Source of the DNA: Planctomycetota bacterium
GTDB lineage: Bacteria > Planctomycetota > UBA8742 > UBA2392
Direction: 5' to 3'
Length of the DNA stretch: 64,000 nt
NCBI GenBank assembly: GCA_020849795.1
Contig: JADZFR010000037.1
Span: forward strand, 1 to 64,000
Under the pieces are notes generated by a model. The model had not been told where the DNA came from and made no database searches. It was given only the letters and a program-made list of their open reading frames with translations. The position numbers and the translations under genes are program-made. Each line of letters begins with the position of its first letter. Position 1 is the stretch's first letter. Shown here one piece after another: positions 1-64,000 of the stretch.

Positions 1-15
1 GGCCTGCTGCGCGTT

Positions 16-66
16 CAAAACAGCCCACAGGGCTGTTTTGAGGTTCAAGTCCGGCCCTGACCACCA
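16..66 (+). other. Perfect hairpin followed by a tRNA-like 3' end
   Basis: Bases 16-26 and 30-40 form a perfect 11-bp stem around an ACA loop. It is followed by GGTTCAAGTCC (42-52) and a CCACCA end (61-66), which resembles the T-loop and 3' terminus of a tRNA or tmRNA with a long variable arm. However, the T-stem would have only two pairs (42-43 with 51-52), and the 5' part lies outside the window. It may be a tRNA-like relic or an unrelated hairpin, so no RNA gene is called. Confidence 0.2.
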
Positions 67-215
67 TCGTTTTGTCGCGGTCGAGTGGCCTGTCACGGGT
101 CGCTCGGCCGCTTCGCTTACGCCCGGCCCTAAAGCCTGGCTCGCTTCGTCTGGCACGCCGCGCGTCGGCCCCAACGTCGAGTGCGCCCCAAGTAGTTCAT
201 ACGAGCGCATTTCCA

Positions 216-246
216 TGGAATCTGTAGTTTGCTATGGTTGTTCCCT
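216..246 (+). promoter_or_regulatory. Putative autoregulatory MerR operator upstream of merR
   Basis: Bases 222-237 read CTGTAGTTTGCTATGG, which matches the spacer dyads of the two better promoters in this locus (783-813 and 5451-5481) at the shared C.GTA....GCTA...G positions. A -10-like TATGGT (233-238) with an upstream TTCCAT (211-216) overlaps it, 20-30 nt before the merR start. MerR proteins usually bind their own promoter. The -35/-10 assignment is weak, and the site is called mainly from its similarity to the other two. Confidence 0.4.
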
Positions 247-260
247 ACGTGGAGGCTGCC

Positions 261-674
261 ATGTCGATGACTGTGGGCGCGCTTGCCAAGAAAGCCGGGA
301 TCAACCTTGAAACCGTGCGCTTCTATGAAAAGCAGAAGCTGCTGCCTGACCCTGAACGCACCAGCGGCGGGCATCGCCTGTACTCGGACGCGGACGTTGA
401 GCGGCTGCGCTTTATCCAGTCGGCCAAGGCGGTCGGCTTTACGCTGAAAGAGATTCGCGCGCTGGCGCGCTTTCGTGAAGAAGACCCGGGCGAGTCCTGC
501 GACGACGTGATGGAGTTGGGCCGACGCAAGCTCGCTGAAATTGAAATCAAGCTGCGCGAGCTGCAGACGATTCGCAAAATGCTGGCGGGGTTCATTGCCG
601 CATGCCCCGAAGACGACCTCGGGCACTGCCAGGTGCTTGCGGGCATCGAGAAGGCCACCGGCGCAAAATCCTGA
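261..674 (+). CDS. MerR-family metal-responsive transcriptional regulator
   Basis: A 137-residue MerR-family activator: an N-terminal winged-helix DNA-binding domain (about residues 4-70, with the typical ETVRFYE and GHRLYSD motifs), then a long dimerisation helix and a C-terminal metal-binding loop. Cysteines lie at C80, C115 and C123. The loop ACPEDDLGHC has seven residues between its cysteines, like the copper sensor CueR. C80 corresponds to the position that is Ser in CueR and Cys in divalent-metal sensors such as ZntR and MerR. The start is the ATG at 261 with GGAGG at 251-255; an upstream in-frame start at 234 is less likely. It probably controls its own gene, the exporter operon starting at 833 and the operon starting at 5498, because related dyads precede all three. 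The inducing metal cannot be read from sequence; Hg, Cd, Pb or Zn are more likely than Cu(I). Confidence 0.9.
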   Translation: MSMTVGALAKKAGINLETVRFYEKQKLLPDPERTSGGHRLYSDADVERLRFIQSAKAVGFTLKEIRALARFREEDPGESCDDVMELGRRKLAEIEIKLRELQTIRKMLAGFIAACPEDDLGHCQVLAGIEKATGAKS

Positions 675-782
675 ACTGCTCGATGCGCTGCCCGCCTGCG
701 GACCGGCGTAAAGCTGTTGCCATGCCCGGATGAGCGCCATGCCGGCCTGAACCAAAGCAGACAAATATGTACTGATATGCGC

Positions 783-813
783 TTGCGTCCGTAGTACGCT
801 ACGGGTCCACAAT
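783..813 (+). promoter_or_regulatory. MerR-type promoter P1 of the exporter operon
   Basis: TTGCGT (783-788) and CACAAT (808-813) are separated by 19 bp, the overlong spacer typical of MerR-activated promoters. The spacer holds a perfect dyad, CCGTAG-TACG-CTACGG (789-804), with the same architecture as the mer operator (6-bp arms, 4-bp centre). A GGAG at 822-825 and the ATG at 833 follow directly. The spacer is identical at 12 of 19 positions to that of the promoter at 5451-5481. Confidence 0.7.
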
Positions 814-832
814 TCGGGCGCGGAGCAAGGCT

Positions 833-2356
833 ATGGCCTTTGATCTTGACCAATTGCGCCTGGACATCCCACCCGAGGAGTATTCGTCCGCGGGGGGCGT
901 ACGCCCCTTCTGGCGGGCCGCGGCCCTGGCGCTGCTTGCCGCATGTGTCGGGCTGGCTGCCTGGCATGTGATTGCGCCCGCACCAGACACGGGCGCGGTG
1001 ATGGTTCCGGTGCAGGTCGTTGCGCCCCAGCCCGGCAGCGAATTGACCGCGTTTACCGCAGGCGGATGGGTTGAGCCGGCTTGGCCCTGCCCGGTCATCA
1101 TCAGCGCCGAGCTGGATGGCCGGCTTGACAAACTTGAGGTCGTCGAAGGCCAGACCCTGAAGCAGGGTGACTTGATTGCAGTGTTGAACAACCTGCCCCA
1201 TCGGCAGGAACTGCTGGCCGCCGATGCGGCGGTGGCAGAGGCCGAAGCGAATGTGGAGGCGGCGGAAGCCGCACTGGCACGCCTGCGCGCTGGCGCCCGC
1301 CCCGAAGAAGTTGAAGTGGCCAACGCCGAGTTGCAGCACGCGCAATCACAACTGGCACTGCTGGAAGCCGGCTATCGCGCCGAGGAAGTGGCAGTGGCCG
1401 CAGCCAACCTGCGGGCGGCGCGCGCGTCGGCCGAGCAACTGCAGCGTGAAGCCGACCGCACCGCGAACCTGAGCCGGCAGCAACTGCTGGCGCCATCGAT
1501 CGCTGACCGCGACCGCGCCGCGGCCGAAGCGTCACAGGCCCGCACGGCTGCACTGGAGGCGGAGTACGCGCGCATGTCGGCAGGCCCGCGGCCCCAGGAG
1601 ATTGCACAGGCCCGCGCCGCGGTGCAGGTGGCGCAGGCCCGGCTGGCGCTGGTACAGGCCGGTTTCCGCGCCGAAGAAAAGACCGAAGCATCCGCCGTGC
1701 TGGACGCCACGCAGGCCGTGCTTGAGGCGGCAGAGGCCCGACAGGCGGCCGCCAAGCGCGACGTGGGTTTCTGCATGGTACGGGCACCGTTTGCAGGCGT
1801 GGTGCTGGACGTAGTGTCGGCGCAGGGCTCGTGGCTGCACGGTGAGAAGCGCGGCATCGTGCGCATGTACGACCCGGCGCGCATGCAGGCACGGGTCGAT
1901 GTAAGGCAGGAAAACGCGGCGTTGCTGGTCACGGGCCGTGCCTGCCTGGTGAAGCTGGAATCACGCAAGGACCGGCCTTACGCGGGCCGGGTGACGCGCA
2001 TGGACCCGCAGGGCAACCTGGCGCGCGACACCGTGAGAGTCCGCGTCGAAATCACCGAACCCGACGAACTGTTGCGGATCGACCTGACCGTGACCGTGGA
2101 CTTCCTGGTGCCGGAAGCTGAGCCCGCAAAGAGGCCGCTGGTAGTGCCTGCGGCGGCGGTGATCCAGCGCGACGGCCGGTACCATGTGTTTGCGGTGCGC
2201 GGCGGCCAGGCGCACCTGCTCAGCCCGGAGCTTGGCGCCCAGACGCCTACGGGTTATGTCGTGGTCTCCGGCCTTGAGGCGGGCGAGGTCGTGGCCACAG
2301 GCAACCTTGCCATGTTGTCCGAAGGCACAGTGGTGCGCATCGAGGGCGAGCCATGA
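833..2356 (+). CDS. HlyD/MacA-like periplasmic adaptor (membrane fusion protein) of an ABC exporter
   Basis: A 507-residue membrane fusion protein. It has a short cytoplasmic N-terminus, one transmembrane helix (about 28-46), a split biotinyl-lipoyl domain (before and after the hairpin) and a very long alpha-helical coiled coil (about 125-310). The coiled coil contains several copies of a heptad-like block that includes AGxRxEE. Beta-barrel and membrane-proximal domains form the C-terminal part (about 320-505). Such adaptors link an inner-membrane ABC transporter to an outer-membrane exit duct. It starts the operon behind the MerR-type promoter, and its stop overlaps the ATPase start by 4 nt (ATGA), so the two are translationally coupled. 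By analogy it is the MacA/DevB partner of the ATPase and permeases that follow. Confidence 0.88.
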   Translation: MAFDLDQLRLDIPPEEYSSAGGVRPFWRAAALALLAACVGLAAWHVIAPAPDTGAVMVPVQVVAPQPGSELTAFTAGGWVEPAWPCPVIISAELDGRLDKLEVVEGQTLKQGDLIAVLNNLPHRQELLAADAAVAEAEANVEAAEAALARLRAGARPEEVEVANAELQHAQSQLALLEAGYRAEEVAVAAANLRAARASAEQLQREADRTANLSRQQLLAPSIADRDRAAAEASQARTAALEAEYARMSAGPRPQEIAQARAAVQVAQARLALVQAGFRAEEKTEASAVLDATQAVLEAAEARQAAAKRDVGFCMVRAPFAGVVLDVVSAQGSWLHGEKRGIVRMYDPARMQARVDVRQENAALLVTGRACLVKLESRKDRPYAGRVTRMDPQGNLARDTVRVRVEITEPDELLRIDLTVTVDFLVPEAEPAKRPLVVPAAAVIQRDGRYHVFAVRGGQAHLLSPELGAQTPTGYVVVSGLEAGEVVATGNLAMLSEGTVVRIEGEP

Positions 2357-3060
2357 GCTTTGTCCGCATCCGCGAGCTGCGAAAGACCTACGACACCGGC
2401 GAAAGCCGCGTGACGCCGCTGGACGGGATTGACCTGGACATTGCAGCCGGCGAGTTTCTGTGCCTGATGGGGCCGTCGGGCTCAGGCAAGACCACGCTGC
2501 TGAACATCGTGGCTGGCATTGACCGACAGACCTCAGGCAGTGTGCGCGTCGGCGACGTGGAACTGAGCCGCCTGAGCGATTCGCAGCTCAGCCGCTGGCG
2601 CAATCGCAACATGGGCTATGTGTTTCAGCAGTTCAACCTGGTGCCGGTGTTGAACGCCCTGGAAAACGTGGAATTGCCGTTGATGCTGCTGCCGTTGTCG
2701 GCGCGCCGGCGTCGCCGGCAGGCCGAGCTCGCGCTGGCGGCGGTCGGGCTGTCGGATCGCGTGAAGCACTACCCGCGCCAGCTTTCGGGCGGCCAGCAAC
2801 AGCGGGTGGCGATTGCGCGCGCGATTGTAACCGACCCATCCGTCATTGCGGCCGACGAGCCCACGGGCAACCTCGACGCCCAGTCCGGCGAAGAAGTGTT
2901 GCGCCTTCTGTCTGAGCTGAACCGGCGCTTCAAGAAGACAGTCATCCTGGTCACGCACGACCCGCGCGCTGCGGCAACCGCACAGCGCATTCTGCACCTG
3001 GACAAGGGCGTGCTGCACGAAAGCGGTACCCTGCAAGTAGAAGTGGAGGCCGGCACATGA
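2353..3060 (+). CDS. ABC transporter ATPase, MacB/LolD type
   Basis: A 235-residue ABC ATPase of the LolD/MacB/DevA class. Walker A is GPSGSGKTT (40-48), a Q-loop follows in VFQQFNLVP, the signature is LSGGQQQR (about 144-151), and Walker B with the catalytic glutamate reads [11 protein letters not shown]. An H-loop histidine lies in LVTHDPR. It powers the two FtsX-like permeases encoded next. It overlaps both its upstream neighbour and the first permease by 4 nt (ATGA at each junction), so subunit stoichiometry is probably set by translational coupling. There is nothing unusual in the motifs. Confidence 0.94.
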
Positions 3061-4199
3061 AGTACCTTCGCATGGCTCTGCGCAACATGAAAAGCAACCG
3101 CATGCGCACGCTGCTGACACTGCTGGGTGTGGCGGTGGCCGTGTTCGTGTTCGCGTTTTTTGAAAGCACGCGGCACACCATGCGCAACGTGGTGACGGAG
3201 GCCGCCAAAGACAACAACCTGGTGGTGATGAAAGAGAACACCTGGTGACCGACGCAAAGTGAACTGCCGGCGAGTTACGCCGCGAACATAGCCGAGTTGC
3301 CGCAGGTCGATGACGTGATGCCGGTCTACATCTCCACGACCGCCTGCTGAAGTTTTGAACCGGACACGGTCATTGTCCACGGCGTGGACAAACAGAAATT
3401 CCAGAAGTTCCGCTCGTACAACCTGACGTCAGGAAGCATGGACGAGTTCATGGCCGCCCGCGATGGCGCGCTGGTCGGCGCCAGCGTCGCGGCGCGCAAG
3501 GGCTGGACGCCGGGCCGCACCATCGACCTGCGCGCGCAACTTGGCCTGCTGATGGAGGTCAAGGGCGTGTTTTCGTCCGGCAACGAAGAGCAGGACAACA
3601 CCATCCTGGCCGACCTTGAGTTCGTGCAGGACCAGTACGACGCCCGCGGCAAAGCCAACCAGCTGCTCGTGAAAGTTGCGCCCGGCGGCAACGCCGACCA
3701 GCTTGCCGGCCAGATCGACGCGCTGGCGCTGCCCACGCGCACCAGCACCCAGCCTGAAAAGGCGTTTCTGCAGGGCATGCTGGAAGACTTGTCCGACCTG
3801 GTGCTGCTGGCCTCGCTGGTCGTTGCCGTCACGCTGATTGTGGTCTTCATCGGCGTGGCCAACACGATGGCGATGGCGGTGCGCGATCGCGTACGGCAGA
3901 TCGGCGTGCTGCGCACGTTGGGCTTCAACCGCCTGCGCATCATGCTGCTGATATTTCTTGAGTCCGCGGTGTTGTGCGCCGCGGGCGGAGTGCTGGGCAG
4001 CGCCGCGGCGTGGGTCGTGCTGAACGTGCAGCAGGTTTCGGTCCAGTCACGAACGCTCAACCTGGTCATCTCGATGCCGTGGCAGGTTGCGGCGGCGGGA
4101 GTGGCCGTGGCCGTGCTGGTCGGTGTCGCGGGCGCGGTGCTTCCGGCCTGGCGCGCGGCACGCATGAACATTGTGCAGTCACTGGGAAGCGTGGGCTGA
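3057..4199 (+). CDS. FtsX/MacB-like ABC permease with two in-frame UGA codons (candidate selenoprotein)
   Basis: The reading frame from 3057 runs to the stop at 4197-4199 (380 codons) and is interrupted only by TGA at 3246-3248 (codon 64) and 3348-3350 (codon 98). Between and after them the translation stays typical of a FtsX-like permease: TM1 about 17-36, then a periplasmic domain, then three C-terminal TMs (about 250-275, 295-323 and 341-365). The contexts are NTW-UGA-PTQ and TAC-UGA-SFE, the second UGA directly after a cysteine. From memory, homologous permeases carry conserved cysteines in FCP and NNC motifs at these two places, so Sec replacing Cys is the best reading; this needs an alignment. 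SECIS-like hairpins follow each UGA. The alternatives are a decayed gene or sequencing error, but the frame, the codon use and the intact 4-nt overlap upstream and 1-nt overlap downstream argue against decay. Confidence 0.75.
3268..3282 (+). promoter_or_regulatory. Candidate bacterial SECIS for UGA codon 64 of the permease
   Basis: CGGCG-AGTTA-CGCCG forms a 5-bp GC stem with a 5-nt loop that has G at its second position. The loop begins 24 nt after the UGA at 3246-3248, inside the usual 16-37 nt window for bacterial SECIS elements. The stem is short and the region is GC-rich, so a chance hairpin is possible. Confidence 0.4.
3373..3391 (+). promoter_or_regulatory. Candidate bacterial SECIS for UGA codon 98 of the permease
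   Basis: TTGTCCAC-GGC-GTGGACAA forms a perfect 8-bp stem with a GGC apical loop. The loop starts 30 nt after the UGA at 3348-3350. Stem length, distance and a guanine at the start of the loop all fit the bacterial SECIS rules. This is one of the two best SECIS candidates in the locus. Confidence 0.5.
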
Positions 4200-5350
4200 T
4201 GCGGCTGCCGCTGCGCTATTCGGTTCGCAACCTGATGCGCCGCAAAGTGCGCACTCTGCTGACCGTGCTGGCGATCGCGCTGGCGGTGGGCATCAGCGTG
4301 GGGTTGTTCGCGTTCGCGCGCGGCGTGATCGCCGCAGCACGCGACTCGGGCTCGGACCAGAATGTCCTGATCATTGACCGCAAGGCCGCCAACGCATCGT
4401 TTTCCAGCATCCGGCTGGCCGACTTCAACCTGCTTAAAAGCCTGCCGCAGGTAGCGCGCGACCCCGACGGCAATGCCCTGCTGTCGCCGGAAGTGGTTCA
4501 CCAATGCCGGGTGCAGGCGGGCGAACAACCCAATGGCGCCGGCACGGTGCGCGGCGTGTCGCCGCAAGTGTTCGCGGTCAACCCGCGTTTGCGCATGCTG
4601 GAAGGCAGTCCCCCGTCCAGCGGGCGGCAGGTTGCCGTGGGCGAGCTGGCGGCAGCGGCGCTGCGCGTACCGCACGAGCTGCTGGCGATCGGCCGGCAAA
4701 TCCGGTTCGAGGGCGAAACCTGGGAAATCGTGGGGCGCTTCTCAACCGGCGGCAGCGCCATGGACGGCGAGATACTGGCCAGCGTCGGCGAACTGATGGC
4801 GGTGCTGAACCGTGACACCTACTCATGCGTGGTCGCCACCGCGGCCAGCCGCGCCGACGTGGCGCCGATGGTCAAGGCCCTCAACAGCCGCAACGACATC
4901 CAGTTCAAGGCCGTCGTCGAGACCGAGTACTACCGCTCGCTGGCCGACGGCTACCAGCGCGTAATCGCGCTGGTGCTGCTGGTCTCGGTCATGGCCACGG
5001 CGGGCGGGCTGGTGAGCGGCTTGAACACGATGTACGCGTCGGTGATGGGGCGGCTTCGCGAGATCGGCACGCTGAAGGTGATGGGTTTCAGCAACGGAAC
5101 GATCCTGGGCTCATTCATGGTCGAGTCGATGGTGCTGGCATTGCTGGGCGCGGTGCTGGGGTGCGCGCTGGCGCTGCCCGTTGACGGCATGGGCGCGCGC
5201 TTCACGTCGTCGGCGCTGCGCGTTTCCATCGACTTCTGGGCAGTCGCCGGGGGCGCCGTCGTCGCAATGGTTATTGGTGTGGCGGGCGCCCTGGCCGCCG
5301 CGATGGGCGGCCTGCGCATGTCGATCATTGGCGCGCTGAACGCCCACTGA
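4199..5350 (+). CDS. FtsX/MacB-like ABC permease, second subunit
   Basis: A 383-residue FtsX-like permease: N-terminal TM (about 17-42), a large periplasmic domain, and three C-terminal TMs that include the conserved MGRLREIGTLKVMG coupling region after TM2. Its ATG at 4199 overlaps the stop of the first permease by one base (TGATG). A heterodimer with the first permease, served by one ATPase, is likely. Unlike the first permease it contains no internal UGA. It has a cysteine at residue 103 in the periplasmic domain. The longer reading frame starting at 3974 is an artefact of overlap with the first permease. Confidence 0.9.
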   Translation: MRLPLRYSVRNLMRRKVRTLLTVLAIALAVGISVGLFAFARGVIAAARDSGSDQNVLIIDRKAANASFSSIRLADFNLLKSLPQVARDPDGNALLSPEVVHQCRVQAGEQPNGAGTVRGVSPQVFAVNPRLRMLEGSPPSSGRQVAVGELAAAALRVPHELLAIGRQIRFEGETWEIVGRFSTGGSAMDGEILASVGELMAVLNRDTYSCVVATAASRADVAPMVKALNSRNDIQFKAVVETEYYRSLADGYQRVIALVLLVSVMATAGGLVSGLNTMYASVMGRLREIGTLKVMGFSNGTILGSFMVESMVLALLGAVLGCALALPVDGMGARFTSSALRVSIDFWAVAGGAVVAMVIGVAGALAAAMGGLRMSIIGALNAH

Positions 5351-5356
5351 CGCGCC

Positions 5357-5378
5357 CGCACCCCGATCCGTGGGTGCG
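5357..5378 (+). terminator. GC hairpin after the exporter operon, possible terminator
   Basis: CGCACCC (5357-5363) pairs with GGGTGCG (5372-5378) around an 8-nt loop, 6 nt after the second permease stop. There is no T-run after it, so it is at best a weak or Rho-assisted terminator. It separates the exporter operon from the next promoter (5451-5481). Confidence 0.35.
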
Positions 5379-5450
5379 CACACACCGTTTCGCACCTTGC
5401 CGGGTGCTTGCGTGCCTCAAGACACCTCCAGCGAAAAATCGTGTACGCCC

Positions 5451-5481
5451 TTGAACCTGTACCTTGCTACAGGCCTAGTCT
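5451..5481 (+). promoter_or_regulatory. MerR-type promoter P2 of the barrel/HMA operon
   Basis: TTGAAC (5451-5456) and TAGTCT (5476-5481) lie 19 bp apart. The spacer carries the dyad CCTGTA-CCTTGC-TACAGG (5456-5473), whose CCTTGC centre resembles CueR operators. Aligned from the -35, the 19-bp spacer agrees with that of promoter 783-813 at 12 positions, including GTA and GCTAC. This indicates control by the same MerR-family protein encoded at 261-674. GGAGG (5488-5492) and the GTG start at 5498 follow. Confidence 0.65.
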
Positions 5482-5497
5482 ACGCCCGGAGGCCATT

Positions 5498-6403
5498 GTG
5501 AAGCTGTTGCTCTGCTGAGTCTTGTTGCTTCTTGCGGCCGTGATGCCGATGACGCTTTCCGCCCACAACACCCTGTTCGGTGACGCGCCGCGCACGATCT
5601 GGCGCAATGGCCTTGAAATCGAAGCCGACACCAAGTGGGAGTTGCACAAGCGCTTCTTTCTGCAGGACTCGAGTATCGGCAACCCGAACGACACGCGCGT
5701 GCAGGTCTGGACGTGGAGCTTCGGGCTGACTTACGGCATTACGCGCGACTTCTCGATGCGCGTGCACATCCCCGTGGGCTATGCCGTGCGGCGCAGCAAG
5801 AACACTGACCTGAACGACCATTACTTCGGCCTGAAAGACATTGGCGTCGGGTTCAAGTACCGTCTGTACAACGAGCCGCAGCCGGGGGGCAGCTTCCAGG
5901 GCGGCGTGTTTCTGGATTTTGAGCTGCCGACGGCGCAGGACCGCGGGCCTGTCGGGCTGCTGAGCCCGAAGCTCTCGTTCGGCGATGAGTCTTTACGCGT
6001 CAAGGGCGGCGCGACATGGTCGTTCAGCACCACGCGTCACTACTTCTGGCTCGATATCGCGGCCAGTGTCGGCACGCTGAGTGACGGGCGCATCAAGGGG
6101 CCGAGTATCAACTTTCACCCGGCGTACGCGGTGCGGGTGTTCGAACTGACTGACTACCGCGAGTTCGACATGATTCTGCTGTTTGAAGGCGACGTTGAAT
6201 TTGTCGAGCGCATGTGGATGCATCGCAAGCGCGTCGTGCCCTCGGGCTATTACAAGTTTCACCTCGGGTTCGGCATCCAGATGAACATCACCAACTACGT
6301 GGAAGTAAAACTCGGGTACGAGTACCCGATTTACCAGTACTACTTTGCGCCAACCTATGTGCATGAAGGCGAGGCCAAAATCAGCTTCAACTACCTGTTC
6401 TAG
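5498..6403 (+). CDS. Outer-membrane beta-barrel protein with an in-frame UGA in its signal peptide (candidate selenoprotein)
   Basis: From a GTG at 5498, perfectly placed behind GGAGG (5488-5492), the frame encodes 301 codons with one internal TGA at 5516-5518 (codon 7, directly after Cys6). The N-terminus then reads as a normal signal peptide (VLLLLAAVMPMTLSA, cleaved near codon 22). The rest is rich in alternating amphipathic, aromatic beta strands and ends in NYLF, a typical outer-membrane barrel terminus. I do not recognise a specific family. It may be the outer-membrane component serving the neighbouring exporter. Because the UGA lies in a peptide that would be removed, Sec here could gate synthesis on selenium supply rather than bind metal. 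Alternatively, translation restarts at TTG 5522 or ATG 5543 and the first seven codons are a leader peptide. Confidence 0.7.
5535..5548 (+). promoter_or_regulatory. Weak SECIS-like hairpin after UGA codon 7
   Basis: CGGC-CGTGAT-GCCG is a 4-bp stem with a 6-nt loop carrying G at position 2. The loop starts 20 nt after the UGA at 5516-5518. It meets the minimum geometry for a bacterial SECIS, but the stem is marginal. Confidence 0.25.
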
Positions 6404-6412
6404 GATTGAGCC

Positions 6413-6853
6413 ATGAGAATATTCGCGGCAATCCTCGGTATGGCCGTGCTGGTGCTTGCCGGCTGCAAGAGCCAGTACTGGGTCTGGGCCGAGAAAGACG
6501 AGCCGATCATCGCGGCGAACAACACGCCGCGGGTCGAGCCCCAGCCTGACGATCCCGAACCAGAACCGGAACCGCAGGCGCCGAAAGAGATCATCTTTGT
6601 GCTCGGCATCGACGGCATGGACTGAGGCCAGTGAGCGACGGGCGTCATGGACGCCTTTCGTGCCCGGTCGGGCATCAAAGATGCAAAGACGGATATCACC
6701 AAGGCTGAGGTCTACCTGCTGGCCGAGCCGAACGCAGACCTGACCGCCGCCATCGTCAAGACGATGATGGAAGAGGAATACGGTTATGGCTTCCGCTCGT
6801 TCGAGATTGTAAAGGACAAGCGGTGGTCGGATTTTGGCGACGCCAAGCGCTAG
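6413..6853 (+). CDS. Lipoprotein with an HMA domain whose CxxC is encoded as UxxU (two in-frame UGA codons)
   Basis: The frame from ATG 6413 to TAG 6853 (146 codons) contains TGA only at 6623-6625 (codon 71) and 6632-6634 (codon 74). The N-terminus is a lipoprotein signal with lipobox VLAGC (Cys18), followed by an acidic Pro/Glu linker and then an HMA fold. The metal-loop region reads GIDGMD-UGA-GQ-UGA-ATGV, which superimposes on the canonical GMxCxxC motif; the next gene has SIEGMMCGNCVASV at the same place. Both metal-ligand cysteines are therefore UGA-encoded, most simply selenocysteine. The fold continues normally afterwards (MDAFRARSGIKDAKT, then beta strands). Function: periplasmic soft-metal binding or transfer, probably feeding the neighbouring transporter. 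It lies 9 nt after the barrel gene. Two hairpins directly downstream of the UGAs fit SECIS elements. Confidence 0.85.
6641..6655 (+). promoter_or_regulatory. Candidate SECIS hairpin A of the UxxU gene
   Basis: GGCGTC-ATG-GACGCC is a perfect 6-bp stem (7 with a G-T pair). Its loop begins 21 nt after the first UGA (6623-6625) and 12 nt after the second. The geometry suits the first UGA, but the ATG loop lacks G in its first two positions, which the usual rule asks for. Confidence 0.3.
6661..6674 (+). promoter_or_regulatory. Candidate SECIS hairpin B of the UxxU gene, GGTC loop
   Basis: TGCCC-GGTC-GGGCA forms a 5-bp GC stem with a GGTC loop, close to the GGTCT apical loop of the E. coli fdhF SECIS. 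The loop starts 31 nt after the second UGA (6632-6634) and 40 nt after the first. It is the best sequence match to a known SelB-binding loop in the window. Confidence 0.5.
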
Positions 6854-6876
6854 AACAACTTGTCAGGAGACATCCC

Positions 6877-7230
6877 ATGAAATCGCTGATTGCCGTCTGC
6901 TTGATCGCGCTCACGCTTGCCGCGTGCGGCGATGCCACGATCGATCAACCCCAGCCCGAAGCTGCCAAGCCGATTGAGCAACCCAAGCCGGAGGCACAGG
7001 CCATGAACTACGAGATGTCCATCGAGGGCATGATGTGCGGCAACTGCGTCGCCAGCGTGAAGAAGACGCTTGAAGCCCAGCCCGGCGTTGCCAGCGCCGA
7101 CGTCAACCTTGAAAAGAAGCTGGCCACAATCCACGTCAAGCCCGGCGCCAAGTTTGACCATGCTGCAGCGACCGCCGCCGTGAACAAGGACTTTGAGGTC
7201 AAATCCTGCGCCCCGGTCGCCGCGCACTAG
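6877..7230 (+). CDS. HMA-domain lipoprotein with canonical GMxCxxC motif
   Basis: A 117-residue lipoprotein: signal peptide with lipobox LAAC (Cys17), a Pro/Glu/Gln linker, then a heavy-metal-associated domain (about 43-110) with GMMCGNC (Cys54 and Cys57). An extra cysteine is present near the C-terminus (KSCAP). HMA domains bind Cu(I), Hg(II) or other soft metals through the CxxC pair. It follows the UxxU protein by 23 nt with a good AGGAGA site, and looks like its cysteine paralogue. The two probably act in the same periplasmic metal relay. Its stop overlaps that of the convergent surE. Confidence 0.92.
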   Translation: MKSLIAVCLIALTLAACGDATIDQPQPEAAKPIEQPKPEAQAMNYEMSIEGMMCGNCVASVKKTLEAQPGVASADVNLEKKLATIHVKPGAKFDHAAATAAVNKDFEVKSCAPVAAH

Positions 7231-8012
7231 GGTTTGAAGCTGTCGAACGCCGCTTTTACGCCCGGTTCGTTCATGTTGCTTACGTCATAGCGCAGCGGCG
7301 TGATGCTGATATAGCCGTCGCGAACCGCCACCGTGTCCAGCTCAGGGTCAGTGTGTTTCTCGCGCTGGGCTTTCACGTCGTCCCAGACGGGCCAGAAGTA
7401 GCGGCGACCGTCAGGGCTTTTGCGCTCTTCAAAGTTGTCGCCCTTGACCACCGGGTTCTGGCGCGTGATGCGCGCGCCCTTGATCTGCTCGGCCTCAAGG
7501 GGCGGCAGGTTGATGTTGTACAGCCAGTCCGGGCGCGAGTGCGGCGCCGCCATCAGCGTGCGCACGATCTGGGCCACCAGCTGGTCCAGTGCGCCCCACT
7601 CAATGGCGCCGTCCCAGCGGCAATAGCTGAAGGCAATGCTCGGCACGCCGAAGCTGTGCGCCTCGGCGGCTGCACCCACGGTGCCGGAAAAGAAGATGTT
7701 CCAGCCCAGGTTGCCGCCGTGGTTGATGCCCGAAAGGCACAGGTCCGGCAAGCCGCCCAGCAGCTTGATGCAGGCCAGCCGCACGCAGTCGCAGGGCGTG
7801 CCGTCCACGGCAATGCGCCGCGCCTCGCCGTGCGTGTGCGGCAACTCGCGTGCGAACACCGGCGAATGAATGGTAATCGCGTGGGCCTGGGCGCTGTGCT
7901 GGCGCTCAGGCGCGACGACGTACACGTCGCCGCCGATGCGCTGGGCCGCCCGCGTCAGCATTTCAATGCCGCGCGCGTCAATGCCGTCGTCGTTAGTGAC
8001 CAGGATGCGCAT
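7227..8012 (-). CDS. surE: 5'/3'-nucleotidase SurE
   Basis: A 261-residue SurE nucleotidase, which removes phosphate from nucleoside monophosphates in a metal-dependent reaction. The metal-binding TNDDG (Asp8, Asp9) starts the protein, followed by PERQHSA and the conserved SGINHGGNLGWNIFFSGTVG region that completes the active site. The length is normal. It converges on the HMA gene, and the two stop codons share the palindromic CTAG (7227-7230). It reads away from the metal locus and probably has no link to it. Confidence 0.95.
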   Translation of the reverse strand: MRILVTNDDGIDARGIEMLTRAAQRIGGDVYVVAPERQHSAQAHAITIHSPVFARELPHTHGEARRIAVDGTPCDCVRLACIKLLGGLPDLCLSGINHGGNLGWNIFFSGTVGAAAEAHSFGVPSIAFSYCRWDGAIEWGALDQLVAQIVRTLMAAPHSRPDWLYNINLPPLEAEQIKGARITRQNPVVKGDNFEERKSPDGRRYFWPVWDDVKAQREKHTDPELDTVAVRDGYISITPLRYDVSNMNEPGVKAAFDSFKP

Positions 8013-8064
8013 GGCCCGAGTATGGTTACGCCGCGCGCTTGTGCAACCGCGCTTGCATGGGCCG

Positions 8065-10047
8065 TCAGCGTTTCAGGGTTTTCAGCGCGTCAGAAAGCGT
8101 GGCTGCGACTGCGCTCGCGTCGGCGCTCAACTCGGCGATGGCTTTGGTGTCGCCCTTGACCGCCTTGCGCAGCGTTTCGTGGCGTGCGGCATCTCGCGCG
8201 TGGCCCCACACCGCGGCCCAGCCTGCGGCATAGTTCTGGCGCACGTCACCCGACTGGTAGAACTCCCACGGCTTGGCGTTGAGTGCACGTGAAATGTCTT
8301 CGACGCCTGTTTGTGCGCCCGCCTCGGCCAGGGGCGCAAACTCAACCGGCAGTGTGTCGTACAGCAGGCGCCCGTCCTGCACGCGGCCCGCCGAGATGTG
8401 AACCGCCATGCCCTCATCCAGCCAGCGCGGCAGCTTGGCACCCGTCGCGCGCACGCACATGTGCCACAGCTCGTGGGCCAGTGTGCGCGTCAGCTCGTCT
8501 TCGCCAAACGCCCGGCACGCCAGGATGGTCGGCTTGCCCTCCATGCCCTCCGCGAGGAACATGCCCGCCACGTTATCCAGGTGGTCGCCCGCCACCAGCA
8601 GCGCCGCCGACAGGTAATCCACCGGGCCGCTGAAAATCACCAGCCGGCCCGTCAGTTTGTCGGGCAGCGCGGGCAGCCAGTCTCGAATCGCGCGCACGTA
8701 CAGTTGCAGCCGCGCCACGACGGGGCGCAGCAGGTCATCGGGCATGTCCGAGATCAGTTGCACGCCGAAAGGCCCCTCGACGCCTGACACCGCAAGCGTG
8801 GGCGGCTGTGTCAGCATGCGTGCCGAGTCGGCGAATGCCGCCAGTTCCAGGTTCTCGGGATTGCGCTCGACCTCGGCGTTCAGCCGGGCAAAGGCCTCGC
8901 CGATCAGGCCCTTGTCCGCGAGCAGCCTGGCTTCAATCAACGTGGCGTCGGCCGAAAGGTTGTTGGGCAGGTCTTTGCGCGCGCGCGCCAGTGCTTCTTG
9001 TGCGGCATCGGCTTTGCCCATGCGCCGGCAAGCCTCGGCGAGCGCAAGCTGTGAAACCGCGGTCGGGTTTTGTTTCACGGCACGATCAAGAAGGCGATAG
9101 CCTGCCGCGGGCATGCCCGCCAGCAGGGCCGCCACGCCTGCCTCGTGGGCGGCAAGCGCGTTCTCTGGCAGGTCGTTGGCGATTGCGGCCAGCGCGCGCG
9201 CAACTTCGGCGACTGTTCCGTCGCGGTTGCCGCGCTGCCTGCGCTGGTCATCGCTGTAAGCCGCCAGCAGCGCCTTGGCGCCCGGGTACTCGGCGGCGCG
9301 TATGCCGGCCAGCAGCCCGGCGGTTGCGAATTCACGCAGGCGCTCAAGTGCCTTGCGCGCCTGGATGCGCGTCATGGCGTCGGTCTTCCATTCCGGGGCG
9401 AGCACCGCCTCAATCGCCAGCGTGTGCACCCGCGCGCGCTGGTCTGTCACGGCAATGGCGACCAACGTGCCGCGCGGCAGCTCTGCCCGGGCGCTTACTG
9501 TGCCGGCGCCGAACCTGGCACCCAGCGAGTCGGTCTTGACTTCAAGTGTGAACTGCGCGGGCAGCTCCACCTCTGCGGGCTCGGCGCTGGCGCCGGGCAG
9601 CGTGGTGAAGCGCGCGCCGTTGCGCACACGAATCGCCAGGCTGAAGCCCTTGTTGCCGCGCGCAATCTCCACTATGTACTCGCCGCCGGCGCCCAGACCG
9701 CGCAGGTGCCAGGCCAGGCGGCCGCCCTTGTCCAGCTCAATCACTTGCAGCGATGCGGTGGCGGTGGCGGCGCCAAGGTCGAATCCAAGCTCAACGGTGC
9801 CTTGTTCGCCGCCGGGGGAAACCACCAGCCCGGCTTGGGCGTACGTGACGCGCTGGTGCGCGGGCCCTGAGCCGGAGCTTGCGATGTCCACGAAGCCGGG
9901 CAGCGGTGTGTCGCGCAGGGGCAGCGCCAGCGTGCCCTGTTCGGCATCGCCGGACCAAGCGGGACCAAAGATCTCGGTCGGGTTGAAATCCTGGGCCGGC
10001 AGCGCGGGCAACGCGCAGGCAAGAAACAGCAACAGGCGAATGAACAA
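8065..10047 (-). CDS. Secreted TPR protein with a gluzincin (HExxH) peptidase-like domain
   Basis: About 660 residues. A signal peptide (ending near LPAQ) precedes a beta-rich domain, then TPR-like helical repeats (middle third), then a C-terminal metalloprotease-like domain with HELWH and a downstream WLDEGMAVH glutamate, the arrangement of peptidase-MA/gluzincin families. It is probably an exported zinc protease or a degenerate relative; the substrate is unknown. I place the start at the TTG at 10047, because AGGAG lies 6 nt upstream and the signal peptide begins there; an ATG at 10098 would add a poor leader. It stands alone between surE and the dksA-like gene. Confidence 0.75.
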   Translation of the reverse strand: MFIRLLLFLACALPALPAQDFNPTEIFGPAWSGDAEQGTLALPLRDTPLPGFVDIASSGSGPAHQRVTYAQAGLVVSPGGEQGTVELGFDLGAATATASLQVIELDKGGRLAWHLRGLGAGGEYIVEIARGNKGFSLAIRVRNGARFTTLPGASAEPAEVELPAQFTLEVKTDSLGARFGAGTVSARAELPRGTLVAIAVTDQRARVHTLAIEAVLAPEWKTDAMTRIQARKALERLREFATAGLLAGIRAAEYPGAKALLAAYSDDQRRQRGNRDGTVAEVARALAAIANDLPENALAAHEAGVAALLAGMPAAGYRLLDRAVKQNPTAVSQLALAEACRRMGKADAAQEALARARKDLPNNLSADATLIEARLLADKGLIGEAFARLNAEVERNPENLELAAFADSARMLTQPPTLAVSGVEGPFGVQLISDMPDDLLRPVVARLQLYVRAIRDWLPALPDKLTGRLVIFSGPVDYLSAALLVAGDHLDNVAGMFLAEGMEGKPTILACRAFGEDELTRTLAHELWHMCVRATGAKLPRWLDEGMAVHISAGRVQDGRLLYDTLPVEFAPLAEAGAQTGVEDISRALNAKPWEFYQSGDVRQNYAAGWAAVWGHARDAARHETLRKAVKGDTKAIAELSADASAVAATLSDALKTLKR

Positions 10048-10176
10048 CAGCCTCTCCTGGCCCCAGCATGACCAGTGTAGCACGCTGCACGGCCACACCG
10101 TGTGAAATTGCGGGCAGCCGGGGCGGGAAATGGGGCGGGCGCCCGGGGTTGGCCGGGCGCCCGCTGCGTTGCTTGG

Positions 10177-11037
10177 CTAGACGCGGCGTTCGGCGTGCAC
10201 GCCGTACTCTTCGCCGGTGCCGTCTTCTTCAAACTTTGAGCGGCAGTGAATGCAGATGCGCGTGTAGGGCATGGCATTCAGGCGCTCAATGCTGATGTCG
10301 ATGCCGCAGGCTTCGCATTCGCCGAAGGTGCCCAGCTCGACTTTCTCGAGCGCGCGGCCGATTTCCTTCAACTCTTCGGTTTCGTTCTCGATCATCGACA
10401 GGTTGAATTCCTGCTCGTACTGCTCAAACGAGCTGTCGGCCAGGTGGTTCGTGCTGACATGATGCGTCTCGTCGCTGAAAGCCTCAGCCTCAAGGTCCTT
10501 CACGTCGCCCATCAACTGCGCGCGCCGCAGCAGCAGCTTGTCACGCAGCTCTTCGACTTCCTTGCGTGACGGCTTGCGGTGGTGCAGCGTGATCGGGTTT
10601 TCGCCCTTGGACTTCTCGGTCGCGTTGACCTCACGCAGCTTGGCCTTGCCGTCTGACGTGTAACCCGGGCCCGTGCGCTTGAGCCGAATCAGCACACCCT
10701 TGCTGGGGATGCGCGTCGCGGAACGCTCAATCGTGATCTTCTTCGATGACCCTTTGCCTGCGGGCATCGACTTGGTCGACTTTGTGGCTGCATTCGCAGC
10801 CGGCTTGCGTGCCATGGTGCTTTTCGTGTCCTTGGACGTGGAGTTGCTGGACGTCTTCTTAGCTGGTTTCGCCTTCGCCGCGGACGTCTTCTTGGCGGGC
10901 TTGCCTGAGGCTTTGCTGGCAGTTTTCGCAGCCGGCTTCTTTGCGGCTTTCTTGGCAGTCTTCTGCGCCGGCTTCTTCGCTGACTTTTTGGCGGCGCCTT
11001 TGCCTGCTGCCTTTTTTGATGAGGCTTTCTTGGCCAT
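10177..11037 (-). CDS. DksA/TraR-type zinc-finger protein with a histone-H1-like Lys/Ala-rich N-terminal tail
   Basis: 286 residues. The first 80 or so are almost only Lys, Ala, Pro, Ser and Thr (AKKxAKK-type repeats like AlgP or histone H1). A linker follows, then a coiled-coil and a DksA-type C4 zinc finger (C241, C244, C262, C265). DksA proteins bind the RNA polymerase secondary channel, and the tail should bind nucleic acid non-specifically. The start is the ATG at 11037 because the basic tail begins there; the longer frame to 11127 is unlikely. It follows the Nudix gene in the same direction. Whether it regulates transcription, compacts DNA or both is open. Confidence 0.85.
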   Translation of the reverse strand: MAKKASSKKAAGKGAAKKSAKKPAQKTAKKAAKKPAAKTASKASGKPAKKTSAAKAKPAKKTSSNSTSKDTKSTMARKPAANAATKSTKSMPAGKGSSKKITIERSATRIPSKGVLIRLKRTGPGYTSDGKAKLREVNATEKSKGENPITLHHRKPSRKEVEELRDKLLLRRAQLMGDVKDLEAEAFSDETHHVSTNHLADSSFEQYEQEFNLSMIENETEELKEIGRALEKVELGTFGECEACGIDISIERLNAMPYTRICIHCRSKFEEDGTGEEYGVHAERRV

Positions 11038-11119
11038 CTGCCTCTGCCTTTCGTTGAAGTCCCGCCTGATGGCGGCTGCTGAAAAATGCCGGGGAATGAT
11101 AGGCCAGTGGCCGGGGGTG

Positions 11120-11551
11120 TCAAGCAAACGGCGCGTGATTCATCGCTTTCTCAAGCAGGTCGAGAACCGTCAGGTTGGGCTCCAGAAACCGCAATCTGCG
11201 CACTTCAGGCACGGTCAGCCAGCGATGCTCCAGTGCCGTTGCGCTTGGCACGCTGCCCGGTTTGACGGACCCGGTGAAGAAGACCAGGCGGACTGCCCGG
11301 TCGTGAAAGCGGGCCTGTGTTCGCGCAAACTCGGCCAGCTCGGCGGCTTCCAGGCCGATTTCTTCATACAGCTCGCGCCGCGCGCATTGTTCCAGACTTT
11401 CGCCCTCGTGGCGCTTGCCGCCGGGCCACTCCCACCAGCCGCCGTAGAAACTGCCTTCCGGGCGCAGATTTACCAGCGTGCGCTGCCCATCCAGCAGAAT
11501 GACGACGGCAACGTCGATCGGCGGCAAATCCGGCATGGGTGGGCCATCCAA
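11120..11551 (-). CDS. Nudix hydrolase (MutT-like)
   Basis: A 143-residue Nudix protein with a complete Nudix box: GGKRHEGESLEQ, then RRELYEEIGL (about 44-66), matching Gx5Ex7REUxEExGU. Such small, stand-alone Nudix enzymes hydrolyse oxidised or non-canonical nucleoside triphosphates, or other diphosphate-linked compounds; the MutT-like start (VDVAVVIL) suggests the former. The start may instead be the ATG five codons later (11536). It lies 82 nt upstream of the dksA-like gene on the same strand. Confidence 0.9.
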   Translation of the reverse strand: MDGPPMPDLPPIDVAVVILLDGQRTLVNLRPEGSFYGGWWEWPGGKRHEGESLEQCARRELYEEIGLEAAELAEFARTQARFHDRAVRLVFFTGSVKPGSVPSATALEHRWLTVPEVRRLRFLEPNLTVLDLLEKAMNHAPFA

Positions 11552-11666
11552 AGCGTGCTGAAACAGTCACTTTTACCCCCCGAAACGCAGCGGGGCAGGG
11601 GCAGCGCCCCAATCAACGGCAAGAAGGTGTCGGCGCGAGGGGCCACAAACTCGTACAATTACCCGG

Positions 11667-13751
11667 ATGGAGTGGTTGAAGGCCAACTGGAAGCGCATTG
11701 CCAAGTACGCCGGCCTGGGTGTCGGGTGCGTTGCCGTCGGCGTGCTGGCATTTGTCGGCGCGCGCTATGTGTCCTCAGGCAGCGAGTATGAGGGCGCACT
11801 GCTTGACCTTGTGCCCGCCGACGCCGCCGTCGTCATTCGCATCGACAGTGTGCCCAAGCGCAAGTACGAACTTGAACGCCTGATCGACCACGCCCTGCTG
11901 CAGCCAGGGCTGGTACAGCTTGAGTCCAGCAGCATGTGGCAGGACTCGATGGGCGAGAACATTGAAGGCGGGCTGTACCAGTTCAAGCAGGACAAGTGGG
12001 ACGCCGGCCTGGCCAAGGCGCAAGCCGACGCTGAGCCGCTGGGCGCCCGACTGTTCGAGGATGTGCTGGGCGGCGAGCTTGTGCTGGCAACCGACCCCGG
12101 CCCCGATGCCACCGAGTTTGTTGCCCTTTCGCGCGTGGCCCGCGGGCTGCGTTTCAAATGGGCTTTCATGGACCTTGCTTCAGGTTTCTTTCCCGAGGGC
12201 CCGAACCAGCCGAAACTTGAGTACAACGGCGGCGTCCTGTACGTGACGCCGCAGCCCACCGAACAGGCGCCGGCACCCGTGCCCATGCTGATCACGCTGC
12301 TCGATGACGTGCTGGTCGTCAGCAACAGCCAACGCATGCTGAATGAATCCGTGCGGCTGCACAGCGAAAAGGGCCGCGGCATGTCGGGCCGTGCCGACTA
12401 TGTGGAGACGCTCAAGCTGGTCAGCGACGAACAGCTAGAGAAGCACGTGGCGGGCATCTGGCTTGACCTGGACCGCCTGCGCAAACGCATGCCCGGGAAA
12501 GAACAGCCCGACGGCACCGTGGTAAGCCCGATCGACCGCTTCAACGCGATGCCCAAAGAAGTTGAGGGCATCTACCCCGACATCTTTGCGCCGGTCAATC
12601 GCATCCTGAAGCACGACCTCGACAGTCGCCCGTTCCATGCCGCGTACTACGGCCTGGATGTGAGCGAGCCCAGCGCGCTGATGTTCGACCAGTACCTGCT
12701 GGTCAGCCAGGACCGTGTCGCACAGGACCGTTACGCCTACCTGCGCAAGACATGGGCGCAGGCACCCGCCGAAGAAACACAACTCAAGCTGCTGCCGCCT
12801 GACACCATGTTACAGGTCAGCTACCGCCAGCCGCTTGAGGTGCTGTACAACGATGTGTTTGACGAAACCGCGCGGGCCAGCCTGGTGGGCGACTTTATCG
12901 TCGCGCTGCGCGGGCCTTCGGTGAAGGCGCAGCTTTCGGGCGACATCCAGGGGCTGGCGTTTGCCGCCGCGCCGCGCAGCTATGCGCCGGGGTCGTCGAT
13001 TCCGCTCAGCGGCGCCGAGTTTCCGCTGCCTGCTTTTTCCCTGATGTTCCGCGCCCCCGGCGCGCAACCTGAAGCCGCCCGCGCCCTGCTGGACGAGTAC
13101 CTGGCGGCCCAGCGCGGTCGCGCGCGCAAACCCGGCGAAGCTGCACCGACGGGCGTGGTCACGGTAGTCGAAAAGCCGATCAACGGCCGCATGGCATACG
13201 GGTTTCTGGACCCGCGCGAAGATGACAACTTTATCCGCCGCCTGAACCGCGAGATTCGCGCGGCCCTGGTCGGCGAATGGCTGATCCTGACCAACAGCGA
13301 GCAGATGCTCAGCTACGCTTTCGGCGCGCAAGATGGCGGCTTGGCGGGACAGCCGGGCTCGGCCTGGCGGCTGTTGCCGGGCACGGGCAGCGCCACGATG
13401 TACCTGAACTTTGACCAGTTTGCGGCCTACGCGGGCGGGCCCGAGCTGGCCAAGGTGCTGCGCGACAACAAGTACAACACAGGTCTGATTGAAGGCCGCG
13501 ACCCGGGCGAAGTGCGCCGCGAGATCGCCGCGCAGGTCGGCACCGAGGACGTTTCGCACCCCGAAGTCACCCGGATTTACAACGAGCGCAAGGGCGAGTG
13601 GCTTCGCGTCTGCATGGTCGAAGGCAACCGCTATGAGTCCGAGTTTCGGGGCGACATGGGCGGGCTGCGCTTCTTCAAGGACCTGGCGCTGATCACAACA
13701 TTCGCCGACGATCACCTGCGCGTGCAGGGCGTTCTGCGCATTGGTAACTAG
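11667..13751 (+). CDS. Membrane-anchored extracytoplasmic protein of unknown function (DUF3352-like)
   Basis: 694 residues: a short basic N-terminus, one transmembrane helix (about 13-34), then a large extracytoplasmic part. The ladder of PADAAVVIRIDS, LLDDVLVVSNS and LVGEWLILTNS strands resembles DUF3352-type proteins, which repeat an alpha/beta unit. No catalytic motif was recognised. It precedes the transglutaminase-like gene by 35 nt on the same strand, so the two may be co-transcribed. Function unknown. Confidence 0.8.
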   Translation: MEWLKANWKRIAKYAGLGVGCVAVGVLAFVGARYVSSGSEYEGALLDLVPADAAVVIRIDSVPKRKYELERLIDHALLQPGLVQLESSSMWQDSMGENIEGGLYQFKQDKWDAGLAKAQADAEPLGARLFEDVLGGELVLATDPGPDATEFVALSRVARGLRFKWAFMDLASGFFPEGPNQPKLEYNGGVLYVTPQPTEQAPAPVPMLITLLDDVLVVSNSQRMLNESVRLHSEKGRGMSGRADYVETLKLVSDEQLEKHVAGIWLDLDRLRKRMPGKEQPDGTVVSPIDRFNAMPKEVEGIYPDIFAPVNRILKHDLDSRPFHAAYYGLDVSEPSALMFDQYLLVSQDRVAQDRYAYLRKTWAQAPAEETQLKLLPPDTMLQVSYRQPLEVLYNDVFDETARASLVGDFIVALRGPSVKAQLSGDIQGLAFAAAPRSYAPGSSIPLSGAEFPLPAFSLMFRAPGAQPEAARALLDEYLAAQRGRARKPGEAAPTGVVTVVEKPINGRMAYGFLDPREDDNFIRRLNREIRAALVGEWLILTNSEQMLSYAFGAQDGGLAGQPGSAWRLLPGTGSATMYLNFDQFAAYAGGPELAKVLRDNKYNTGLIEGRDPGEVRREIAAQVGTEDVSHPEVTRIYNERKGEWLRVCMVEGNRYESEFRGDMGGLRFFKDLALITTFADDHLRVQGVLRIGN

Positions 13752-13786
13752 CCCGGACAGCGCTACCATTGGCGCCGGAGGTTGCC

Positions 13787-15331
13787 ATGAAACTGATGCG
13801 CGTTGCGCCGCTGCTGCTGATTCTTCTGCTGGTGCAGGCCCCCGCCGTCGCTGAGGGCGACGCGCCCGAGGCCAAAACCTGGAACTACCTGCTGACTTAT
13901 TTCGGCTCGAAGGTTGGGTGGGCGAAAAGCACAGTCAGCGAAGTGGAAATCGACGGTGCAAAGGCCATTCTGGAACACGAGGAAATGTACCTCGTGATCA
14001 AGCGCAGCTTCGACGGCGCCAGCTTCAAGATCACCGGCACCACCGACACCTGGTACACGCCGGCCTGGCAGGAAATCCGCAAGCTCGACGTCACGGTCAA
14101 CGGAAACCAGACCACCACCGTCGAGACCACCTACGGCGAAACCATCAAGATCAGCGAGACCGTGGACAAGGGCAAGCCCACAGTCACCGAGCTCAAGCGC
14201 GGCGACAAGCCGGTGTACGGCAACATGGGCGCGTGGCTGAAACTCAAGGCTGGCAAGCTGGAACCCGGCACCAAGCTTGAGTTCGCGGCCATCGAAGCCG
14301 ATGAGCACGCCATCATTGACGAAACCTGGACTGTCAACGGCCGCGTGAAGCGCAAGCTGATCGGCGGCGACGTGAAAGAGGGCGTGCAGGTCAGCATGCT
14401 GCGCTCGGGCCGCGCCAGCACCGTGATCTTTGGCGATGACGATATGCCGCTGTACTACGAAAGCGCCGCCGGCTTTGCGCTGGAGCGCGTGGACACGATC
14501 CCGCAGCCGTTTGTGCCCGAGCAGGTCAGCATGCGCACGGTGATGGCCAGCAACGTCGCCGTGCCCGCCTTTCAAACGCTGGAAGCAATGGAAGTCGAAA
14601 TGGCCTATGAGCACGACGACGGCGACGGCCTGCCCGCGCTGTTCGACACATCGGCGTATCACGACGTCGTGAAGTTCGACAAGGGATATGCATTGCTGCT
14701 GAAGGCATGCCGGATGTCCAAGGCAGCCGCCGAGCTGGCATACCCTCTTGCCGAGGTTGCCGACGACGCCAAGCCGTTGCTCAAGGCCACAGCCATGTGC
14801 CAGTCCGACGACGCCGACCTGCTGGCCGAAGCCACCAAGCTGGCCAAGGGCAAGAAGACGGCCGCTGAAGTCGCGCGGGCGCTGATCGAGTTTGTGGGCA
14901 AGCGGCTGCGCGCGGGCAGCGGCGACACGGGCTCGGCCAGCGCCAAGCAGGCGTACAAAGAACGCAAGGGGGATTGCACCGAGCACGCGGCGCTGTTTGT
15001 GGCGCTTGCGCGGGCGGCGGGGCTGCCGGCGCGCAATGCGGGCGGCATTGTGTACGTGACGATGGGTGAAGAGGGCATCTTTGGGTATCACGCGTGGGCC
15101 GAGGTGTGGCTTGGCGAGTGGGTGCCCGTGGACTCGACCGTGGGCGAGCTGGGCACCAGCGCGCGCTACTTCTTGCTGGAGTATGACGAGCCGGGCGTGA
15201 CTCACGGCCGCGGCCGCTCGGCGCGCTGCATACGCCAGGACATCCAGCCGCTGGTGAACACGTACAAGCTGGAAAGCGGCAAGCAGTGGCAGCGCAAAGG
15301 CGCCAGGAGCAGGTTCGAGAAAGAGAAATAG
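13787..15331 (+). CDS. Secreted transglutaminase-like protein
   Basis: 514 residues with a signal peptide (ends near AVAEG) and a C-terminal transglutaminase-like (papain-fold) domain. The expected Cys-His-Asp triad is visible: Cys in KGDCTEHAALF, His in YHAWAEVWL and Asp in VPVDSTVGE. Members act as peptidases, amidases or crosslinking enzymes in the cell envelope; the substrate is unknown. The ATG at 13787 is chosen because GGAGG (13777-13781) precedes it. It converges on phoR, 10 nt apart. Confidence 0.88.
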   Translation: MKLMRVAPLLLILLLVQAPAVAEGDAPEAKTWNYLLTYFGSKVGWAKSTVSEVEIDGAKAILEHEEMYLVIKRSFDGASFKITGTTDTWYTPAWQEIRKLDVTVNGNQTTTVETTYGETIKISETVDKGKPTVTELKRGDKPVYGNMGAWLKLKAGKLEPGTKLEFAAIEADEHAIIDETWTVNGRVKRKLIGGDVKEGVQVSMLRSGRASTVIFGDDDMPLYYESAAGFALERVDTIPQPFVPEQVSMRTVMASNVAVPAFQTLEAMEVEMAYEHDDGDGLPALFDTSAYHDVVKFDKGYALLLKACRMSKAAAELAYPLAEVADDAKPLLKATAMCQSDDADLLAEATKLAKGKKTAAEVARALIEFVGKRLRAGSGDTGSASAKQAYKERKGDCTEHAALFVALARAAGLPARNAGGIVYVTMGEEGIFGYHAWAEVWLGEWVPVDSTVGELGTSARYFLLEYDEPGVTHGRGRSARCIRQDIQPLVNTYKLESGKQWQRKGARSRFEKEK

Positions 15332-15341
15332 CGCTGCGCGC

Positions 15342-17120
15342 TCACTCGCGGTGAGAGGGCATGGCGGGCAGTGTAATGCGGAACGAGCTGCCGACGCCGA
15401 CTTCGCTGTTCGCTTCGACATGGCCGCCGTGCTTCAGGGCCACGTGTTTCACGATCGCGAGGCCCAAGCCGGTGCCGCCGAGTGCGCGGCTGCGGGCCTT
15501 GTCTACGCGGTAGAAGCGTTCAAACACGCGCGGCAGTGCCTCGGGCGAGATGCCGCAACCGGTGTCCTTGACCTCGACCTGCAAGTCATACGCGTTGCGC
15601 GAGACGGTGACGTCGACGCTGCCGCCGGCCTGCGTGTAGCTGACGGCATTGGTGATCAGGTTGTCCACGGCTTCGGTCATGTCTTCGTCGTTGACCAGCG
15701 CGATCGCCGGCTCGGCCATCGGGTGCATGGAGAGTTTTACGTTCTTCTGGTCGGCGACGTCGGCGTGGCGCTGGACAGACCGTGCGACCAGGTCGTTCAG
15801 GTCGATCTGCTTACGCGACTCGTCGCCCATGCCGCTTTCGAGGCGCGACAGGTTCAGGATGTCGCTGACCAGCTTGGTCAGGCGCGCCGAGTTGACCTGG
15901 ATTTTCTCCAGAAACGGGCGGCGCACCGTTTCGTCTTTGTCGGCGCCGTCGAGCAGGGTCTCGCAATAGGCGCTGATGCTGGTGAGCGGCGTCTTAAGTT
16001 CGTGGCTGACGTTGGCGACGAAGTCCTGGCGCATTTCCAGCAGCTTCTGGTCCTCGGTGGCGTCGCTGATCAGCAGCACGGCGTGGCGCTCGCCTTTGCC
16101 GGTGTCGAACAGCGGCGTGGCGACAAACGCCAGCACGCGGCGCTGGCTGTGGGTGCGGTCTTCGACCCAGATGCGCCGCGGCTCGGTCAGGTTCGGCAGG
16201 CTGGCCAGCAACTCATCGACCTCAGGCAGGCGGATGATTTCCCACAACCGGCTGCCCGCCAGTGACGACTCTTTGCTTTCCAGCATGCGGGCGGCGGCAC
16301 GGTTGTTGACGGCGATCACGCCGTCGCTGTCGACCAGCAGCAGGCCCTCGGCCATGTTGTCCATGATCGCGGACAGCTCGCGGCGGTTGGCATCGATCTG
16401 CCCGACGCGGGACTTGAGCTCGCGGCTCATGGTGTTGAACGCGGCCACCAGTTCGCCGAATTCGTCGCGGCGCGTCATCTCGATCGTGGCGTCGAGGTTG
16501 CCGCGTGCAATTTCCTGGGCTGCGCTGCGCATGGCCTCGATGGGCTTCACAATGAAGCGCGCCACCAGAAAGCTCAGGCCCAGGCCGGCCAGAAACAGCG
16601 CAGCCACGGTCAGCAGGATTGTGTGCTCGGCCACGCGCAGGCGCGCATCCACCTGGTGCAGGTGAATCGCCACACGCACGACTTGTGCCTTTTCATCGGC
16701 CGCGTAGGCCACGTACAGCATGTCACTGCGCCGGGTTTCGCTATAGCGGATGGCCGAGCCCACGCCGCGCGCAAGCGCGTCGCGCACTTCGGGCCGGTCG
16801 CTGTGGTTTTCCATGTTGGCGGCCACGGACTCGGAATCTGCAATCACGGTGCCGTCGCGCTGGATGATCGTGATGCGGGTGCCGCCGACCTCGGCCAGGT
16901 GCTGCACCTCTTGCTGGGGCGGGCGCCGACTGTTGGCAATCGCGTCGCTGACCAGGTGCGCGCGCATTTGCAGGTCGCGGGTCGATTCTGCCAGCAGGTC
17001 GGACTTGAGCCTGAACTCGATCCAGCTGCCGGCGGCGGCCAGAAACAACACGACCGCAATCGCGTTCACCGCGAACAGTCGCCACAGAAGTCGGGAACGC
17101 CAGATGCTACGCTTCTTCAA
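15342..17120 (-). CDS. phoR: Phosphate-type sensor histidine kinase PhoR
   Basis: 592 residues: TM1 (about 12-32), an extracytoplasmic sensor segment (about 33-165), TM2 (about 168-190), HAMP (about 190-243), a PAS domain (about 248-355), HisKA with the phospho-acceptor His373 in NVSHELKTPLT, and a HATPase_c domain with N, G1 (DTGCGI) and G2 (GGTGLGLAI) boxes. Its gene overlaps phoB by 14 nt and follows phoU and phoB, so PhoR is the natural assignment for the partner that phosphorylates PhoB under phosphate limitation. It lacks any visible phosphate-binding motif, as is usual for PhoR, which senses through PhoU and the Pst transporter. Confidence 0.92.
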   Translation of the reverse strand: MKKRSIWRSRLLWRLFAVNAIAVVLFLAAAGSWIEFRLKSDLLAESTRDLQMRAHLVSDAIANSRRPPQQEVQHLAEVGGTRITIIQRDGTVIADSESVAANMENHSDRPEVRDALARGVGSAIRYSETRRSDMLYVAYAADEKAQVVRVAIHLHQVDARLRVAEHTILLTVAALFLAGLGLSFLVARFIVKPIEAMRSAAQEIARGNLDATIEMTRRDEFGELVAAFNTMSRELKSRVGQIDANRRELSAIMDNMAEGLLLVDSDGVIAVNNRAAARMLESKESSLAGSRLWEIIRLPEVDELLASLPNLTEPRRIWVEDRTHSQRRVLAFVATPLFDTGKGERHAVLLISDATEDQKLLEMRQDFVANVSHELKTPLTSISAYCETLLDGADKDETVRRPFLEKIQVNSARLTKLVSDILNLSRLESGMGDESRKQIDLNDLVARSVQRHADVADQKNVKLSMHPMAEPAIALVNDEDMTEAVDNLITNAVSYTQAGGSVDVTVSRNAYDLQVEVKDTGCGISPEALPRVFERFYRVDKARSRALGGTGLGLAIVKHVALKHGGHVEANSEVGVGSSFRITLPAMPSHRE

Positions 17121-17814
17121 ATCGGTAGCCCACCCCGCGGACAGTCACGATGCAGCTTCCTAACTTACCCAGCTTTTTGCGCAACGCGGCAACGTGCACG
17201 TCAATGTTGCGCGCGGTCACAAACACGCCGGGGCCAACGACAGCATTCAGCAGCTGATCACGCGTGAACACCCGGCCCTTCTTGCGCAGCAGAAAGCTCA
17301 GCAGCTTGAACTCTGACAGCGTCAACTCAAGCACGGTGCCGTCCAGCCGGGCCTGGTGCTTGCTCAGGTCAAGCTCGATCGGGCCGGACTTCAGCAAGTC
17401 CTGCTCGCCCTCGTCCTCACGGTGCTCGACCCGGCGCAGCACAGCCTTGATGCGGGCCATCAGCTCGGTGGTACTGAACGGCTTGACGACATAGTCGTCT
17501 GCGCCCAGCGTCAGGCCCACCACCACGTCGGCCTCGGTGCCTTTGGCGGTCAGCATGATCACCAGCAGGTCGCGGGTGCGGGGGTCTTCGCGCAGTTTGC
17601 GGCAGACCTGCAGGCCGTCCATGCCGGGCAGCATCAGGTCAAGCAGGATCAGGTCGGGCAGGGTTTCGCGCGCGGCAGCCAGGCCGGCTTCGCCGGTGCC
17701 GGCGCTGGAAGTCTGGTAGTGGTGCTTCTCAAGGTTGTACTTCAAGACCTCGGTAATGTCCGGTTCGTCCTCGATGATCAGTATGCGATGGGTTTTGTTC
17801 ATGGTGGTTGCCAT
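17107..17814 (-). CDS. phoB: Phosphate regulon response regulator PhoB
   Basis: 235 residues: an N-terminal receiver domain with the acidic pocket in IIEDE, phospho-acceptor Asp59 (LILLDL), the conserved Lys in YVVKPF, and an OmpR/PhoB winged-helix DNA-binding domain in the C-terminal half (RDQLLNAV, NIDVHVAALRKKLG). It is encoded between phoU and phoR on the same strand, 2 nt from phoU. The start could be the ATG four codons later (17802). It should bind Pho boxes, and one candidate lies upstream of phoU. Confidence 0.94.
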   Translation of the reverse strand: MATTMNKTHRILIIEDEPDITEVLKYNLEKHHYQTSSAGTGEAGLAAARETLPDLILLDLMLPGMDGLQVCRKLREDPRTRDLLVIMLTAKGTEADVVVGLTLGADDYVVKPFSTTELMARIKAVLRRVEHREDEGEQDLLKSGPIELDLSKHQARLDGTVLELTLSEFKLLSFLLRKKGRVFTRDQLLNAVVGPGVFVTARNIDVHVAALRKKLGKLGSCIVTVRGVGYRFEEA

Positions 17815-17816
17815 GC

Positions 17817-18488
17817 TTATTCTGTCTGGTCCATGTGCCGCACGATATCGCCGCTCAGGATGTACAGCACCTGGTTGGCGATGTCGGTGGCGCGGTCGGC
17901 GGCACGTTCAAGGTGCCGCATCAGGTTCATCGTTTGCAGTGCCGTCTCGACCTGGTCACTGTGCTTCTCCATGACCTGGATCAGCCGTTGCGTCGTCTGT
18001 CGGTAGGCAGTGTCCACGGCCGAGTCCATATCAACGACTTCGTGGGCGCCAAGCTCGTCCAGGTTGACAAAAGCCTGCAACGCGCGGTCAAACATCTCGA
18101 CCACCCGTGCCCCGGTTGCCGCGACATCCACGTCGATCGGCAGCGGCGGCCGCGTGGCAAGAAACTTGGCGCGCTTGGCGATGCTCACGGCGGTGTCGCC
18201 GGTGTTTTCAATCAACTGGTTGATTTTCAGCGCGCTCGTCAGGTAGCGCAGGTCCTGGGCGACCGGCTGGTGCAGCGCAATGATGCGCAGGCACTCTTCT
18301 TCGACACGCACTTCCTTGGCGTCGAGGTCTTTGTCGGCTGCGGCGACGCCCTCCGCCAGGGCCACGTCGCGGGTGTTGTACGACTCCATGGACCGGCTGA
18401 GTTCGGACAGCGCCAGCTTGCCCACATGCAGCAGGTTCTTTTTCAGTTGCTCAAGCTCGCGAGCCAGGTGGTGGCCGTGCGTTGGCAT
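17817..18488 (-). CDS. phoU: Phosphate signalling protein PhoU
   Basis: 223 residues of two homologous three-helix bundles, with the PhoU metal-binding E/D motifs at equivalent places (for example INQLIENTGDTAVSIA and MRHLERAADRATDIANQ). PhoU couples the Pst transporter to PhoR, repressing the regulon when phosphate is plentiful. It is the first gene of the phoU-phoB-phoR unit, starts at the ATG at 18488 behind GAGGGA, and has a Pho-box-like element upstream. No pst genes are in the window. Confidence 0.95.
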   Translation of the reverse strand: MPTHGHHLARELEQLKKNLLHVGKLALSELSRSMESYNTRDVALAEGVAAADKDLDAKEVRVEEECLRIIALHQPVAQDLRYLTSALKINQLIENTGDTAVSIAKRAKFLATRPPLPIDVDVAATGARVVEMFDRALQAFVNLDELGAHEVVDMDSAVDTAYRQTTQRLIQVMEKHSDQVETALQTMNLMRHLERAADRATDIANQVLYILSGDIVRHMDQTE

Positions 18489-18517
18489 GTGTGTCCCTCG
18501 GGTGCAGCTATACCGAT

Positions 18518-18539
18518 GTTAAGTGAAGGACTTGTAAAG
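18518..18539 (-). promoter_or_regulatory. Pho-box-like element upstream of phoU
   Basis: Read on the minus strand, CTTTACAAGTC and CTTCACTTAAC form two 11-nt direct repeats whose 7-nt cores (CTTTACA and CTTCACT) resemble the PhoB consensus CTGTCAT. A TATAGC -10 (18507-18512) follows the 18-nt core by 9 nt, the normal Pho-promoter geometry. It suggests autoregulation of the phoU-phoB-phoR unit. Confidence 0.5.
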
Positions 18540-18704
18540 AAACTGCCAAGTGTGGAACAACTCTATTGTTGCAGGACCTCTCAGCCGCGATAAGAACGCG
18601 GCAGGCAGGGCCCGATATTGCCGGCAAGGCACGATTTCTGGCCGGTGCGGTCTGCCCCCTGTGCCCGGTGTTCGCTATCATCCGCCCACCAAACAGGAAC
18701 CAGC

Positions 18705-19706
18705 ATGGACATTGAACAGCAGGCAAAAGCATTCGCCGACACGGTCACGAAGCTGAAAGAAGAGGTCGGCAAGGTCATTGTCGGCCATACCGAGATTGTG
18801 GACAAGACGCTGGTCGGCTTCATCACCGGCGGCCACATCCTGCTTGAGGGCGTGCCCGGCCTTGGCAAGACCATGCTGGTGCGCACATTGGCCGACGCCG
18901 TCGACGTGACGTTCTCGCGCATTCAGTTTACGCCTGACCTGATGCCAGCCGACATCACCGGCACCAACATTGTCGTCGAGGAAGAGGGACGCCGCCGCTT
19001 TGAGTTCCAGAAGGGTCCGATTTTCGGCAACATCATCCTGGCCGACGAAATCAACCGCGCCACGCCCAAGACCCAGAGCGCCCTGCTGGAAGCCATGCAG
19101 GAAGCCAGCGTCACCTTTGCCGGCCACACGTTCAAGTTTGAGCAGCCGTTCTTTGTGCTGGCCACGCAGAACCCGATCGAGATGGAAGGCACCTATCCTC
19201 TGCCCGAGGCACAGCTTGACCGCTTCATGTTCAAGCTGGACGTCAAGAGCCCCAGCGTGGCCGAGCTTGCCAGGGTGCTGAGTTCCACGACCGGCGCCGA
19301 CAAGGCCCGCGCCGGCAAGGTGGTGGACGGCAAGCGCATCATGGAAATGCGCGCCCTGGCCGAGCAGGTGCCGATCGCGCAGCACCTGACCGAGTATGTG
19401 TCGCGCGTCGTGCTGGCCACGCACCCCGAAAGTACCGAAGCCGCACCGATTGTGAAGCAGTTCGTGCGCGTTGGCAGCAGCCCGCGCGGCGGCCAGGCGA
19501 TCATCCGCGGCGCAAAGATGCTGGCGCTGGCCCGCGGCCGATACAATGTGAGCGCCGACGACATTCGAGAATGCGCCTACCCGTCGTTGCGCCACCGGCT
19601 GATCCTGAACTTTGAGGGCGAGGCCGAGGGCACCAAACCCGACGAGATCATCGCTGCAGTGCTCAAACACGTGCCGGATATCCCAGAGCGAGTGCGCAAG
19701 CTGTAG
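18705..19706 (+). CDS. MoxR-family AAA+ ATPase
   Basis: 333 residues of a MoxR AAA+ ATPase: Walker A GVPGLGKT (49-56), Walker B LADEINRA, sensor ATQNPIE and the MoxR lid domain. MoxR proteins act as chaperones for von Willebrand (VWA) domain proteins or metal insertion. The expected DUF58 and VWA partner genes are not adjacent, which is unusual: the next gene is ribD. The start is the ATG at 18705 with AGGA upstream. It is divergent from phoU. Confidence 0.93.
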   Translation: MDIEQQAKAFADTVTKLKEEVGKVIVGHTEIVDKTLVGFITGGHILLEGVPGLGKTMLVRTLADAVDVTFSRIQFTPDLMPADITGTNIVVEEEGRRRFEFQKGPIFGNIILADEINRATPKTQSALLEAMQEASVTFAGHTFKFEQPFFVLATQNPIEMEGTYPLPEAQLDRFMFKLDVKSPSVAELARVLSSTTGADKARAGKVVDGKRIMEMRALAEQVPIAQHLTEYVSRVVLATHPESTEAAPIVKQFVRVGSSPRGGQAIIRGAKMLALARGRYNVSADDIRECAYPSLRHRLILNFEGEAEGTKPDEIIAAVLKHVPDIPERVRKL

Positions 19707-19766
19707 TTTCGCTACCGTCACATCGGTACGCGCGCTAGACTGCGACGCCCCGAGAGAGGTTGCACC

Positions 19767-20924
19767 ATGGCGCAGGATCGCCGCTACATGTGGCGCGCGT
19801 TGGAGCTTGCCAAGCGCGGCCAGCCTTACGTTGCCCCCAACCCCATGGTGGGCGCGGTGATCGTCAAGGACGGCCAGGTGGTCGGCGAAGGCTTTCACGA
19901 AGAGTTTGGCGGCCTGCACGCCGAGGCTAACGCCCTGCGCCAGGCCGGCAGCAACACCCAGGGCGCCACCATGTACGTCACCCTTGAGCCCTGCTGCACC
20001 GCGTTTGAAGGCAAAAAGACGCCGCCCTGTGTGCCTGCGCTGATCAAAGCCGGTCTCAAGCGCGTCGTCGTCGCCATGCCCGACCCGCACGCCAGCGTCA
20101 TGGGCCTGGGCATACGGCAGCTTGCAGACGCCGGCATCGACGTGCACGTCGGCGAGTGCGAAGAAGAAGCGCGCGAGCTGAATGCCGCCTACATTACCCA
20201 CACCGAAAAGGGCCGGCCGCTCGTCACCGCCAAGTGGGCCATGACCATGGACGGCAAGATTGCCACCCGTACCGGCGACGCTCGCTGGATCAGCAGCGAA
20301 GAATCACGCAAAGAGGTGCACTACGACCGCGGCTGCACCGGCGCGTTGATTGTCGGCCGCGGCACCGTCGAGCGCGACGACCCGAAGTTGACGGCGCGCG
20401 GCGGTATCGGGCGCCAGCCGCTGCGCGTGGTGATCGACGCAGACCTGCGCATTCCGCTTGACCGCGAACTGGTGAAGTCGGCCCGACTGGCGCCGGTGTT
20501 CATCTACTGTGCCGAAGACGCACCCGAAGAGAGGCAGGCGGCACTCGAAGACGCCGGCGTGTACCTGATACTGCTGCCGCGCCACAACAGGCACCTGCGC
20601 TGGCACGAGATTCTGCACGACCTGGGCGAGCGCGGCGTGAACAGCGCGATCATTGAGGGCGGCGGCGGGCTGTTTGCCAGCGCCTTCCAGGAGCGCGCGA
20701 TTGACCGCGTGAAGATCTTTGTCGCGCCGAAAGTGTTCGGCGGTGAAGCCGCCACGACGCCCGTGGAAGGCCCGGGAGTGCCGGACGTGGACCGGGCCAT
20801 CCGGTTTGATCACCTCAAGACCCGCACCGTCGGTCCCGACATCGTGATTGAAGGCCGCGCCGTGTATCCCGACGAAACCGGCCCAAGCCCCAGCGGCTAC
20901 TGGAAAGGCTACGAGGGCAAGTAG
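19767..20924 (+). CDS. ribD: Bifunctional riboflavin biosynthesis protein RibD
   Basis: 385 residues: an N-terminal deaminase domain with the zinc site HAEANAL (His51, Glu53), PCC (Cys76) and TPPC (Cys88), and a C-terminal NADPH-dependent reductase domain (about 150-360, VTAKWAMTMDGKIAT). It performs the deamination and side-chain reduction steps of riboflavin synthesis from the GTP cyclohydrolase II product. Between the two zinc cysteine positions there are three more residues than in the E. coli enzyme (an AFEGKK insert in place of a short loop). It stands alone, without other rib genes beside it. Confidence 0.95.
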   Translation: MAQDRRYMWRALELAKRGQPYVAPNPMVGAVIVKDGQVVGEGFHEEFGGLHAEANALRQAGSNTQGATMYVTLEPCCTAFEGKKTPPCVPALIKAGLKRVVVAMPDPHASVMGLGIRQLADAGIDVHVGECEEEARELNAAYITHTEKGRPLVTAKWAMTMDGKIATRTGDARWISSEESRKEVHYDRGCTGALIVGRGTVERDDPKLTARGGIGRQPLRVVIDADLRIPLDRELVKSARLAPVFIYCAEDAPEERQAALEDAGVYLILLPRHNRHLRWHEILHDLGERGVNSAIIEGGGGLFASAFQERAIDRVKIFVAPKVFGGEAATTPVEGPGVPDVDRAIRFDHLKTRTVGPDIVIEGRAVYPDETGPSPSGYWKGYEGK

Positions 20925-20970
20925 CCTCGATGGTGTCACCCACAAGATGCTGGGTACTGTGCGCCGTAAG

Positions 20971-21060
20971 TCATCTACTAATCGACTACTAATTGTAAAC
21001 GATTTAGTAGATAAACAGGAACTACTAAACTATAAGGTTATTAGTAGTAACTTGGTAGTT
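20971..21060. promoter_or_regulatory. AT-rich operator array upstream of the Fic gene
   Basis: Within 90 bp of unusually AT-rich DNA the motif CTACTAA/TTAGTAG occurs five times: 20975-20981, 20986-20992 (direct repeat, 11-bp period), 21004-21010 (inverted), 21022-21028 (inside ACTACTAA) and 21041-21047 (inverted, TTAGTAGT). A degenerate sixth copy lies at 21052-21060. A TATAAG -10-like hexamer (21031-21036) lies inside the array. This is the layout of repressor binding, probably autoregulation by the Fic protein, which has a C-terminal winged-helix-like region. Confidence 0.6.
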
Positions 21061-21070
21061 GAGGCTCGAC

Positions 21071-22417
21071 ATGGTCACTGTGCGGCAACCTCCAGACCCG
21101 CTCGGCACCGACGAGCGCTTTCGGCGTATCGTTGAAGCGTTTGATTCAGACGAGTTTCGCCGGGCCATGGCAAGCCCGCTGATTGCGGGCAAGTACCTGC
21201 ACTGGGACAAACTGAGATTCTACAAGCCACCCGAAGGCCTCAGCCATGAACAGTGGTGGGACGCGGTGAAGTTGGCGAGACTGGGTGGGCGGCGCGCATT
21301 GCCCCTGCTCGACGTGAACGGGAAACCATTCACGTTCATCCTGCCCGATACGGTTGAAGAGTTGCTGCACAAGTTGACGCTGGCGTTAGGTTCCAACATG
21401 CGGTTGGAGGAGCGACTCGCAACCAAAGAATCCAAAGACAAGTACCTTATCTCTTCACTGGTTGAGGAGGCCATCACCTCCAGCCAGCTGGAAGGAGCTG
21501 CTACCACGCGCAAGGTTGCCGAGCAGATGTTGCGAAGCGGCAGGAAACCACGAGACGCGCACGAACAGATGATCGTGAACAACTACCTCGCGATGCGGCG
21601 GATCAACGAGCTTGATGGCGTAGACTTGAGCGCCGAACTGGTGTTTGAACTCCACCGAATTCTCACTGAGAAAACCCTGCCCGACGAAGACCGCGGCAGG
21701 CTTCGTCTCACCGGTAAGGCTTCAGACGACATTGCTGTATACGACAACACTACCAATGAAGTGCTGCACAAGCCGCCGGCTGCGGAGGAACTGCCACAAC
21801 GAATGACAGCGATGTGCGCATTCGCTAACGGAGAGCTGAAGTCTGGGTTCGTCCACCCCATCGTGCGCGCAATTGCCTTGCACTTCTGGCTGGCGTACGA
21901 CCATCCTTTCGTTGACGGAAATGGCCGCACAGCACGTGCGCTGTTTTACTGGGCGATGAAGAGGGGTGGCTATTGGCTGTGCGAGTACGTCTCCATATCG
22001 AGTATTATCCGTAAGGCGCCTGCAAAGTACCTGCGCGCGTATCTGGAAACGGAAACTGACGAGAATGACCTCACGTACTTCGTCATCTTTCATTTGCAGG
22101 TATTGGACCGCGCCGTGACAGCCTTGGAGAGCTACATTCAAGAGCGACGCGATGAGATCCAGCGCGTCCATCTGAAACTGAAAGGCGTTGCGACACTCAA
22201 CCACCGCCAGCGCGACCTCATCCTGCACGCAGTTCGACACCCTGGTCAGGAGTACACGTTTGCGTCCCACCACAACAGTCACGGGGTGACCTACCAGACG
22301 GCCCGAAGCGACTTGCTTCATCTGGAAGAGCGGGGGTTGCTGCGGCGCGTAGTTCGCGGCCGAGAGTTCATCTTTCTCGCTCCTCCTGACCTGGAAAGTC
22401 GCCTGGCACACGGGTGA
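21071..22417 (+). CDS. Fic-domain protein (AMPylation-type) with inhibitory motif and C-terminal winged helix
   Basis: 448 residues. The N-terminal region (DUF4172-like) contains the inhibitory motif SSQLEG (about 137-142, S-xxx-E-G), which blocks ATP binding in class II Fic proteins. The Fic domain carries the full catalytic loop HPFVDGNGRTAR (about residue 278 on). The last 80 residues look like a winged-helix DNA-binding segment (TYQTARSDLLHLEERGLL). Fic enzymes transfer AMP or related groups onto Ser, Thr or Tyr of targets. The combination implies a self-regulated stand-alone enzyme rather than a toxin with a separate antitoxin. The ATG at 21071 follows GAGG, and the repeat array lies just upstream. 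Confidence 0.92.
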   Translation: MVTVRQPPDPLGTDERFRRIVEAFDSDEFRRAMASPLIAGKYLHWDKLRFYKPPEGLSHEQWWDAVKLARLGGRRALPLLDVNGKPFTFILPDTVEELLHKLTLALGSNMRLEERLATKESKDKYLISSLVEEAITSSQLEGAATTRKVAEQMLRSGRKPRDAHEQMIVNNYLAMRRINELDGVDLSAELVFELHRILTEKTLPDEDRGRLRLTGKASDDIAVYDNTTNEVLHKPPAAEELPQRMTAMCAFANGELKSGFVHPIVRAIALHFWLAYDHPFVDGNGRTARALFYWAMKRGGYWLCEYVSISSIIRKAPAKYLRAYLETETDENDLTYFVIFHLQVLDRAVTALESYIQERRDEIQRVHLKLKGVATLNHRQRDLILHAVRHPGQEYTFASHHNSHGVTYQTARSDLLHLEERGLLRRVVRGREFIFLAPPDLESRLAHG

Positions 22418-22460
22418 GGATGCTGCTGCCTTTACGGCACTCCGCCGCTACACTCCGGCC

Positions 22461-23837
22461 ATGGCCAAGAAGACCAAGCTCGTGTTTGCCTGCAAAGAGT
22501 GCGGGCACAACTCGCCCAAGTGGCTTGGCAAGTGCCCCGCCTGCGGCGCGTGGAACACCTTTGTCGAAGAAATGGACGCGGCCAGTGTGCGGCCCTCGCG
22601 CCGCGCCGCGCTGAACGAGACCACGCGGCCCCAGCGCATTGCCGACGTGGTGCCGCTGGCCGCCAGCCGCATTTCTACCGGTATCCATGAGCTTGACCGG
22701 GTGCTGGGCGGCGGCTTTGTCCCCGGCAGCTCGGTGCTGCTGGCCGGCGACCCAGGCATCGGCAAAAGCACGCTGACGCTGCAAGCCGCCCACCGGTTCG
22801 CCAAAAGCACAAAAAAAGCCGTGTTGTACGTGACCGGCGAGGAATCAGCCGAACAGGTCAAGCTGCGGGCCGAGCGCCTGAACTGTTTGGGCAACGAGCT
22901 GTTCGTGGTGGCCGAGACGAACCTGGACGCAATCCGCAACCACATTCGCGAGCTGTCGCCGGCGCTGACCATCATCGACAGCATCCAGACGCTGTATGAC
23001 CAGGAGCTGCCCAGCGCCCCGGGCAGCGTGGGACAGGTGCGCGAGTGCTGCGCCGGCGTGATCATGCTCGCCAAGTCGATCGGCATGCCGGTGATCGTCG
23101 TCGGCCACGTCACGAAAGAGGGCACTGTCGCCGGTCCGCGCACGCTGGAGCACATGGTCGACACCGTGCTCAACTTCGAGGGCGAGAAGTTTCAAGCCTA
23201 TCGGCTGTTGCGCGCAAGCAAGAACCGCTTTGGCAGTACCGGCGAACTTGGCGTCTTCGAGATGCGCCAGGAGGGCCTGGTCGAGGTCGCCAACGCGAGC
23301 AAGATCTTTCTCGACGAGTACGACAACACGCGCAGCGGGTGCGCGATCCTGCCAGCCGCCGAGGGCACGCGCGTCCTGTTAGTCGAGGTGCAGGCACTGG
23401 TAAGCCCCAGCCCGCTAAGCAGCCCGCGGCGCCGCTTTACGGGCCTGGACCAGAACCGCGCGCACATGCTGCTGGCAGTGCTGGAACGCCGCGGCGGGCT
23501 GCGGCTTTCGCAGGACGAGTGTTACCTGAACGTCGTGGGCGGTGTCACGGTCGAAGAACCGGCCGCCGACCTTGCGGCATGTTTTGCCATCGCCAGCAGC
23601 GCGAACGAGGTCAAGTTGCCGCCGGCGACGGTGTTCATCGGCGAAGTCGGCCTGGGCGGCGAGGTGCGCAGCGCCAACCTGATGCAGCAAAGACTGGATG
23701 AATCCAGCAAACTCGGGTTCACGCAGGCGGTCGTGCCCCGGCTGCGCGGCGAAAACGTGCGCGCGCCCGAAGGATTCAGGCTGATCCAGATCAACAACCT
23801 GCGCGAAGGCCTTGAGCGTTTCTATCTGGTGAAGTGA
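22461..23837 (+). CDS. radA: DNA repair protein RadA
   Basis: 458 residues: an N-terminal C4 zinc finger (CKECG and CPACG), a RecA-like ATPase with Walker A GDPGIGKST, the RadA-specific KNRFG motif (SKNRFGSTGELG) and a C-terminal Lon-protease-like domain. It processes branched recombination intermediates. The last two bases of its TGA codon (23835-23837) abut a small membrane protein gene that starts at the final A (ATG at 23837). Confidence 0.97.
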   Translation: MAKKTKLVFACKECGHNSPKWLGKCPACGAWNTFVEEMDAASVRPSRRAALNETTRPQRIADVVPLAASRISTGIHELDRVLGGGFVPGSSVLLAGDPGIGKSTLTLQAAHRFAKSTKKAVLYVTGEESAEQVKLRAERLNCLGNELFVVAETNLDAIRNHIRELSPALTIIDSIQTLYDQELPSAPGSVGQVRECCAGVIMLAKSIGMPVIVVGHVTKEGTVAGPRTLEHMVDTVLNFEGEKFQAYRLLRASKNRFGSTGELGVFEMRQEGLVEVANASKIFLDEYDNTRSGCAILPAAEGTRVLLVEVQALVSPSPLSSPRRRFTGLDQNRAHMLLAVLERRGGLRLSQDECYLNVVGGVTVEEPAADLAACFAIASSANEVKLPPATVFIGEVGLGGEVRSANLMQQRLDESSKLGFTQAVVPRLRGENVRAPEGFRLIQINNLREGLERFYLVK

Positions 23838-24199
23838 TGCAGGCTCCTGAAACTGCCAGTCGGTTTCATTACGTGGTGTTGGCTGCGGTTGCCGTCGCAA
23901 CCATTGCGGGTCTGGTTGGCTGTTTCCTTGCCTATCGCGAGATTGGTGCTGCCAGTGCGGTGCTTGCAGATCTCGGGGCGGAACTGCCAAGGCTCACAGC
24001 GTGGTGCATTTCCGGCCGGCATTTGGCCTTCACGATGCCGCTGCTCCTTTGCGCGGTGGCGCTCGCTGTCACGAGACTCGGTCGACGGCGGCCTGGGGTT
24101 GGCCTCCTGATTGCCGGCTGCATGCTGGCGTTTGCATTCGGGTGGCCCCTGTCCGTGCATTTCGCCATGGATCTGCCTCTCAGGGGCATTGGGCGCTGA
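23837..24199 (+). CDS. Small multi-pass membrane protein, unknown function
   Basis: 120 residues with three hydrophobic segments (about 14-34, 66-83 and 91-112), probably an inner-membrane protein with three TMs. The ATG at 23837 overlaps the radA stop by one base, so it is likely translated in the same transcript. No family recognised. Confidence 0.6.
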   Translation: MQAPETASRFHYVVLAAVAVATIAGLVGCFLAYREIGAASAVLADLGAELPRLTAWCISGRHLAFTMPLLLCAVALAVTRLGRRRPGVGLLIAGCMLAFAFGWPLSVHFAMDLPLRGIGR

Positions 24200-24378
24200 C
24201 TCAGGCCAGGAACCCGGCCTGCAGCATCTACAGCAGTTTCACTGATTGGAGCGCGAAGCGTAAGCGAGCGGCCCGTCCGACGCCGCGCAAGAACCATGCG
24301 GATTGTCGCCGCGTTGTGGCACCCGCGCGCAGACGCTTCGCGCTCCAGACTGCAAATCAATTGTGAAACCCACCAGTT

Positions 24379-25524
24379 TCAGCGCTTGGGTTTGCGCGTG
24401 GGCGGCCGCACGGGCGGCTTTGCCGGCGGCGGCGGCGGCACGATGTTCGTGGACGGCTTCGGCGGCAGCTTCTTGACCATGCGTGTGGGGTCGTCTGAGC
24501 CTGCGGGCTTGTTCGCCACAGGCGGCGGCGCAGCGACAACGCGCGTAGACTTTGCCGGTGGTGGCGCCGCGACAAGTTTGCCCGTGGCGGGCGGCGGGGC
24601 CGCGACGACTTTGCCCACCGCGGGCGGGGCGGCGACCACTTTCGGCTTGCCGACGGGTGAAGTCGTGATGCGCCCGCGCCCCAGTCGCGCGCGGCCCGCG
24701 AGCTTCTTCAGGTCCTCGCGATAGGCCCGAAACTCGTGCAGTTGGCCGTAGTGAACAGCTTTCTCGTTCAGCTCAAGGGCGTGGGTGAAGTCGCCCAGCT
24801 CGGCGGCGCAGATCGACGAGTAATGAAATGCCCAGGCGTTTTCGTGGTCACGCTCGGTGATCACGCGGTATGCATCCAGCGCCTTGGGCCACAGGTTCAT
24901 GTCACGGTACAGCAGGCCCAGCGCGAACAGGGTCTGGACCAGGCGGTGGGTGTCCCACTCGGTCTGCCACGCCAAGGCACCCCAGTTGATGGCCTGCGCG
25001 GCATCGCCCTTGAGCCGGAAGTACAGAAACGCGCAACGCGCATACAGGTCGTTGTCGCCAAAGCGCTTGAAGATTTCGCCCAAGGCCTTCTCGGCTGTGC
25101 CGAAGTCGCCCTTGTAGCAGTGAAGCTGCACGTAAACTTCCCAGCCGTCCTGCCATTCCGGGTCGACGGTCACCGCGCGAAACGCCCACGGAATCGCCGC
25201 CGTCAGCGCGCGCGTGTCAAACAAGTCCGAATCCTGCACGCCAAGGCGATAGATGCACGCAGCCGCCAGCGCATAGCCTCCGCCGAAAGTCGCGTCGGCC
25301 TGCATCGCGGAGACCGCGATATCGAGGGTCATGTAGATGCGCTCGGTGTCGCGCTCATAGCCATACAGCGATGGCGCATTGGCAAGGAATGCCTCGGCCT
25401 GGGTGCGCACGCCGGGCAGCAGGTCTTTGATTTCAAGCTCGAGAAAACCATGCACGGGCTCAAGGGCAAAGTCCGCCTCAAGGATACGCGCGCGCACATG
25501 GTCTTCGAGCTCAGGATTCGACAT
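24379..25524 (-). CDS. TPR-like protein with an Ala/Pro-rich repetitive C-terminus
   Basis: 381 residues. The first two thirds are helical TPR-like repeats without an obvious signal peptide. The last 100 residues contain repeats of VVAAPPPA separated by Lys/Gly/Thr and then a Pro/Lys-rich tail, a low-complexity, probably flexible and DNA- or envelope-binding extension. The start at 25524 follows a 16-nt gap after the neighbouring TPR gene, so the two form an operon. It has no recognisable catalytic motif. Confidence 0.75.
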   Translation of the reverse strand: MSNPELEDHVRARILEADFALEPVHGFLELEIKDLLPGVRTQAEAFLANAPSLYGYERDTERIYMTLDIAVSAMQADATFGGGYALAAACIYRLGVQDSDLFDTRALTAAIPWAFRAVTVDPEWQDGWEVYVQLHCYKGDFGTAEKALGEIFKRFGDNDLYARCAFLYFRLKGDAAQAINWGALAWQTEWDTHRLVQTLFALGLLYRDMNLWPKALDAYRVITERDHENAWAFHYSSICAAELGDFTHALELNEKAVHYGQLHEFRAYREDLKKLAGRARLGRGRITTSPVGKPKVVAAPPAVGKVVAAPPPATGKLVAAPPPAKSTRVVAAPPPVANKPAGSDDPTRMVKKLPPKPSTNIVPPPPPAKPPVRPPTRKPKR

Positions 25525-25540
25525 GCCTTCGGGGCTCCGT

Positions 25541-27406
25541 TTACTTGCGCGCTTGCAGCATGGCTTCAATGCCTTTCGCGGCTCCGCTGTGCACCGGCTC
25601 TTTGCCGGGCAGCACGTCCACCAGCTCAAACACCTCGCGCTGTGCCGCTTCTTCCATGTTGCGGCGACTCGGCACCAGCATCATCGGCTGGCGTGGCGAA
25701 CCTGCAATGTCGCCTTCGCGGTAGATCGCGCCGGTGGCGGCTTGTTCCGCGGCGTCGATCAACAGGCTGCGCGCGCCCTCGACCAGTTCCAGGGGCAGCT
25801 CGCAGACTTCCAGCTCGGCGCGGCGGAACTTGCACAGGCCGTACGTCCGCACCCAATAGCGGCCCTTGCCGGTCTCAGAGGCGCGCACAACCACGTGCTT
25901 GTGAATGTCAAAGCCCTGCGGTCCCTCGTTGCGCCACTCGCCGGCGCGAATCGCCATTCCGGTTTCAAGGTCAATGCCGACGCCGCCGGCAAAGCGCAGA
26001 AAGGCATCGACCAGCTTGCACGTGGCAAGCGCGCCGCGCAGCGGGTCAAAGCCGGGCTCGGCCAGCATCAGGCGCACGTCCCACGGCGCGTTCTCGAAAC
26101 GTTGCAGCGACGCCTTGTCGAAGTCGAACACGGTGCGGGCTTCTTCGGGCAGGTCCAGGTACGGGTTGTGCAGGTTGTGGCGCTTCATCAGCAGCACGTG
26201 AAACACCATGCCGGCTGTGGCGTCAGTCATGATGTACTGCCCGGGCTTGAAGCGTTCGCCGGGTTGCAGCGGGCGTTTTTCAAACGTCTTGGCCTCAAGC
26301 ACCCGCGCCGTCAGCTTGGCGCGGCCCTCAAAGCTGGCGTTGGGGTCGGCCACCTCACTCACGACCGGCAGGTGTTCGCCCTCAAGAAACAGGTTGGCGC
26401 GAAACAGCGGCACGAACTCTTCGTCGTCGTCGTGGTGGTCATCCATGTCGCCGGTGTCGGGCTTGCTGCCGCCCACAAACCGGAACGGGCCGTCGATGCC
26501 GGCCTTCTTTTCTTCGTCAAGGGAATGCGGCTCTTTGGGCACAAATCCCAGCCGCCGGAAGTACACCAGCAGCTCCTGGCGCCAAAGCTGGCCGGCCTCA
26601 AAGTGGCCGAACGTAAGGCTGCGCCGGTTCAGCTCATAGGCGTCATCATAGCGGCCGCGCTGGTACTTCACGCGGCTCCACAGGTGAAGCCGCCTGCGGT
26701 GCGGCTTGCCCAGCAGCACGCCTTCGCCCATGCGCGCGTCCGCCATCGGCAGGTTGCCAAGTCGCGCCCAGGCCTCGCCCAGGTAGACCAGCGCCCAGCT
26801 TTTGTGCTCGGGGTCGGTGGCCGATTTTGCGGCGGCGCTGAACCACTCTTCGGCCGACTTCCAGTTCTGGTGCAGCGCGGCCCAGACGCCGCGGCCATAA
26901 GCGTGCAGGGGTGCCAACGAGTCATTGCTCTTGATGTCGTTCAACAGGTCGCCGGCCTGCTCAAAGCGCTGGGCGTACAGTTCACACAGCAGTTCGGCCT
27001 CGATCACCGTGGCGTCGTCGGGTGCAAGCTCGCGGGCGCGGGCCAGCAGGCGGCGCGCGTCGCGCAGGGGGCGCGGGTGCCACACCCAGTCATCGATAAA
27101 CCCATACAGCATCAAGGCGCGCCCTGCCAGCAACAGGGCCGGACCGTAGCACGGGTCTGCGGTAAGCGAGTCCACGCAGCGCTCCACGGCGTCGTCCAGC
27201 GCTTCCATGTCGGATGGATCGTCCAGGCTGATCTGCACCGAGTCGATCAGGCTGCGCGCGCGGGCCGCGTCGCCGGGGGCGCCGTCAAGGCTGCCCAGCA
27301 CGCGCTTGATCAGCGCGCCGGCAAGCCGATAGCGCTCCGGCACCGGCTTGGCGAGCAGTGATTCAACCGAACGATCCTGTCGGAACATGCCGTAAGGATA
27401 GGGCAA
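25541..27406 (-). CDS. Large TPR-repeat protein, unknown function
   Basis: 621 residues, almost entirely short helical repeats of TPR type (for example ADPCYGPALLLAGRALMLYG and DPEHKSWALVYLGEAWARLG), with a more globular C-terminal third. There is no signal peptide, so it is probably cytoplasmic. The ATG seven codons in (27388) is an alternative start. It is followed by the repetitive TPR gene 16 nt downstream on the same strand; the pair probably forms a scaffold, but the partners are unknown. Confidence 0.75.
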   Translation of the reverse strand: MPYPYGMFRQDRSVESLLAKPVPERYRLAGALIKRVLGSLDGAPGDAARARSLIDSVQISLDDPSDMEALDDAVERCVDSLTADPCYGPALLLAGRALMLYGFIDDWVWHPRPLRDARRLLARARELAPDDATVIEAELLCELYAQRFEQAGDLLNDIKSNDSLAPLHAYGRGVWAALHQNWKSAEEWFSAAAKSATDPEHKSWALVYLGEAWARLGNLPMADARMGEGVLLGKPHRRRLHLWSRVKYQRGRYDDAYELNRRSLTFGHFEAGQLWRQELLVYFRRLGFVPKEPHSLDEEKKAGIDGPFRFVGGSKPDTGDMDDHHDDDEEFVPLFRANLFLEGEHLPVVSEVADPNASFEGRAKLTARVLEAKTFEKRPLQPGERFKPGQYIMTDATAGMVFHVLLMKRHNLHNPYLDLPEEARTVFDFDKASLQRFENAPWDVRLMLAEPGFDPLRGALATCKLVDAFLRFAGGVGIDLETGMAIRAGEWRNEGPQGFDIHKHVVVRASETGKGRYWVRTYGLCKFRRAELEVCELPLELVEGARSLLIDAAEQAATGAIYREGDIAGSPRQPMMLVPSRRNMEEAAQREVFELVDVLPGKEPVHSGAAKGIEAMLQARK

Positions 27407-27451
27407 TCCCGCGCGCCTGTGAAGCCGCGCAGCAGAATCCGTAAGCGGCCT

Positions 27452-28036
27452 TCAGTCACTGTCGCCGGGCAAAAGGCCGCCCTGCTGCCCGAACTGCCGC
27501 AACACGCGGCGCATCAGGCGCGGGTCGGGCTGCGTCGCGCTGCCGCCCACGCCTTTCTGGATTGTGGATTCGAGCTGATCGACCTGTGGCGCGCCGCCGG
27601 CGGGGTCAAAGTCCGACGGCACTTCCAGGCTGCTCTGGGTCAGCACCGCTGCATGCTCGGCGCCGAAGCGTTCGCTGGCTTCGCGGCTGGTCCAGACCGG
27701 CCGCGCGCCCAGGATCGCCCGCGGGGCCCAGCCCGTGACCGTCCCGACGTTGCTGGTCACGCGCACGCGGACATAGGCGTGGTTGCGGTCCCAGTCGCTG
27801 GCGACCACCAAGACCTGCTGGTTCGCATTCAGCGGCCACAGCACGTCGGAAAACGCCTCGGGCTCTTGCAGCAGAAAACACTCTGGGTGGGTGTCATGCA
27901 CGACCACGTATGCGGTGCGCTCGGGCTCTGCGCTGTCGCGGCTTGAGGACAGGATTGGTTGTGTGTGGGGTTGCCGCTGCGGCGCGAGGGTGCACCCGGC
28001 AGCCAATGCCAACAGCAGACAGCACAAGATTCGCAT
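27452..28036 (-). CDS. Lipoprotein with an SH3-like domain
   Basis: 194 residues: a lipoprotein signal with lipobox LAAGC, a short linker, an SH3-like beta domain (YVVVHDTHPECFLLQEP up to VTGWAPRAILG) and a Gln/Gly-rich C-terminus. Bacterial SH3 lipoproteins usually bind peptidoglycan or sit at the outer membrane. The start at 28036 is chosen because the signal peptide begins there. Function unknown. Confidence 0.75.
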   Translation of the reverse strand: MRILCCLLLALAAGCTLAPQRQPHTQPILSSSRDSAEPERTAYVVVHDTHPECFLLQEPEAFSDVLWPLNANQQVLVVASDWDRNHAYVRVRVTSNVGTVTGWAPRAILGARPVWTSREASERFGAEHAAVLTQSSLEVPSDFDPAGGAPQVDQLESTIQKGVGGSATQPDPRLMRRVLRQFGQQGGLLPGDSD

Positions 28037-28094
28037 GGCGCAGCCGATGGAATGACGTGAGCGAGGCAAGTCTATCCCATGGAACCCTGAATGC

Positions 28095-28124
28095 CAAAAA
28101 GAAGAGGCGCCCAAAGGGCGCCTC
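28095..28124 (-). terminator. Rho-independent terminator of the M48 lipoprotein operon
   Basis: GAGGCGCCC-AAA-GGGCGCCTC (28104-28124) is a perfect 9-bp hairpin. On the minus strand it is followed by a T-rich run (complement of 28095-28103), so it terminates transcripts coming from the M48 gene, whose stop lies 25 nt away. Confidence 0.8.
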
Positions 28125-28148
28125 TGGCGTATCGGTCTATCCACGAGC

Positions 28149-29129
28149 CTAGCGGAAAGCCTCTTCAAAGCGCTTGTTGCGGGCCTGGATGGCTTCGCCG
28201 GACATGGTCTTGGGGTTGGGCTTGAGCTTTTCCTTGGTGATCAGGTCCTTGACGTACTTCACGCGGTTCGAAATCGGCGGGTGGTGCGCGAGGTAGTCTT
28301 CTTCCTTGATCTCGTGCGCCTTCTCGTACGCTTCGATGCGCTCAAGCACCTTTACCATTGCCTCGGGGGCGTAGCCCGCCTGGGCCAGCGCGCGAGTGCC
28401 CCAGGCGTCGGCCTCGTACTCCTGCTCGGGGTTGTAGCCCTTGAAGGCGTCCTCGGCCACGCTGGTGACGAGGCGCCCGAAGTTGGCGCCCAAGCCGTCG
28501 CCCTTGAACCATCCGCCCAGCGTCGAGCTGAAGATCTCGCCCTTGTAAGCAGTGCGGTAGTTGTCCATGCCATGGTTCAAGATGATGTGCGCGAGTTCGT
28601 GGCACACGATGGCGGCCAGTTCGTCTTCATTGTTGCAAAGGTTCACGGCGCCGATCGAGATCCAGAGGAACCCGCCCGGTGTGGCAAACGCGGTGACTTC
28701 TTCCGTCTGCAGCAGCCCGACCTGGAAGCCCTTGTACAGCACAAGGTTCGCCACGCGTTCCTGTGCCTTTTCGCCGCGCGAGTTGCGGTCTTTTTCGTTG
28801 GCGATGTGGCTGCCCAGGCGCATCGCGCTGCGCGTGACACCCTTGGTTGCGGCCTCGACATAGCCTGCCATCTCGTTCACGTAGGTGATCTGGCGCTCGG
28901 TGCGCTTGTCCCTGGCTTCGACAGGCGGGTACTTGTCGATGATGACGGCCGAAACGCCGCGCCCGATGTAGTACTCCTCGCTCGGGTCGTAGCTGTCGGC
29001 GACTTTGGCCTTTTCCAGGGCGCCAACGCCTTCACTCAGTGCCTCAAACAGTTTGCAGCCGGCCAGGCCGAACAACAGGATCGCGGCAAGCGCGGCACTG
29101 GTCCATGGATGGTGGATTTTGTTTTTCAT
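28149..29129 (-). CDS. M48-family zinc metalloprotease lipoprotein
   Basis: 326 residues: a signal peptide with lipobox LAGC, then an M48 (HtpX/Oma1-like) domain with HELAHIILNHG (HExxH) and EQEYEADAWG as the third zinc ligand. It probably degrades damaged envelope proteins in the periplasm. The start is the ATG at 29129 behind AGGAG. It follows the SH3-like gene by 10 nt on the same strand, and a strong terminator follows. A second, larger M48 protease lies at 40039-41397. Confidence 0.92.
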   Translation of the reverse strand: MKNKIHHPWTSAALAAILLFGLAGCKLFEALSEGVGALEKAKVADSYDPSEEYYIGRGVSAVIIDKYPPVEARDKRTERQITYVNEMAGYVEAATKGVTRSAMRLGSHIANEKDRNSRGEKAQERVANLVLYKGFQVGLLQTEEVTAFATPGGFLWISIGAVNLCNNEDELAAIVCHELAHIILNHGMDNYRTAYKGEIFSSTLGGWFKGDGLGANFGRLVTSVAEDAFKGYNPEQEYEADAWGTRALAQAGYAPEAMVKVLERIEAYEKAHEIKEEDYLAHHPPISNRVKYVKDLITKEKLKPNPKTMSGEAIQARNKRFEEAFR

Positions 29130-29139
29130 GGTTTCGCTC

Positions 29140-29700
29140 CTAGTTCCTGAGTTGGCCGTCTTTGCCGAACGACTTGTAATGCTCGTTCTGCTTGGCGGGG
29201 TCAGGGTTCTTGGCGTCGCCGCCCATGAGTTTGTTGCGCGATGCCTCGAATTCATCGACGCGCTTGAGCGCGGCGTTCATCTCGGGGCTGCCTTCGCGCA
29301 TTTCCTTTTCGATCTTGTCGTTGAGTCCTTTGCCTGCCTGCGCGCTTTGCTTGGCGCCGCTGGCTTCGGTTACGCGCGGCTGTGACTGCAACGGCTCTTT
29401 GCGCAGCGCCAGGCGTTTGACCCAGCCTTCGACTTTCTTGCCGTTGATCACGACCCTGATCTTGACGTACTCGCCTTTCGACTCGCCCAGGGTTTCGACT
29501 TCCTGGTTGGCGACCAGCTTGCCCAGGGGCTCGCCATCGAACAGGTCAGGCTCGCTGAGTACCACGGCGTCGGGGCTTGATGCGTCCACGCCGACAAACA
29601 TTGCCTCGCCGCGCGCAAAGGTAGCGGCGAACACCAGGGCGGCGCACGCCAGCACGACGGCCAGCAGACGGCGCCACGGGAATTTCTTCCACCAGTTCAT
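29140..29700 (-). CDS. Secreted/anchored SH3-like protein
   Basis: 186 residues: an N-terminal membrane-anchor or signal segment (about 9-31), an SH3-like beta domain (about 45-100) and a charged helical C-terminus. It lies 10 nt before the M48 protease gene and probably shares its transcript. It may tether or regulate that protease at the cell wall, but there is no direct evidence. Confidence 0.75.
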   Translation of the reverse strand: MNWWKKFPWRRLLAVVLACAALVFAATFARGEAMFVGVDASSPDAVVLSEPDLFDGEPLGKLVANQEVETLGESKGEYVKIRVVINGKKVEGWVKRLALRKEPLQSQPRVTEASGAKQSAQAGKGLNDKIEKEMREGSPEMNAALKRVDEFEASRNKLMGGDAKNPDPAKQNEHYKSFGKDGQLRN

Positions 29701-29790
29701 TGGGTCCTCTCAGATCGGGTTTTCCAGGCGGGCGACAATATCGCAACGACGGCGCAAGGGGAAGCTCGAAGCGGTGTTGCACAGCACGCC

Positions 29791-32739
29791 CTACTTCGTC
29801 TTCTTGACAAAGACGCCGTTCCACTCTGGCGGCGGCGGCGATTTCAGCAGCTCTTCGCAGCGCCGGATGTACAGGCGGCTTGGGTTCAGTTCGCCTTCTT
29901 CCTGCGTGGTTTCATGGTGCGCCGCGTTGCGGAACGACGCCAGCGCCTGTTCAAACTGCCGGGTGCGGAACAGCGTGATGCCCTCGTTCCAGTGCTTGAG
30001 CATGTCGGCGACGAACTGCGGCACATCTTTGCCGCCGATCAGCTCGAACACTTCCACGGGCTCAGACTTGCCCTTGACGACAATCAGGTCAATCGCGCGT
30101 GTCGTGAACTCGCCGCGGATCAGCTTTTCCGTGTTCTGGCCGATCAAGATGTCTGTGCCGTACTCTTTGCACTGCGGCTCAAGGCGCGCCGCAAGATTCA
30201 CGGCGTCGCCCATCACCGTGTACGCAAAACGCTTGCTGCTGCCCATGTTGCCGACCGTCATCAGCCCGCTGTTGATGCCGGCGCGTGCGTACAGCACGGT
30301 GCCGTCCGGCTTGATCAGTTGCGGTGCAATCCCCCGGATGCTGTCGGCAAACAGCGGCTGCATGCGTTGCAGCTCGGCGCGGCAGGTCAAGGCGCCGCGG
30401 CAGGCACGCACGGCGTGGTCGGCCTGGTCCACGGGCGCGCCCCAGAAGCACATGATCGCGTCGCCGATGTACTTGTCGATCACGCCGCCGGTCTCAAGCA
30501 TCAGGTCAGTCATGCGCTCGAGATAAATGTTCAGCAGTTCGACCAGCCGCTCGGGGTTGTTCGGCCCCAGCGTTTCGGTGACCGTGGTGAAGCCGGCGAC
30601 ATCGCTGAAAAACACGCTCATGGCGCGGTTCTCGCCGCCCAGTTTCAGCGCGCCGGGGTTCTTGATCACGTAGTCGACCAGCTCGCGACCCATGTACTGG
30701 CGCGCGAACGATTCGCGCTGGCGCTTCTGCGCGCCCTCGGTCAGCGCTTTGGCAAGCGCGCCGTGACTGAACCCGAACAGCAGGCCGGCCAACGGTGCCG
30801 CCAGCGGCAAGAAGTGCTGCTGCTCAAACGCCACCCAACCGGCGACCAGCACCAGCACAGCCAGCAACAGTGTCAGCACCAGCCCGTTGCGCAGCTGCCC
30901 GGCGTACAACACGGTCACGACTGTGAACGCCGCGCCGAACAGGGCCAGCAGCCATGCCAGCCAGCGCGGAGACTCGGTCATGAAGTCTTCGTTCTTGAGG
31001 TTGTCAAAAAACGTTGCCAGCACCCACGTGCCGGGTGTGTTGCTGTCCAGCGGCGTGTCGTGGCGATCGAGCAACCCGATCGCTGTCGCTGCGATGATGA
31101 CCACCTTGTCCTTGACGATCGCCGATGGCTCGCCGAGCCCCAGCGTGTGAACTTGTTGGGACTTGACGGCTTTCAGCCGCATCCGGGCGTCGGAAAGCTG
31201 GGCCTGAAGCGCGTCGCGGTCTTCCTCGGCGGCTGACGCCAGGCTTTTTTCCAGGTCAGGGATCAAGGCATTCAACCGCTGCGTTTCAGCGGTCTTGAAG
31301 CGGTTGTCGCTCAGGAAGTCCCAGTCGCGCAGGATGTCGGTGGCTGACAACTGCGGGTACACCGCAAACAGGCGGTCGTTCGGGTGACGGTCTCTGACTG
31401 CCTGCTGCTGCTCGGGCGACAGGTAGTTCCAGTCCGCGTTCTGGTCCGGGCGCAGGTACCCGCGGTACCGCAACAGCACGCGCGACGAACCGTCCAGCGG
31501 CATCGCACGGCCAAGGTAGCTGGCGGTGTCGCCCTCGATGCTCACTGGCACGTCCTGCAACTCGTTCGCGAGCACATACGTTACGCCGTCGCACTCCAGC
31601 CCCTGCGCCGTAAGCACCAGGCCGCTGAAGCGCGAATTGAAATCCTCCAGCCGGCCAGCCGCCGTGAACTCCCGCGCATAAGACAGCACAAACAGGCGCC
31701 ATGTCTCCAGCGGCAGCGTGCGGTAAAGCCGCGTGTCGTGGGCGCCGACCACGTCGTAGCGGCGCAGCACGCCGTCGATGTCTTCAAAACCCATCACCAG
31801 GCCCAGCCCCGCGACGCCTTGCGGCGGCGTGGATGCCACCGGCAGCAGCGACCGCAGCCGCGGCGAATCGTTCAGCCACGGGTCCCCATTGATGCGCTTG
31901 CGCAGGCTGGCGAGTTTCTTGTCGGCGCCCTCTGCGCCGCTGCGGCCGTCTGCAACGAGTGAGGGCCACCCGTCCAGCAGCGCAGGATAGGGCGCCTCGG
32001 CTGTCCGGAATTTGGCGTAGCGGTCCGCCACGCTGTCGAGCAACTCCGGCTGGCCGTCGCCCTTGAGCTTTCCGGCGTAGGCGGGCAGCAGGTCGTCTCG
32101 CACGTCCTTGCTGCGATTGGTGGCGCCCAGCACCAGCGCCAGCGCGACGTCGTCTTGTGCGGTCGCCTCCATGGCGAACAAGTCGTCGCCGGCCTGGTCG
32201 AATGTCCACATGCGCGTGAGGTTGCCATTGACCTCACGCACCAGCATGGCCTGGTTGGTGTTGGGACCGCTTTCGCTGTAAATCATGTCGAACACGACCA
32301 CGCGGGCGCCGCCTTCGCGGCAGTAGCGAATGATCTTGCTGTACACGTGGCGCGGCCACGGCCAGGCGTAACGGTCCGCTGCAGCGCTGCCGTCTTGCGC
32401 GCTTTGCCAAGAGTCGCCGTATGCCAGTGCGGCTTCGTCAATGTTGATCAGCAGGATGTCGGGGTCGCGCTGTTCGTTGGTTTCGATGGTGCGCACGCGG
32501 GCGTCGCGGCTTGGCAACTCGACGTAGTCGATCAGAGCGGCGTCGTCCCACTGCACCAGCAGCAGGCTGGTGACGGCGCAGGCGGCGATGCAGGCCAGCA
32601 GGGCGGTGACGGCGCGCTGGCGCGGCTCGTGTGCTTTGCCGAACTCGGTGCGGGCTTTGCGCAGCTTTTCGCCGGCGCGCACCATGGTGCTGCCCAGGCC
32701 GGACATCGCCCGCTCAACTGTGTTGCCGTCACCCATCAC
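29791..32739 (-). CDS. Membrane-bound adenylate/guanylate cyclase with CHASE2 sensor
   Basis: 982 residues: TM helix near 45-62, a large extracytoplasmic CHASE2 domain (about 65-600, starting SRDARVRTIE), three further TMs (about 605-690) and a class III cyclase catalytic domain (about 720-920) with FFSDVAGFT, GDAIMCFWGAP and a metal-binding Asp pair. It makes cAMP or cGMP in response to an envelope signal. The ATG at 32739 has a second ATG directly after it. A 51-bp repeat lies immediately upstream. Confidence 0.93.
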   Translation of the reverse strand: MMGDGNTVERAMSGLGSTMVRAGEKLRKARTEFGKAHEPRQRAVTALLACIAACAVTSLLLVQWDDAALIDYVELPSRDARVRTIETNEQRDPDILLINIDEAALAYGDSWQSAQDGSAAADRYAWPWPRHVYSKIIRYCREGGARVVVFDMIYSESGPNTNQAMLVREVNGNLTRMWTFDQAGDDLFAMEATAQDDVALALVLGATNRSKDVRDDLLPAYAGKLKGDGQPELLDSVADRYAKFRTAEAPYPALLDGWPSLVADGRSGAEGADKKLASLRKRINGDPWLNDSPRLRSLLPVASTPPQGVAGLGLVMGFEDIDGVLRRYDVVGAHDTRLYRTLPLETWRLFVLSYAREFTAAGRLEDFNSRFSGLVLTAQGLECDGVTYVLANELQDVPVSIEGDTASYLGRAMPLDGSSRVLLRYRGYLRPDQNADWNYLSPEQQQAVRDRHPNDRLFAVYPQLSATDILRDWDFLSDNRFKTAETQRLNALIPDLEKSLASAAEEDRDALQAQLSDARMRLKAVKSQQVHTLGLGEPSAIVKDKVVIIAATAIGLLDRHDTPLDSNTPGTWVLATFFDNLKNEDFMTESPRWLAWLLALFGAAFTVVTVLYAGQLRNGLVLTLLLAVLVLVAGWVAFEQQHFLPLAAPLAGLLFGFSHGALAKALTEGAQKRQRESFARQYMGRELVDYVIKNPGALKLGGENRAMSVFFSDVAGFTTVTETLGPNNPERLVELLNIYLERMTDLMLETGGVIDKYIGDAIMCFWGAPVDQADHAVRACRGALTCRAELQRMQPLFADSIRGIAPQLIKPDGTVLYARAGINSGLMTVGNMGSSKRFAYTVMGDAVNLAARLEPQCKEYGTDILIGQNTEKLIRGEFTTRAIDLIVVKGKSEPVEVFELIGGKDVPQFVADMLKHWNEGITLFRTRQFEQALASFRNAAHHETTQEEGELNPSRLYIRRCEELLKSPPPPEWNGVFVKKTK

Positions 32740-32741
32740 CG

Positions 32742-32792
32742 GACCACCATAGAGTCATCGCCCCCACGGCGGGAGTCTTCAGTGGGGCGTTC
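32742..32792 (-). repeat. 51-bp direct repeat, copy 1 (upstream of the cyclase)
   Basis: Identical over 51 bp to 34101-34151. Both copies lie in the same orientation just upstream of a minus-strand gene (cyclase here, serine hydrolase there). On the minus strand the repeat holds a near-perfect hairpin, CGCCCCAC paired with GTGGGG-GCG, around a 14-nt loop. Confidence 0.9.
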
Positions 32793-32846
32793 AGGGCGCG
32801 AAGGCGTTCAGGCGCGCAGCAGAAACAACGCGCAACCGCCCCATGT

Positions 32847-34049
32847 TCAGGCTTGTGCCTTGATGGACCGATAGATCGCGTCGCGAAGTGCCTTCTCGCG
32901 CGGGTCGTCAAACATGTAGAAGTCCTGCTTGTTCATCACGTAGGCAAAGCCCAGCCGGGCATCCGGGTCGGCGAACGCAAACGAGCCGCCGGCGCCGGGG
33001 GTCCCAAACGAGCGACCGCTGGACCCAAACGCGGCATCCGGGCCCGGCCGTATGAAGCCGAGCGAATACCACGTCGGCACGCCCATCACCACGTCGCGCG
33101 GATTGGTCGCCGGCGGCGCTGCCGTAATCTGCGCCATGGTCTCGGGGCCGACGCCAAGCTCGCCGCCGCCTTCCGCGAACACCGAATACAGACGTGCCAG
33201 GGACCGTGCCGTGCCGACCCCATTGCCCGCCGGCACCTCGATGTCAAAGCTGCGCCGGTCTTTGTAATCGAGGTCGCGCAGGCACAAGAAAGACTTGCGC
33301 AACAGCGACCAGGGCCAAAGGACCCGCAGCAGCATCGGCCACGGAGTATACAACATCGCCCGCAATGCCCGCCCCGTGCTGAACGGCAGCATGGTCGCCA
33401 GTCGTCCAAAGGCAATCTCCGGCGGCAAGCCGATGTAGAACTCGAGGCCCAGAGGTACTGCAATCTCCTCGTGAAAGAACCGTCCCAGTGTGCGATGCCC
33501 GGGGTCAACCCGCCGGATCAGCTCCTGCATGTACAGCCCGATGGTCATCGCGTGGTAGCCGTGGCGTGTGCCCGGCGGCCACGCAGGCCCTTGCCGCGCC
33601 AGTATGCGTGCGACATCGTCCAGGTCGTGCAGCCGGGCGATGGTCAGGCTTTCGTCGGTCCACACAAGCCCGGCTTCGTGGCCGAGCAGTTGCCGCACCG
33701 TGATTTCCGACTTGCCGTTCTGGGCAAATTCGGGCCAGTACCTGGCAATCGGCGCGTCGTAGTCCAGCAGGCCGCGCGAGTGGGCCAATGCCAGTGTCAG
33801 CGCGGACACACCCTTGGTGGTTGAGTAGACCACGACCAGCGTGTCCTCAAGCCATGGGTCGTCGCCACCAGGTGACCGCCGGCCACCCCACAAATCCACG
33901 ACCTTCTGGCCGCGCCAGTAGGCGGACACCGCGGCGCCAATTTCGCCGCGCGCGGCAAAGTTTCGCTCGAATTCGTCGCGCACACACTCAAATCCGGGCG
34001 CGACTGTGCCCTGCACGCGCGGCTTAGCCAAGCTGCTTGCGTCGCCCAT
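32847..34049 (-). CDS. Serine beta-lactamase-like hydrolase (class C/EstB family)
   Basis: 400 residues of a beta-lactamase-family protein with the active-site SxxK motif (YSTTKG) and a downstream Tyr/His-type catalytic loop. Proteins of this group are usually esterases, DD-peptidases or transesterases rather than true beta-lactamases. There is no signal peptide, so it is probably cytoplasmic. The start at 34049 is chosen because the extra N-terminal codons up to 34109 run into the 51-bp repeat. It is flanked by the two repeat copies. Confidence 0.88.
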   Translation of the reverse strand: MGDASSLAKPRVQGTVAPGFECVRDEFERNFAARGEIGAAVSAYWRGQKVVDLWGGRRSPGGDDPWLEDTLVVVYSTTKGVSALTLALAHSRGLLDYDAPIARYWPEFAQNGKSEITVRQLLGHEAGLVWTDESLTIARLHDLDDVARILARQGPAWPPGTRHGYHAMTIGLYMQELIRRVDPGHRTLGRFFHEEIAVPLGLEFYIGLPPEIAFGRLATMLPFSTGRALRAMLYTPWPMLLRVLWPWSLLRKSFLCLRDLDYKDRRSFDIEVPAGNGVGTARSLARLYSVFAEGGGELGVGPETMAQITAAPPATNPRDVVMGVPTWYSLGFIRPGPDAAFGSSGRSFGTPGAGGSFAFADPDARLGFAYVMNKQDFYMFDDPREKALRDAIYRSIKAQA

Positions 34050-34100
34050 GCGGCAACCCCGTACTCGTGGCCCCTGACCTGCGAATGCTCGCGTACCAGC

Positions 34101-34151
34101 GACCACCATAGAGTCATCGCCCCCACGGCGGGAGTCTTCAGTGGGGCGTTC
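34101..34151 (-). repeat. 51-bp direct repeat, copy 2 (upstream of the serine hydrolase)
   Basis: Perfect copy of 32742-32792, 1359 bp away. It lies 51 nt upstream of the hydrolase start and between it and the divergent OB/HD gene. A common 5' regulatory element, or remnants of a duplication around the hydrolase gene, are both possible. Confidence 0.9.
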
Positions 34152-34212
34152 CGCGCGCCGGAATTCGGATTCCGAAATCCAAATCGCTTTCGCACCCTGC
34201 TATCTTGCGGCA

Positions 34213-35226
34213 ATGCTTGAGGACGGCCACATCTTTGTCGCAGACATTGCCGAGGGCCCCATCCACGCGGTGTACCTGGTGCAGGATGCGCGCAAGCTGA
34301 CGACCCGCAACGGCAAGCCGTATCTCGCGCTGACCCTGATGGACAACACCGGCAGCATCGGCGCCAAGCGCTGGGACGTCAGCGACGAAGAAGTCGCCAC
34401 GGCACGGCAGGGCAGCTATCTCGAGATTACCGGGGCCGTTGAACTGTACCGCAACGCCCCCCAGATCATTATTTCGGCGCTGCGCCAACCGCAGGCCGAA
34501 GACATCTTGCGCGAAGCCTTTGAGCACTCGCCCCAGTTTGACCCCGCCGATCTCTTGCAGCAGGTCAAGGACATGCTGCTGGGACTGCACGATGAAGACC
34601 TGCGCCGGCTTGCCAAGTCGTATCTTGACGATGCGGCGTTCATGGCACGCTTCGAAATCGGGCCTGCTGCGCAACGCATGCACCACCCCTATCGCTTCGG
34701 GCTGCTTGAACATGTGCACAGCGTGATGCGCCTTGGTGAGCGCATGTGCGAGCACTACGCGTGGGTTGACCACGGCCTGGTGCTGCTGGGCCTGTTCCTG
34801 CATGACAGCGGCAAGGTCGTGGAACTGGTCGGCGAAGAGGCGCCAAACTACAGCATCGAAGGCGAGTTGCTGGGGCACATCACGATCGGCATCAACTTGC
34901 TCGACCGCAAATTGCAGCAACTTGAGGGCTTTCCGCACCGCAAAGGCGTGTTGCTCAAGCACATCATCTTGAGCCATCACGGGCTGCAGGAGTGGGGCAG
35001 CCCCAAGCCGCCCATGACACCCGAAGCCCTGGTCGTGCATACGATCGAGATGATGGACGCCAAGATGAATGCCTTTCTGCGCGAGCAAGCAGAGGCGCCA
35101 GAGCAGACCGATGCACTGGGCGGCCTGCGTTGGAGCAAACTGCTGAAGCGGAAGATCCTGACCACAGGGCCCGGCACAGAACCAGCACAGCCGCCGGCCC
35201 ACGACAACAATGGCGAATCTGAGTAG
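34213..35226 (+). CDS. OB-fold/HD-domain 3'-5' exoribonuclease (YhaM-like)
   Basis: 337 residues: an N-terminal OB-fold nucleic-acid-binding domain (about 8-100) and an HD phosphohydrolase domain (about 165-300) with the metal ligands in HHPYRFGLLEHVHSV, HDSGK and LSHHG. YhaM-type proteins are 3'-5' exoribonucleases acting on RNA and ssDNA. The start is the ATG at 34213. It is divergent from the serine hydrolase, with the 51-bp repeat between them. The assignment to YhaM is by architecture. Confidence 0.85.
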   Translation: MLEDGHIFVADIAEGPIHAVYLVQDARKLTTRNGKPYLALTLMDNTGSIGAKRWDVSDEEVATARQGSYLEITGAVELYRNAPQIIISALRQPQAEDILREAFEHSPQFDPADLLQQVKDMLLGLHDEDLRRLAKSYLDDAAFMARFEIGPAAQRMHHPYRFGLLEHVHSVMRLGERMCEHYAWVDHGLVLLGLFLHDSGKVVELVGEEAPNYSIEGELLGHITIGINLLDRKLQQLEGFPHRKGVLLKHIILSHHGLQEWGSPKPPMTPEALVVHTIEMMDAKMNAFLREQAEAPEQTDALGGLRWSKLLKRKILTTGPGTEPAQPPAHDNNGESE

Positions 35227-35595
35227 GTTTCGAGTCCAGCTATCGCATTAGAACCGCTGCCGCCGCCAGCACTTGCACAAAATGCAAACGCCGCGGATCT
35301 CTCCGCGGCGTTGCGTCCCCTGCTGTGCGTCAAGTTGGTCCCTTCCGGGCCAAAAGGCCCGGAAGGTGTGGTGGTCAGCCAGGTTGCGGGCGGGCGATAA
35401 ACCCGGCTGATTCACCTCGTCTTATTAAACGACTGGTTGGTTGCTTGTCATTCCCGAAGCGCACAATTGGACGAAATTCTTGCGAACTCACGAAGCTACT
35501 CGCCTCGTCCCGCCTTCCAAGGCCTCTTTGTGTTTGCGGTTATGCGCAACCTGCATACCCTTGAAGTGTTCCATCGCCTCTACTGAGGAGTATCT
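35227..35595 (+). other. 369-bp intergenic region with two perfect hairpins
   Basis: Two perfect 11-bp hairpins stand 29 nt apart: 35287-35297 with 35302-35312 (loop TCTC) and 35341-35351 with 35356-35366 (loop AAAA). Neither is followed by a strong T-run. The rest of the gap holds no credible coding frame. It may be a double terminator between convergent-like units or a small structured RNA; GAGGAG at its end is the ribosome site of the next gene. Confidence 0.5.
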
Positions 35596-37167
35596 ATGCG
35601 CCTATTTTTGACCTTGGCCATCTGTGCACTGACCCTAGTTGCCATTTCCGGCTTGGCCCGGGCTGAACAGATTCGCCTGTCCGACGGACGCTACCTGCAG
35701 GGCGAAGTCGCTGAGGTCAAGGACGACGGCTTTGTGTTCAAGCTGACTGACACGGGCGGCAAGGTGTTCCTGCGCTGGAGCCAGGTCGATGCCGGACTCA
35801 AGAAGCGCCTGACAAACGACAAAGACCCGGACGAAGGCCTGAACCTGGAAGTCATGGTGCCCGGTGCGCGCCTTGAGTTGATCGACGGCACGATCTACGA
35901 GGGCAACATCACCCAGGTCAGCGGCGGCTACAAAGTGGTCAACCGCGACTTCGCCAAAGGCCGAACGATCGCGGATGCGGACGTGGTCGAGGAAGGGTTC
36001 ATTACAGACATCATGATCGATGCCTCGTCGATGATGGTCGAAAGCGAAGTTCTTAAGCTGGCTGAAGACGAGCGCTCGCCGCTGGAAGATGCCCGCCAGT
36101 TCTACGAAATGGCGCGCATCGCGGACAACCTGGGCCTGTACATGGAGGCCAAGGACTTTGTCACCCTGGCCCTGGCCGCAAGCCCGGACGCCAAGCTGGA
36201 AGCGCGACTGACCGCATACGACGCGACGCTGGACGAACTGATCCGGCAGAAGGGCCTGCTTACGGCGCTGGCAGGTGCGCGCCAGCTTGCCAAGAAAAAG
36301 AAGTTCCAGACTGCGCTGGATGTGCTGACCAACGCCAAGAATGAGTACAAGCCCACCGAAACCGTGCTGGCCAAGTGGGACCTGACGTACGCCGAGATCG
36401 ACCTGCAGTTCACGGCCTTTGTCGTGACCGAGTGGTACAAGCAGATGCGCCCGGTGACGCGCGCCAAACTGAAAGAAAAGGGCCTCACCATCAGTGACTG
36501 CATCAGCTGGGCGCGGCGCGAAATTGACAACATGATCTGCGCCAGGATCGCCGAGATTGTCGGCAGCACCACCGCCGACGACATGAAGAAGCGCTTCATC
36601 CAGCGCTTCAACCTTGAAGCCGAAGGCAAGCTGCGCCTGAGCATGAAGAAGGCGAGCTTTGGCGAGACTGGTTTCTACCAGATTGTCGGCGGGCACCTGC
36701 CGATCAACGGCAAGAAGCCCGATCCGACGACGCCGACGCCCCCGGGCGGGCGCCCGGGCCCCGGCCCCGGCGGCAGCGGGTCAGGCCCCGGCGGCGACCG
36801 CAGCGGCAGCGTGGTCCCCGGCGAAGACATTGGCGACTTCTTGAAGAAACAGGGATTCCAGGAAGGTGAAAAGAAGGGCGGCGAGCTTCCCGGCGGCATC
36901 AAGCCCGAGGACATTCGCGACTTCCTGAAGAAGATTGCCGGCGACGACGCCAAGTCCGATGGCGAAAAGAAGGACGGCGGCGCGCCCGCGATCGGCAAGC
37001 AGGACATCTCGCACCTGAAGGTGCCGGCCACCGTGCCGACACTGCAGGAGTGGTGGGACGGCGCCAGCAGCACCACCAAGGCCAAGTGGCTTGAGGCTTA
37101 CTATGCCCGCTACGCCGGCACGATGCGTGTCTTTGAACTCGACGACTGGAACGTGAAGTTCAAGTAA
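35596..37167 (+). CDS. Secreted protein of unknown function with a Gly/Pro-rich linker
   Basis: 523 residues with a clear signal peptide (cleaved near ARAEQ). The first half is a mix of SH3-like beta strands (LSDGRYLQGEV, LIDGTIYEGNI) and helices; a Gly/Pro/Ser-rich linker (about 375-410) leads to a Lys/Glu-rich C-terminus. The twice-repeated DGxxYxGxI/V strand suggests it binds a surface structure. GAGGAG precedes the ATG. No family recognised. Confidence 0.75.
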   Translation: MRLFLTLAICALTLVAISGLARAEQIRLSDGRYLQGEVAEVKDDGFVFKLTDTGGKVFLRWSQVDAGLKKRLTNDKDPDEGLNLEVMVPGARLELIDGTIYEGNITQVSGGYKVVNRDFAKGRTIADADVVEEGFITDIMIDASSMMVESEVLKLAEDERSPLEDARQFYEMARIADNLGLYMEAKDFVTLALAASPDAKLEARLTAYDATLDELIRQKGLLTALAGARQLAKKKKFQTALDVLTNAKNEYKPTETVLAKWDLTYAEIDLQFTAFVVTEWYKQMRPVTRAKLKEKGLTISDCISWARREIDNMICARIAEIVGSTTADDMKKRFIQRFNLEAEGKLRLSMKKASFGETGFYQIVGGHLPINGKKPDPTTPTPPGGRPGPGPGGSGSGPGGDRSGSVVPGEDIGDFLKKQGFQEGEKKGGELPGGIKPEDIRDFLKKIAGDDAKSDGEKKDGGAPAIGKQDISHLKVPATVPTLQEWWDGASSTTKAKWLEAYYARYAGTMRVFELDDWNVKFK

Positions 37168-37178
37168 CTGATGCTCGC

Positions 37179-38180
37179 TTACAGGCCCCCGCCCTGCGCG
37201 GGGGTCTGTGTGTTCACCGGCAGCCGCGACCGCTTGCGCAGAAACTCGGCACTGACGTTTGCCAGCAGGATCATCACCGCGCCAAACACCAGCCAGCCGT
37301 CCAGCCGGTCACGGCCTGCGATGATGCTGATGACGGATGCAAACACCGGCTCGGCGGTGTACACGATGGCGGCGCGCGACGGCAGCAGTTCTTTCTGCCA
37401 GCGGTTGAGCACGCTGACGGCCACGACTGTCGCCAGCGTGGCGCACAGCAGCATGGTGCGCCAGAACTCGACGCTCGACAGCGCCGCAGCCAGCGGCACC
37501 GGCTCAAACAGTGCAATACCGCCGGGCGCAAGCACCACGGCCACGGCAGTAAACAGCGTCGCGAACACGAACATCACCAGCGTGACGGCCATCGGGTCGG
37601 CGCGTTTCGTGCCGGTGTCGGTCATCAGAATGTGCACGCCGAACACCACGGCGCACCCGATCGTGGCCCAGGCGCCCAGTGAAAGTCCGCCCTGCGGCGG
37701 CCCCTTGATGTACGCGGCCCCTAGCGTTGCCAACACCACCCCGATCATCACTCCGCGCGGCGGCACGCGCCGGAACACGATCGCCGCAATCAACGGTGTC
37801 GCCACCACGTACAGGCTGGTCAGGAACGCCGACTGGCTTGGCAGCACGTCGGATTGCGCCAGCCCGAAGATCTGCAACAGAAAGCCCAGCGTGAACGGCA
37901 GGCTGAGCAGAAAGCCCCACTTCAGCGCGGCCCGGTCCAGCCGCTTCACGCTGCGGGGCACAACGATGGGCATCAGCAGTGCGGCAACCAGGAAGCGCCA
38001 CAGCAGGAAGAACGCGCCCACGGCGGCTGGCCGCTCTGCGCCGTAGATGGCCTGCAGCGCATCGGTGCCCTCTTTCATCCACAGGAAGGTCGCGCCCCAG
38101 AAGATGCACACCGACAGCAGCGCCAACGTCGCGATCAGGCGCGTGCGCGGGCCCTGCACGGTGGTGGTCGGTTCTGCCAT
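37179..38180 (-). CDS. EamA/DMT-family transporter
   Basis: 333 residues with ten predicted transmembrane helices in two five-helix repeats, the EamA (drug/metabolite transporter) fold. Members export amino acids, drugs or metabolites; the substrate cannot be told from sequence. It converges with the secreted-protein gene, 11 nt apart. Confidence 0.9.
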   Translation of the reverse strand: MAEPTTTVQGPRTRLIATLALLSVCIFWGATFLWMKEGTDALQAIYGAERPAAVGAFFLLWRFLVAALLMPIVVPRSVKRLDRAALKWGFLLSLPFTLGFLLQIFGLAQSDVLPSQSAFLTSLYVVATPLIAAIVFRRVPPRGVMIGVVLATLGAAYIKGPPQGGLSLGAWATIGCAVVFGVHILMTDTGTKRADPMAVTLVMFVFATLFTAVAVVLAPGGIALFEPVPLAAALSSVEFWRTMLLCATLATVVAVSVLNRWQKELLPSRAAIVYTAEPVFASVISIIAGRDRLDGWLVFGAVMILLANVSAEFLRKRSRLPVNTQTPAQGGGL

Positions 38181-38238
38181 AGGTGGCAGAAGCGTAGACG
38201 CGCCGCGCCTTCACGCAATGCCAATCGCGGGTGGTTGA

Positions 38239-39963
38239 TCAGCCGGACAGGCGGTCAAGTTCGGCTTCGACCGCATCCACCAGCGGTTTGAGCGTTTCCG
38301 CGTCCATGCCAAAGCGCAGGCCGGCCGCCTTGAACAAGTCGCGCAACCCGCGCGAGCCGCCCAGGCTGAGCGCGTGGCGATACTGGGCCAGCGTTGCGGC
38401 GGTGTCCTTGCGCGAGTGCAGCCACACCTGCAGCGCGCCAATCTGGGCAATCGCGTACTCAATGAAATAGAACGGGGCCCAGAAGAAGTGGCCGATGTTG
38501 GTCCAGCGCGCGTCGCGGAACTTCTCCAGCCCTGTCCACTCCGTGCCGGCATTGAAGCGCAGCGCCTGCGCGCGCCACTGCGCGGTCACGGCGTCTCTGC
38601 CTGCCCCGGCATGGGTATAAATCCAGTGCTGGAACTGGTCGCCCTGCGCGATCATCACCAATACTTCCAGCGTTCGCTCCAGTTGCTCGGACTGCGCGCG
38701 CTTGATGTCGGCTGGCGCGTAGAACTCGTTGACGTGCGGCATGCCCAGCAGCTCCATCGACATGCTGGCAACTTCGCAGAACTCCATGGGCGCGTGGCGA
38801 TACGCGAACAACGGCTGCTCCGCCGCCGCAAACGCGTGAAAGGCATGGCCGCCCTCGTGCAGCAGTGTGCGCACGTCAGAGTCCAGGCCCACGGCGTTCA
38901 TGAAAATGAACGGCAGGCGCGCCTCGCACAACGTGCTCTGGTATCCGCCGGGGGCCTTGCCCTCGCGGTTGGCAAGGTCAAGCAGGCCCAGCTCGCGCAT
39001 GTGGTCAAACTGGTTGCCGAGTGCCGGGTCAATGCGGTGGAAGATGCGCGAACACCCAAGCTTGAGCTGTTCCACGTCGTCAAAGGGCTTCAGCGGCGGC
39101 TTGCCGGTTGGGTCAACGTCAAGGTCCCACGGGCGCAACGAAGGCAGCCCCAGCGCCTCGCCGCGCCGCTGCTGCATCCGCCGCACTGCCGGCAGCACCA
39201 CCTGCTCTACGCCATGGGCAAACACGTCGCAATCGTCGGGCGTGTAGTCGAAACGCAGATAGCTCTGCCACGTGTAATCCCGAAAGTCGGCGCACCCGGC
39301 ATTGCGCGCGATCTGCTCGCGCAGTCGCAATTGGCCCTCGAACAGCCGCCCCAGGCCCTCGTGCTCGGCCAGAAGGCGCTCGTTGCCTGCTCGCCACGCC
39401 CGTTCGCGCAGGCTTCGGTCCTGTTCCAGCCCGAACTTGGCCATCTGCACCGGCGTATAGCGGCTGCCTTCGAAGTCGATGGTGACCGCGCCCTGGATTT
39501 CATCGAACTGCTTGGTCAGCTTGGCAAGCTCGGTCTGCAGCGGAATGTTCTCGGGCCGGTACAGCGCAAGCTGCGCCAGCACCGCGCGCTCGTAAACGGC
39601 GTACCGTGCGGGGTCAAGGGCGCTGCGCGCCGGCGCCGCCTGGAACTTGCGGTCCAGCGCGTCAACCGCCTGTTTCAATTGCGGCTCAAACTTCTCGACC
39701 CAGTCCAGAAAGACCTGCTTGTTCGCTTCGCTGGCGGTGTCCAGCGTGGTGCGGATGTGAATGCGCGCGCCAACTTCGTTGATGACCGCCGCGAGTTCAC
39801 TGCTGTCGCGCATCCATTGTTCCAGCGCGTCGGCGTCGCCAAGTTCCGCGTCAATCAGCCGCTGGAACAGCGGGGCAACATCTTCAAACGTGCGCACGAC
39901 CAGGCCGTGCGGCACAAAGCTGCGCGGGTAATTGCGCGGCAAGGCTTCAAGGGTGTCCGTCAC
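38239..39963 (-). CDS. M3-family oligoendopeptidase
   Basis: 574 residues of an M3 (PepF/thimet-like) zinc metallopeptidase with HEGGHAFHAF (HExxH, about residue 365) and the downstream EVASMSMELLG glutamate. It cleaves oligopeptides in the cytoplasm. The GTG at 39963 is chosen because GGAGG lies 5 nt upstream; the ATG at 40008 lacks a site. Confidence 0.92.
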   Translation of the reverse strand: MTDTLEALPRNYPRSFVPHGLVVRTFEDVAPLFQRLIDAELGDADALEQWMRDSSELAAVINEVGARIHIRTTLDTASEANKQVFLDWVEKFEPQLKQAVDALDRKFQAAPARSALDPARYAVYERAVLAQLALYRPENIPLQTELAKLTKQFDEIQGAVTIDFEGSRYTPVQMAKFGLEQDRSLRERAWRAGNERLLAEHEGLGRLFEGQLRLREQIARNAGCADFRDYTWQSYLRFDYTPDDCDVFAHGVEQVVLPAVRRMQQRRGEALGLPSLRPWDLDVDPTGKPPLKPFDDVEQLKLGCSRIFHRIDPALGNQFDHMRELGLLDLANREGKAPGGYQSTLCEARLPFIFMNAVGLDSDVRTLLHEGGHAFHAFAAAEQPLFAYRHAPMEFCEVASMSMELLGMPHVNEFYAPADIKRAQSEQLERTLEVLVMIAQGDQFQHWIYTHAGAGRDAVTAQWRAQALRFNAGTEWTGLEKFRDARWTNIGHFFWAPFYFIEYAIAQIGALQVWLHSRKDTAATLAQYRHALSLGGSRGLRDLFKAAGLRFGMDAETLKPLVDAVEAELDRLSG

Positions 39964-40038
39964 AGTGGCCTCCGTTGCCAGAATAACGCCCCGGGGGCCG
40001 TCGGCCATATCCGGATTCAGTATGAAATTTGCAGCGGC

Positions 40039-41397
40039 CTACTTCGCCGCGGGGTCCGGCTCGCCCATTGCGATCAGCCGTGCGCGGCAGGCTTCGGCGA
40101 TCTCGCCCTCTCCCCCGAACGTGTCATAGGTCTTGCGGTACCACGCCGCGGCATCCGCGTTGCGGCCCGCGCCGTCATAGGCCTGGGCAAGCAGGTACAT
40201 GCCGCTGGGTGACCCGGGCACCAGGGCCAACGCGTGCTCCAGCCGGCTGGCAGACACCGCCCAGTCGCTGCGCCGCAACGCAACCGCCCCGCCCATGAAA
40301 CTGGGCCAGAAGCCGTTGCCGTCGAGCGCCAGCGCCTTGCGGCTGCTCTGCTCGGCCTCGTCGTAGCGGCCCAGGTAATACAGCGCCTGCGCCACGTTGA
40401 CATGCAGCACGGCATGGTCGCTGCGCTGGTTTACCGCCTGTGTGTACAAGTCCAGCGCCTGCTCAAGCTTTTGTTTGCGCACTGCTGCGTCCTTGCTTTG
40501 CAGGGCTTCGCCGGCCAGCGCGTCGCCGCGGTCGGCCAGGTCGTAGGCCGGCTGCGCCGCGCGCATGTCTACCAGCGCGTTGTTGTACTCGCCTTCGTTG
40601 CGCAGGTACTGGCCGTCTCCTTTGTACTCGTTCTTTTGCTGGCGGCTCAGGTAGTCAACGCGGTTGCCGGGGTCGGGGTGGCTGGACAGAAACTCGGGAC
40701 CACCGCCCCCGTGCTCTTGCGTCACTTGCTCAAGCATCCGCATCACGTTAATGATGCCGTCGGGGTGATAGCCCGCGCGGGCGGCAAAGCGCATGCCGAA
40801 GGTATCGGATTCTTTTTCGTTGTCGCGCGAATAGCTCAGGCTCAGTAACTGGTAGCCGACCAGCCCGATCAGCGCCACGCCTTCCATTTCGTCGCCGGTG
40901 CTGGCCACCAGCATCAGCCCGAGCATGACCAGCGTGGCTTCGCTCATGCGCTCGGTGCCGTGGCGCCCGAACACGTGCGTGACTTCGTGGCCCAGCAGGC
41001 CCGCAAGCTCGGACTCGTCTTTCAGGCGCTGCATGATGCCGCGCGTGACAAACACGTGCCCGCCGGGCAGCGCGAACGCGTTGATCATGCTGGTGTTGAC
41101 GACGTAGAAGTTGAACTCCCAGTCCGGAAACTGCGCCTCGCCCTTAAGTCGCGTGCGCCCGGCCTCAACGACCTTCTGGCCCACGCGGTTGACGTACTCC
41201 TGTGTGGCACGGTCCGGGTACAAGCCGCCAAGTTCGGCCAGGATCGGCTGAACGTTTTCGTCGCCGAGCTGTTTTTCGCTTTGGTAATCGTAGATGTTGA
41301 GCGTGGACTTGCCGGTCAGCGGGTCGGTCTGGCACGAGGTGACCAGCGGCAGAACGGCAAACAGCAGAACCGGAATTGCGTGCAGCAGCAGTTTCAT
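40039..41397 (-). CDS. M48-family protease with C-terminal TPRs (BepA/YfgC-like lipoprotein)
   Basis: 452 residues: a signal peptide with lipobox VTSC, an M48 peptidase domain with HEVTHVFGRHG and the NEKESDTFG zinc ligand, then TPR-like repeats (about 290-445). This is the architecture of BepA/YfgC-type periplasmic proteases that control outer-membrane protein assembly. The start at 41397 is behind AAGGAG. The downstream neighbour on the same strand is the M3 peptidase, 75 nt away. Confidence 0.92.
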   Translation of the reverse strand: MKLLLHAIPVLLFAVLPLVTSCQTDPLTGKSTLNIYDYQSEKQLGDENVQPILAELGGLYPDRATQEYVNRVGQKVVEAGRTRLKGEAQFPDWEFNFYVVNTSMINAFALPGGHVFVTRGIMQRLKDESELAGLLGHEVTHVFGRHGTERMSEATLVMLGLMLVASTGDEMEGVALIGLVGYQLLSLSYSRDNEKESDTFGMRFAARAGYHPDGIINVMRMLEQVTQEHGGGGPEFLSSHPDPGNRVDYLSRQQKNEYKGDGQYLRNEGEYNNALVDMRAAQPAYDLADRGDALAGEALQSKDAAVRKQKLEQALDLYTQAVNQRSDHAVLHVNVAQALYYLGRYDEAEQSSRKALALDGNGFWPSFMGGAVALRRSDWAVSASRLEHALALVPGSPSGMYLLAQAYDGAGRNADAAAWYRKTYDTFGGEGEIAEACRARLIAMGEPDPAAK

Positions 41398-41448
41398 CGT
41401 CGTCTCCTTGGCTGACCTTTTAACTGCGCCCGCCCGCAAGCAAAGCGG

Positions 41449-41883
<435 letters not shown>

Positions 41884-41934
41884 GATAGGGTTCTACGGCA
41901 TTGATCCATTGCTTGCCAAGTCCAAGGTCTTGCC

Positions 41935-42687
41935 ATGGTGCATACGGGCGATGCCCACGAAAACCCGGGGAGGCCAAGCAACGCTGAACGCAACACGTGG
42001 AAGCGGCTTGCGAGAGGGCTGTTTCACGTGTACCTGGCGTTGGTACCCGCGCTTGCGGTTGTGGGCTGGATTACGCTTCCCGAAACCTTCAGCAAGGACT
42101 TCTTGGCGGTCGTGAACAGTGTGCCGCTGGTCAACGCCCTAGTCCTCATGGCCACAATCCAGGGGTGGTTCGCGTTTGTGGTGCTGGCCGGTGTATTGAT
42201 ACGCGCTCCCGCGAACCCATGGCTCGCCTTGGCTCTGACTCTGGATACGCCTGCATTTCTGTTGGCGGGCGCCTTCTCTGCTGGCACGCTCGATTATTCA
42301 ATTCTTCTGGTTGAAGGGCTGGTCGAGATTGCAGCGGCAGGTGCCGCGTTCGGCGTGTACACATTGAGGCCGAATGCACGAACTCCCAAGCGCAAAGAAC
42401 GAGACGGGTCAGATGCAATCTGGTTCGCCTTGATCGGTGCCATCGGAGCCATCACGATCGCCGTGGCCCTCACGGTTGCCGTCGCAAAAGCCTGGAACAT
42501 TGGCGCGGCAATCGTTGTCCCGATCGCCATCCTGTGGAATGCAGTAACGTACAGTCGCCTGTTCGGCGTGTTGGACGAAGATGAGGGAACTGTCAACAAG
42601 GCAATGCGAGGCTTTTTTGTGATCGTCGGCTTCGGGTTGCCGGCGCTCATCTTGTTCGGTCATAGCATCTGGCTTGGTATGCGCTGA
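41935..42687 (+). CDS. Multi-pass membrane protein, unknown function
   Basis: 250 residues with about seven hydrophobic segments. It has a short hydrophilic N-terminus and a Lys/Arg-rich cytoplasmic loop (near 150-160). No conserved motif recognised. The ATG at 41935 begins 51 nt after the divergent SEC-C gene start. Confidence 0.7.
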   Translation: MVHTGDAHENPGRPSNAERNTWKRLARGLFHVYLALVPALAVVGWITLPETFSKDFLAVVNSVPLVNALVLMATIQGWFAFVVLAGVLIRAPANPWLALALTLDTPAFLLAGAFSAGTLDYSILLVEGLVEIAAAGAAFGVYTLRPNARTPKRKERDGSDAIWFALIGAIGAITIAVALTVAVAKAWNIGAAIVVPIAILWNAVTYSRLFGVLDEDEGTVNKAMRGFFVIVGFGLPALILFGHSIWLGMR

Positions 42688-42810
42688 CGCCCCGCGCTGC
42701 GCACGCTTTGACAGACTGCGCGCGCACCCGCTGCACCCGACGAACGCGAGGTACGGATGCCAGTTGCCGCGGCGCCAAACCTTGCGACAATCGCGACCAC
42801 TGGAGAGGCC

Positions 42811-44265
42811 ATGAAAGCTGAATGCCTGGAAGCCATTGATGCCGCGAAGTCGCTGGGCGCGCACTATGCCGACGTGCGCGTCATTGAGTATCGCCGCGAA
42901 GGCGTCGCGCTGCGCAACGGCCACCCCTGCAACCTTGCCAGCGGCCAGAGCTTCGGCGCCGGCATTCGCGTGATCGTCAACGGCGCATGGGGCTTCGCCA
43001 GCACGAACCAGGTCACGACCGCCAGCCTGAAAGACACGGCTGCACGTGCCGTCGAAATCGCGCGGGCCAGCGCGCAGGTCAAGAAGCAGGACGTGAAGCT
43101 GGCCCCCAAAGCCGCCGTCGAAGACATCTGGTGCACGCCGTTCACCATCGACCCGTTCAAGGTGCCGCTGGAACAGAAGCTGGGCCTGCTGCTGCAGATT
43201 GACACGATCCTGCGCAAGAACCCGGCGGTGAAGGTCGCCAGCGCCGCGATGCAGTTCGCGCGCGAGAAACAGTGGTACATGGACACCGACGGCAGCTTCA
43301 TCGTGCAAGACCTGCTGCGCAGCGGCGCAGGCTACAGCGCGACCGCAGTCGGCAACGGCGACGTGCAGATTCGCTCGTTCCCGCAGTCCTGGGGCGGCAA
43401 CCACAAGTGCTTGGGCTACGAGATCGTGCACGCCTATGACCTGCTGGGCAACGCCGAGCGCATACGCGACGAAGCCGTTGCCTTGCTGACGGCGCCCGAG
43501 TGCCCTTCGGGCCGTATGGATTTGATTCTGGACGGGCCGCAGCTTGCGCTGCAGATTCACGAAAGCGTCGGCCACGCCAACGAGCTCGACCGCGTGTTCG
43601 GCTACGAGGCCAACTACGCAGGGCGCAGCTTCATGCTGCCCGAGCTGCACAACCGCAAGGGCGGTTTTAGATACGGCAGCGAGATCGTTAACCTGGTCGC
43701 TGACTGTACGGTACCAGGCGGCCTGGCGACCATCGGCTACGACGACGACGGCGTGCGCGCGCAGCGCTTTCACGTGGTGCAGAACGGCATTCACAACGAA
43801 TGGTTCACTACGCGTGAAACCGCGCCGCTGGTGGACCGCGAGCTTTCAAACGGCTGCAACCGGGCCGAGGGGTTTAACAACATCCCGATCACGCGCATCC
43901 CGAACCTGAGCCTGATGCCGGGCGAGTGGGAGTACGACGATCTGATCGCGGACACCAAAGACGGCATCATCATGGAAGTGAACAAGAGCTGGAGCATCGA
44001 CCAGATGCGCCTGAACTTCCAGTTCGGGGCCGAGATCGGGCGCGTGATCAAGAACGGCAAGATCACAGGCATCGTGAAGAACCCCAACTATCAAGGCAAC
44101 ACACCCGAGTTCTGGGGCGCCTGCGACGCCATCTGCAACCAGGACCACTGGGACCTGTGGGGCGTAATCAACTGCGGCAAAGGCCAACCCGGCCAGACAG
44201 CAGAAATGTCCCACGGCGGCGCACCCACAAGGTTCAGGGGTGTTGAGGTGGGGATACGCGGTTAG
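42811..44265 (+). CDS. tldD: Metalloprotease TldD
   Basis: 484 residues of the TldD/PmbA family with the active-site HESVGH motif (about residue 250, HExxxH). TldD/E complexes cleave peptides such as microcin or PQQ precursors; with no PmbA partner in the window the role is open. The ATG at 42811 is chosen because GGAGAGG precedes it; an upstream in-frame ATG at 42757 is less likely. Confidence 0.92.
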   Translation: MKAECLEAIDAAKSLGAHYADVRVIEYRREGVALRNGHPCNLASGQSFGAGIRVIVNGAWGFASTNQVTTASLKDTAARAVEIARASAQVKKQDVKLAPKAAVEDIWCTPFTIDPFKVPLEQKLGLLLQIDTILRKNPAVKVASAAMQFAREKQWYMDTDGSFIVQDLLRSGAGYSATAVGNGDVQIRSFPQSWGGNHKCLGYEIVHAYDLLGNAERIRDEAVALLTAPECPSGRMDLILDGPQLALQIHESVGHANELDRVFGYEANYAGRSFMLPELHNRKGGFRYGSEIVNLVADCTVPGGLATIGYDDDGVRAQRFHVVQNGIHNEWFTTRETAPLVDRELSNGCNRAEGFNNIPITRIPNLSLMPGEWEYDDLIADTKDGIIMEVNKSWSIDQMRLNFQFGAEIGRVIKNGKITGIVKNPNYQGNTPEFWGACDAICNQDHWDLWGVINCGKGQPGQTAEMSHGGAPTRFRGVEVGIRG

Positions 44266-44276
44266 CATGGTGCGCG

Positions 44277-45065
44277 ATGGGGCGAGGGTACATCAAAGAG
44301 TACCGGGAGAACCCGACCGACGAGTTGGGCGGTGGTACTGGAACAGCGGCACGGTTTACCGTTCAGTTCATCGGCAAGATGGCATCGCGGGACTACCCCT
44401 ACGCCGTTGCCAATGAAACCGTGGCTTCGGCAATCGGTCTGGTGCTCGGGCTGCCGGTTGCGCCCGGCATCACCGATGAGATTGGTGGTCAACCGTACTT
44501 TTTCAGCCAAGAAATGCGGAAGTACGGTGACAAGCAGTTCGGGCCAGGTGCCGGCGCCGTTGCCATGGAAAAGTTCGTCAGGCAGAACCAGCTGCTCATT
44601 CATGGTGCCATTGTGTTTGACTTGTTCATTGCAAATAACGACCGCGCATTCTTGCCCGCTCGACGGAACCTTGCGCTAGATGACGATGGGAACCTCTTCC
44701 TTTATGACCACGGCAACAGCTGCTTCTATAGACCTCGCGAATCACCCAAGGTCGTCGCAGGTATTGTTAGACTAAAGACCGTCGAAGCTTCGCTGGCCGC
44801 AATGTTTGACAAGGGCAGCGAGGGGAACCTGTACTGGGAAGCATTGTCTGACATCAAGATGACCGATCATTGGCTAAAGAGGATTCAGCAAATACCCGAC
44901 TTCATGCTGGAATCGTTTGTGAACATGATTCCGGCGGCTGTGAATCCGCCTGATGAGGCGGAACGCGCGGCGCTCGTAGAGTTCTTGAAGAAGCGGCGGC
45001 ACTACCTTCGCGAGCATATTCTGGCGGACAGAGCACACTTCCCCAATCTGGGAGGGCCAACATGA
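44277..45065 (+). CDS. HipA-like kinase (small HipA_2 type)
   Basis: 262 residues of a HipA-like Ser/Thr kinase fold. Visible elements are the catalytic Asp/Asn segment (NNDRAF, with the Asp-x-x-x-x-Asn pair) and the metal-binding DHGN. It lacks the N-terminal HipB-interacting domain of classical HipA. Its stop overlaps the next gene by 4 nt (ATGA), so it forms a translationally coupled pair with the DUF3037 protein. Such pairs recur in bacterial genomes; a toxin-antitoxin or signalling role is possible but unproven. Confidence 0.8.
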   Translation: MGRGYIKEYRENPTDELGGGTGTAARFTVQFIGKMASRDYPYAVANETVASAIGLVLGLPVAPGITDEIGGQPYFFSQEMRKYGDKQFGPGAGAVAMEKFVRQNQLLIHGAIVFDLFIANNDRAFLPARRNLALDDDGNLFLYDHGNSCFYRPRESPKVVAGIVRLKTVEASLAAMFDKGSEGNLYWEALSDIKMTDHWLKRIQQIPDFMLESFVNMIPAAVNPPDEAERAALVEFLKKRRHYLREHILADRAHFPNLGGPT

Positions 45066-45916
45066 CCAAGCAAGAGTTCACTTACGTGTTACTTCGCTAC
45101 GTGCCCGACCCTGAACGTATGGAGCCGCTCAACATTGGCGTTGTCATACAGGGCGCGGAGGGCATGAAGCTCAAGCTTGATAATCACTTTGGCCGGTTGA
45201 AGGGCATTGACAAGAATGTGTACAAGCGTTGGCGCGACTTCTTGGAGGAAGAGATAAGCGGCGAGCAAAAGTCGATCTTCAGACCTTCGCGCGAGTCGCC
45301 TGACTTTTGGAAGTATCTGCGTTCACTTACTGGCGACACTGTTACGATGACACCGCCGCTTAGGTTGACGACGAGCGACGAGACTTCCAGCGACGGCATT
45401 TTGGAAAAGCTCTACAATCGTCTTGTTAGCCGCAAGGAAGTTGAGAGGGACCTGTCGCCGGGTCGGCCTGATCACCCTGCTTCTGAGTTCCGCCGTATTC
45501 GCAAAGAACGCAACTTGGACAAGCGCGGCCTCAAGAAGAGCCACGCATTGAAAACGCCGGGCGGTGAGTACCTGTGGGCTCCCCACCGTGTACTCGAAAA
45601 CGGCAAGATCGTAGCAATCGACAAGATCGAGGTGGACGAATCCCCTGATCGAACCAATGTTGAAATTGACAGGGCGCGTTTCGCGGCCTCAAAGGTGTCC
45701 AGAATCAAGGGTAAAGCGACTCGGTGGATTGTGTTGATTGACCCGCTCAAGGATGACGCTTTTAGACTTGATGCAGCTGACCGCGAAGACATGAAGCGGG
45801 CATTTGAAGTGACCAAGAAGGCTGTTGATAAGGCGAAGGGGGAGATCATCTCGACGCCAGAGGAAGTTTCTCAGGTGGTTTCCGAATTGGAGCCGGAGCT
45901 TCAGCCAGCCGCTTAG
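45062..45916 (+). CDS. DUF3037-family partner of the HipA-like kinase
   Basis: 284 residues. The first 120 match the DUF3037 pattern (EFTYVLLRYVPDPERMEPLN, an early VVI strand and a charged helical region); the rest is helical and charged. It starts inside the kinase stop codon and uses lower-GC codons than its neighbours, suggesting an accessory, possibly acquired, module. Function unknown; candidate antitoxin or substrate of the kinase. Confidence 0.75.
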   Translation: MTKQEFTYVLLRYVPDPERMEPLNIGVVIQGAEGMKLKLDNHFGRLKGIDKNVYKRWRDFLEEEISGEQKSIFRPSRESPDFWKYLRSLTGDTVTMTPPLRLTTSDETSSDGILEKLYNRLVSRKEVERDLSPGRPDHPASEFRRIRKERNLDKRGLKKSHALKTPGGEYLWAPHRVLENGKIVAIDKIEVDESPDRTNVEIDRARFAASKVSRIKGKATRWIVLIDPLKDDAFRLDAADREDMKRAFEVTKKAVDKAKGEIISTPEEVSQVVSELEPELQPAA

Positions 45917-45938
45917 CCTGCGGAGCAGGCTGGCAACT

Positions 45939-46117
45939 GTTAGCCCCCGGCGTCAGCCGGGGGTATGCAGCGAGCAACGAACCGAGGCGCGGAGAGCCGG
46001 CACATCGTGGCACGGACCCCCTCGTCCATGTCGCGCGGCCTGCGGCCGCGCGTGTGTCGGCGCTCCGCGCCTCGATTCGGTGCCCGTCAATGCCCCCAGC
46101 TTACGCTGGGGGCTAAC
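45939..46117. repeat. 179-bp nested palindromic (MITE/REPIN-like) element
   Basis: GTTAGCCCCC (45939-45948) at the left end is inverted as GGGGGCTAAC (46108-46117) at the right. Each end holds its own hairpin (CCCCCGGC-GTCA-GCCGGGGG; GCCCCCAGC-TTAC-GCTGGGGGC). Inside them an imperfect inverted repeat around CGAGGCGCGGAG and a central CGCGCGGCC-TGC-GGCCGCGCG palindrome continue the fold. It lies in the 351-bp gene-free gap and encodes nothing; a non-autonomous mobile repeat is the best guess. Confidence 0.65.
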
Positions 46118-46267
46118 AAGTGTGAAAGCACTTCGCACCTGACTGCACGTCGCCGAGGCGGCCATCGGAGGGACGCCGATGCCACTTTGCCGCTGCTCTA
46201 GCTCCGGCTCTGCAGGGTCTTGTCGATGAACCGCTGGACTTCGGCCCTGAGCCAGTTGGGCGCCGCG

Positions 46268-46903
46268 TTACTTCAGCAGCTTGTAGGCGTGGGTCCACAC
46301 GCCATGCTTGAAGCCGTAGGCTACCCACGTCATGCACATCGCCTCTAGATAGCGCGAGCCTTCGATGCCGCCGATGTCGGCTGTCTCCCAGCCGAAATCC
46401 TTCAGCAGGGCTTCGGTCTTTTTCTTGGCTGCGTCATCGTTGCCGGCGATGAACATGGTGGGCGGCCCGCCGGCCAGTTTGGGCTTGAACATCAGCGCGT
46501 TGCCCACCGTGTTGAAGACTTTCACCACCTGCGCGCCGGGCGCGGCCTTCTGCACATGCTCACCGAGGCTGTCGTGGCCGACAATCGAAAGACGTGGCGC
46601 GCCGGTACTGAAGTCGAGCGGGTTGGTGGCGTCCCACACGATCTTGCCCTTGAGGTCAGATGCGACGCCCTTGACGATTTCTTCACTGACGTTGCCCAGC
46701 GTGCACAGCACCACAATTTCGCCGAACTTCGCGGCGTCCTTGAAACTGCCTTCGCTGGCCTTCTTGCCCGCCTTGCCCACCCATTCGGTGGCTTTGGGGT
46801 TGCCTGCCTTGCGCGAACCCATTTTCACTTCGTGGCCCAGCGCAATGAAACCGGTGCCGAGGGCCTTGCCGACGTCGCCAGTGCCGAGAATGCCGATTTT
46901 CAT
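46268..46903 (-). CDS. NADPH-dependent F420 reductase-like (NAD(P)-binding) protein
   Basis: 211 residues with a Rossmann fold: GILGTGDVGKALG for NADP binding, GSRKAG nearby and the NPDH-type C-terminus. It resembles NADPH:F420 oxidoreductases and coenzyme F420-dependent reductases of bacteria, and may use F420 or only NADPH. It precedes nothing obvious on its strand; the substrate is unknown. Confidence 0.85.
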   Translation of the reverse strand: MKIGILGTGDVGKALGTGFIALGHEVKMGSRKAGNPKATEWVGKAGKKASEGSFKDAAKFGEIVVLCTLGNVSEEIVKGVASDLKGKIVWDATNPLDFSTGAPRLSIVGHDSLGEHVQKAAPGAQVVKVFNTVGNALMFKPKLAGGPPTMFIAGNDDAAKKKTEALLKDFGWETADIGGIEGSRYLEAMCMTWVAYGFKHGVWTHAYKLLK

Positions 46904-46973
46904 GGTAGCCTCCGTGGTTGAGCCAGAGTTTAGCGTTCACTCGTTTCAGTCCAATGCCCGGTGCGGCCCGGCC

Positions 46974-48242
46974 CTACCCGGTGCGGCGCAACGTCTGGAA
47001 ACTGATGCCGAGTACGCCGCACAGCGCGCCGCACAAGCCACCCCAGAAGAACAGCTCGCGCGGCTCAAGCCATTGCAGCGCAAGCCCCGTCGCCAGCGCG
47101 CTGAGCGCCGTGAAGCCCTGCACGGTAATGGCAACCAGCGCAAAGATGCGCCCCAGGCGCTCGCGCGGGTAGTGGCGCTGGATCAGCGTCGCGCGCCCGA
47201 CCGTGATCAGCGGGATGCTCAGGCCGTGCACGAAAATCGCGACCAGGAACGTCTCGAACGTCTGCAACCACAAGAACGGCACATAGGTAACGCCATCCAG
47301 CAGCATCCCCCAGATCACAAGCCGCCCGGTGCGCAGCTTGCGGCCGAAACGCGCAAGCATCAGCGTGCCAACAAGCCAGCCCGCGCCCAGGCAGGCTTCG
47401 AACAAGCCGTAGGCCCAGATCTCGAGGCCGAGGGTGCCCTTGATCAGGAACATCGCGCCGACAATCGCAGGGCCCATGATGAAGAAGTTGTCCACGGCGG
47501 TCAGGAACAGCAGCGAACGCAGGCGCGCGTCACGCCAGGCTGTGCTCAGGCTCTCGCGCAGCTCTGACAGCGAACTGGGCCGCACGCCGGCTTGCGCCAG
47601 AGTTTTGCGCGGCGTGCGAATCAGCAGGATGCAAGCAAAGCTGACCAGAAAGCTGGCCGCATCGGCCACCAGCAGCCACGCAATGCCGTCGGCGCCCGCG
47701 CGCTCGCCGGCAATGGCCGGCGCCAGCAATATGCCCACCAGTCCGGCGCCAAGGATTACGGCCAGTTGCTGGCTGGTCTGGAAGATGCTGTTGACGCGCA
47801 GCAGGTTGGCGCCCTCGGCCAAGTCGGGGATCAGCGCGTCGCGGGCGGGGTTGAACAGTGTTGCAAACCCGTAGCTGGCAAACGCGACCACGGGCAGCAG
47901 CCACCATTCCAGCCAGCCCGCGAAGTGCAGTAGCGGAATCGCGCCGACAATCAGCGCGCGGGCGATGTCAGAAAGCAGCATCGCGCCGCGTCGTGAAAAG
48001 CGGTCGACCAGCACGCCCGCGTAGGCCCCGAACAGCAGAAACGGCAGCGCATCCATCATGCGCGTGAGGCCGACCTGCGTCTCCGAGTTCGACCCCACGA
48101 GGTAGATGACAAAGAAACCCACAGACACCGAGAACACCGAGTCGCCTGTGCCCGAGACAAACTGCCCCACCCAAAGCAGCAACAGGTTGCGGGTGCGCCG
48201 GGAGGCCTCAGGCGCGGCAGTCTGGGCAACGGGTTGATTCAT
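46974..48242 (-). CDS. Major facilitator superfamily transporter
   Basis: 422 residues with 12 predicted transmembrane helices; the first cytoplasmic loop has the MFS-type D-RFSRR motif (LVDRFSRRGAMLLSD). It resembles the EntS-like enterobactin/multidrug efflux branch. The substrate is unknown. The start at 48242 is chosen over the longer frame, which only adds a basic leader. Confidence 0.9.
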   Translation of the reverse strand: MNQPVAQTAAPEASRRTRNLLLLWVGQFVSGTGDSVFSVSVGFFVIYLVGSNSETQVGLTRMMDALPFLLFGAYAGVLVDRFSRRGAMLLSDIARALIVGAIPLLHFAGWLEWWLLPVVAFASYGFATLFNPARDALIPDLAEGANLLRVNSIFQTSQQLAVILGAGLVGILLAPAIAGERAGADGIAWLLVADAASFLVSFACILLIRTPRKTLAQAGVRPSSLSELRESLSTAWRDARLRSLLFLTAVDNFFIMGPAIVGAMFLIKGTLGLEIWAYGLFEACLGAGWLVGTLMLARFGRKLRTGRLVIWGMLLDGVTYVPFLWLQTFETFLVAIFVHGLSIPLITVGRATLIQRHYPRERLGRIFALVAITVQGFTALSALATGLALQWLEPRELFFWGGLCGALCGVLGISFQTLRRTG

Positions 48243-48314
48243 GGGTGCGGAGTCTAGCCCGGGCCGCTTGCGTTGTCCTTGCCGCCGGTGCGGCATTCGT
48301 TAGCCTTGCGCGCC

Positions 48315-48896
48315 ATGGCTGGAAACATGGAACAGGCACGTTTGGCGTTTGTCGGCATGGTCGATGACCTGTACCAGCGCGGCGCCACGGGCCGCACCGT
48401 CATCGCGCTGGAGCTGGCGCAGGAACTGCTGGCCGCGGCCTTTGAGTCCGCGTCGGCGAGCCAGGACGAAGCCGAGATCAGCAACGTGCGGCTTGACCTG
48501 TTTGAAGACGCCGGCCTGTTCTCGTGCAACATCAAGGTCAAGGGCAAGGCTTGGCCGCCGCGCCCGCCCGTGGATACGCGCGTTGAACTGGGCGTACGCG
48601 ACGTGACCCACAGCGAAGCGGGCGAGTCCGGCAGCGTCATGTTTCGTGTCGAGAAGCCGCTGCATTTCTCCAGTACGTTCGCTGACATGCTGATCGGCCT
48701 GCTGGGCAAGATCGTGCGCAAGCTGCCCGTGAGCATCGACGCGCTGCGCCACAAGGACGCGTTGGTCACGATTGATTTTGCGCAGTTCGTGAAGGCGTTT
48801 CGTCCAGAGCTCGGCGCGCATGCGCGCCAGGTGCGGCTTTACGCGTTGAAGGTGTCGGCCGGCAAGGCCAAGGTCGAGATCGGCTTTCTCAAGTAA
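48315..48896 (+). CDS. Hypothetical protein, possibly sporadic SHOCT-like/soluble domain
   Basis: 193 residues, soluble, alternating helices and strands; no signal peptide and no family I can name. It lies 9 nt before the antiporter gene on the same strand. The start at 48315 is chosen because the frame before it lacks a ribosome site. Confidence 0.6.
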   Translation: MAGNMEQARLAFVGMVDDLYQRGATGRTVIALELAQELLAAAFESASASQDEAEISNVRLDLFEDAGLFSCNIKVKGKAWPPRPPVDTRVELGVRDVTHSEAGESGSVMFRVEKPLHFSSTFADMLIGLLGKIVRKLPVSIDALRHKDALVTIDFAQFVKAFRPELGAHARQVRLYALKVSAGKAKVEIGFLK

Positions 48897-48905
48897 CGCC
48901 TGCCC

Positions 48906-49877
<972 letters not shown>

Positions 49878-49943
49878 GATTTGTCGTAACATCAGGCGGG
49901 TCAGCCACGTAGAGTCTGAAACGGGCTGCTGTTGGAGGTTGCC

Positions 49944-51332
49944 ATGCGCTCATCGGGCTGGATGTTCGGGCTGTTGCTGATGATTCTCGCCTGCGGGTTG
50001 TCTTTCGGCGCAGGGTACTTCATTGCCAAGCAAGACGTGCCGCCGCCCGCCCCGCACATTGAAACTGCCGACCTTACGCCCGCCGCAACTCAGCCTGAGC
50101 GCGAGAAGGTCGTACTGCCGCTCGCGGACCAGCCCGCCGCAAACCAACCCGCCGAGACCGGCAACCTCAAGCCGACCGCGGGCACCGACCCTTCGACGGG
50201 CCAACCCGGCGACAAGCCTGACCAGCCACCCGTCGAAGCCGGCACCAAGCCCGACAGCTCCCAGCCAGTCGGCGACGCCAAGACCGCCGCCGAAGCAGCC
50301 GAGGCGATCAAAGAGCTGGAAAAGAAGCTGAAAGAGCTTGAGGGCCGCGACATCTTCGACCCCGAAGGCATGCTGAACGGCCCGAAGGTTGATTTCACGG
50401 CCACGATCACCGGTTCCGTCAGCGACACTGCCGGGCAGCCCGTTGCGGGCGCCGGCATTTATGGTGAGTTCAGCGAAAACTACGGTGGCGGCGGCAGCGT
50501 GCTGCGCGTTTCAATCGGCGGTGACGGGCAGGACATCGGCGAGCTGCTGACCACCACCGACTCGGGCGGGGCTTTCCGCATCGACGTCAATCGCAAGGTC
50601 AGCGAAAAGGCCGGGCTGCACGTTGACCTGACGGGGAAGTTGCAGGGCTACGCCGACAGCAAGACGATCGGCGTAACGCTCAAGAACGGCGACACCAAAG
50701 AAGGCATCAAGCTGGCGCTGCGCCAGGCGGGCAGCGTGGCTGGACGAGTGGTCGACCAGTCGGGCGCGGGCGTCGCCGGCATGCAGGTCAGCCTGAGCGG
50801 CAATAGCCAGATGGGCGACCTGGGCCTGGAAATTGAAATGGGGGGTGCGGGCAGCAAGCTGTCCGCCACGACCGACGGCTCCGGCGAGTATCGCATCGAA
50901 AATGTGCCCGAAGGCGACTATCGCCTCAAGCTTCGTGGCGCGGGATACCGCGAGGTCAGTGGTCCCGCGCAGATCAAGGTCAAGCCCGGCGCCGAAACCC
51001 GCGCAGCTGCCGACTTTGTCGTCGCCATTACTTGCAGCGTGCGCCTGGCGTTGCAGGACGCCACCGGTCAGCCGCTGCGCGCGTGGGTCACGCTGAACTT
51101 CAAGGATGCCGATGGCAAAAGCGTCAGGAAGCTCAATGGTATGACCGACCAGGACGGCAACTTCAGCGCCAATGAGCCCCCCGTCGGCAACTTCAACGTC
51201 GAGGTGGTGGCATGGGGCTACAAGCCCGAGACTGTGCCGGCCAACATCATGGAAGGCCTGGCCTGCGACCTCGGGCGCCTCACGCTGCAACCGTCTGATG
51301 CCAAGCCGGGATCAACCCCCACGGACGAGTAA
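49944..51332 (+). CDS. Membrane-anchored carboxypeptidase-regulatory-like (Ig-fold) protein
   Basis: 462 residues: an N-terminal membrane anchor or signal (about 8-28), a long Pro/Ala-rich linker with a coiled coil (about 100-135), then three carboxypeptidase regulatory-like beta domains (about 155-450), each with a variant of G-S-V-x-D-x-x-G-x-P-V-A-G. It probably sits in the envelope as a structural or adhesion protein. GGAGG precedes the ATG at 49944. Confidence 0.82.
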   Translation: MRSSGWMFGLLLMILACGLSFGAGYFIAKQDVPPPAPHIETADLTPAATQPEREKVVLPLADQPAANQPAETGNLKPTAGTDPSTGQPGDKPDQPPVEAGTKPDSSQPVGDAKTAAEAAEAIKELEKKLKELEGRDIFDPEGMLNGPKVDFTATITGSVSDTAGQPVAGAGIYGEFSENYGGGGSVLRVSIGGDGQDIGELLTTTDSGGAFRIDVNRKVSEKAGLHVDLTGKLQGYADSKTIGVTLKNGDTKEGIKLALRQAGSVAGRVVDQSGAGVAGMQVSLSGNSQMGDLGLEIEMGGAGSKLSATTDGSGEYRIENVPEGDYRLKLRGAGYREVSGPAQIKVKPGAETRAAADFVVAITCSVRLALQDATGQPLRAWVTLNFKDADGKSVRKLNGMTDQDGNFSANEPPVGNFNVEVVAWGYKPETVPANIMEGLACDLGRLTLQPSDAKPGSTPTDE

Positions 51333-51406
51333 GCGAAATTCGCGGTTTCGACGGAACCCCGGTGTCGGCTGTGTCATCCTATGGGTGGTCGCTACCGGAG
51401 GATGCC

Positions 51407-52672
51407 ATGTCTGTTTTGCGTCTTGTGTTGCCCGTGCTGGCCCTGACTTCGTTGATTGCATCAGCCGTGGTGGCCTCGGCCCAGAATCGCGCCGGCGCTG
51501 ACGAGAAAGAGCGCAAGAAAGAAGAAGCACGCAAGGAAGCGGCGCGGGACGAAACAGACGCGGCACGCAAAGTCGCGCCGGTCACGCTGAAGGTGTATGA
51601 GTGGGGCGTCGCCACGGAAAACTGGGACGGCAGCGCCGAGCCGCCGGAAGACGTGCCCGTGTTCTACTGGCAGGCCGAACAGATCCCGATTGAGCCCGCG
51701 CCCGCAAAACCCCAGCCACAGCCGCAAGACAAGCCTGACCGGCCAATCACGAAACGCAAGCCGGTGCTGTATTTTGAGTGCACGCAGGACCTCACGTTTG
51801 ACCTGGACATCAAGTTCACTTGCGGCGTGCCGACCTGGCACTACCCCAAGGCCAATCGCCGCGCCGATGCTGCCACTCTGCAGTGGGACAACATCAAGCT
51901 GACGAGTGACCTGGCGCCGCGGGACAAGTCGCTGCCGCCGCCGAAGCTTCGCGAGGTGGCTGACCGGCACTGGGCCAACTTCAGCCGCGAGGGCTCGACC
52001 AGCTATCTTGAAGTGAACGGCGAAGCCGAGCGCTTTCTGTTTTATGAAGGCAGCGCCGCATATCTGCCAGAGTCGGACCTGTTCGTGAAAGACGGCAAGC
52101 TCGTGGTGCGCAACTTCACCGCCGAGCCGTTCCTGGACCTGCGCGTGTGCGTAAAAGTTGACGGCAAGCTCGTGCGCCTGCACGCAGTCAGCGTCCCCGC
52201 GGCATCGGGCGACACGCCCGGCGAAGTCACGCTGGACCCCGCCGCAAGCGTTGCCACGTTCGGGCCCGCAGGCACGCTGACCACGGAAACAGGCAACGCA
52301 GGACTCACCGAGGCCCAGGCCAGGGTGTTCGAACGCTGCTGGAACACAGAACTGCTTGAGCAAGAGGGCACGCTGTCATGGCGCCGCACAGCCAAGGCGC
52401 TGGACGACCTGATGCAGCTCAAGCTCACGCTGCCGGCAGGCATTGCCAGCGATACCCACCGCGTGGGCTATGTGCAGGTGCGCGGCATTGATTTGGCGAA
52501 AATCTCTGACTACGACGCGCTTGTGACCAGCTATCTCGGCGGCGAAGAAGAGGCCCTGAAGAAGCTCAAGGGCACCGCGGGCGCCGGTGCGCTGCGACGC
52601 GCCATGCTTGACACCGAGAGGCCGCTGAAAGACCGCATCACACTGGCCAAGGCACTGAGCCTCATGAAGTAG
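51407..52672 (+). CDS. Secreted protein of unknown function
   Basis: 421 residues with a signal peptide (cleaved near SAQN), then a charged helical segment and a beta-rich body. No motif recognised. It has its own GGAGG site (51397-51401), 74 nt after the Ig-fold gene on the same strand, and may be co-transcribed. Function unknown. Confidence 0.7.
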   Translation: MSVLRLVLPVLALTSLIASAVVASAQNRAGADEKERKKEEARKEAARDETDAARKVAPVTLKVYEWGVATENWDGSAEPPEDVPVFYWQAEQIPIEPAPAKPQPQPQDKPDRPITKRKPVLYFECTQDLTFDLDIKFTCGVPTWHYPKANRRADAATLQWDNIKLTSDLAPRDKSLPPPKLREVADRHWANFSREGSTSYLEVNGEAERFLFYEGSAAYLPESDLFVKDGKLVVRNFTAEPFLDLRVCVKVDGKLVRLHAVSVPAASGDTPGEVTLDPAASVATFGPAGTLTTETGNAGLTEAQARVFERCWNTELLEQEGTLSWRRTAKALDDLMQLKLTLPAGIASDTHRVGYVQVRGIDLAKISDYDALVTSYLGGEEEALKKLKGTAGAGALRRAMLDTERPLKDRITLAKALSLMK

Positions 52673-52704
52673 GGCAACGCATGGTTGCGCGCGGGCGGAA
52701 GCCA

Positions 52705-53802
52705 TCACGCGGATGCGTTCGACTGCGCGCGTTTCAGCCAACTTCGAATGAACGCGGGCGCGGCTGCGAGCCTCTCTGCGTTATCCGGCGGCAGGGGCGC
52801 GCTGCTTTTCGTGCACCAGAACAGCTTGGGCCCGGGCAGATCGATGAAGTCAAGCAGCGCTGCCCCCGACTTGGCCGCATACGTCGTGTCGAGCGGCGGC
52901 GCCGCCAGCTCACGGAACTTCGCCGCAGCAAGCAGACCGGCCCGGGTGATGCGGGCGTAACCCCAGCCGAAGTAGCGCGTGTGCAGCCGCAACCGGCTTG
53001 GGTCAATTTCAACGGTCGGGCCGCCGCGCGCCGGAATCTCGCGTGCTGTGGCACGGGCCAGCCGCAGAATCATGCCGCGAGAAGTGATCGGCCACGGTGT
53101 GACGCGCACGGCATGCACAATCGGCAGCGGCCACGGCCACGCCTCAACCTTGCGTGCCAGCGCCAGGCCGGCCAACAAGCCGGCGGTAGTGCAGGTGCTG
53201 CCCACAGCCAGCACGATGTGCGCCGGCGGCGGGATCTTTCCCTCGTGAACCTGCTCGGCCAGCTCCAGCGCGGCGCTCACGTGGCCCAGAGCGCCCAGGG
53301 GCACCGCGCCGCCGGGAGTAATCAGGTACTCGGTGGCGTGGGCACGCCGTCGCGCCCACCAGTGCACCGGAAACGTGGCAATGCTGCGAAGTGTGACCAC
53401 ACGGTCGCCGTGGCTGATGATGGCGCGAAGATTCTCGGCAGCGGCGGGCGTGGCGCGTTGCGGGAACAACACTGTGCCGGTGGCCAGTGGCAGCTCGCGA
53501 GCGTGCAGGATGAGTGCCAGTGCCTGGTTGCTGCCGTAGGCGCCCAGGGTCCAGACGCGCTTTGACTTGTGCGCCAACGCGTCAGCGATCAGCGTTTCGA
53601 GGGTGCGCAGCTTGTTCCCCCCGTACAGCGGCGAGCTGGCGTCTTCGCGCTTCAGCCAGACATCGCCCAGCGCGGGCAGGTGCTCAACCGCAGTGGGATA
53701 ATCGCCCAGGCCAACATGAGGCACATCCATGTTGCGCAGTGTCCGCAGCAGCGCAAACTCGTGCGGCAGGGGAATGCAGGCTTCGTTGCCGGTTTCGTTC
53801 AC
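52705..53802 (-). CDS. PLP-dependent enzyme of the ACC deaminase/D-cysteine desulfhydrase family
   Basis: 365 residues of a fold-type II PLP enzyme. The PLP lysine lies in YGGNKLRTLE and a phosphate-binding glycine loop in GSTCTTAGL. These enzymes deaminate aminocyclopropane carboxylate or desulfhydrate D-cysteine; which one cannot be decided from sequence. The GTG at 53802 overlaps the stop of the upstream small gene by 4 nt (GTGA), so I use it instead of the ATG at 53862. Confidence 0.85.
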   Translation of the reverse strand: MNETGNEACIPLPHEFALLRTLRNMDVPHVGLGDYPTAVEHLPALGDVWLKREDASSPLYGGNKLRTLETLIADALAHKSKRVWTLGAYGSNQALALILHARELPLATGTVLFPQRATPAAAENLRAIISHGDRVVTLRSIATFPVHWWARRRAHATEYLITPGGAVPLGALGHVSAALELAEQVHEGKIPPPAHIVLAVGSTCTTAGLLAGLALARKVEAWPWPLPIVHAVRVTPWPITSRGMILRLARATAREIPARGGPTVEIDPSRLRLHTRYFGWGYARITRAGLLAAAKFRELAAPPLDTTYAAKSGAALLDFIDLPGPKLFWCTKSSAPLPPDNAERLAAAPAFIRSWLKRAQSNASA

Positions 53803-54116
53803 CAGCCCATCATGCCAATCATCCAGACCAGCGCACCGCACAGTGCGGGCACCGCCAGCCACGAAGCAAGCAGATAGTTCGGCGCCAGCGGGGTCTGGTG
53901 CCGGGCCAGCACCACCACGCGCTTCCCGCGGCGGTACTCTACCGGCGCAGGGTAGGGCCGGACGCTGCCAGCCGCGGGGAGATTCAGCAGCAACTCATCG
54001 CCGGGGCGGCGTATCGGCCCGCCCTTGGCAACGCGCGGCGCGCGGGCAACGAAGTAGCCATGGAACGTATCCAGGTCCGACGAGTCGGCGGGCATGTCTA
54101 GGAAGCAATACGCCAT
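53799..54116 (-). CDS. Small membrane-anchored protein, unknown function
   Basis: 105 residues with a soluble, basic N-terminal part and one C-terminal transmembrane helix (about 80-103). It is translationally coupled (GTGA) with the PLP enzyme gene that follows. No family recognised. The start is the ATG at 54116. Confidence 0.55.
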   Translation of the reverse strand: MAYCFLDMPADSSDLDTFHGYFVARAPRVAKGGPIRRPGDELLLNLPAAGSVRPYPAPVEYRRGKRVVVLARHQTPLAPNYLLASWLAVPALCGALVWMIGMMGW

Positions 54117-54249
54117 AAGTGACCTCAAACCCAGTTTCCCACATGAAGTCCCCGCCGACAAATGGTTTCGCGTTGGAACATGAACAGTGTTCAGCCCTTA
54201 CGAATCTGACGCTATCATGGGCCGATCTATTGGCAGAAACGAGGGCGTG

Positions 54250-54738
54250 ATGTCGGCGGAATTGACTCTCCTGTTTCTAGAAAAACGCGTAGAGGCGTCG
54301 CGGCTTTGCGCATCGATCACCGAGCCGTTTGCCACGGGCAGCGAACCCGTAAAACCGCAGCAACTGGCCGATGACTATGAGCAGGTATGCCAGGAGCTTG
54401 AGGGCACGTACGAGGACCTGAAGAAGCTCAACGACGGCCTGATGAAGGACAAGACGCTGGAAGCGGGCGACATTCGCCACCTGCGCGGGCGCATAGCCAC
54501 CGCGGTTACAGAGGTCGCTCGTGCCGCGCAGGACATGGCGGCGCAGATCCGGTTCTTTGAAGCCATGAACCCCAACGATGCCGTCACCACCAAGCCCGCG
54601 CTGGACCACTTTGACCGCATTGACAAGTCTACGCGCGAGTTCACGGTACCCGACGAGCCTGAAGACGGGGCCGAGCTGGCACCCGCCGAAGACACCGGCA
54701 TGGCCCACGAAGAAGACGTCGACCCGATGATGATGTAG
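54250..54738 (+). CDS. Soluble coiled-coil protein, unknown function
   Basis: 162 residues, predominantly helical, with an acidic, Met-rich C-terminal tail (DPMMM). The ATG at 54250 has GAGGG directly upstream. It precedes thyX by 62 nt. No family recognised. Confidence 0.6.
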   Translation: MSAELTLLFLEKRVEASRLCASITEPFATGSEPVKPQQLADDYEQVCQELEGTYEDLKKLNDGLMKDKTLEAGDIRHLRGRIATAVTEVARAAQDMAAQIRFFEAMNPNDAVTTKPALDHFDRIDKSTREFTVPDEPEDGAELAPAEDTGMAHEEDVDPMMM

Positions 54739-54800
54739 GCGGCGCGACTGACACTTTTCCACACTGCGCCGCTCGCTGCTCTGCCTGCTATGTTCGCGCC

Positions 54801-55742
54801 ATGGCCAAATACTTCTCTCGTGCGAAAATCTATGTCGTCGGCCGGCAGGTGATGCCCCCCGACGAAGTGCAGCGCTTCCTGGATGATGAAGGCGCGCTGT
54901 GGCAAACCGACACCGACAACCCCGCCCAGCGCATCCCCGAGCTTGCGGGTCGCATCTGCTACATGAGCTTCGGTGACAAGCAGGGCCGCAAGGACAACGC
55001 CAGCTATCTCGGCCATATCCTGCAAGTCGGCCACGGCAGCGTGCTTGAACACACCGTCTTCAGCCTGGTGTTCACCGGCATCTCGCGCAGCCTGACCCAC
55101 GAGTTGATCCGCCACCGCGCCGGCTTTGGCTACAGCCAGCTCTCACAGCGCTACGTCGACGAGTCCGAGGCCAATTTCATTGTGCCGCCGGCGCTGCAGG
55201 GTGATGCTGCACTGGAAGCAAAGCTGCGTGAGTTCTGCAACGTCAGCCTGAAGGTTTACGGCGAGCTGACGGACGCGCTGGCCGAAAAGTATGCGACGCC
55301 GCAAGGGCTGGTCGATTTCGCCCTGCGGGAAGAGATGCTCACTGAGGGGGAAACCGGAAAGTTCTCGCTCAGTGAGCCCGTCGCGGGCCGCAACGCGCTC
55401 AGCATTGAAGCATGGCGCAAACTCGTCGCCGACGATGCCGATGCCGCCAAGGCCTTCAAAAAGCTGACGGTACGCGCCCGGCGCAAGGCTGCCCGCGAAG
55501 CCGCCCGTGCCGTGCTGCCCAACGCGACCGAAACCAAGATCTTCGTGACAGGCAACGCGCGCGCATGGCGGCACTTCATTGAGCTGCGCGGCGACATTCA
55601 CGCCGAGGCCGAGATTCGTGCGCTGGCCTGCGACGTCTGCCGCCTGCTGCTGAAAGAGGCGCCGAACCTGTTCGGCGACTACGAGGTGGTCAAGCTCGGC
55701 GACGGCAGTGAACGCACGCGCACCAAGCACCGCAAGGTCTAG
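54801..55742 (+). CDS. thyX: Flavin-dependent thymidylate synthase ThyX
   Basis: 313 residues of the ThyX family, longer than the classical form because of a C-terminal extension. The ThyX signature RHRAGFGYSQLSQRY (RHRxxSxNxxSxRY-like) is at about residue 105. It makes dTMP from dUMP with FAD and NADPH. An adjacent dUTPase gene lies 2.7 kb downstream. Confidence 0.93.
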   Translation: MAKYFSRAKIYVVGRQVMPPDEVQRFLDDEGALWQTDTDNPAQRIPELAGRICYMSFGDKQGRKDNASYLGHILQVGHGSVLEHTVFSLVFTGISRSLTHELIRHRAGFGYSQLSQRYVDESEANFIVPPALQGDAALEAKLREFCNVSLKVYGELTDALAEKYATPQGLVDFALREEMLTEGETGKFSLSEPVAGRNALSIEAWRKLVADDADAAKAFKKLTVRARRKAAREAARAVLPNATETKIFVTGNARAWRHFIELRGDIHAEAEIRALACDVCRLLLKEAPNLFGDYEVVKLGDGSERTRTKHRKV

Positions 55743-55743
55743 C

Positions 55744-55844
55744 AGGCTGATGCAAAACCCTCTCGCGGACCGGTTTGGGCGGGGCACTTCGCATCTCTGC
55801 GTCGCGCTCCAAACCGGCCTCGCCCTAGGATTCTGAAACAGCCT
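55744..55844. repeat. Imperfect inverted-repeat element between thyX and rsfS
   Basis: AGGCTG (55744-55749) and CAGCCT (55839-55844) are inverted at the ends, and CCGGTTTGG (55770-55778) and CCAAACCGG (55809-55817) are inverted inside. The intervening sequence aligns partly between arms. It fits a small non-autonomous palindromic repeat in the 140-nt gap. Confidence 0.45.
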
Positions 55845-55881
55845 CTAAGCACGAAAACCTGATTTGGGCCTGCACATCGCC

Positions 55882-56295
55882 ATGACCAAGGTAGTATTGG
55901 GTGGCAGGCCGCGCCGCCGGCGCGAAACAGGAGACCGGACCATAGACACCCTTGAAGCCGCGCGCATTGCCTATGCCGCATGCGCTGAGAAACGAGCCAC
56001 CGATATCCGCATCCTCGAAGTCCGGGGGCTCACGATTGTCGCTGACTACTTCGTCATCTGCACCGCCAGCAGCTCGGTGAATGCCAAGGCCATCGCCGAC
56101 GAAGTGCGCGACCAGTTGAAGTTGCGCGGCAAACGCACCCCCATCGGAGTTGAAGGCCGCGAAAGCGGCTGGTGGGTGCTGGTGGACTTCGGCGACCTGA
56201 TCGTCCACGTCTTCCAGGCTGATGCCCGCGAGTATTACGGCATCGACGAAACCTGGGCCGACGCCCGCGTCGTCGAACAGTCTGAAGCCGCCTAG
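55882..56295 (+). CDS. rsfS: Ribosome silencing factor RsfS
   Basis: About 137 residues; the RsfS/Iojap domain is clear (DYFVICTASS, GRESGWWVLVDFGDLIVHVF). RsfS binds ribosomal protein L14 and blocks subunit joining in slow growth. The start is doubtful: ATG 55882 lacks a ribosome site, while AGGAG (55929-55933) sits 8 nt before an ATA codon (55942), exactly where homologues usually begin. Confidence 0.9.
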   Translation: MTKVVLGGRPRRRRETGDRTIDTLEAARIAYAACAEKRATDIRILEVRGLTIVADYFVICTASSSVNAKAIADEVRDQLKLRGKRTPIGVEGRESGWWVLVDFGDLIVHVFQADAREYYGIDETWADARVVEQSEAA

Positions 56296-56391
56296 AGAGC
56301 CCCAAAACCCCGCATTTCGCCCCGAACGCGCACTTTTGCTGAAGTGTTTGATGCCTATTTGACGTTTAAAGTAATGAAGGTGGAGGCGATT

Positions 56392-57210
56392 GTGGCGCCC
56401 GACTTGAACATCTCGCACCACGACGTCATCCGGGCACTCCGGATCTATTGGCGCCATGCATGGCCCGCAGGATCGGGTATCTGCCCCGTGCTGCCCGACT
56501 GGTCCGACCTCTCGCTACCCGAAGTCCTCAACCGATTCGCTGATGAAACCGGCCGCACGGCACATGCCTGCCGCCGGTTTGTGCTTCGTCTCGGCAACTA
56601 TCTTTACCCGCACATGAAGTTCGCCATCGAGCAGTGCGTGTACGGCGGCGGGTTTTACTTTCTGGCCGACTGCCACGATGACGCCGACACACCGCGCGCC
56701 GACGACAGTGGACAATGGCAGGTGCTGCGCACGCGCAACTTCGAAATCAAACTGGCCATTGAAGCTGCATGGGAAGACGCCTCACTGCCGACGTTTCGAA
56801 CCACCAGCGAAGCGGCCACCGGCACCTTCAAGCGCCCCGGCACCGATCACCGGCGCATCCTGATTGTCGACGATGAGCCCGCCAACGCCGCGCTGACCGA
56901 CGCCATGCTGCGCGCGGAAGGCTTCGGCACCGAAACAGCAGCGTCCGGCGCCGACGCGCTGGACCGCGTGAACGAGCAGCGCCCCGACCTTGTCGTGTCA
57001 GACTACGAGATGCCCGGCTTGACGGGCCGCGACGTGGCACGGCGCCTGAAGGCTGACAAGGACACCCGGCAGATCCCGGTGTTGATCTGTACCTATGCCG
57101 ACGTGTCGGAAGCCGACCTTCGACCTGCCGACGCCCTGCTGCGCCGGCCTTTTTCTCGCGAAGACCTGAGTGCAGCCGTCGGTCGCCTGCTGGGCCGGAG
57201 GCTTTCGTGA
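56392..57210 (+). CDS. Response regulator with an uncharacterised N-terminal domain
   Basis: 272 residues. The first 150 are of unknown fold (Trp/Tyr/Cys-rich, no signal peptide); the C-terminal 120 are a receiver domain with IVDDE (acidic pair), phospho-acceptor Asp in VVSDYEMPG and the conserved Lys replaced by Arg in LRRPFS, which may alter dephosphorylation. The GTG at 56392 has GGAGG 5 nt upstream. It overlaps the next small zinc-ribbon gene by 4 nt. Confidence 0.82.
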   Translation: MAPDLNISHHDVIRALRIYWRHAWPAGSGICPVLPDWSDLSLPEVLNRFADETGRTAHACRRFVLRLGNYLYPHMKFAIEQCVYGGGFYFLADCHDDADTPRADDSGQWQVLRTRNFEIKLAIEAAWEDASLPTFRTTSEAATGTFKRPGTDHRRILIVDDEPANAALTDAMLRAEGFGTETAASGADALDRVNEQRPDLVVSDYEMPGLTGRDVARRLKADKDTRQIPVLICTYADVSEADLRPADALLRRPFSREDLSAAVGRLLGRRLS

Positions 57211-57425
57211 GCGAGCAGCCCCTGCGCATTTCGCGCCCGTTGCGATACACGATCATTTGCGCCGGTTGCCGCGGCGAAGTGCAGATCTGCCCCGACGAAC
57301 TGGACGAAAAGCTGGCGGTCTGCCCCAAGTGTAACTTGCCCAACCGCACGCCGGTATTCGCGCTGCTGTCAGGCCGTCGCCGCGCGACCATGGACGAGAT
57401 CGGGCAAGACGACCTCAAGGAATAA
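57207..57425 (+). CDS. Small zinc-ribbon protein
   Basis: 72 residues with two CxxC pairs (CAGC and CPKC) forming a zinc ribbon. It starts with GTG inside the response-regulator stop (GTGA), so it is translationally coupled and probably functions with it, perhaps as a nucleic-acid- or protein-binding partner. Function unknown. Confidence 0.75.
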   Translation: MSEQPLRISRPLRYTIICAGCRGEVQICPDELDEKLAVCPKCNLPNRTPVFALLSGRRRATMDEIGQDDLKE

Positions 57426-57462
57426 GCCCTGCGCTGCCGACAGGATGCACTGAGGCAGCGCC

Positions 57463-58398
57463 ATGCGTTCACCACACCCCACACGGTTCAGAATCGCCAG
57501 CAGCCGTTTGCCCAGGCTGCCGGGCGGCGTGCGCATTGCGCCGCTGCTCGTGATTCTGGCCGGCTTGTGCGTCGCCGCGCTGGCGCCGCTGCGCGCCCTG
57601 GATGGTGACGCCGATGCCAAGCGCTGGGCGCGGCGCGCGCTGCTGGACGAGGCCACGCGCAAGCACATGAATCTGGACGTGGGCGAAGTCGAGCCGCTGA
57701 CGCTGGCACTTTCCGCCCCGGGCGATTTCGGTGACGCTGACGACCGGGTCGTGGTGGTTCGCCGCGATGCCGCGACTGCCGTCGTAATCATGCGCGGGAC
57801 CACGCCGCTGGGGCGCTGCACCTTCAGCAGCACGGGCACCCTGGCACTTGCCACGCGCAAACTGGCCGGCCAGACCTGGGTGCTGCTGGATGAAACCAGC
57901 GAGCAGGCTGGAGTGTCGTCGGCGCTGCGGCGGCTGATCGGCCTGCGCGATGGACAGCTTGCGGTGCGCCAGAGCTGGGTGCACTCGGCGACCGTGAAAA
58001 TCGGCAAACGCTTTGTCCGCGAACAGAGCAGCGAGTTGCGAGAGCAAGGCGAGAGTCTGCTGCTGACTACGCGCGTGGTTGACCGCCTGGATGGCAAGGC
58101 GATGGCCGACTGCGAGTCCGAGACCATCCTAAGGCTGACGCCACAACCCGACGGCAGCCTGCGCGCCGAAGTGGACAGGGACAAGCCCGTGCCCGTGGCC
58201 GTTCGCCTGCGCCATGCCCGCACCCTTGAGCGCGAGGGCCTTGAAGAAGCCGCCATGCTGCTGGCCCGCGAAGCGCGCGAACAAAGCGCAAAGCTGCCCG
58301 CCGAAGATGCCCGCCGCCTCGACGCTGCCGGCTTGGTGGCCCGGCTTGAAGCCCGGCTGGTGCCCGCCGACAAGCCGGTCCAGGTTTCCCCGCGATAG
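57463..58398 (+). CDS. Exported protein of unknown function
   Basis: 311 residues with an N-terminal hydrophobic signal or anchor (about 25-45) and a beta-rich body followed by a helical C-terminus. No motif recognised. It precedes dut by 40 nt on the same strand. Confidence 0.65.
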   Translation: MRSPHPTRFRIASSRLPRLPGGVRIAPLLVILAGLCVAALAPLRALDGDADAKRWARRALLDEATRKHMNLDVGEVEPLTLALSAPGDFGDADDRVVVVRRDAATAVVIMRGTTPLGRCTFSSTGTLALATRKLAGQTWVLLDETSEQAGVSSALRRLIGLRDGQLAVRQSWVHSATVKIGKRFVREQSSELREQGESLLLTTRVVDRLDGKAMADCESETILRLTPQPDGSLRAEVDRDKPVPVAVRLRHARTLEREGLEEAAMLLAREAREQSAKLPAEDARRLDAAGLVARLEARLVPADKPVQVSPR

Positions 58399-58438
58399 CG
58401 GCGTTGCACCTGTTGCCGCTTGCCGCTAAACCGCACGC

Positions 58439-58885
58439 ATGGCCGTACTGCTGAAACTCAAGCGCCTGCCCCACGGTTCGGGCCTGCCGCTGCCCGCCTA
58501 TCAAACCGAACACGCCGCCGGTGCCGACGTGCACGCCGCGATTGAGGCCCCCGTCTTGCTGCCGCCGGGCCAGCGCGCACTGGTGCCGACCGGCTTCTGC
58601 TATGAGATTCCGCCCGGGTACGAGATGCAGGTGCGCCCGCGCAGCGGTCTGGCGGCCAAGCATGGCGTCACGGTGCTGAACACCCCGGGCACGATTGACG
58701 CCGACTATCGCGGTGAGTTGAAGGTGCTGCTGGTCAACCTCGGCGCTGAGCCCGTTGAGATCAAGCGCGCCGAGCGCATCGCGCAGATCATCATCGCCCC
58801 GGTCAGCCACGCGACATTCCACGAAGCGAAAGAACTGTCCGACACCATTCGCGGCAGCGGCGGTTTTGGCTCGACGGGCAAGTAA
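58439..58885 (+). CDS. dut: dUTP diphosphatase
   Basis: 148 residues of the trimeric dUTPase family with its five conserved motifs: [41 protein letters not shown] and the C-terminal [10 protein letters not shown]. It hydrolyses dUTP to dUMP, which supplies ThyX and limits uracil in DNA. The length is normal. Confidence 0.97.
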
Positions 58886-58892
58886 CCTGCGT

Positions 58893-59819
58893 TCAATCCC
58901 ACAGGCCCGTGGAGTAGTAGCGCTCGCCGGTGTCGGCGAACACTGTCACGATTTTCGCGCCCGGCTCATCCTCGGCGAGTCTGCGGGCCGCGGCCAGGTT
59001 CGCCCCGCTGCTTTGCCCCACGAACAGACCGTTGCGCGCGAGCAGCCGGCTTGCCTCGAAGGCTTCTTCCACGGTGATCTCGATGCGCCGGTCCACGAGA
59101 TGCTCGTGGAAATTCTTCGGCTTGATGCTGCCAGGGGCCTTGAGCGGCTTCAGGCCTTCGATGCCCGGAAACTCCTCGGGTTGCACCAGCACCACCTGGA
59201 TGTCGGGATTGTGTTCTTTCAGGCGCTCGCCAATGCCTGTCAGCGTGCCGCCGGTGCCGACGCCGGATATGAAGTGCGTGATCTCGCCGGCTTGCGCAAC
59301 GATCTCGGCGCCGGTGCCGAAGTAGTGCGCCTGCCAGTTTGCGCGGTTGCTGTACTGGTCGATCAGGAAGTACTTGTCCGGCGCGGCGTGGGCCAGATCG
59401 TGGGCCTTGCGCATGGCTTCGTCGTAGCCCAGCAGCGGGTCGGTCAGGATGACTTCGGCGCCGTGGGCCTTGATGCGGCGCAGCCGCTCCAGGCTTGCGT
59501 TGCCCGGGATGACCAGCGTGACCGGGATGCCGAGTGCCGCGCCGATCATGGCGTATGCAATGCCGCTGTTGCCGCTGGTTGAGTCCAGCACTCGGCGCCC
59601 CCCCAGCGTGTCGTCCTCAAGCAGCTTCGCCAGCATATTCAACACAGGGCGGTCCTTGATGCTGCCCCCGGGGTTGACCCACTCGGCTTTGGCCTTGATC
59701 GAAAGCTGCGGGAACAGGTTTTCGTAGACGTTGACCTCAAGCAGCGGCGTGTGGCCGATCAACTGCAAGGCCGGCACGCGGCGTTTGAGCTCGTTCACGG
59801 ATGTCAGTGTCGTCGTCAT
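58893..59819 (-). CDS. Cysteine synthase (CysM/CysK-like, PLP-dependent)
   Basis: 308 residues of a fold-type II PLP enzyme with the PLP lysine in GGSIKDR and the substrate loop STSGNSG. It makes cysteine from O-acetylserine or O-phosphoserine. In actinobacteria the O-phosphoserine-using CysM is encoded with a JAMM protease (Mec) and the sulfur carrier CysO; the JAMM gene follows the same order here (59936-60346), suggesting a Mec/CysM-like route, but no CysO homologue is visible nearby. Confidence 0.92.
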   Translation of the reverse strand: MTTTLTSVNELKRRVPALQLIGHTPLLEVNVYENLFPQLSIKAKAEWVNPGGSIKDRPVLNMLAKLLEDDTLGGRRVLDSTSGNSGIAYAMIGAALGIPVTLVIPGNASLERLRRIKAHGAEVILTDPLLGYDEAMRKAHDLAHAAPDKYFLIDQYSNRANWQAHYFGTGAEIVAQAGEITHFISGVGTGGTLTGIGERLKEHNPDIQVVLVQPEEFPGIEGLKPLKAPGSIKPKNFHEHLVDRRIEITVEEAFEASRLLARNGLFVGQSSGANLAAARRLAEDEPGAKIVTVFADTGERYYSTGLWD

Positions 59820-59834
59820 GGCTGGTTCTCTTCA

Positions 59835-59934
59835 GGAGCGCAGGCTTCCTGCCTGCCCGGGACGTGGACGTCTTGTCCGCGCCAAGCCGTGGCCGAGGCG
59901 CCCACGGCAGGTGCAGGCCTGAGGCCTGCGCTCC
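59835..59934. repeat. REP-like palindromic repeat between the JAMM gene and the cysteine synthase gene
   Basis: GGAGCGCAGGC (59835-59845) and GCCTGCGCTCC (59924-59934) are perfectly inverted, 11 bp each, with a further GGC/GCC-rich palindrome between. It fills the gap between the two genes and may terminate or stabilise transcripts. It resembles interspersed GCAGG-type repeats of other bacteria. Confidence 0.55.
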
Positions 59935-59935
59935 T

Positions 59936-60346
59936 TTAACATCGCAGCTCTTCCTGCCTGAAAACCCCTTCGCCCAGCTCGAACGAGTGGAAGTCGCCGG
60001 GTTTGCCCTGGTTCACGGCCACGATGATGTAGCTGTAGCCCTCCCATGCGGCGGCCAGGTCGGTCTCGCTGGGGCGCGCCGGGTGGTCGGGGTGCGAGTG
60101 ATAGATGCCGACAATGTCCAACCCGCGCGCCCGCGCGTCGCGGTCGATGCGCATGTAGTCTTTCGGGTCAAGGTCAAAGCGGTCGTGGGCACGCTGCGTG
60201 TTCAGGTTGCCCGTGCGTGCCGATTCTACGGCGACGCGCCCGCCGGCGTCGATGCGGCCGACCAGCACGCCGCAGCACTCGTGCGGGTACGCTTCAACGG
60301 CGTGAACTTCAATCGAGGCCTTGATGGCCGGGGTAATCGTCAACAT
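59936..60346 (-). CDS. JAMM (Mov34/MPN) metalloprotease, Mec-like
   Basis: About 136 residues with the JAMM zinc motif HSHPDHPARPSETD and an upstream glutamate (HECCG). In Mycobacterium the homologous Mec releases cysteine from the CysO-cysteine adduct, next to CysM. The neighbouring cysteine synthase supports that role here. The ATG at 60346 is chosen; a TTG at 60367 would add seven residues. Confidence 0.88.
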   Translation of the reverse strand: MLTITPAIKASIEVHAVEAYPHECCGVLVGRIDAGGRVAVESARTGNLNTQRAHDRFDLDPKDYMRIDRDARARGLDIVGIYHSHPDHPARPSETDLAAAWEGYSYIIVAVNQGKPGDFHSFELGEGVFRQEELRC

Positions 60347-60464
60347 GGGATGGGTCCGAACAGTCAAACAACGTTGGTCGCACGGCGGGGAGCCGGGTTA
60401 TCGACAACAACAGTTGCTCGGACACATGAACATGGCCGCGAGGTTATCCCGACACGGTTTGCTG

Positions 60465-61199
60465 TCAAGCCGGGGGCCTTTGCCACTTGCCGTTGACCAG
60501 CAGCTCATAGGGCTTGTAGTGCTGCTTGTACTCCATCGTGCTGCAGCCCTTGACCCAATAGCCAAGGTAATAGTGCGGAATCTTCTTCTGGCGGCACAGA
60601 TCAATCTCGTTCAGGACGCTGAACACGCCGATGCTGCGTTTGGCTTCGGCCGGTTCATAGAAGTGGTACACGCTGCTCATGCTGCGGCGGCTGACATCGC
60701 AGATGCTCACGCCCAGCAGGCGCCCGTGCGGATCACGATACTCGACCTCAATGCTGGCAACGCAGCTTGAGTACAGGAATTCGCGCAGGCTGCTCTCGTC
60801 CGCGCCCTGCGGGCTCTTGTCGTGCTGGGCCGCCAGGTAGCGCTTGTACACGTCGTGCTTCTCGGGCGTGAACTCGGGTTCGCTGATCGACACTTGCAAG
60901 TCCGCGTTGCGGCGCAGCACGCGCCGCTGGCTCTTGGTCGGCTTGAAATCCGCCACCGGTACACGGATCGGCACGCACATGCGGCAGCCCTGGCAACGCG
61001 TGCGGTACAGGATGTTGCCGCTGCGTCGAATGCCGCGGTCCATGAGTTCGTGGTAAGCCGCCGGGCTGACCTGCCACGCCAGCCACGCTTCCTCGGTGGC
61101 CTGGCGATCCGGCAGATAGCTGCATTCGTGAGAATGCAGGCCCAGGGGCACCGAGTGCGGGCCGATCAGGGTAGGAACGCTGACGTTCTGGGTGCCCAT
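60465..61199 (-). CDS. bpt: Aspartate/glutamate leucyltransferase Bpt
   Basis: 244 residues of the arginyltransferase family, bacterial Bpt branch, which adds leucine from Leu-tRNA to proteins with N-terminal Asp or Glu and feeds the N-degron pathway. The conserved CQGCRMCVPIRVPV cysteine cluster and YYLGYWVKGCSTMEYK are present. No clpS is in the window. Confidence 0.93.
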   Translation of the reverse strand: MGTQNVSVPTLIGPHSVPLGLHSHECSYLPDRQATEEAWLAWQVSPAAYHELMDRGIRRSGNILYRTRCQGCRMCVPIRVPVADFKPTKSQRRVLRRNADLQVSISEPEFTPEKHDVYKRYLAAQHDKSPQGADESSLREFLYSSCVASIEVEYRDPHGRLLGVSICDVSRRSMSSVYHFYEPAEAKRSIGVFSVLNEIDLCRQKKIPHYYLGYWVKGCSTMEYKQHYKPYELLVNGKWQRPPA

Positions 61200-61248
61200 G
61201 CACTACCAAGGTAACCGATTTCGGGTCGCAGGTTGAAAGAGATTCCGG

Positions 61249-61791
61249 CTACGAACGACTCAACACGGCGCGCTTGAGCGTGCTGCGCGCGAGCATGACC
61301 ACACGCGCGCATGCCTCGGCGTCGCTCAACGCATCATGGTGATTCAACGAAATGTTCAGCACGCGCGCCACGTTGCCCAAATGCGCCGGGTAAATCCCCA
61401 GCGTGCGCCGCGCCTGGCGCACCGTGCACACCCACGGCAGGTCCGGCGCTTCCAGGCCGGCTGTCTCGCAGCACGCCTCAAGCACTGCCCGGTCAAACCC
61501 CGCATTGTGCGCGGCCAGAAACACCGCGCCATCGAGCACTTCTTTCAGCAGCAGCCACGCCCGGCCAAACACGGGCTTGTCGGCGACTTCATCCAGCGTG
61601 ATGCCGTGAATGTGGGTGAAAAACATCTGCTCGCGCGGCGGCTTGATCAGCTGGCGCACGCGCCGCACCACTCGCCCGCCCTCGACGCGCACCATGCCGA
61701 TGGCACAGGCTGAATCAGCGCCGTGGTCAGCGGTCTCGAAGTCGATCGCGACAAAGGGGCCTGGCACCGGGTCAATGAAGGCGCGACTCAT
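61249..61791 (-). CDS. DEDDh 3'-5' exonuclease (DnaQ-like)
   Basis: 180 residues of the DEDDh exonuclease fold: first acidic pair in AIDFETA, Asp in HNAGFDRAVL, and the catalytic His with Asp in HHDALSDAE. It resembles the epsilon-subunit/RNase T-like nucleases and may trim RNA or DNA ends. It is a stand-alone gene. Confidence 0.88.
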   Translation of the reverse strand: MSRAFIDPVPGPFVAIDFETADHGADSACAIGMVRVEGGRVVRRVRQLIKPPREQMFFTHIHGITLDEVADKPVFGRAWLLLKEVLDGAVFLAAHNAGFDRAVLEACCETAGLEAPDLPWVCTVRQARRTLGIYPAHLGNVARVLNISLNHHDALSDAEACARVVMLARSTLKRAVLSRS

Positions 61792-61839
61792 GGCTACAGT
61801 GTACCCACGGACGCGACAGCGCGCATTCGGCGCTACGCA

Positions 61840-63240
61840 TCACCCAACTCGTGCCGTCAGCGACTTTACAGCCTCGCTTGCGCCGCGAATGCAGTCGGGA
61901 ATACCGACGCCGTCGAAGGCGTTGCCGCAGATCGCCAGCCGCGCATGCCGGGCGGCAAGCTCGCGAATCCGGGCCACGCGCTCGAGGTGACCCACGTGAT
62001 ACTGCGCCATCGCGCCCGTGTGGGCCGCGGCAACTGCAAATTTCGGTTCGCCCGATACCCCAATCAGCTCGCGCAGCTCGGAAAGGGCCAGGGCCGTCAA
62101 GTCAGCAGCCGGCAGCTTCGCCACCTCGGGCGCGGTACCGCCGCCCATGAACACCCTGACCACCGCCAGCCCTTCCGGTGCGCGGCCCTCAAACTTCACG
62201 CTGCTGAAGCTGAATGCCACGATTCGCCGCCTCTCGACGGCCGGGATCACGGCGCCGATGCCATCCATGGCATGGCTGATCTGGGTGCGCTCAAAGATGA
62301 AATTCACGACAGCCGCACCCGCGTACTCGACTTGCGAAAGCGCGCCCGCCAACGCGGGATCGGTGCCCGATAGCAGGCCAGCGGCTTTGTGCGCCGGCAG
62401 CGCCAGCACCGCCGCGTCTGCCTGGACAGGTCCATCCGGAAGCGCCAGCGACACGGCGCTGTCTGTTGCATGCAGCGCCAGCACCGGCGTGTTGCGTTGC
62501 AGACAGCCGGGCGGCAGCGCGGCTTCGAGCGCGCCGGTCAGTGTGCCCATGCCCTGCTTCAGCGTGACGAACATGCCATAGCGCGGGCCGGCGGCTTTGG
62601 CGTCAATCTTCTCGCTGGTTGCACCGTGGCGGGCCTTGCTGCGCAGGGCGGCGATCACGCTGCCGTACTCCTGTTCCATGGCGATGAACTGCGGGAAGGT
62701 TGCCTTGAGGCTGAGTTTCTCGGGGTCTGCGGTATAGATGCCCGCGATCATCGGTTGCGCAATGCGCTGCAGCGCCTCGACACCAAAGCGGCGCCGCACG
62801 AAGGCGGCCAGCGACTCGTCGCCGCCGCCCCATTTGCGCGGGCAGACCAGCTCGTAGGCCATGCGCAGTTTGCCTCGCGCGCTGAGAATCGGCGTCTTCA
62901 GCAGGGCGCCCAGCGACATCGGGCTGATCAGGAAGAACCCCTCGGGCAGGCGCTTGAGCGTGCCCTTGTGCAGGATGAAGCTGCGGCGCACGCCCTGCCG
63001 CGTGCCGATCAGTTCGGCCTCCAGGCCCAGTTCGCGCACCAGCTCAACGCCCGCGGGCTTGTTGCCGGCCCAGCAGTCGGGGCCGGTTTCCAGCAGGCAG
63101 CCCTGCTCGTGCAGTGTGTGGATCACGCCGCCCGTGCGGTCGCCGCCCTCAAACAGTGTCACGCGCGCGCCGGCCCTCGCAAGCCGATATGCCGCGGTCA
63201 AGCCGCTGATGCCTGCACCAATGACAGCCACATGCGCCAT
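61840..63240 (-). CDS. hemY: Protoporphyrinogen oxidase (HemY/HemG-like, FAD-dependent)
   Basis: 466 residues of a flavin amine-oxidase fold: FAD-binding GAGISGLTAAYRLA at the N-terminus and the GGxRTGG-type loop (GGDRTGGVIH) beside it, with the C-terminal GNAFDGVGIPDCI FAD motif. It catalyses the last oxidation in heme synthesis, protoporphyrinogen IX to protoporphyrin IX. Length and motifs are typical. Confidence 0.95.
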   Translation of the reverse strand: MAHVAVIGAGISGLTAAYRLARAGARVTLFEGGDRTGGVIHTLHEQGCLLETGPDCWAGNKPAGVELVRELGLEAELIGTRQGVRRSFILHKGTLKRLPEGFFLISPMSLGALLKTPILSARGKLRMAYELVCPRKWGGGDESLAAFVRRRFGVEALQRIAQPMIAGIYTADPEKLSLKATFPQFIAMEQEYGSVIAALRSKARHGATSEKIDAKAAGPRYGMFVTLKQGMGTLTGALEAALPPGCLQRNTPVLALHATDSAVSLALPDGPVQADAAVLALPAHKAAGLLSGTDPALAGALSQVEYAGAAVVNFIFERTQISHAMDGIGAVIPAVERRRIVAFSFSSVKFEGRAPEGLAVVRVFMGGGTAPEVAKLPAADLTALALSELRELIGVSGEPKFAVAAAHTGAMAQYHVGHLERVARIRELAARHARLAICGNAFDGVGIPDCIRGASEAVKSLTARVG

Positions 63241-63297
63241 GTCGTGGGTATAACCCCACGGGCGGGGCAGCGCTATTCTGCGTTACGTGGGCAGGTC

Positions 63298-63798
63298 TCA
63301 AGCCGCGGCGGGCAGGCGAATGCTGTCGGGAAAGTCATCTTCCACGACCAGCAATGCCGGCAGCCGGATGCTGTCGGGAAAGTCCTCTTCCACGATGATC
63401 AGCGTGCCCTCAAGCTCAGGGTCGCTGTTGTCCGCGTACTCGACCAGCACTTCGCGCAGGCCATACAGGGTGAAGGCGTTCCAGACCTGGCGCGTCGGCT
63501 GAATCAGTTGCAGTGCTGTCCCGCGCGCCATGCAGGCCTGGGCAAACTCGACCAGCACCGCCAGCGCGCAGCCATCCATGAATCGCACGCCGGACAGGTC
63601 GACCGAAAGCAGTCGATGCTGATCTGCCAGCAACCGGAAGAGTCGCTTACGCAGCAGGGCGGCGCCCTGCATGCACAGGCGGCCGGCAACCTGGGTGTTG
63701 GGGTTGGAGCGCACCGGTGGCGCGCTGGTTGGCGCCTCGGTCTCCGCGATCAGCTTGCGGATGCGGGTGGTAATGCGCTTGATTGCGGCAACGGGCAT
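63298..63798 (-). CDS. STAS-domain protein with a duplicated C-terminal peptide
   Basis: 166 residues: an N-terminal STAS-like (anti-sigma-antagonist) domain with SVDLSGVRFMDGCALAVLVE, then a 16-residue sequence repeated in tandem (EEDFPDSIRLPA and VEDDFPDSIRLPA). The STAS phospho-serine position is not obvious. The start is the ATG at 63798 with GGAGG 4 nt upstream; the frame to 63960 has no ribosome site there. It lies 57 nt downstream of hemY on the same strand. Confidence 0.8.
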   Translation of the reverse strand: MPVAAIKRITTRIRKLIAETEAPTSAPPVRSNPNTQVAGRLCMQGAALLRKRLFRLLADQHRLLSVDLSGVRFMDGCALAVLVEFAQACMARGTALQLIQPTRQVWNAFTLYGLREVLVEYADNSDPELEGTLIIVEEDFPDSIRLPALLVVEDDFPDSIRLPAAA

Positions 63799-64000
63799 GA
63801 AGCCTCCGGCAAGCCTCATCGGCGTGACTTGTGTGCGGGCTTGAGGAAAGGCCGGAATTTCAGGCGTTTGCCGGGCTTCGCGTGTTGGCGAGGCCAAAAC
63901 TCGCTGTTTGAAAAGCCGCAAACCCCAACACGAAAAAATGCCCAAAAGAGACGCACACATGGCACGGCGCGTGGTATGGTACCGGCGTTGACAACCACAG

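Follow-up and report, generated by a model that had tools for sequence, protein, structure and literature searches.

A predicted MerR-controlled regulon of Planctomycetota with putative selenocysteine codons in a MacB-type permease, an HMA lipoprotein and an outer-membrane signal peptide

Gene content and organization of the locus

The window analysed here is a stretch of 64,000 nucleotides from a Planctomycetota bacterium. The genes and features under study are the following:

234..674, plus strand: merR, metal-type MerR regulator (alignable start an ATG at about 261-267)
783..813, plus strand: MerR-type promoter upstream of macA, with TTGCGT, a 19-nt spacer, the palindrome CCGTAGTACGCTACGG (789-804) and a weak -10 CACAAT
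833..2356, plus strand: macA-like periplasmic adaptor of the HlyD/RND_mfp type (TIGR01730 above cut-off; PF13437, PF16576)
2353..3060, plus strand: ABC ATPase of the LolD/MacB/DevA type (PF00005; LolD and MacB models under cut-off)
3057..4199, plus strand: permease 1, MacB/FtsX type, UGA at codons 64 and 98 (PF12704, PF02687)
3246..3248, plus strand: UGA, predicted Sec64 (W-U-PTQSELP), at a family-invariant Cys in homologue alignments
3348..3350, plus strand: UGA, predicted Sec98 (C-U-SFEPD), directly after the invariant Cys97 in homologue alignments
4199..5350, plus strand: permease 2, MacB/FtsX type, free of in-frame UGA (PF12704, PF02687)
5451..5481, plus strand: MerR-type promoter upstream of omp, with TTGAAC, the 19-nt spacer CTGTACCTTGCTACAGGCC and TAGTCT
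5498..6403, plus strand: omp, outer-membrane beta-barrel with predicted signal peptide (GTG start downstream of GGAGG)
5516..5518, plus strand: UGA at omp codon 7, within the signal peptide (VKLLLC-U-VLLLL), recurrent in relatives
6413..6853, plus strand: hma1, HMA lipoprotein with UxxU (PF00403 above cut-off; alignment of 14)
6623..6634, plus strand: two hma1 UGAs (U71, U74; GMD-U-GQ-U) replacing the HMA CxxC, from genome comparison
6640..6656, plus strand: hairpin SL1, GGGCGUC-AUG-GACGCCU, 3' of the UGAs, from covariation analysis
6662..6673, plus strand: hairpin SL2, GCCC-GGUC-GGGC in the window's genus, in a register shifted against relatives, from covariation analysis
6877..7230, plus strand: hma2, HMA lipoprotein with Cys (MCGNC; PF00403)

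Pfam and NCBIfam models bear out the identities of the MerR regulator, the HlyD-type adaptor, the LolD/MacB-type ATPase, the two MacB_PCD/FtsX permeases and the two HMA proteins. The tripartite-like ABC exporter proposed in the initial annotation agrees with these models, as do, by PF00403, the two HMA proteins, whose lipoboxes were recognised by eye. The identity of the outer-membrane barrel, which had also been proposed, rests on weak matches together with its structure model (pLDDT 87.2), a barrel of approximately 12 strands resembling the COG4313 channel 4rl8 and FapF. Omp hit none of the NCBIfam models (E 0.01) and has 32 public homologues. For the structure model of permease 1 (pLDDT 83.6), the nearest solved fold is MacB 5gko.

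The view that all these genes form one regulated block is supported for the window's genus, where both promoters carry a mercury-like MerR palindrome and, only there, the exporter genes adjoin merR-omp-hma1-hma2. The latter four genes constitute a family-wide module, which is separate from the exporter in other family genomes and in which merR lies immediately upstream of omp in 13 of 14 loci. A match to permease 1 is absent from 6 of the 16 family genomes, and in three other genomes a second, unrelated HMA lipoprotein with predicted Sec adjoins the exporter.

Decoding of the UGA codons in permease 1 and HMA1

Five UGA codons in three genes, namely permease 1 (3246, 3348), omp (5516) and hma1 (6623, 6632), were all confirmed to be in frame and to recur in relatives. 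As had been stated beforehand, UGA is otherwise a normal stop: it terminates the genes for MerR, the macA-like adaptor, the ATPase and both permeases. The genome possesses selA, selB and selD above cut-off and, as the selC product, a tRNA-Sec with the anticodon tca. Moreover, selA was found in all 24 UGA-bearing genomes first tested and in 5 of 16 genomes with Cys forms only (p 1.9e-6, a value that carries no correction for kinship).

The UGAs break otherwise normal frames, as frameshifts, decay, errors or a genome-wide reassignment of UGA would do. However, UGA stands at these very codons in many separate genomes, which contradicts a frameshift, a pseudogene or a sequencing error, and the five cluster genes ending in UGA, along with the tRNA-Sec, contradict reassignment. 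The probability left for such an explanation is negligible. The two observations that had been named as fatal to the idea of Sec, a lack of the Sec machinery or frameshifts in homologues lacking a conserved Cys or Sec, did not turn up.

In permease 1, the UGAs occupy the same place in relatives of 30-94% identity and, across Planctomycetota, coincide with or directly follow two Cys columns, both invariant in 28 permeases. Homologues have either Cys or UGA at these positions; at the first site, 16 of 20 have U and 4 of 20 have Cys, the pattern of a conserved UGA with Cys in some homologues that is expected of a selenoprotein. The original description of the UGAs as lying at or next to cysteine positions needs refinement: codon 64 is at the family Cys, codon 98 follows a Cys directly (Cys-Sec) and is not at one, and the hma1 codons replace the CxxC, but the omp codon lies in the predicted signal peptide and not in the mature barrel. 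According to the strand order in the structure model, the loops with Sec64 and Cys97/Sec98 would be situated at one end of a sheet. Two Cys-form loci (G181 and G360) encode a small protein rich in Cys, permease 2, a lipoprotein that contains Cys, the adaptor, the ATPase and permease 1, and no named substrate was found in these two neighbourhoods.

Every one of the 15 genomes in which hma1 was found retains the UxxU pair of HMA1, whose UGAs sit at the HMA Cys positions; a search of 392 genomes at E 1e-6 yielded no direct Cys orthologue. The neighbouring hma2 has Cys in the window and UGA in four relatives. Searching plasmids with a single public fragment of HMA1 gave nothing.

Covariation of SECIS elements had been suggested as a check. 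Hairpins do follow the UGAs, but covariation is clear at hma1 only, where 94.9% of the cells of the two hairpins are paired and covariation exceeds that of all 500 shuffles. For the permease, hairpins stand out from those of the Cys forms as a trend at most (p 0.076 and 0.050). The window's genus has a broken Sec1 stem, conserved otherwise, and the Sec1 hairpin was discarded as proof for this genus. For omp, the folding energy is ordinary (mean z -0.35). All five UGAs of the window satisfy the bSECIS rules of PMC13188914, but 378 of 534 control codons satisfy them as well, and these rules were therefore rejected as proof by themselves. An Rfam search of positions 3000-7300 returned no match. 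Overall, the sequence comparisons strongly support the predicted decoding of the UGAs in permease 1 and HMA1 as Sec, and they support that of the omp UGA less strongly.

The UGA in the signal peptide of the outer-membrane protein

The UGA in the signal peptide occurs in 11 of the 15 genomes with omp; four have no clear one. An alignment of the protein in which G022 and G120 were shifted by one codon did not enter these counts. It is near the start codon, the hairpin support is modest and many public records of the protein begin downstream of it, as would be expected if it were a true stop behind a short leader peptide or upstream of the real start, with no Sec in the signal peptide. This reading appears unlikely to us, since the Shine-Dalgarno-like GGAGG and the omp start precede the UGA, and any start past the UGA would make the signal peptide too short; this is clearest in G136 and G215, which have the UGA at codon 13. 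Furthermore, there are homologues with complete signal peptides and no UGA, for example P0006, P0007 and P0014.

Metal binding cannot account for a Sec at this site, because the residue would leave with the cleaved signal peptide. If charged tRNA-Sec were lacking, ribosomes would stop at codon 7 of omp, which opens the omp-hma1-hma2 operon, and the UGA may therefore act as a selenium checkpoint on this operon. Since selenium would never be part of the mature protein, the UGA and its hairpin could be a purely translational gate, by which the selenolate trap is built only when selenium is available. Together with a MacB-type exporter that contains Sec and with UxxU/UxxxU lipoproteins, it would amount to a selenium-ligand metal efflux system, an interpretation that we put forward tentatively and rate at somewhat less than even odds.

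Regulation, proposed function and relation to known systems

Control by MerR, as originally proposed, is supported by the palindromic promoters at omp and macA. Their 19-nt spacers contain related palindromes, similar to TCCGTAC-(4)-GTACGGA, which PMC1526738 gives as the mercury-MerR signal; the macA palindrome differs from it at the innermost bases. The CueR and ZntR signals stated there are ACCTTCCC-(5)-TGGAAGGT and ACTCTGGAGTCGACTCCAGAGT, respectively. The macA promoter site is also present in a further genome (G068); in seven other family genomes, no such palindrome was found at the exporter. A third palindrome (C52:57019) was dismissed, as it lies inside an open frame. At the omp promoter, reading a spacer of 17 nt from that -35 gives an equal or higher score in several genomes. 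Two Cys of MerR align with Cys of Tn501 MerR (5crl) and a third lies beyond the aligned stretch. With TIGR02051 the protein reaches 119.5 bits, under the cut-off of 150.85, and it stays below the cut-offs of all metal-specific models; we therefore say that it works like a mercury MerR rather than that it is one.

Taken together, we consider the locus to be a predicted MerR-controlled regulon of two operons. Its in-frame UGAs are very likely read as Sec, and its products likely trap a soft metal ion in the periplasm, Hg(II) being the most likely one, which they would then export (probability of this reading approximately 0.7). Conserved UGAs are predicted as Sec in a probable metal-binding lipoprotein, an ABC pump and the predicted signal peptide of an outer-membrane protein, and selenium is therefore likely used against mercury-like metals. 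Metal-bound MerR would turn on both promoters (macA and omp). The lipid-anchored HMA1 might then grip the metal between the two selenolates of its UxxU, HMA2 would hold metal with thiols, and the metal would be handed to a site made up of Sec64 and Cys97-Sec98 in the periplasmic part of permease 1. Driven by ATP hydrolysis, it could finally pass along the adaptor and perhaps leave by the barrel. We infer both the identity of the metal and the outward direction of transport.

It is conceivable, though the less probable case, that the same Sec proteins serve the efflux of copper, silver, cadmium, lead or zinc. The best weak model matches of HMA1 are copper chaperones, CopZ models included, as well as mercury proteins; MerR is about equally close to the ZntR, CadR, CueR and MerR models (under all cut-offs); and MerA above cut-off is present in none of 17 genomes, a result that also led us to reject an ordinary mer operon. 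Against another metal stands the palindrome CCGTA(N6)TACGG, which resembles the mercury-MerR signal rather than those of CueR or ZntR given in PMC1526738. A redox function of the Sec/Cys pairs by selenenylsulfide or diselenide switching, in place of metal binding, seems quite improbable. Redox proteins are thought to make up most of the known selenoproteins (PMC13188914) and the two conserved Cys/Sec sites of the permease could bond together, but the HMA fold carries a metal motif, and the metal-type MerR and the promoter palindrome argue against such a role.

The predicted mercury-like regulon shares features with several described systems. In the Sec-assisted organometallic (SAO) system, with SaoB, SaoC, SaoP, SaoX, SaoT and SaoL, as reviewed in PMC13188914, one operon likewise brings several selenoproteins together with subunits of an ABC transporter and is linked to mercury or other soft metals. 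Unlike the SAO system described there, the present cluster has a MacB/FtsX-type permease, an HlyD adaptor, HMA lipoproteins and a barrel, and neither permease matched the SaoP model NF040733 at E 0.01. With the UxxU metal-binding (seleno)protein NF041115, which is listed with two Sec as UxxU, and the MerT/CopZ fusion selenoprotein NF045683, HMA1 has the HMA/CopZ domain in common. At E 0.01, 10 of 14 HMA1 family members match NF041115, but HMA1 differs from it as a longer lipoprotein with 21.4 bits against a cut-off of 95; some relatives of HMA1 carry UxxxU.

The folds of permease 1 and the ATPase and the type of adaptor are those of the MacAB-TolC and LolCDE exporters, and MacB_PCD and FtsX domains occur together with an ATPase and an HlyD-type adaptor, as is typical of the MacAB type. 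In contrast to these exporters, there are two separate permeases, and the conserved Cys/Sec sites are absent from MacB 5gko at the aligned columns. The cluster contains no TolC-type outer-membrane factor; in its place is the sole barrel described above. Mer operons (MerR, MerP, MerT, MerA) also combine a MerR-type regulator and a mercury-like palindrome with a periplasmic HMA protein, but in the present cluster exporter genes stand instead of MerA and Sec is predicted at the metal sites. Outer-membrane barrels with a UGA that is read through, as is predicted for omp, are furthermore listed in Table 1 of PMC13188914 (MtrB/PioB type, NF041027; TonB receptor, NF049945); unlike in these, the omp UGA lies within the signal peptide.

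Metal operons rich in Sec (SAO) and HMA proteins with UxxU have been described before. Our literature searches brought up neither a MacB-type permease containing Sec nor a signal peptide with a conserved Sec codon. The public protein records examined from this lineage are cut at the UGAs. The system as a whole would carry selenocysteine beyond enzymes into metal trafficking, with a periplasmic chaperone and an ABC pump carrying it as a predicted metal ligand, and makes it testable whether Sec is retained for soft-metal affinity rather than redox rate. A conserved UGA in a signal peptide, if true, would put the 21st amino acid to a new use, namely the control of expression by selenium supply and not product chemistry.

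In-frame UGA codons and the selenocysteine machinery

The cluster at 216-7230 comprises merR, the gene of an HlyD-type adaptor (macA), a LolD/MacB-type ATPase gene, two MacB/FtsX permease genes, the gene of a beta-barrel protein (omp) and two genes encoding HMA lipoproteins (hma1 and hma2). The initial annotation had reported five in-frame UGAs in three of these genes and UGA as a normal stop as well. Both observations hold, with UGA ending merR, macA, the ATPase gene and both permease genes.

3246, 3348, 5516, 6623 and 6632: in-frame UGA codons, five in three genes

Decoding as selenocysteine (Sec, U) is predicted, and this reading is strongly supported for permease 1 and HMA1. The same genome encodes SelA (537 bits, cut-off 268), SelB (334 bits, cut-off 242) and SelD (400 bits, cut-off 125), together with a tRNA-Sec with the anticodon tca. 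Its selD gene (L017, C3:96412-97332) itself contains one in-frame UGA (HGAG-U-GCKLS). We surveyed 42 genomes, consisting of 24 UGA-bearing genomes, 16 with Cys-only permeases, and G193 and G166. SelA exceeded the cut-off in 24/24 UGA-bearing versus 5/16 Cys-only genomes, one of the five marginally (273.7 versus 267.9 bits); the Fisher p-value of 1.9e-6 for this association is too small, because the genomes are related. SelA is also present in G193 and G166. Searches for permease 1, omp and hma1 gave no match in G193, and G166 carries the hma1 UGAs, so that selA occurs in 25/25 UGA-bearing genomes.

Conservation of the UGA positions in permease 1 and HMA1

The read-through permease 1 query matched in 197 of 392 genomes of the phylum (E 1e-20). 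Within the family, it was found in 10/16 genomes (E 1e-40), with two UGAs in seven, one in two and a tenth copy interrupted by a contig end. UGA-bearing matches occur in at least nine further genomes of other families, and all seven named records matched by a scan with the permease-alignment profile are Planctomycetota MAGs. The alignment covers 20 genomes (18 UGA-bearing and two Cys controls, the contig-end copy being omitted). At site 1 (codon 64, W-U-PTQSELP), 16 genomes carry U and four carry Cys (G104, G237, G181 and G360), and the UGA aligns with the Cys of FCPTSS.LP in Cys-form permeases. At site 2 (codon 98), nine family genomes have Cys-Sec, Sec replaces Cys in G223, G124, G011 and G033, and the remaining seven have Cys. 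If U is scored as C, both Cys columns belong to the 18 invariant columns of 28 permease sequences. Cys is missing from both aligned positions of MacB (5gko). The permease 1 model (pLDDT 83.6) has MacB and LolCDE as its nearest solved folds. Among the public homologues listed (120 of 137), all 28 with at least 47% identity comprise 216-282 residues versus 380, which is consistent with gene callers starting 3' of the UGAs.

In the window's HMA1, GMD-U-GQ-U takes the place of the HMA motif GMxCxxC. Copies of the gene were located in 14 family genomes and in G166, and every copy has both UGAs; no Cys form was found in the phylum search (392 genomes, E 1e-6), the other matches of which were hma2 genes and a different tandem HMA protein in G158. 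All five public HMA1 homologues found, which are protein records only, end at ..IIFVLGIDGMD, one residue before the first UGA. In 3/14 family hma1 genes, UGA is both an internal codon and the final stop. HMA1 would hand the metal over to permease 1. Also hma2 contains UGA in G104 and G237 (GMT-U-AN-C), G120 (GMH-U-AN-C) and G047 (GMS-U-GM-U), and a Sec HMA lipoprotein of a different kind, U-G[ST]G-U (UxxxU), adjoins the exporter (macA, ATPase and both permeases) in three genomes.

L051:11335-11721 (G215), divergent from macA: UxxxU HMA lipoprotein
L054:576-968 (G104), divergent from macA: UxxxU HMA lipoprotein
L055:10547-10939 (G237), divergent from macA: UxxxU HMA lipoprotein
L112 (G158:C257), near 2295 and 2514, minus strand: UGAs at UxxC and UxxxC of the tandem HMA protein, from another class of the phylum

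PMC13188914, as far as its text was accessible, describes 119 selenoprotein families, including SaoB, SaoC, SaoP, SaoX and SaoT, a putative mercuric transport protein, a cation ATPase, a Cu/Zn efflux transporter, a UxxU metal-binding protein and two outer-membrane proteins; a MacB/FtsX-type permease is absent from the 119 as given there. MerP is entered in the selenoprotein table of PMC2398784, in the portion accessible. Among the matches listed in our literature search, which covered mostly open-access papers, there was neither a Sec MacB-type permease nor a bacterial Sec in a signal peptide.

Two proteins without Pfam match, one of them small, secreted and rich in Cys and the other a lipoprotein that contains Cys (PWDYCC), are encoded in the Cys-form exporter operons of G181 and G360 (L067, L068). 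They are possible partners of the Cys form.

RNA structure downstream of the UGAs and the omp signal peptide

The bSECIS rules (section 5 of PMC13188914, as far as accessible) are satisfied by all five window UGAs, by 12/16 and 13/13 permease UGAs at sites 1 and 2, and by 28/28 hma1 UGAs. However, 378/534 control codons in permease genes and 90/168 in the 5' parts of hma1 also pass, and the Sec1 stem of other genera (71.4% of cells paired over seven genomes) is broken in the window's genus. Folding tends to be stronger after U than after Cys codons, but this is a trend only, with a mean z of -1.26 (n=16) versus -0.30 (n=18) at site 1 (p 0.076) and of -0.59 (n=13) versus 0.08 (n=16) at site 2 (p 0.050).

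For hma1, covariance argues for two hairpins 3' of the UGAs, SL1 and SL2, with 94.9% of cells paired (13 distinct rows) and double changes at three pairs. None of 500 shuffles attains the observed pairing, number of double-change cells or covariation score; the count of doubly changed pairs is matched by 61/500 and that of further pair types by 341/500. RNAalifold independently yields the same stems, and folding against synonymous recodings gives a mean z of -1.52 (14 genomes). The SL2 register is shifted in the window's genus.

The omp gene occurs in 15/20 class genomes, and its signal peptide contains a UGA in 11 of the 15. Nine of these have the UGA at codon 7 (e.g. MRLLLR-U-LLILL, VKLLLC-U-VLLLL), and G136 and G215 have it at codon 13. 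The omp genes of G180, G047 and G256 lack such a UGA, and in G166 one candidate start would place a UGA at codon 6. By hand alignment, Cys occupies the UGA position in P0007, a complete homologue (22 of 32 homologues inspected). Most omp genes allow a hairpin with the loop CGUG[CA]U or CGUGA; in the window it has just four pairs, and for the window and G120 scripted scoring chose a different hairpin. Hairpin scores average 8.70 versus 7.29 in recoded controls, 7/300 of which reach the former value, but the mean z of the folding energy is only -0.35. We infer that the signal peptide carries Sec, and the omp UGA might act as a selenium checkpoint. The OMP model (pLDDT 87.2) resembles the COG4313 channel and FapF.

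Gene order, predicted MerR control and the putative metal

In 13/14 family loci merR immediately precedes omp, with both genes on one strand; the exception is the window, where the exporter lies in between. In G068, from the window's own genus, the exporter is upstream of merR. Between the window (753-5354) and L049, the G068 exporter locus, the exporter block shares 85% DNA identity and the neighbouring omp-hma1 stretch 72%. These identities, taken with the swapped order relative to merR, are a hint of recent movement or of stronger constraint.

The MerR control put forward by the initial annotation is supported by palindromic promoters before omp and macA in the window. A TTGAA[CT]-19 nt-TA promoter precedes omp in 10/14 genomes, with a clean GTA..TAC dyad in nine of the ten (G068 being the exception), and in several genomes a 17-nt spacing counted from that -35 gives an equal or higher score. 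The remaining four have this promoter type before merR. The perfect palindrome CCGTAGTACGCTACGG precedes macA in the window and G068. None turned up at the exporter in seven other genomes of the family, and shared control of exporter and module (merR-omp-hma1-hma2) is therefore claimed for the window's genus. A pattern from the two window sites has two matches in 64 kb versus none in 100 shuffles, and a looser dyad has three in the 3.97-Mb assembly, namely both window sites and one within an open frame.

Hg is the favoured candidate metal, since the promoter palindrome resembles the published mercury-MerR signal TCCGTAC-(4)-GTACGGA (PMC1526738, accessible part) and the Tn501 site CCGTACATGAGTACGG (PMC11049809, accessible part), and since two Cys of the window MerR align with Tn501 MerR (5crl). 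No MerA exceeded the cut-off in 17 genomes. The direction of transport, outward as the term exporter implies, is likewise a prediction. A surE-like gene, predicted by eye, lies 3' of the module (7227-8012, minus strand).
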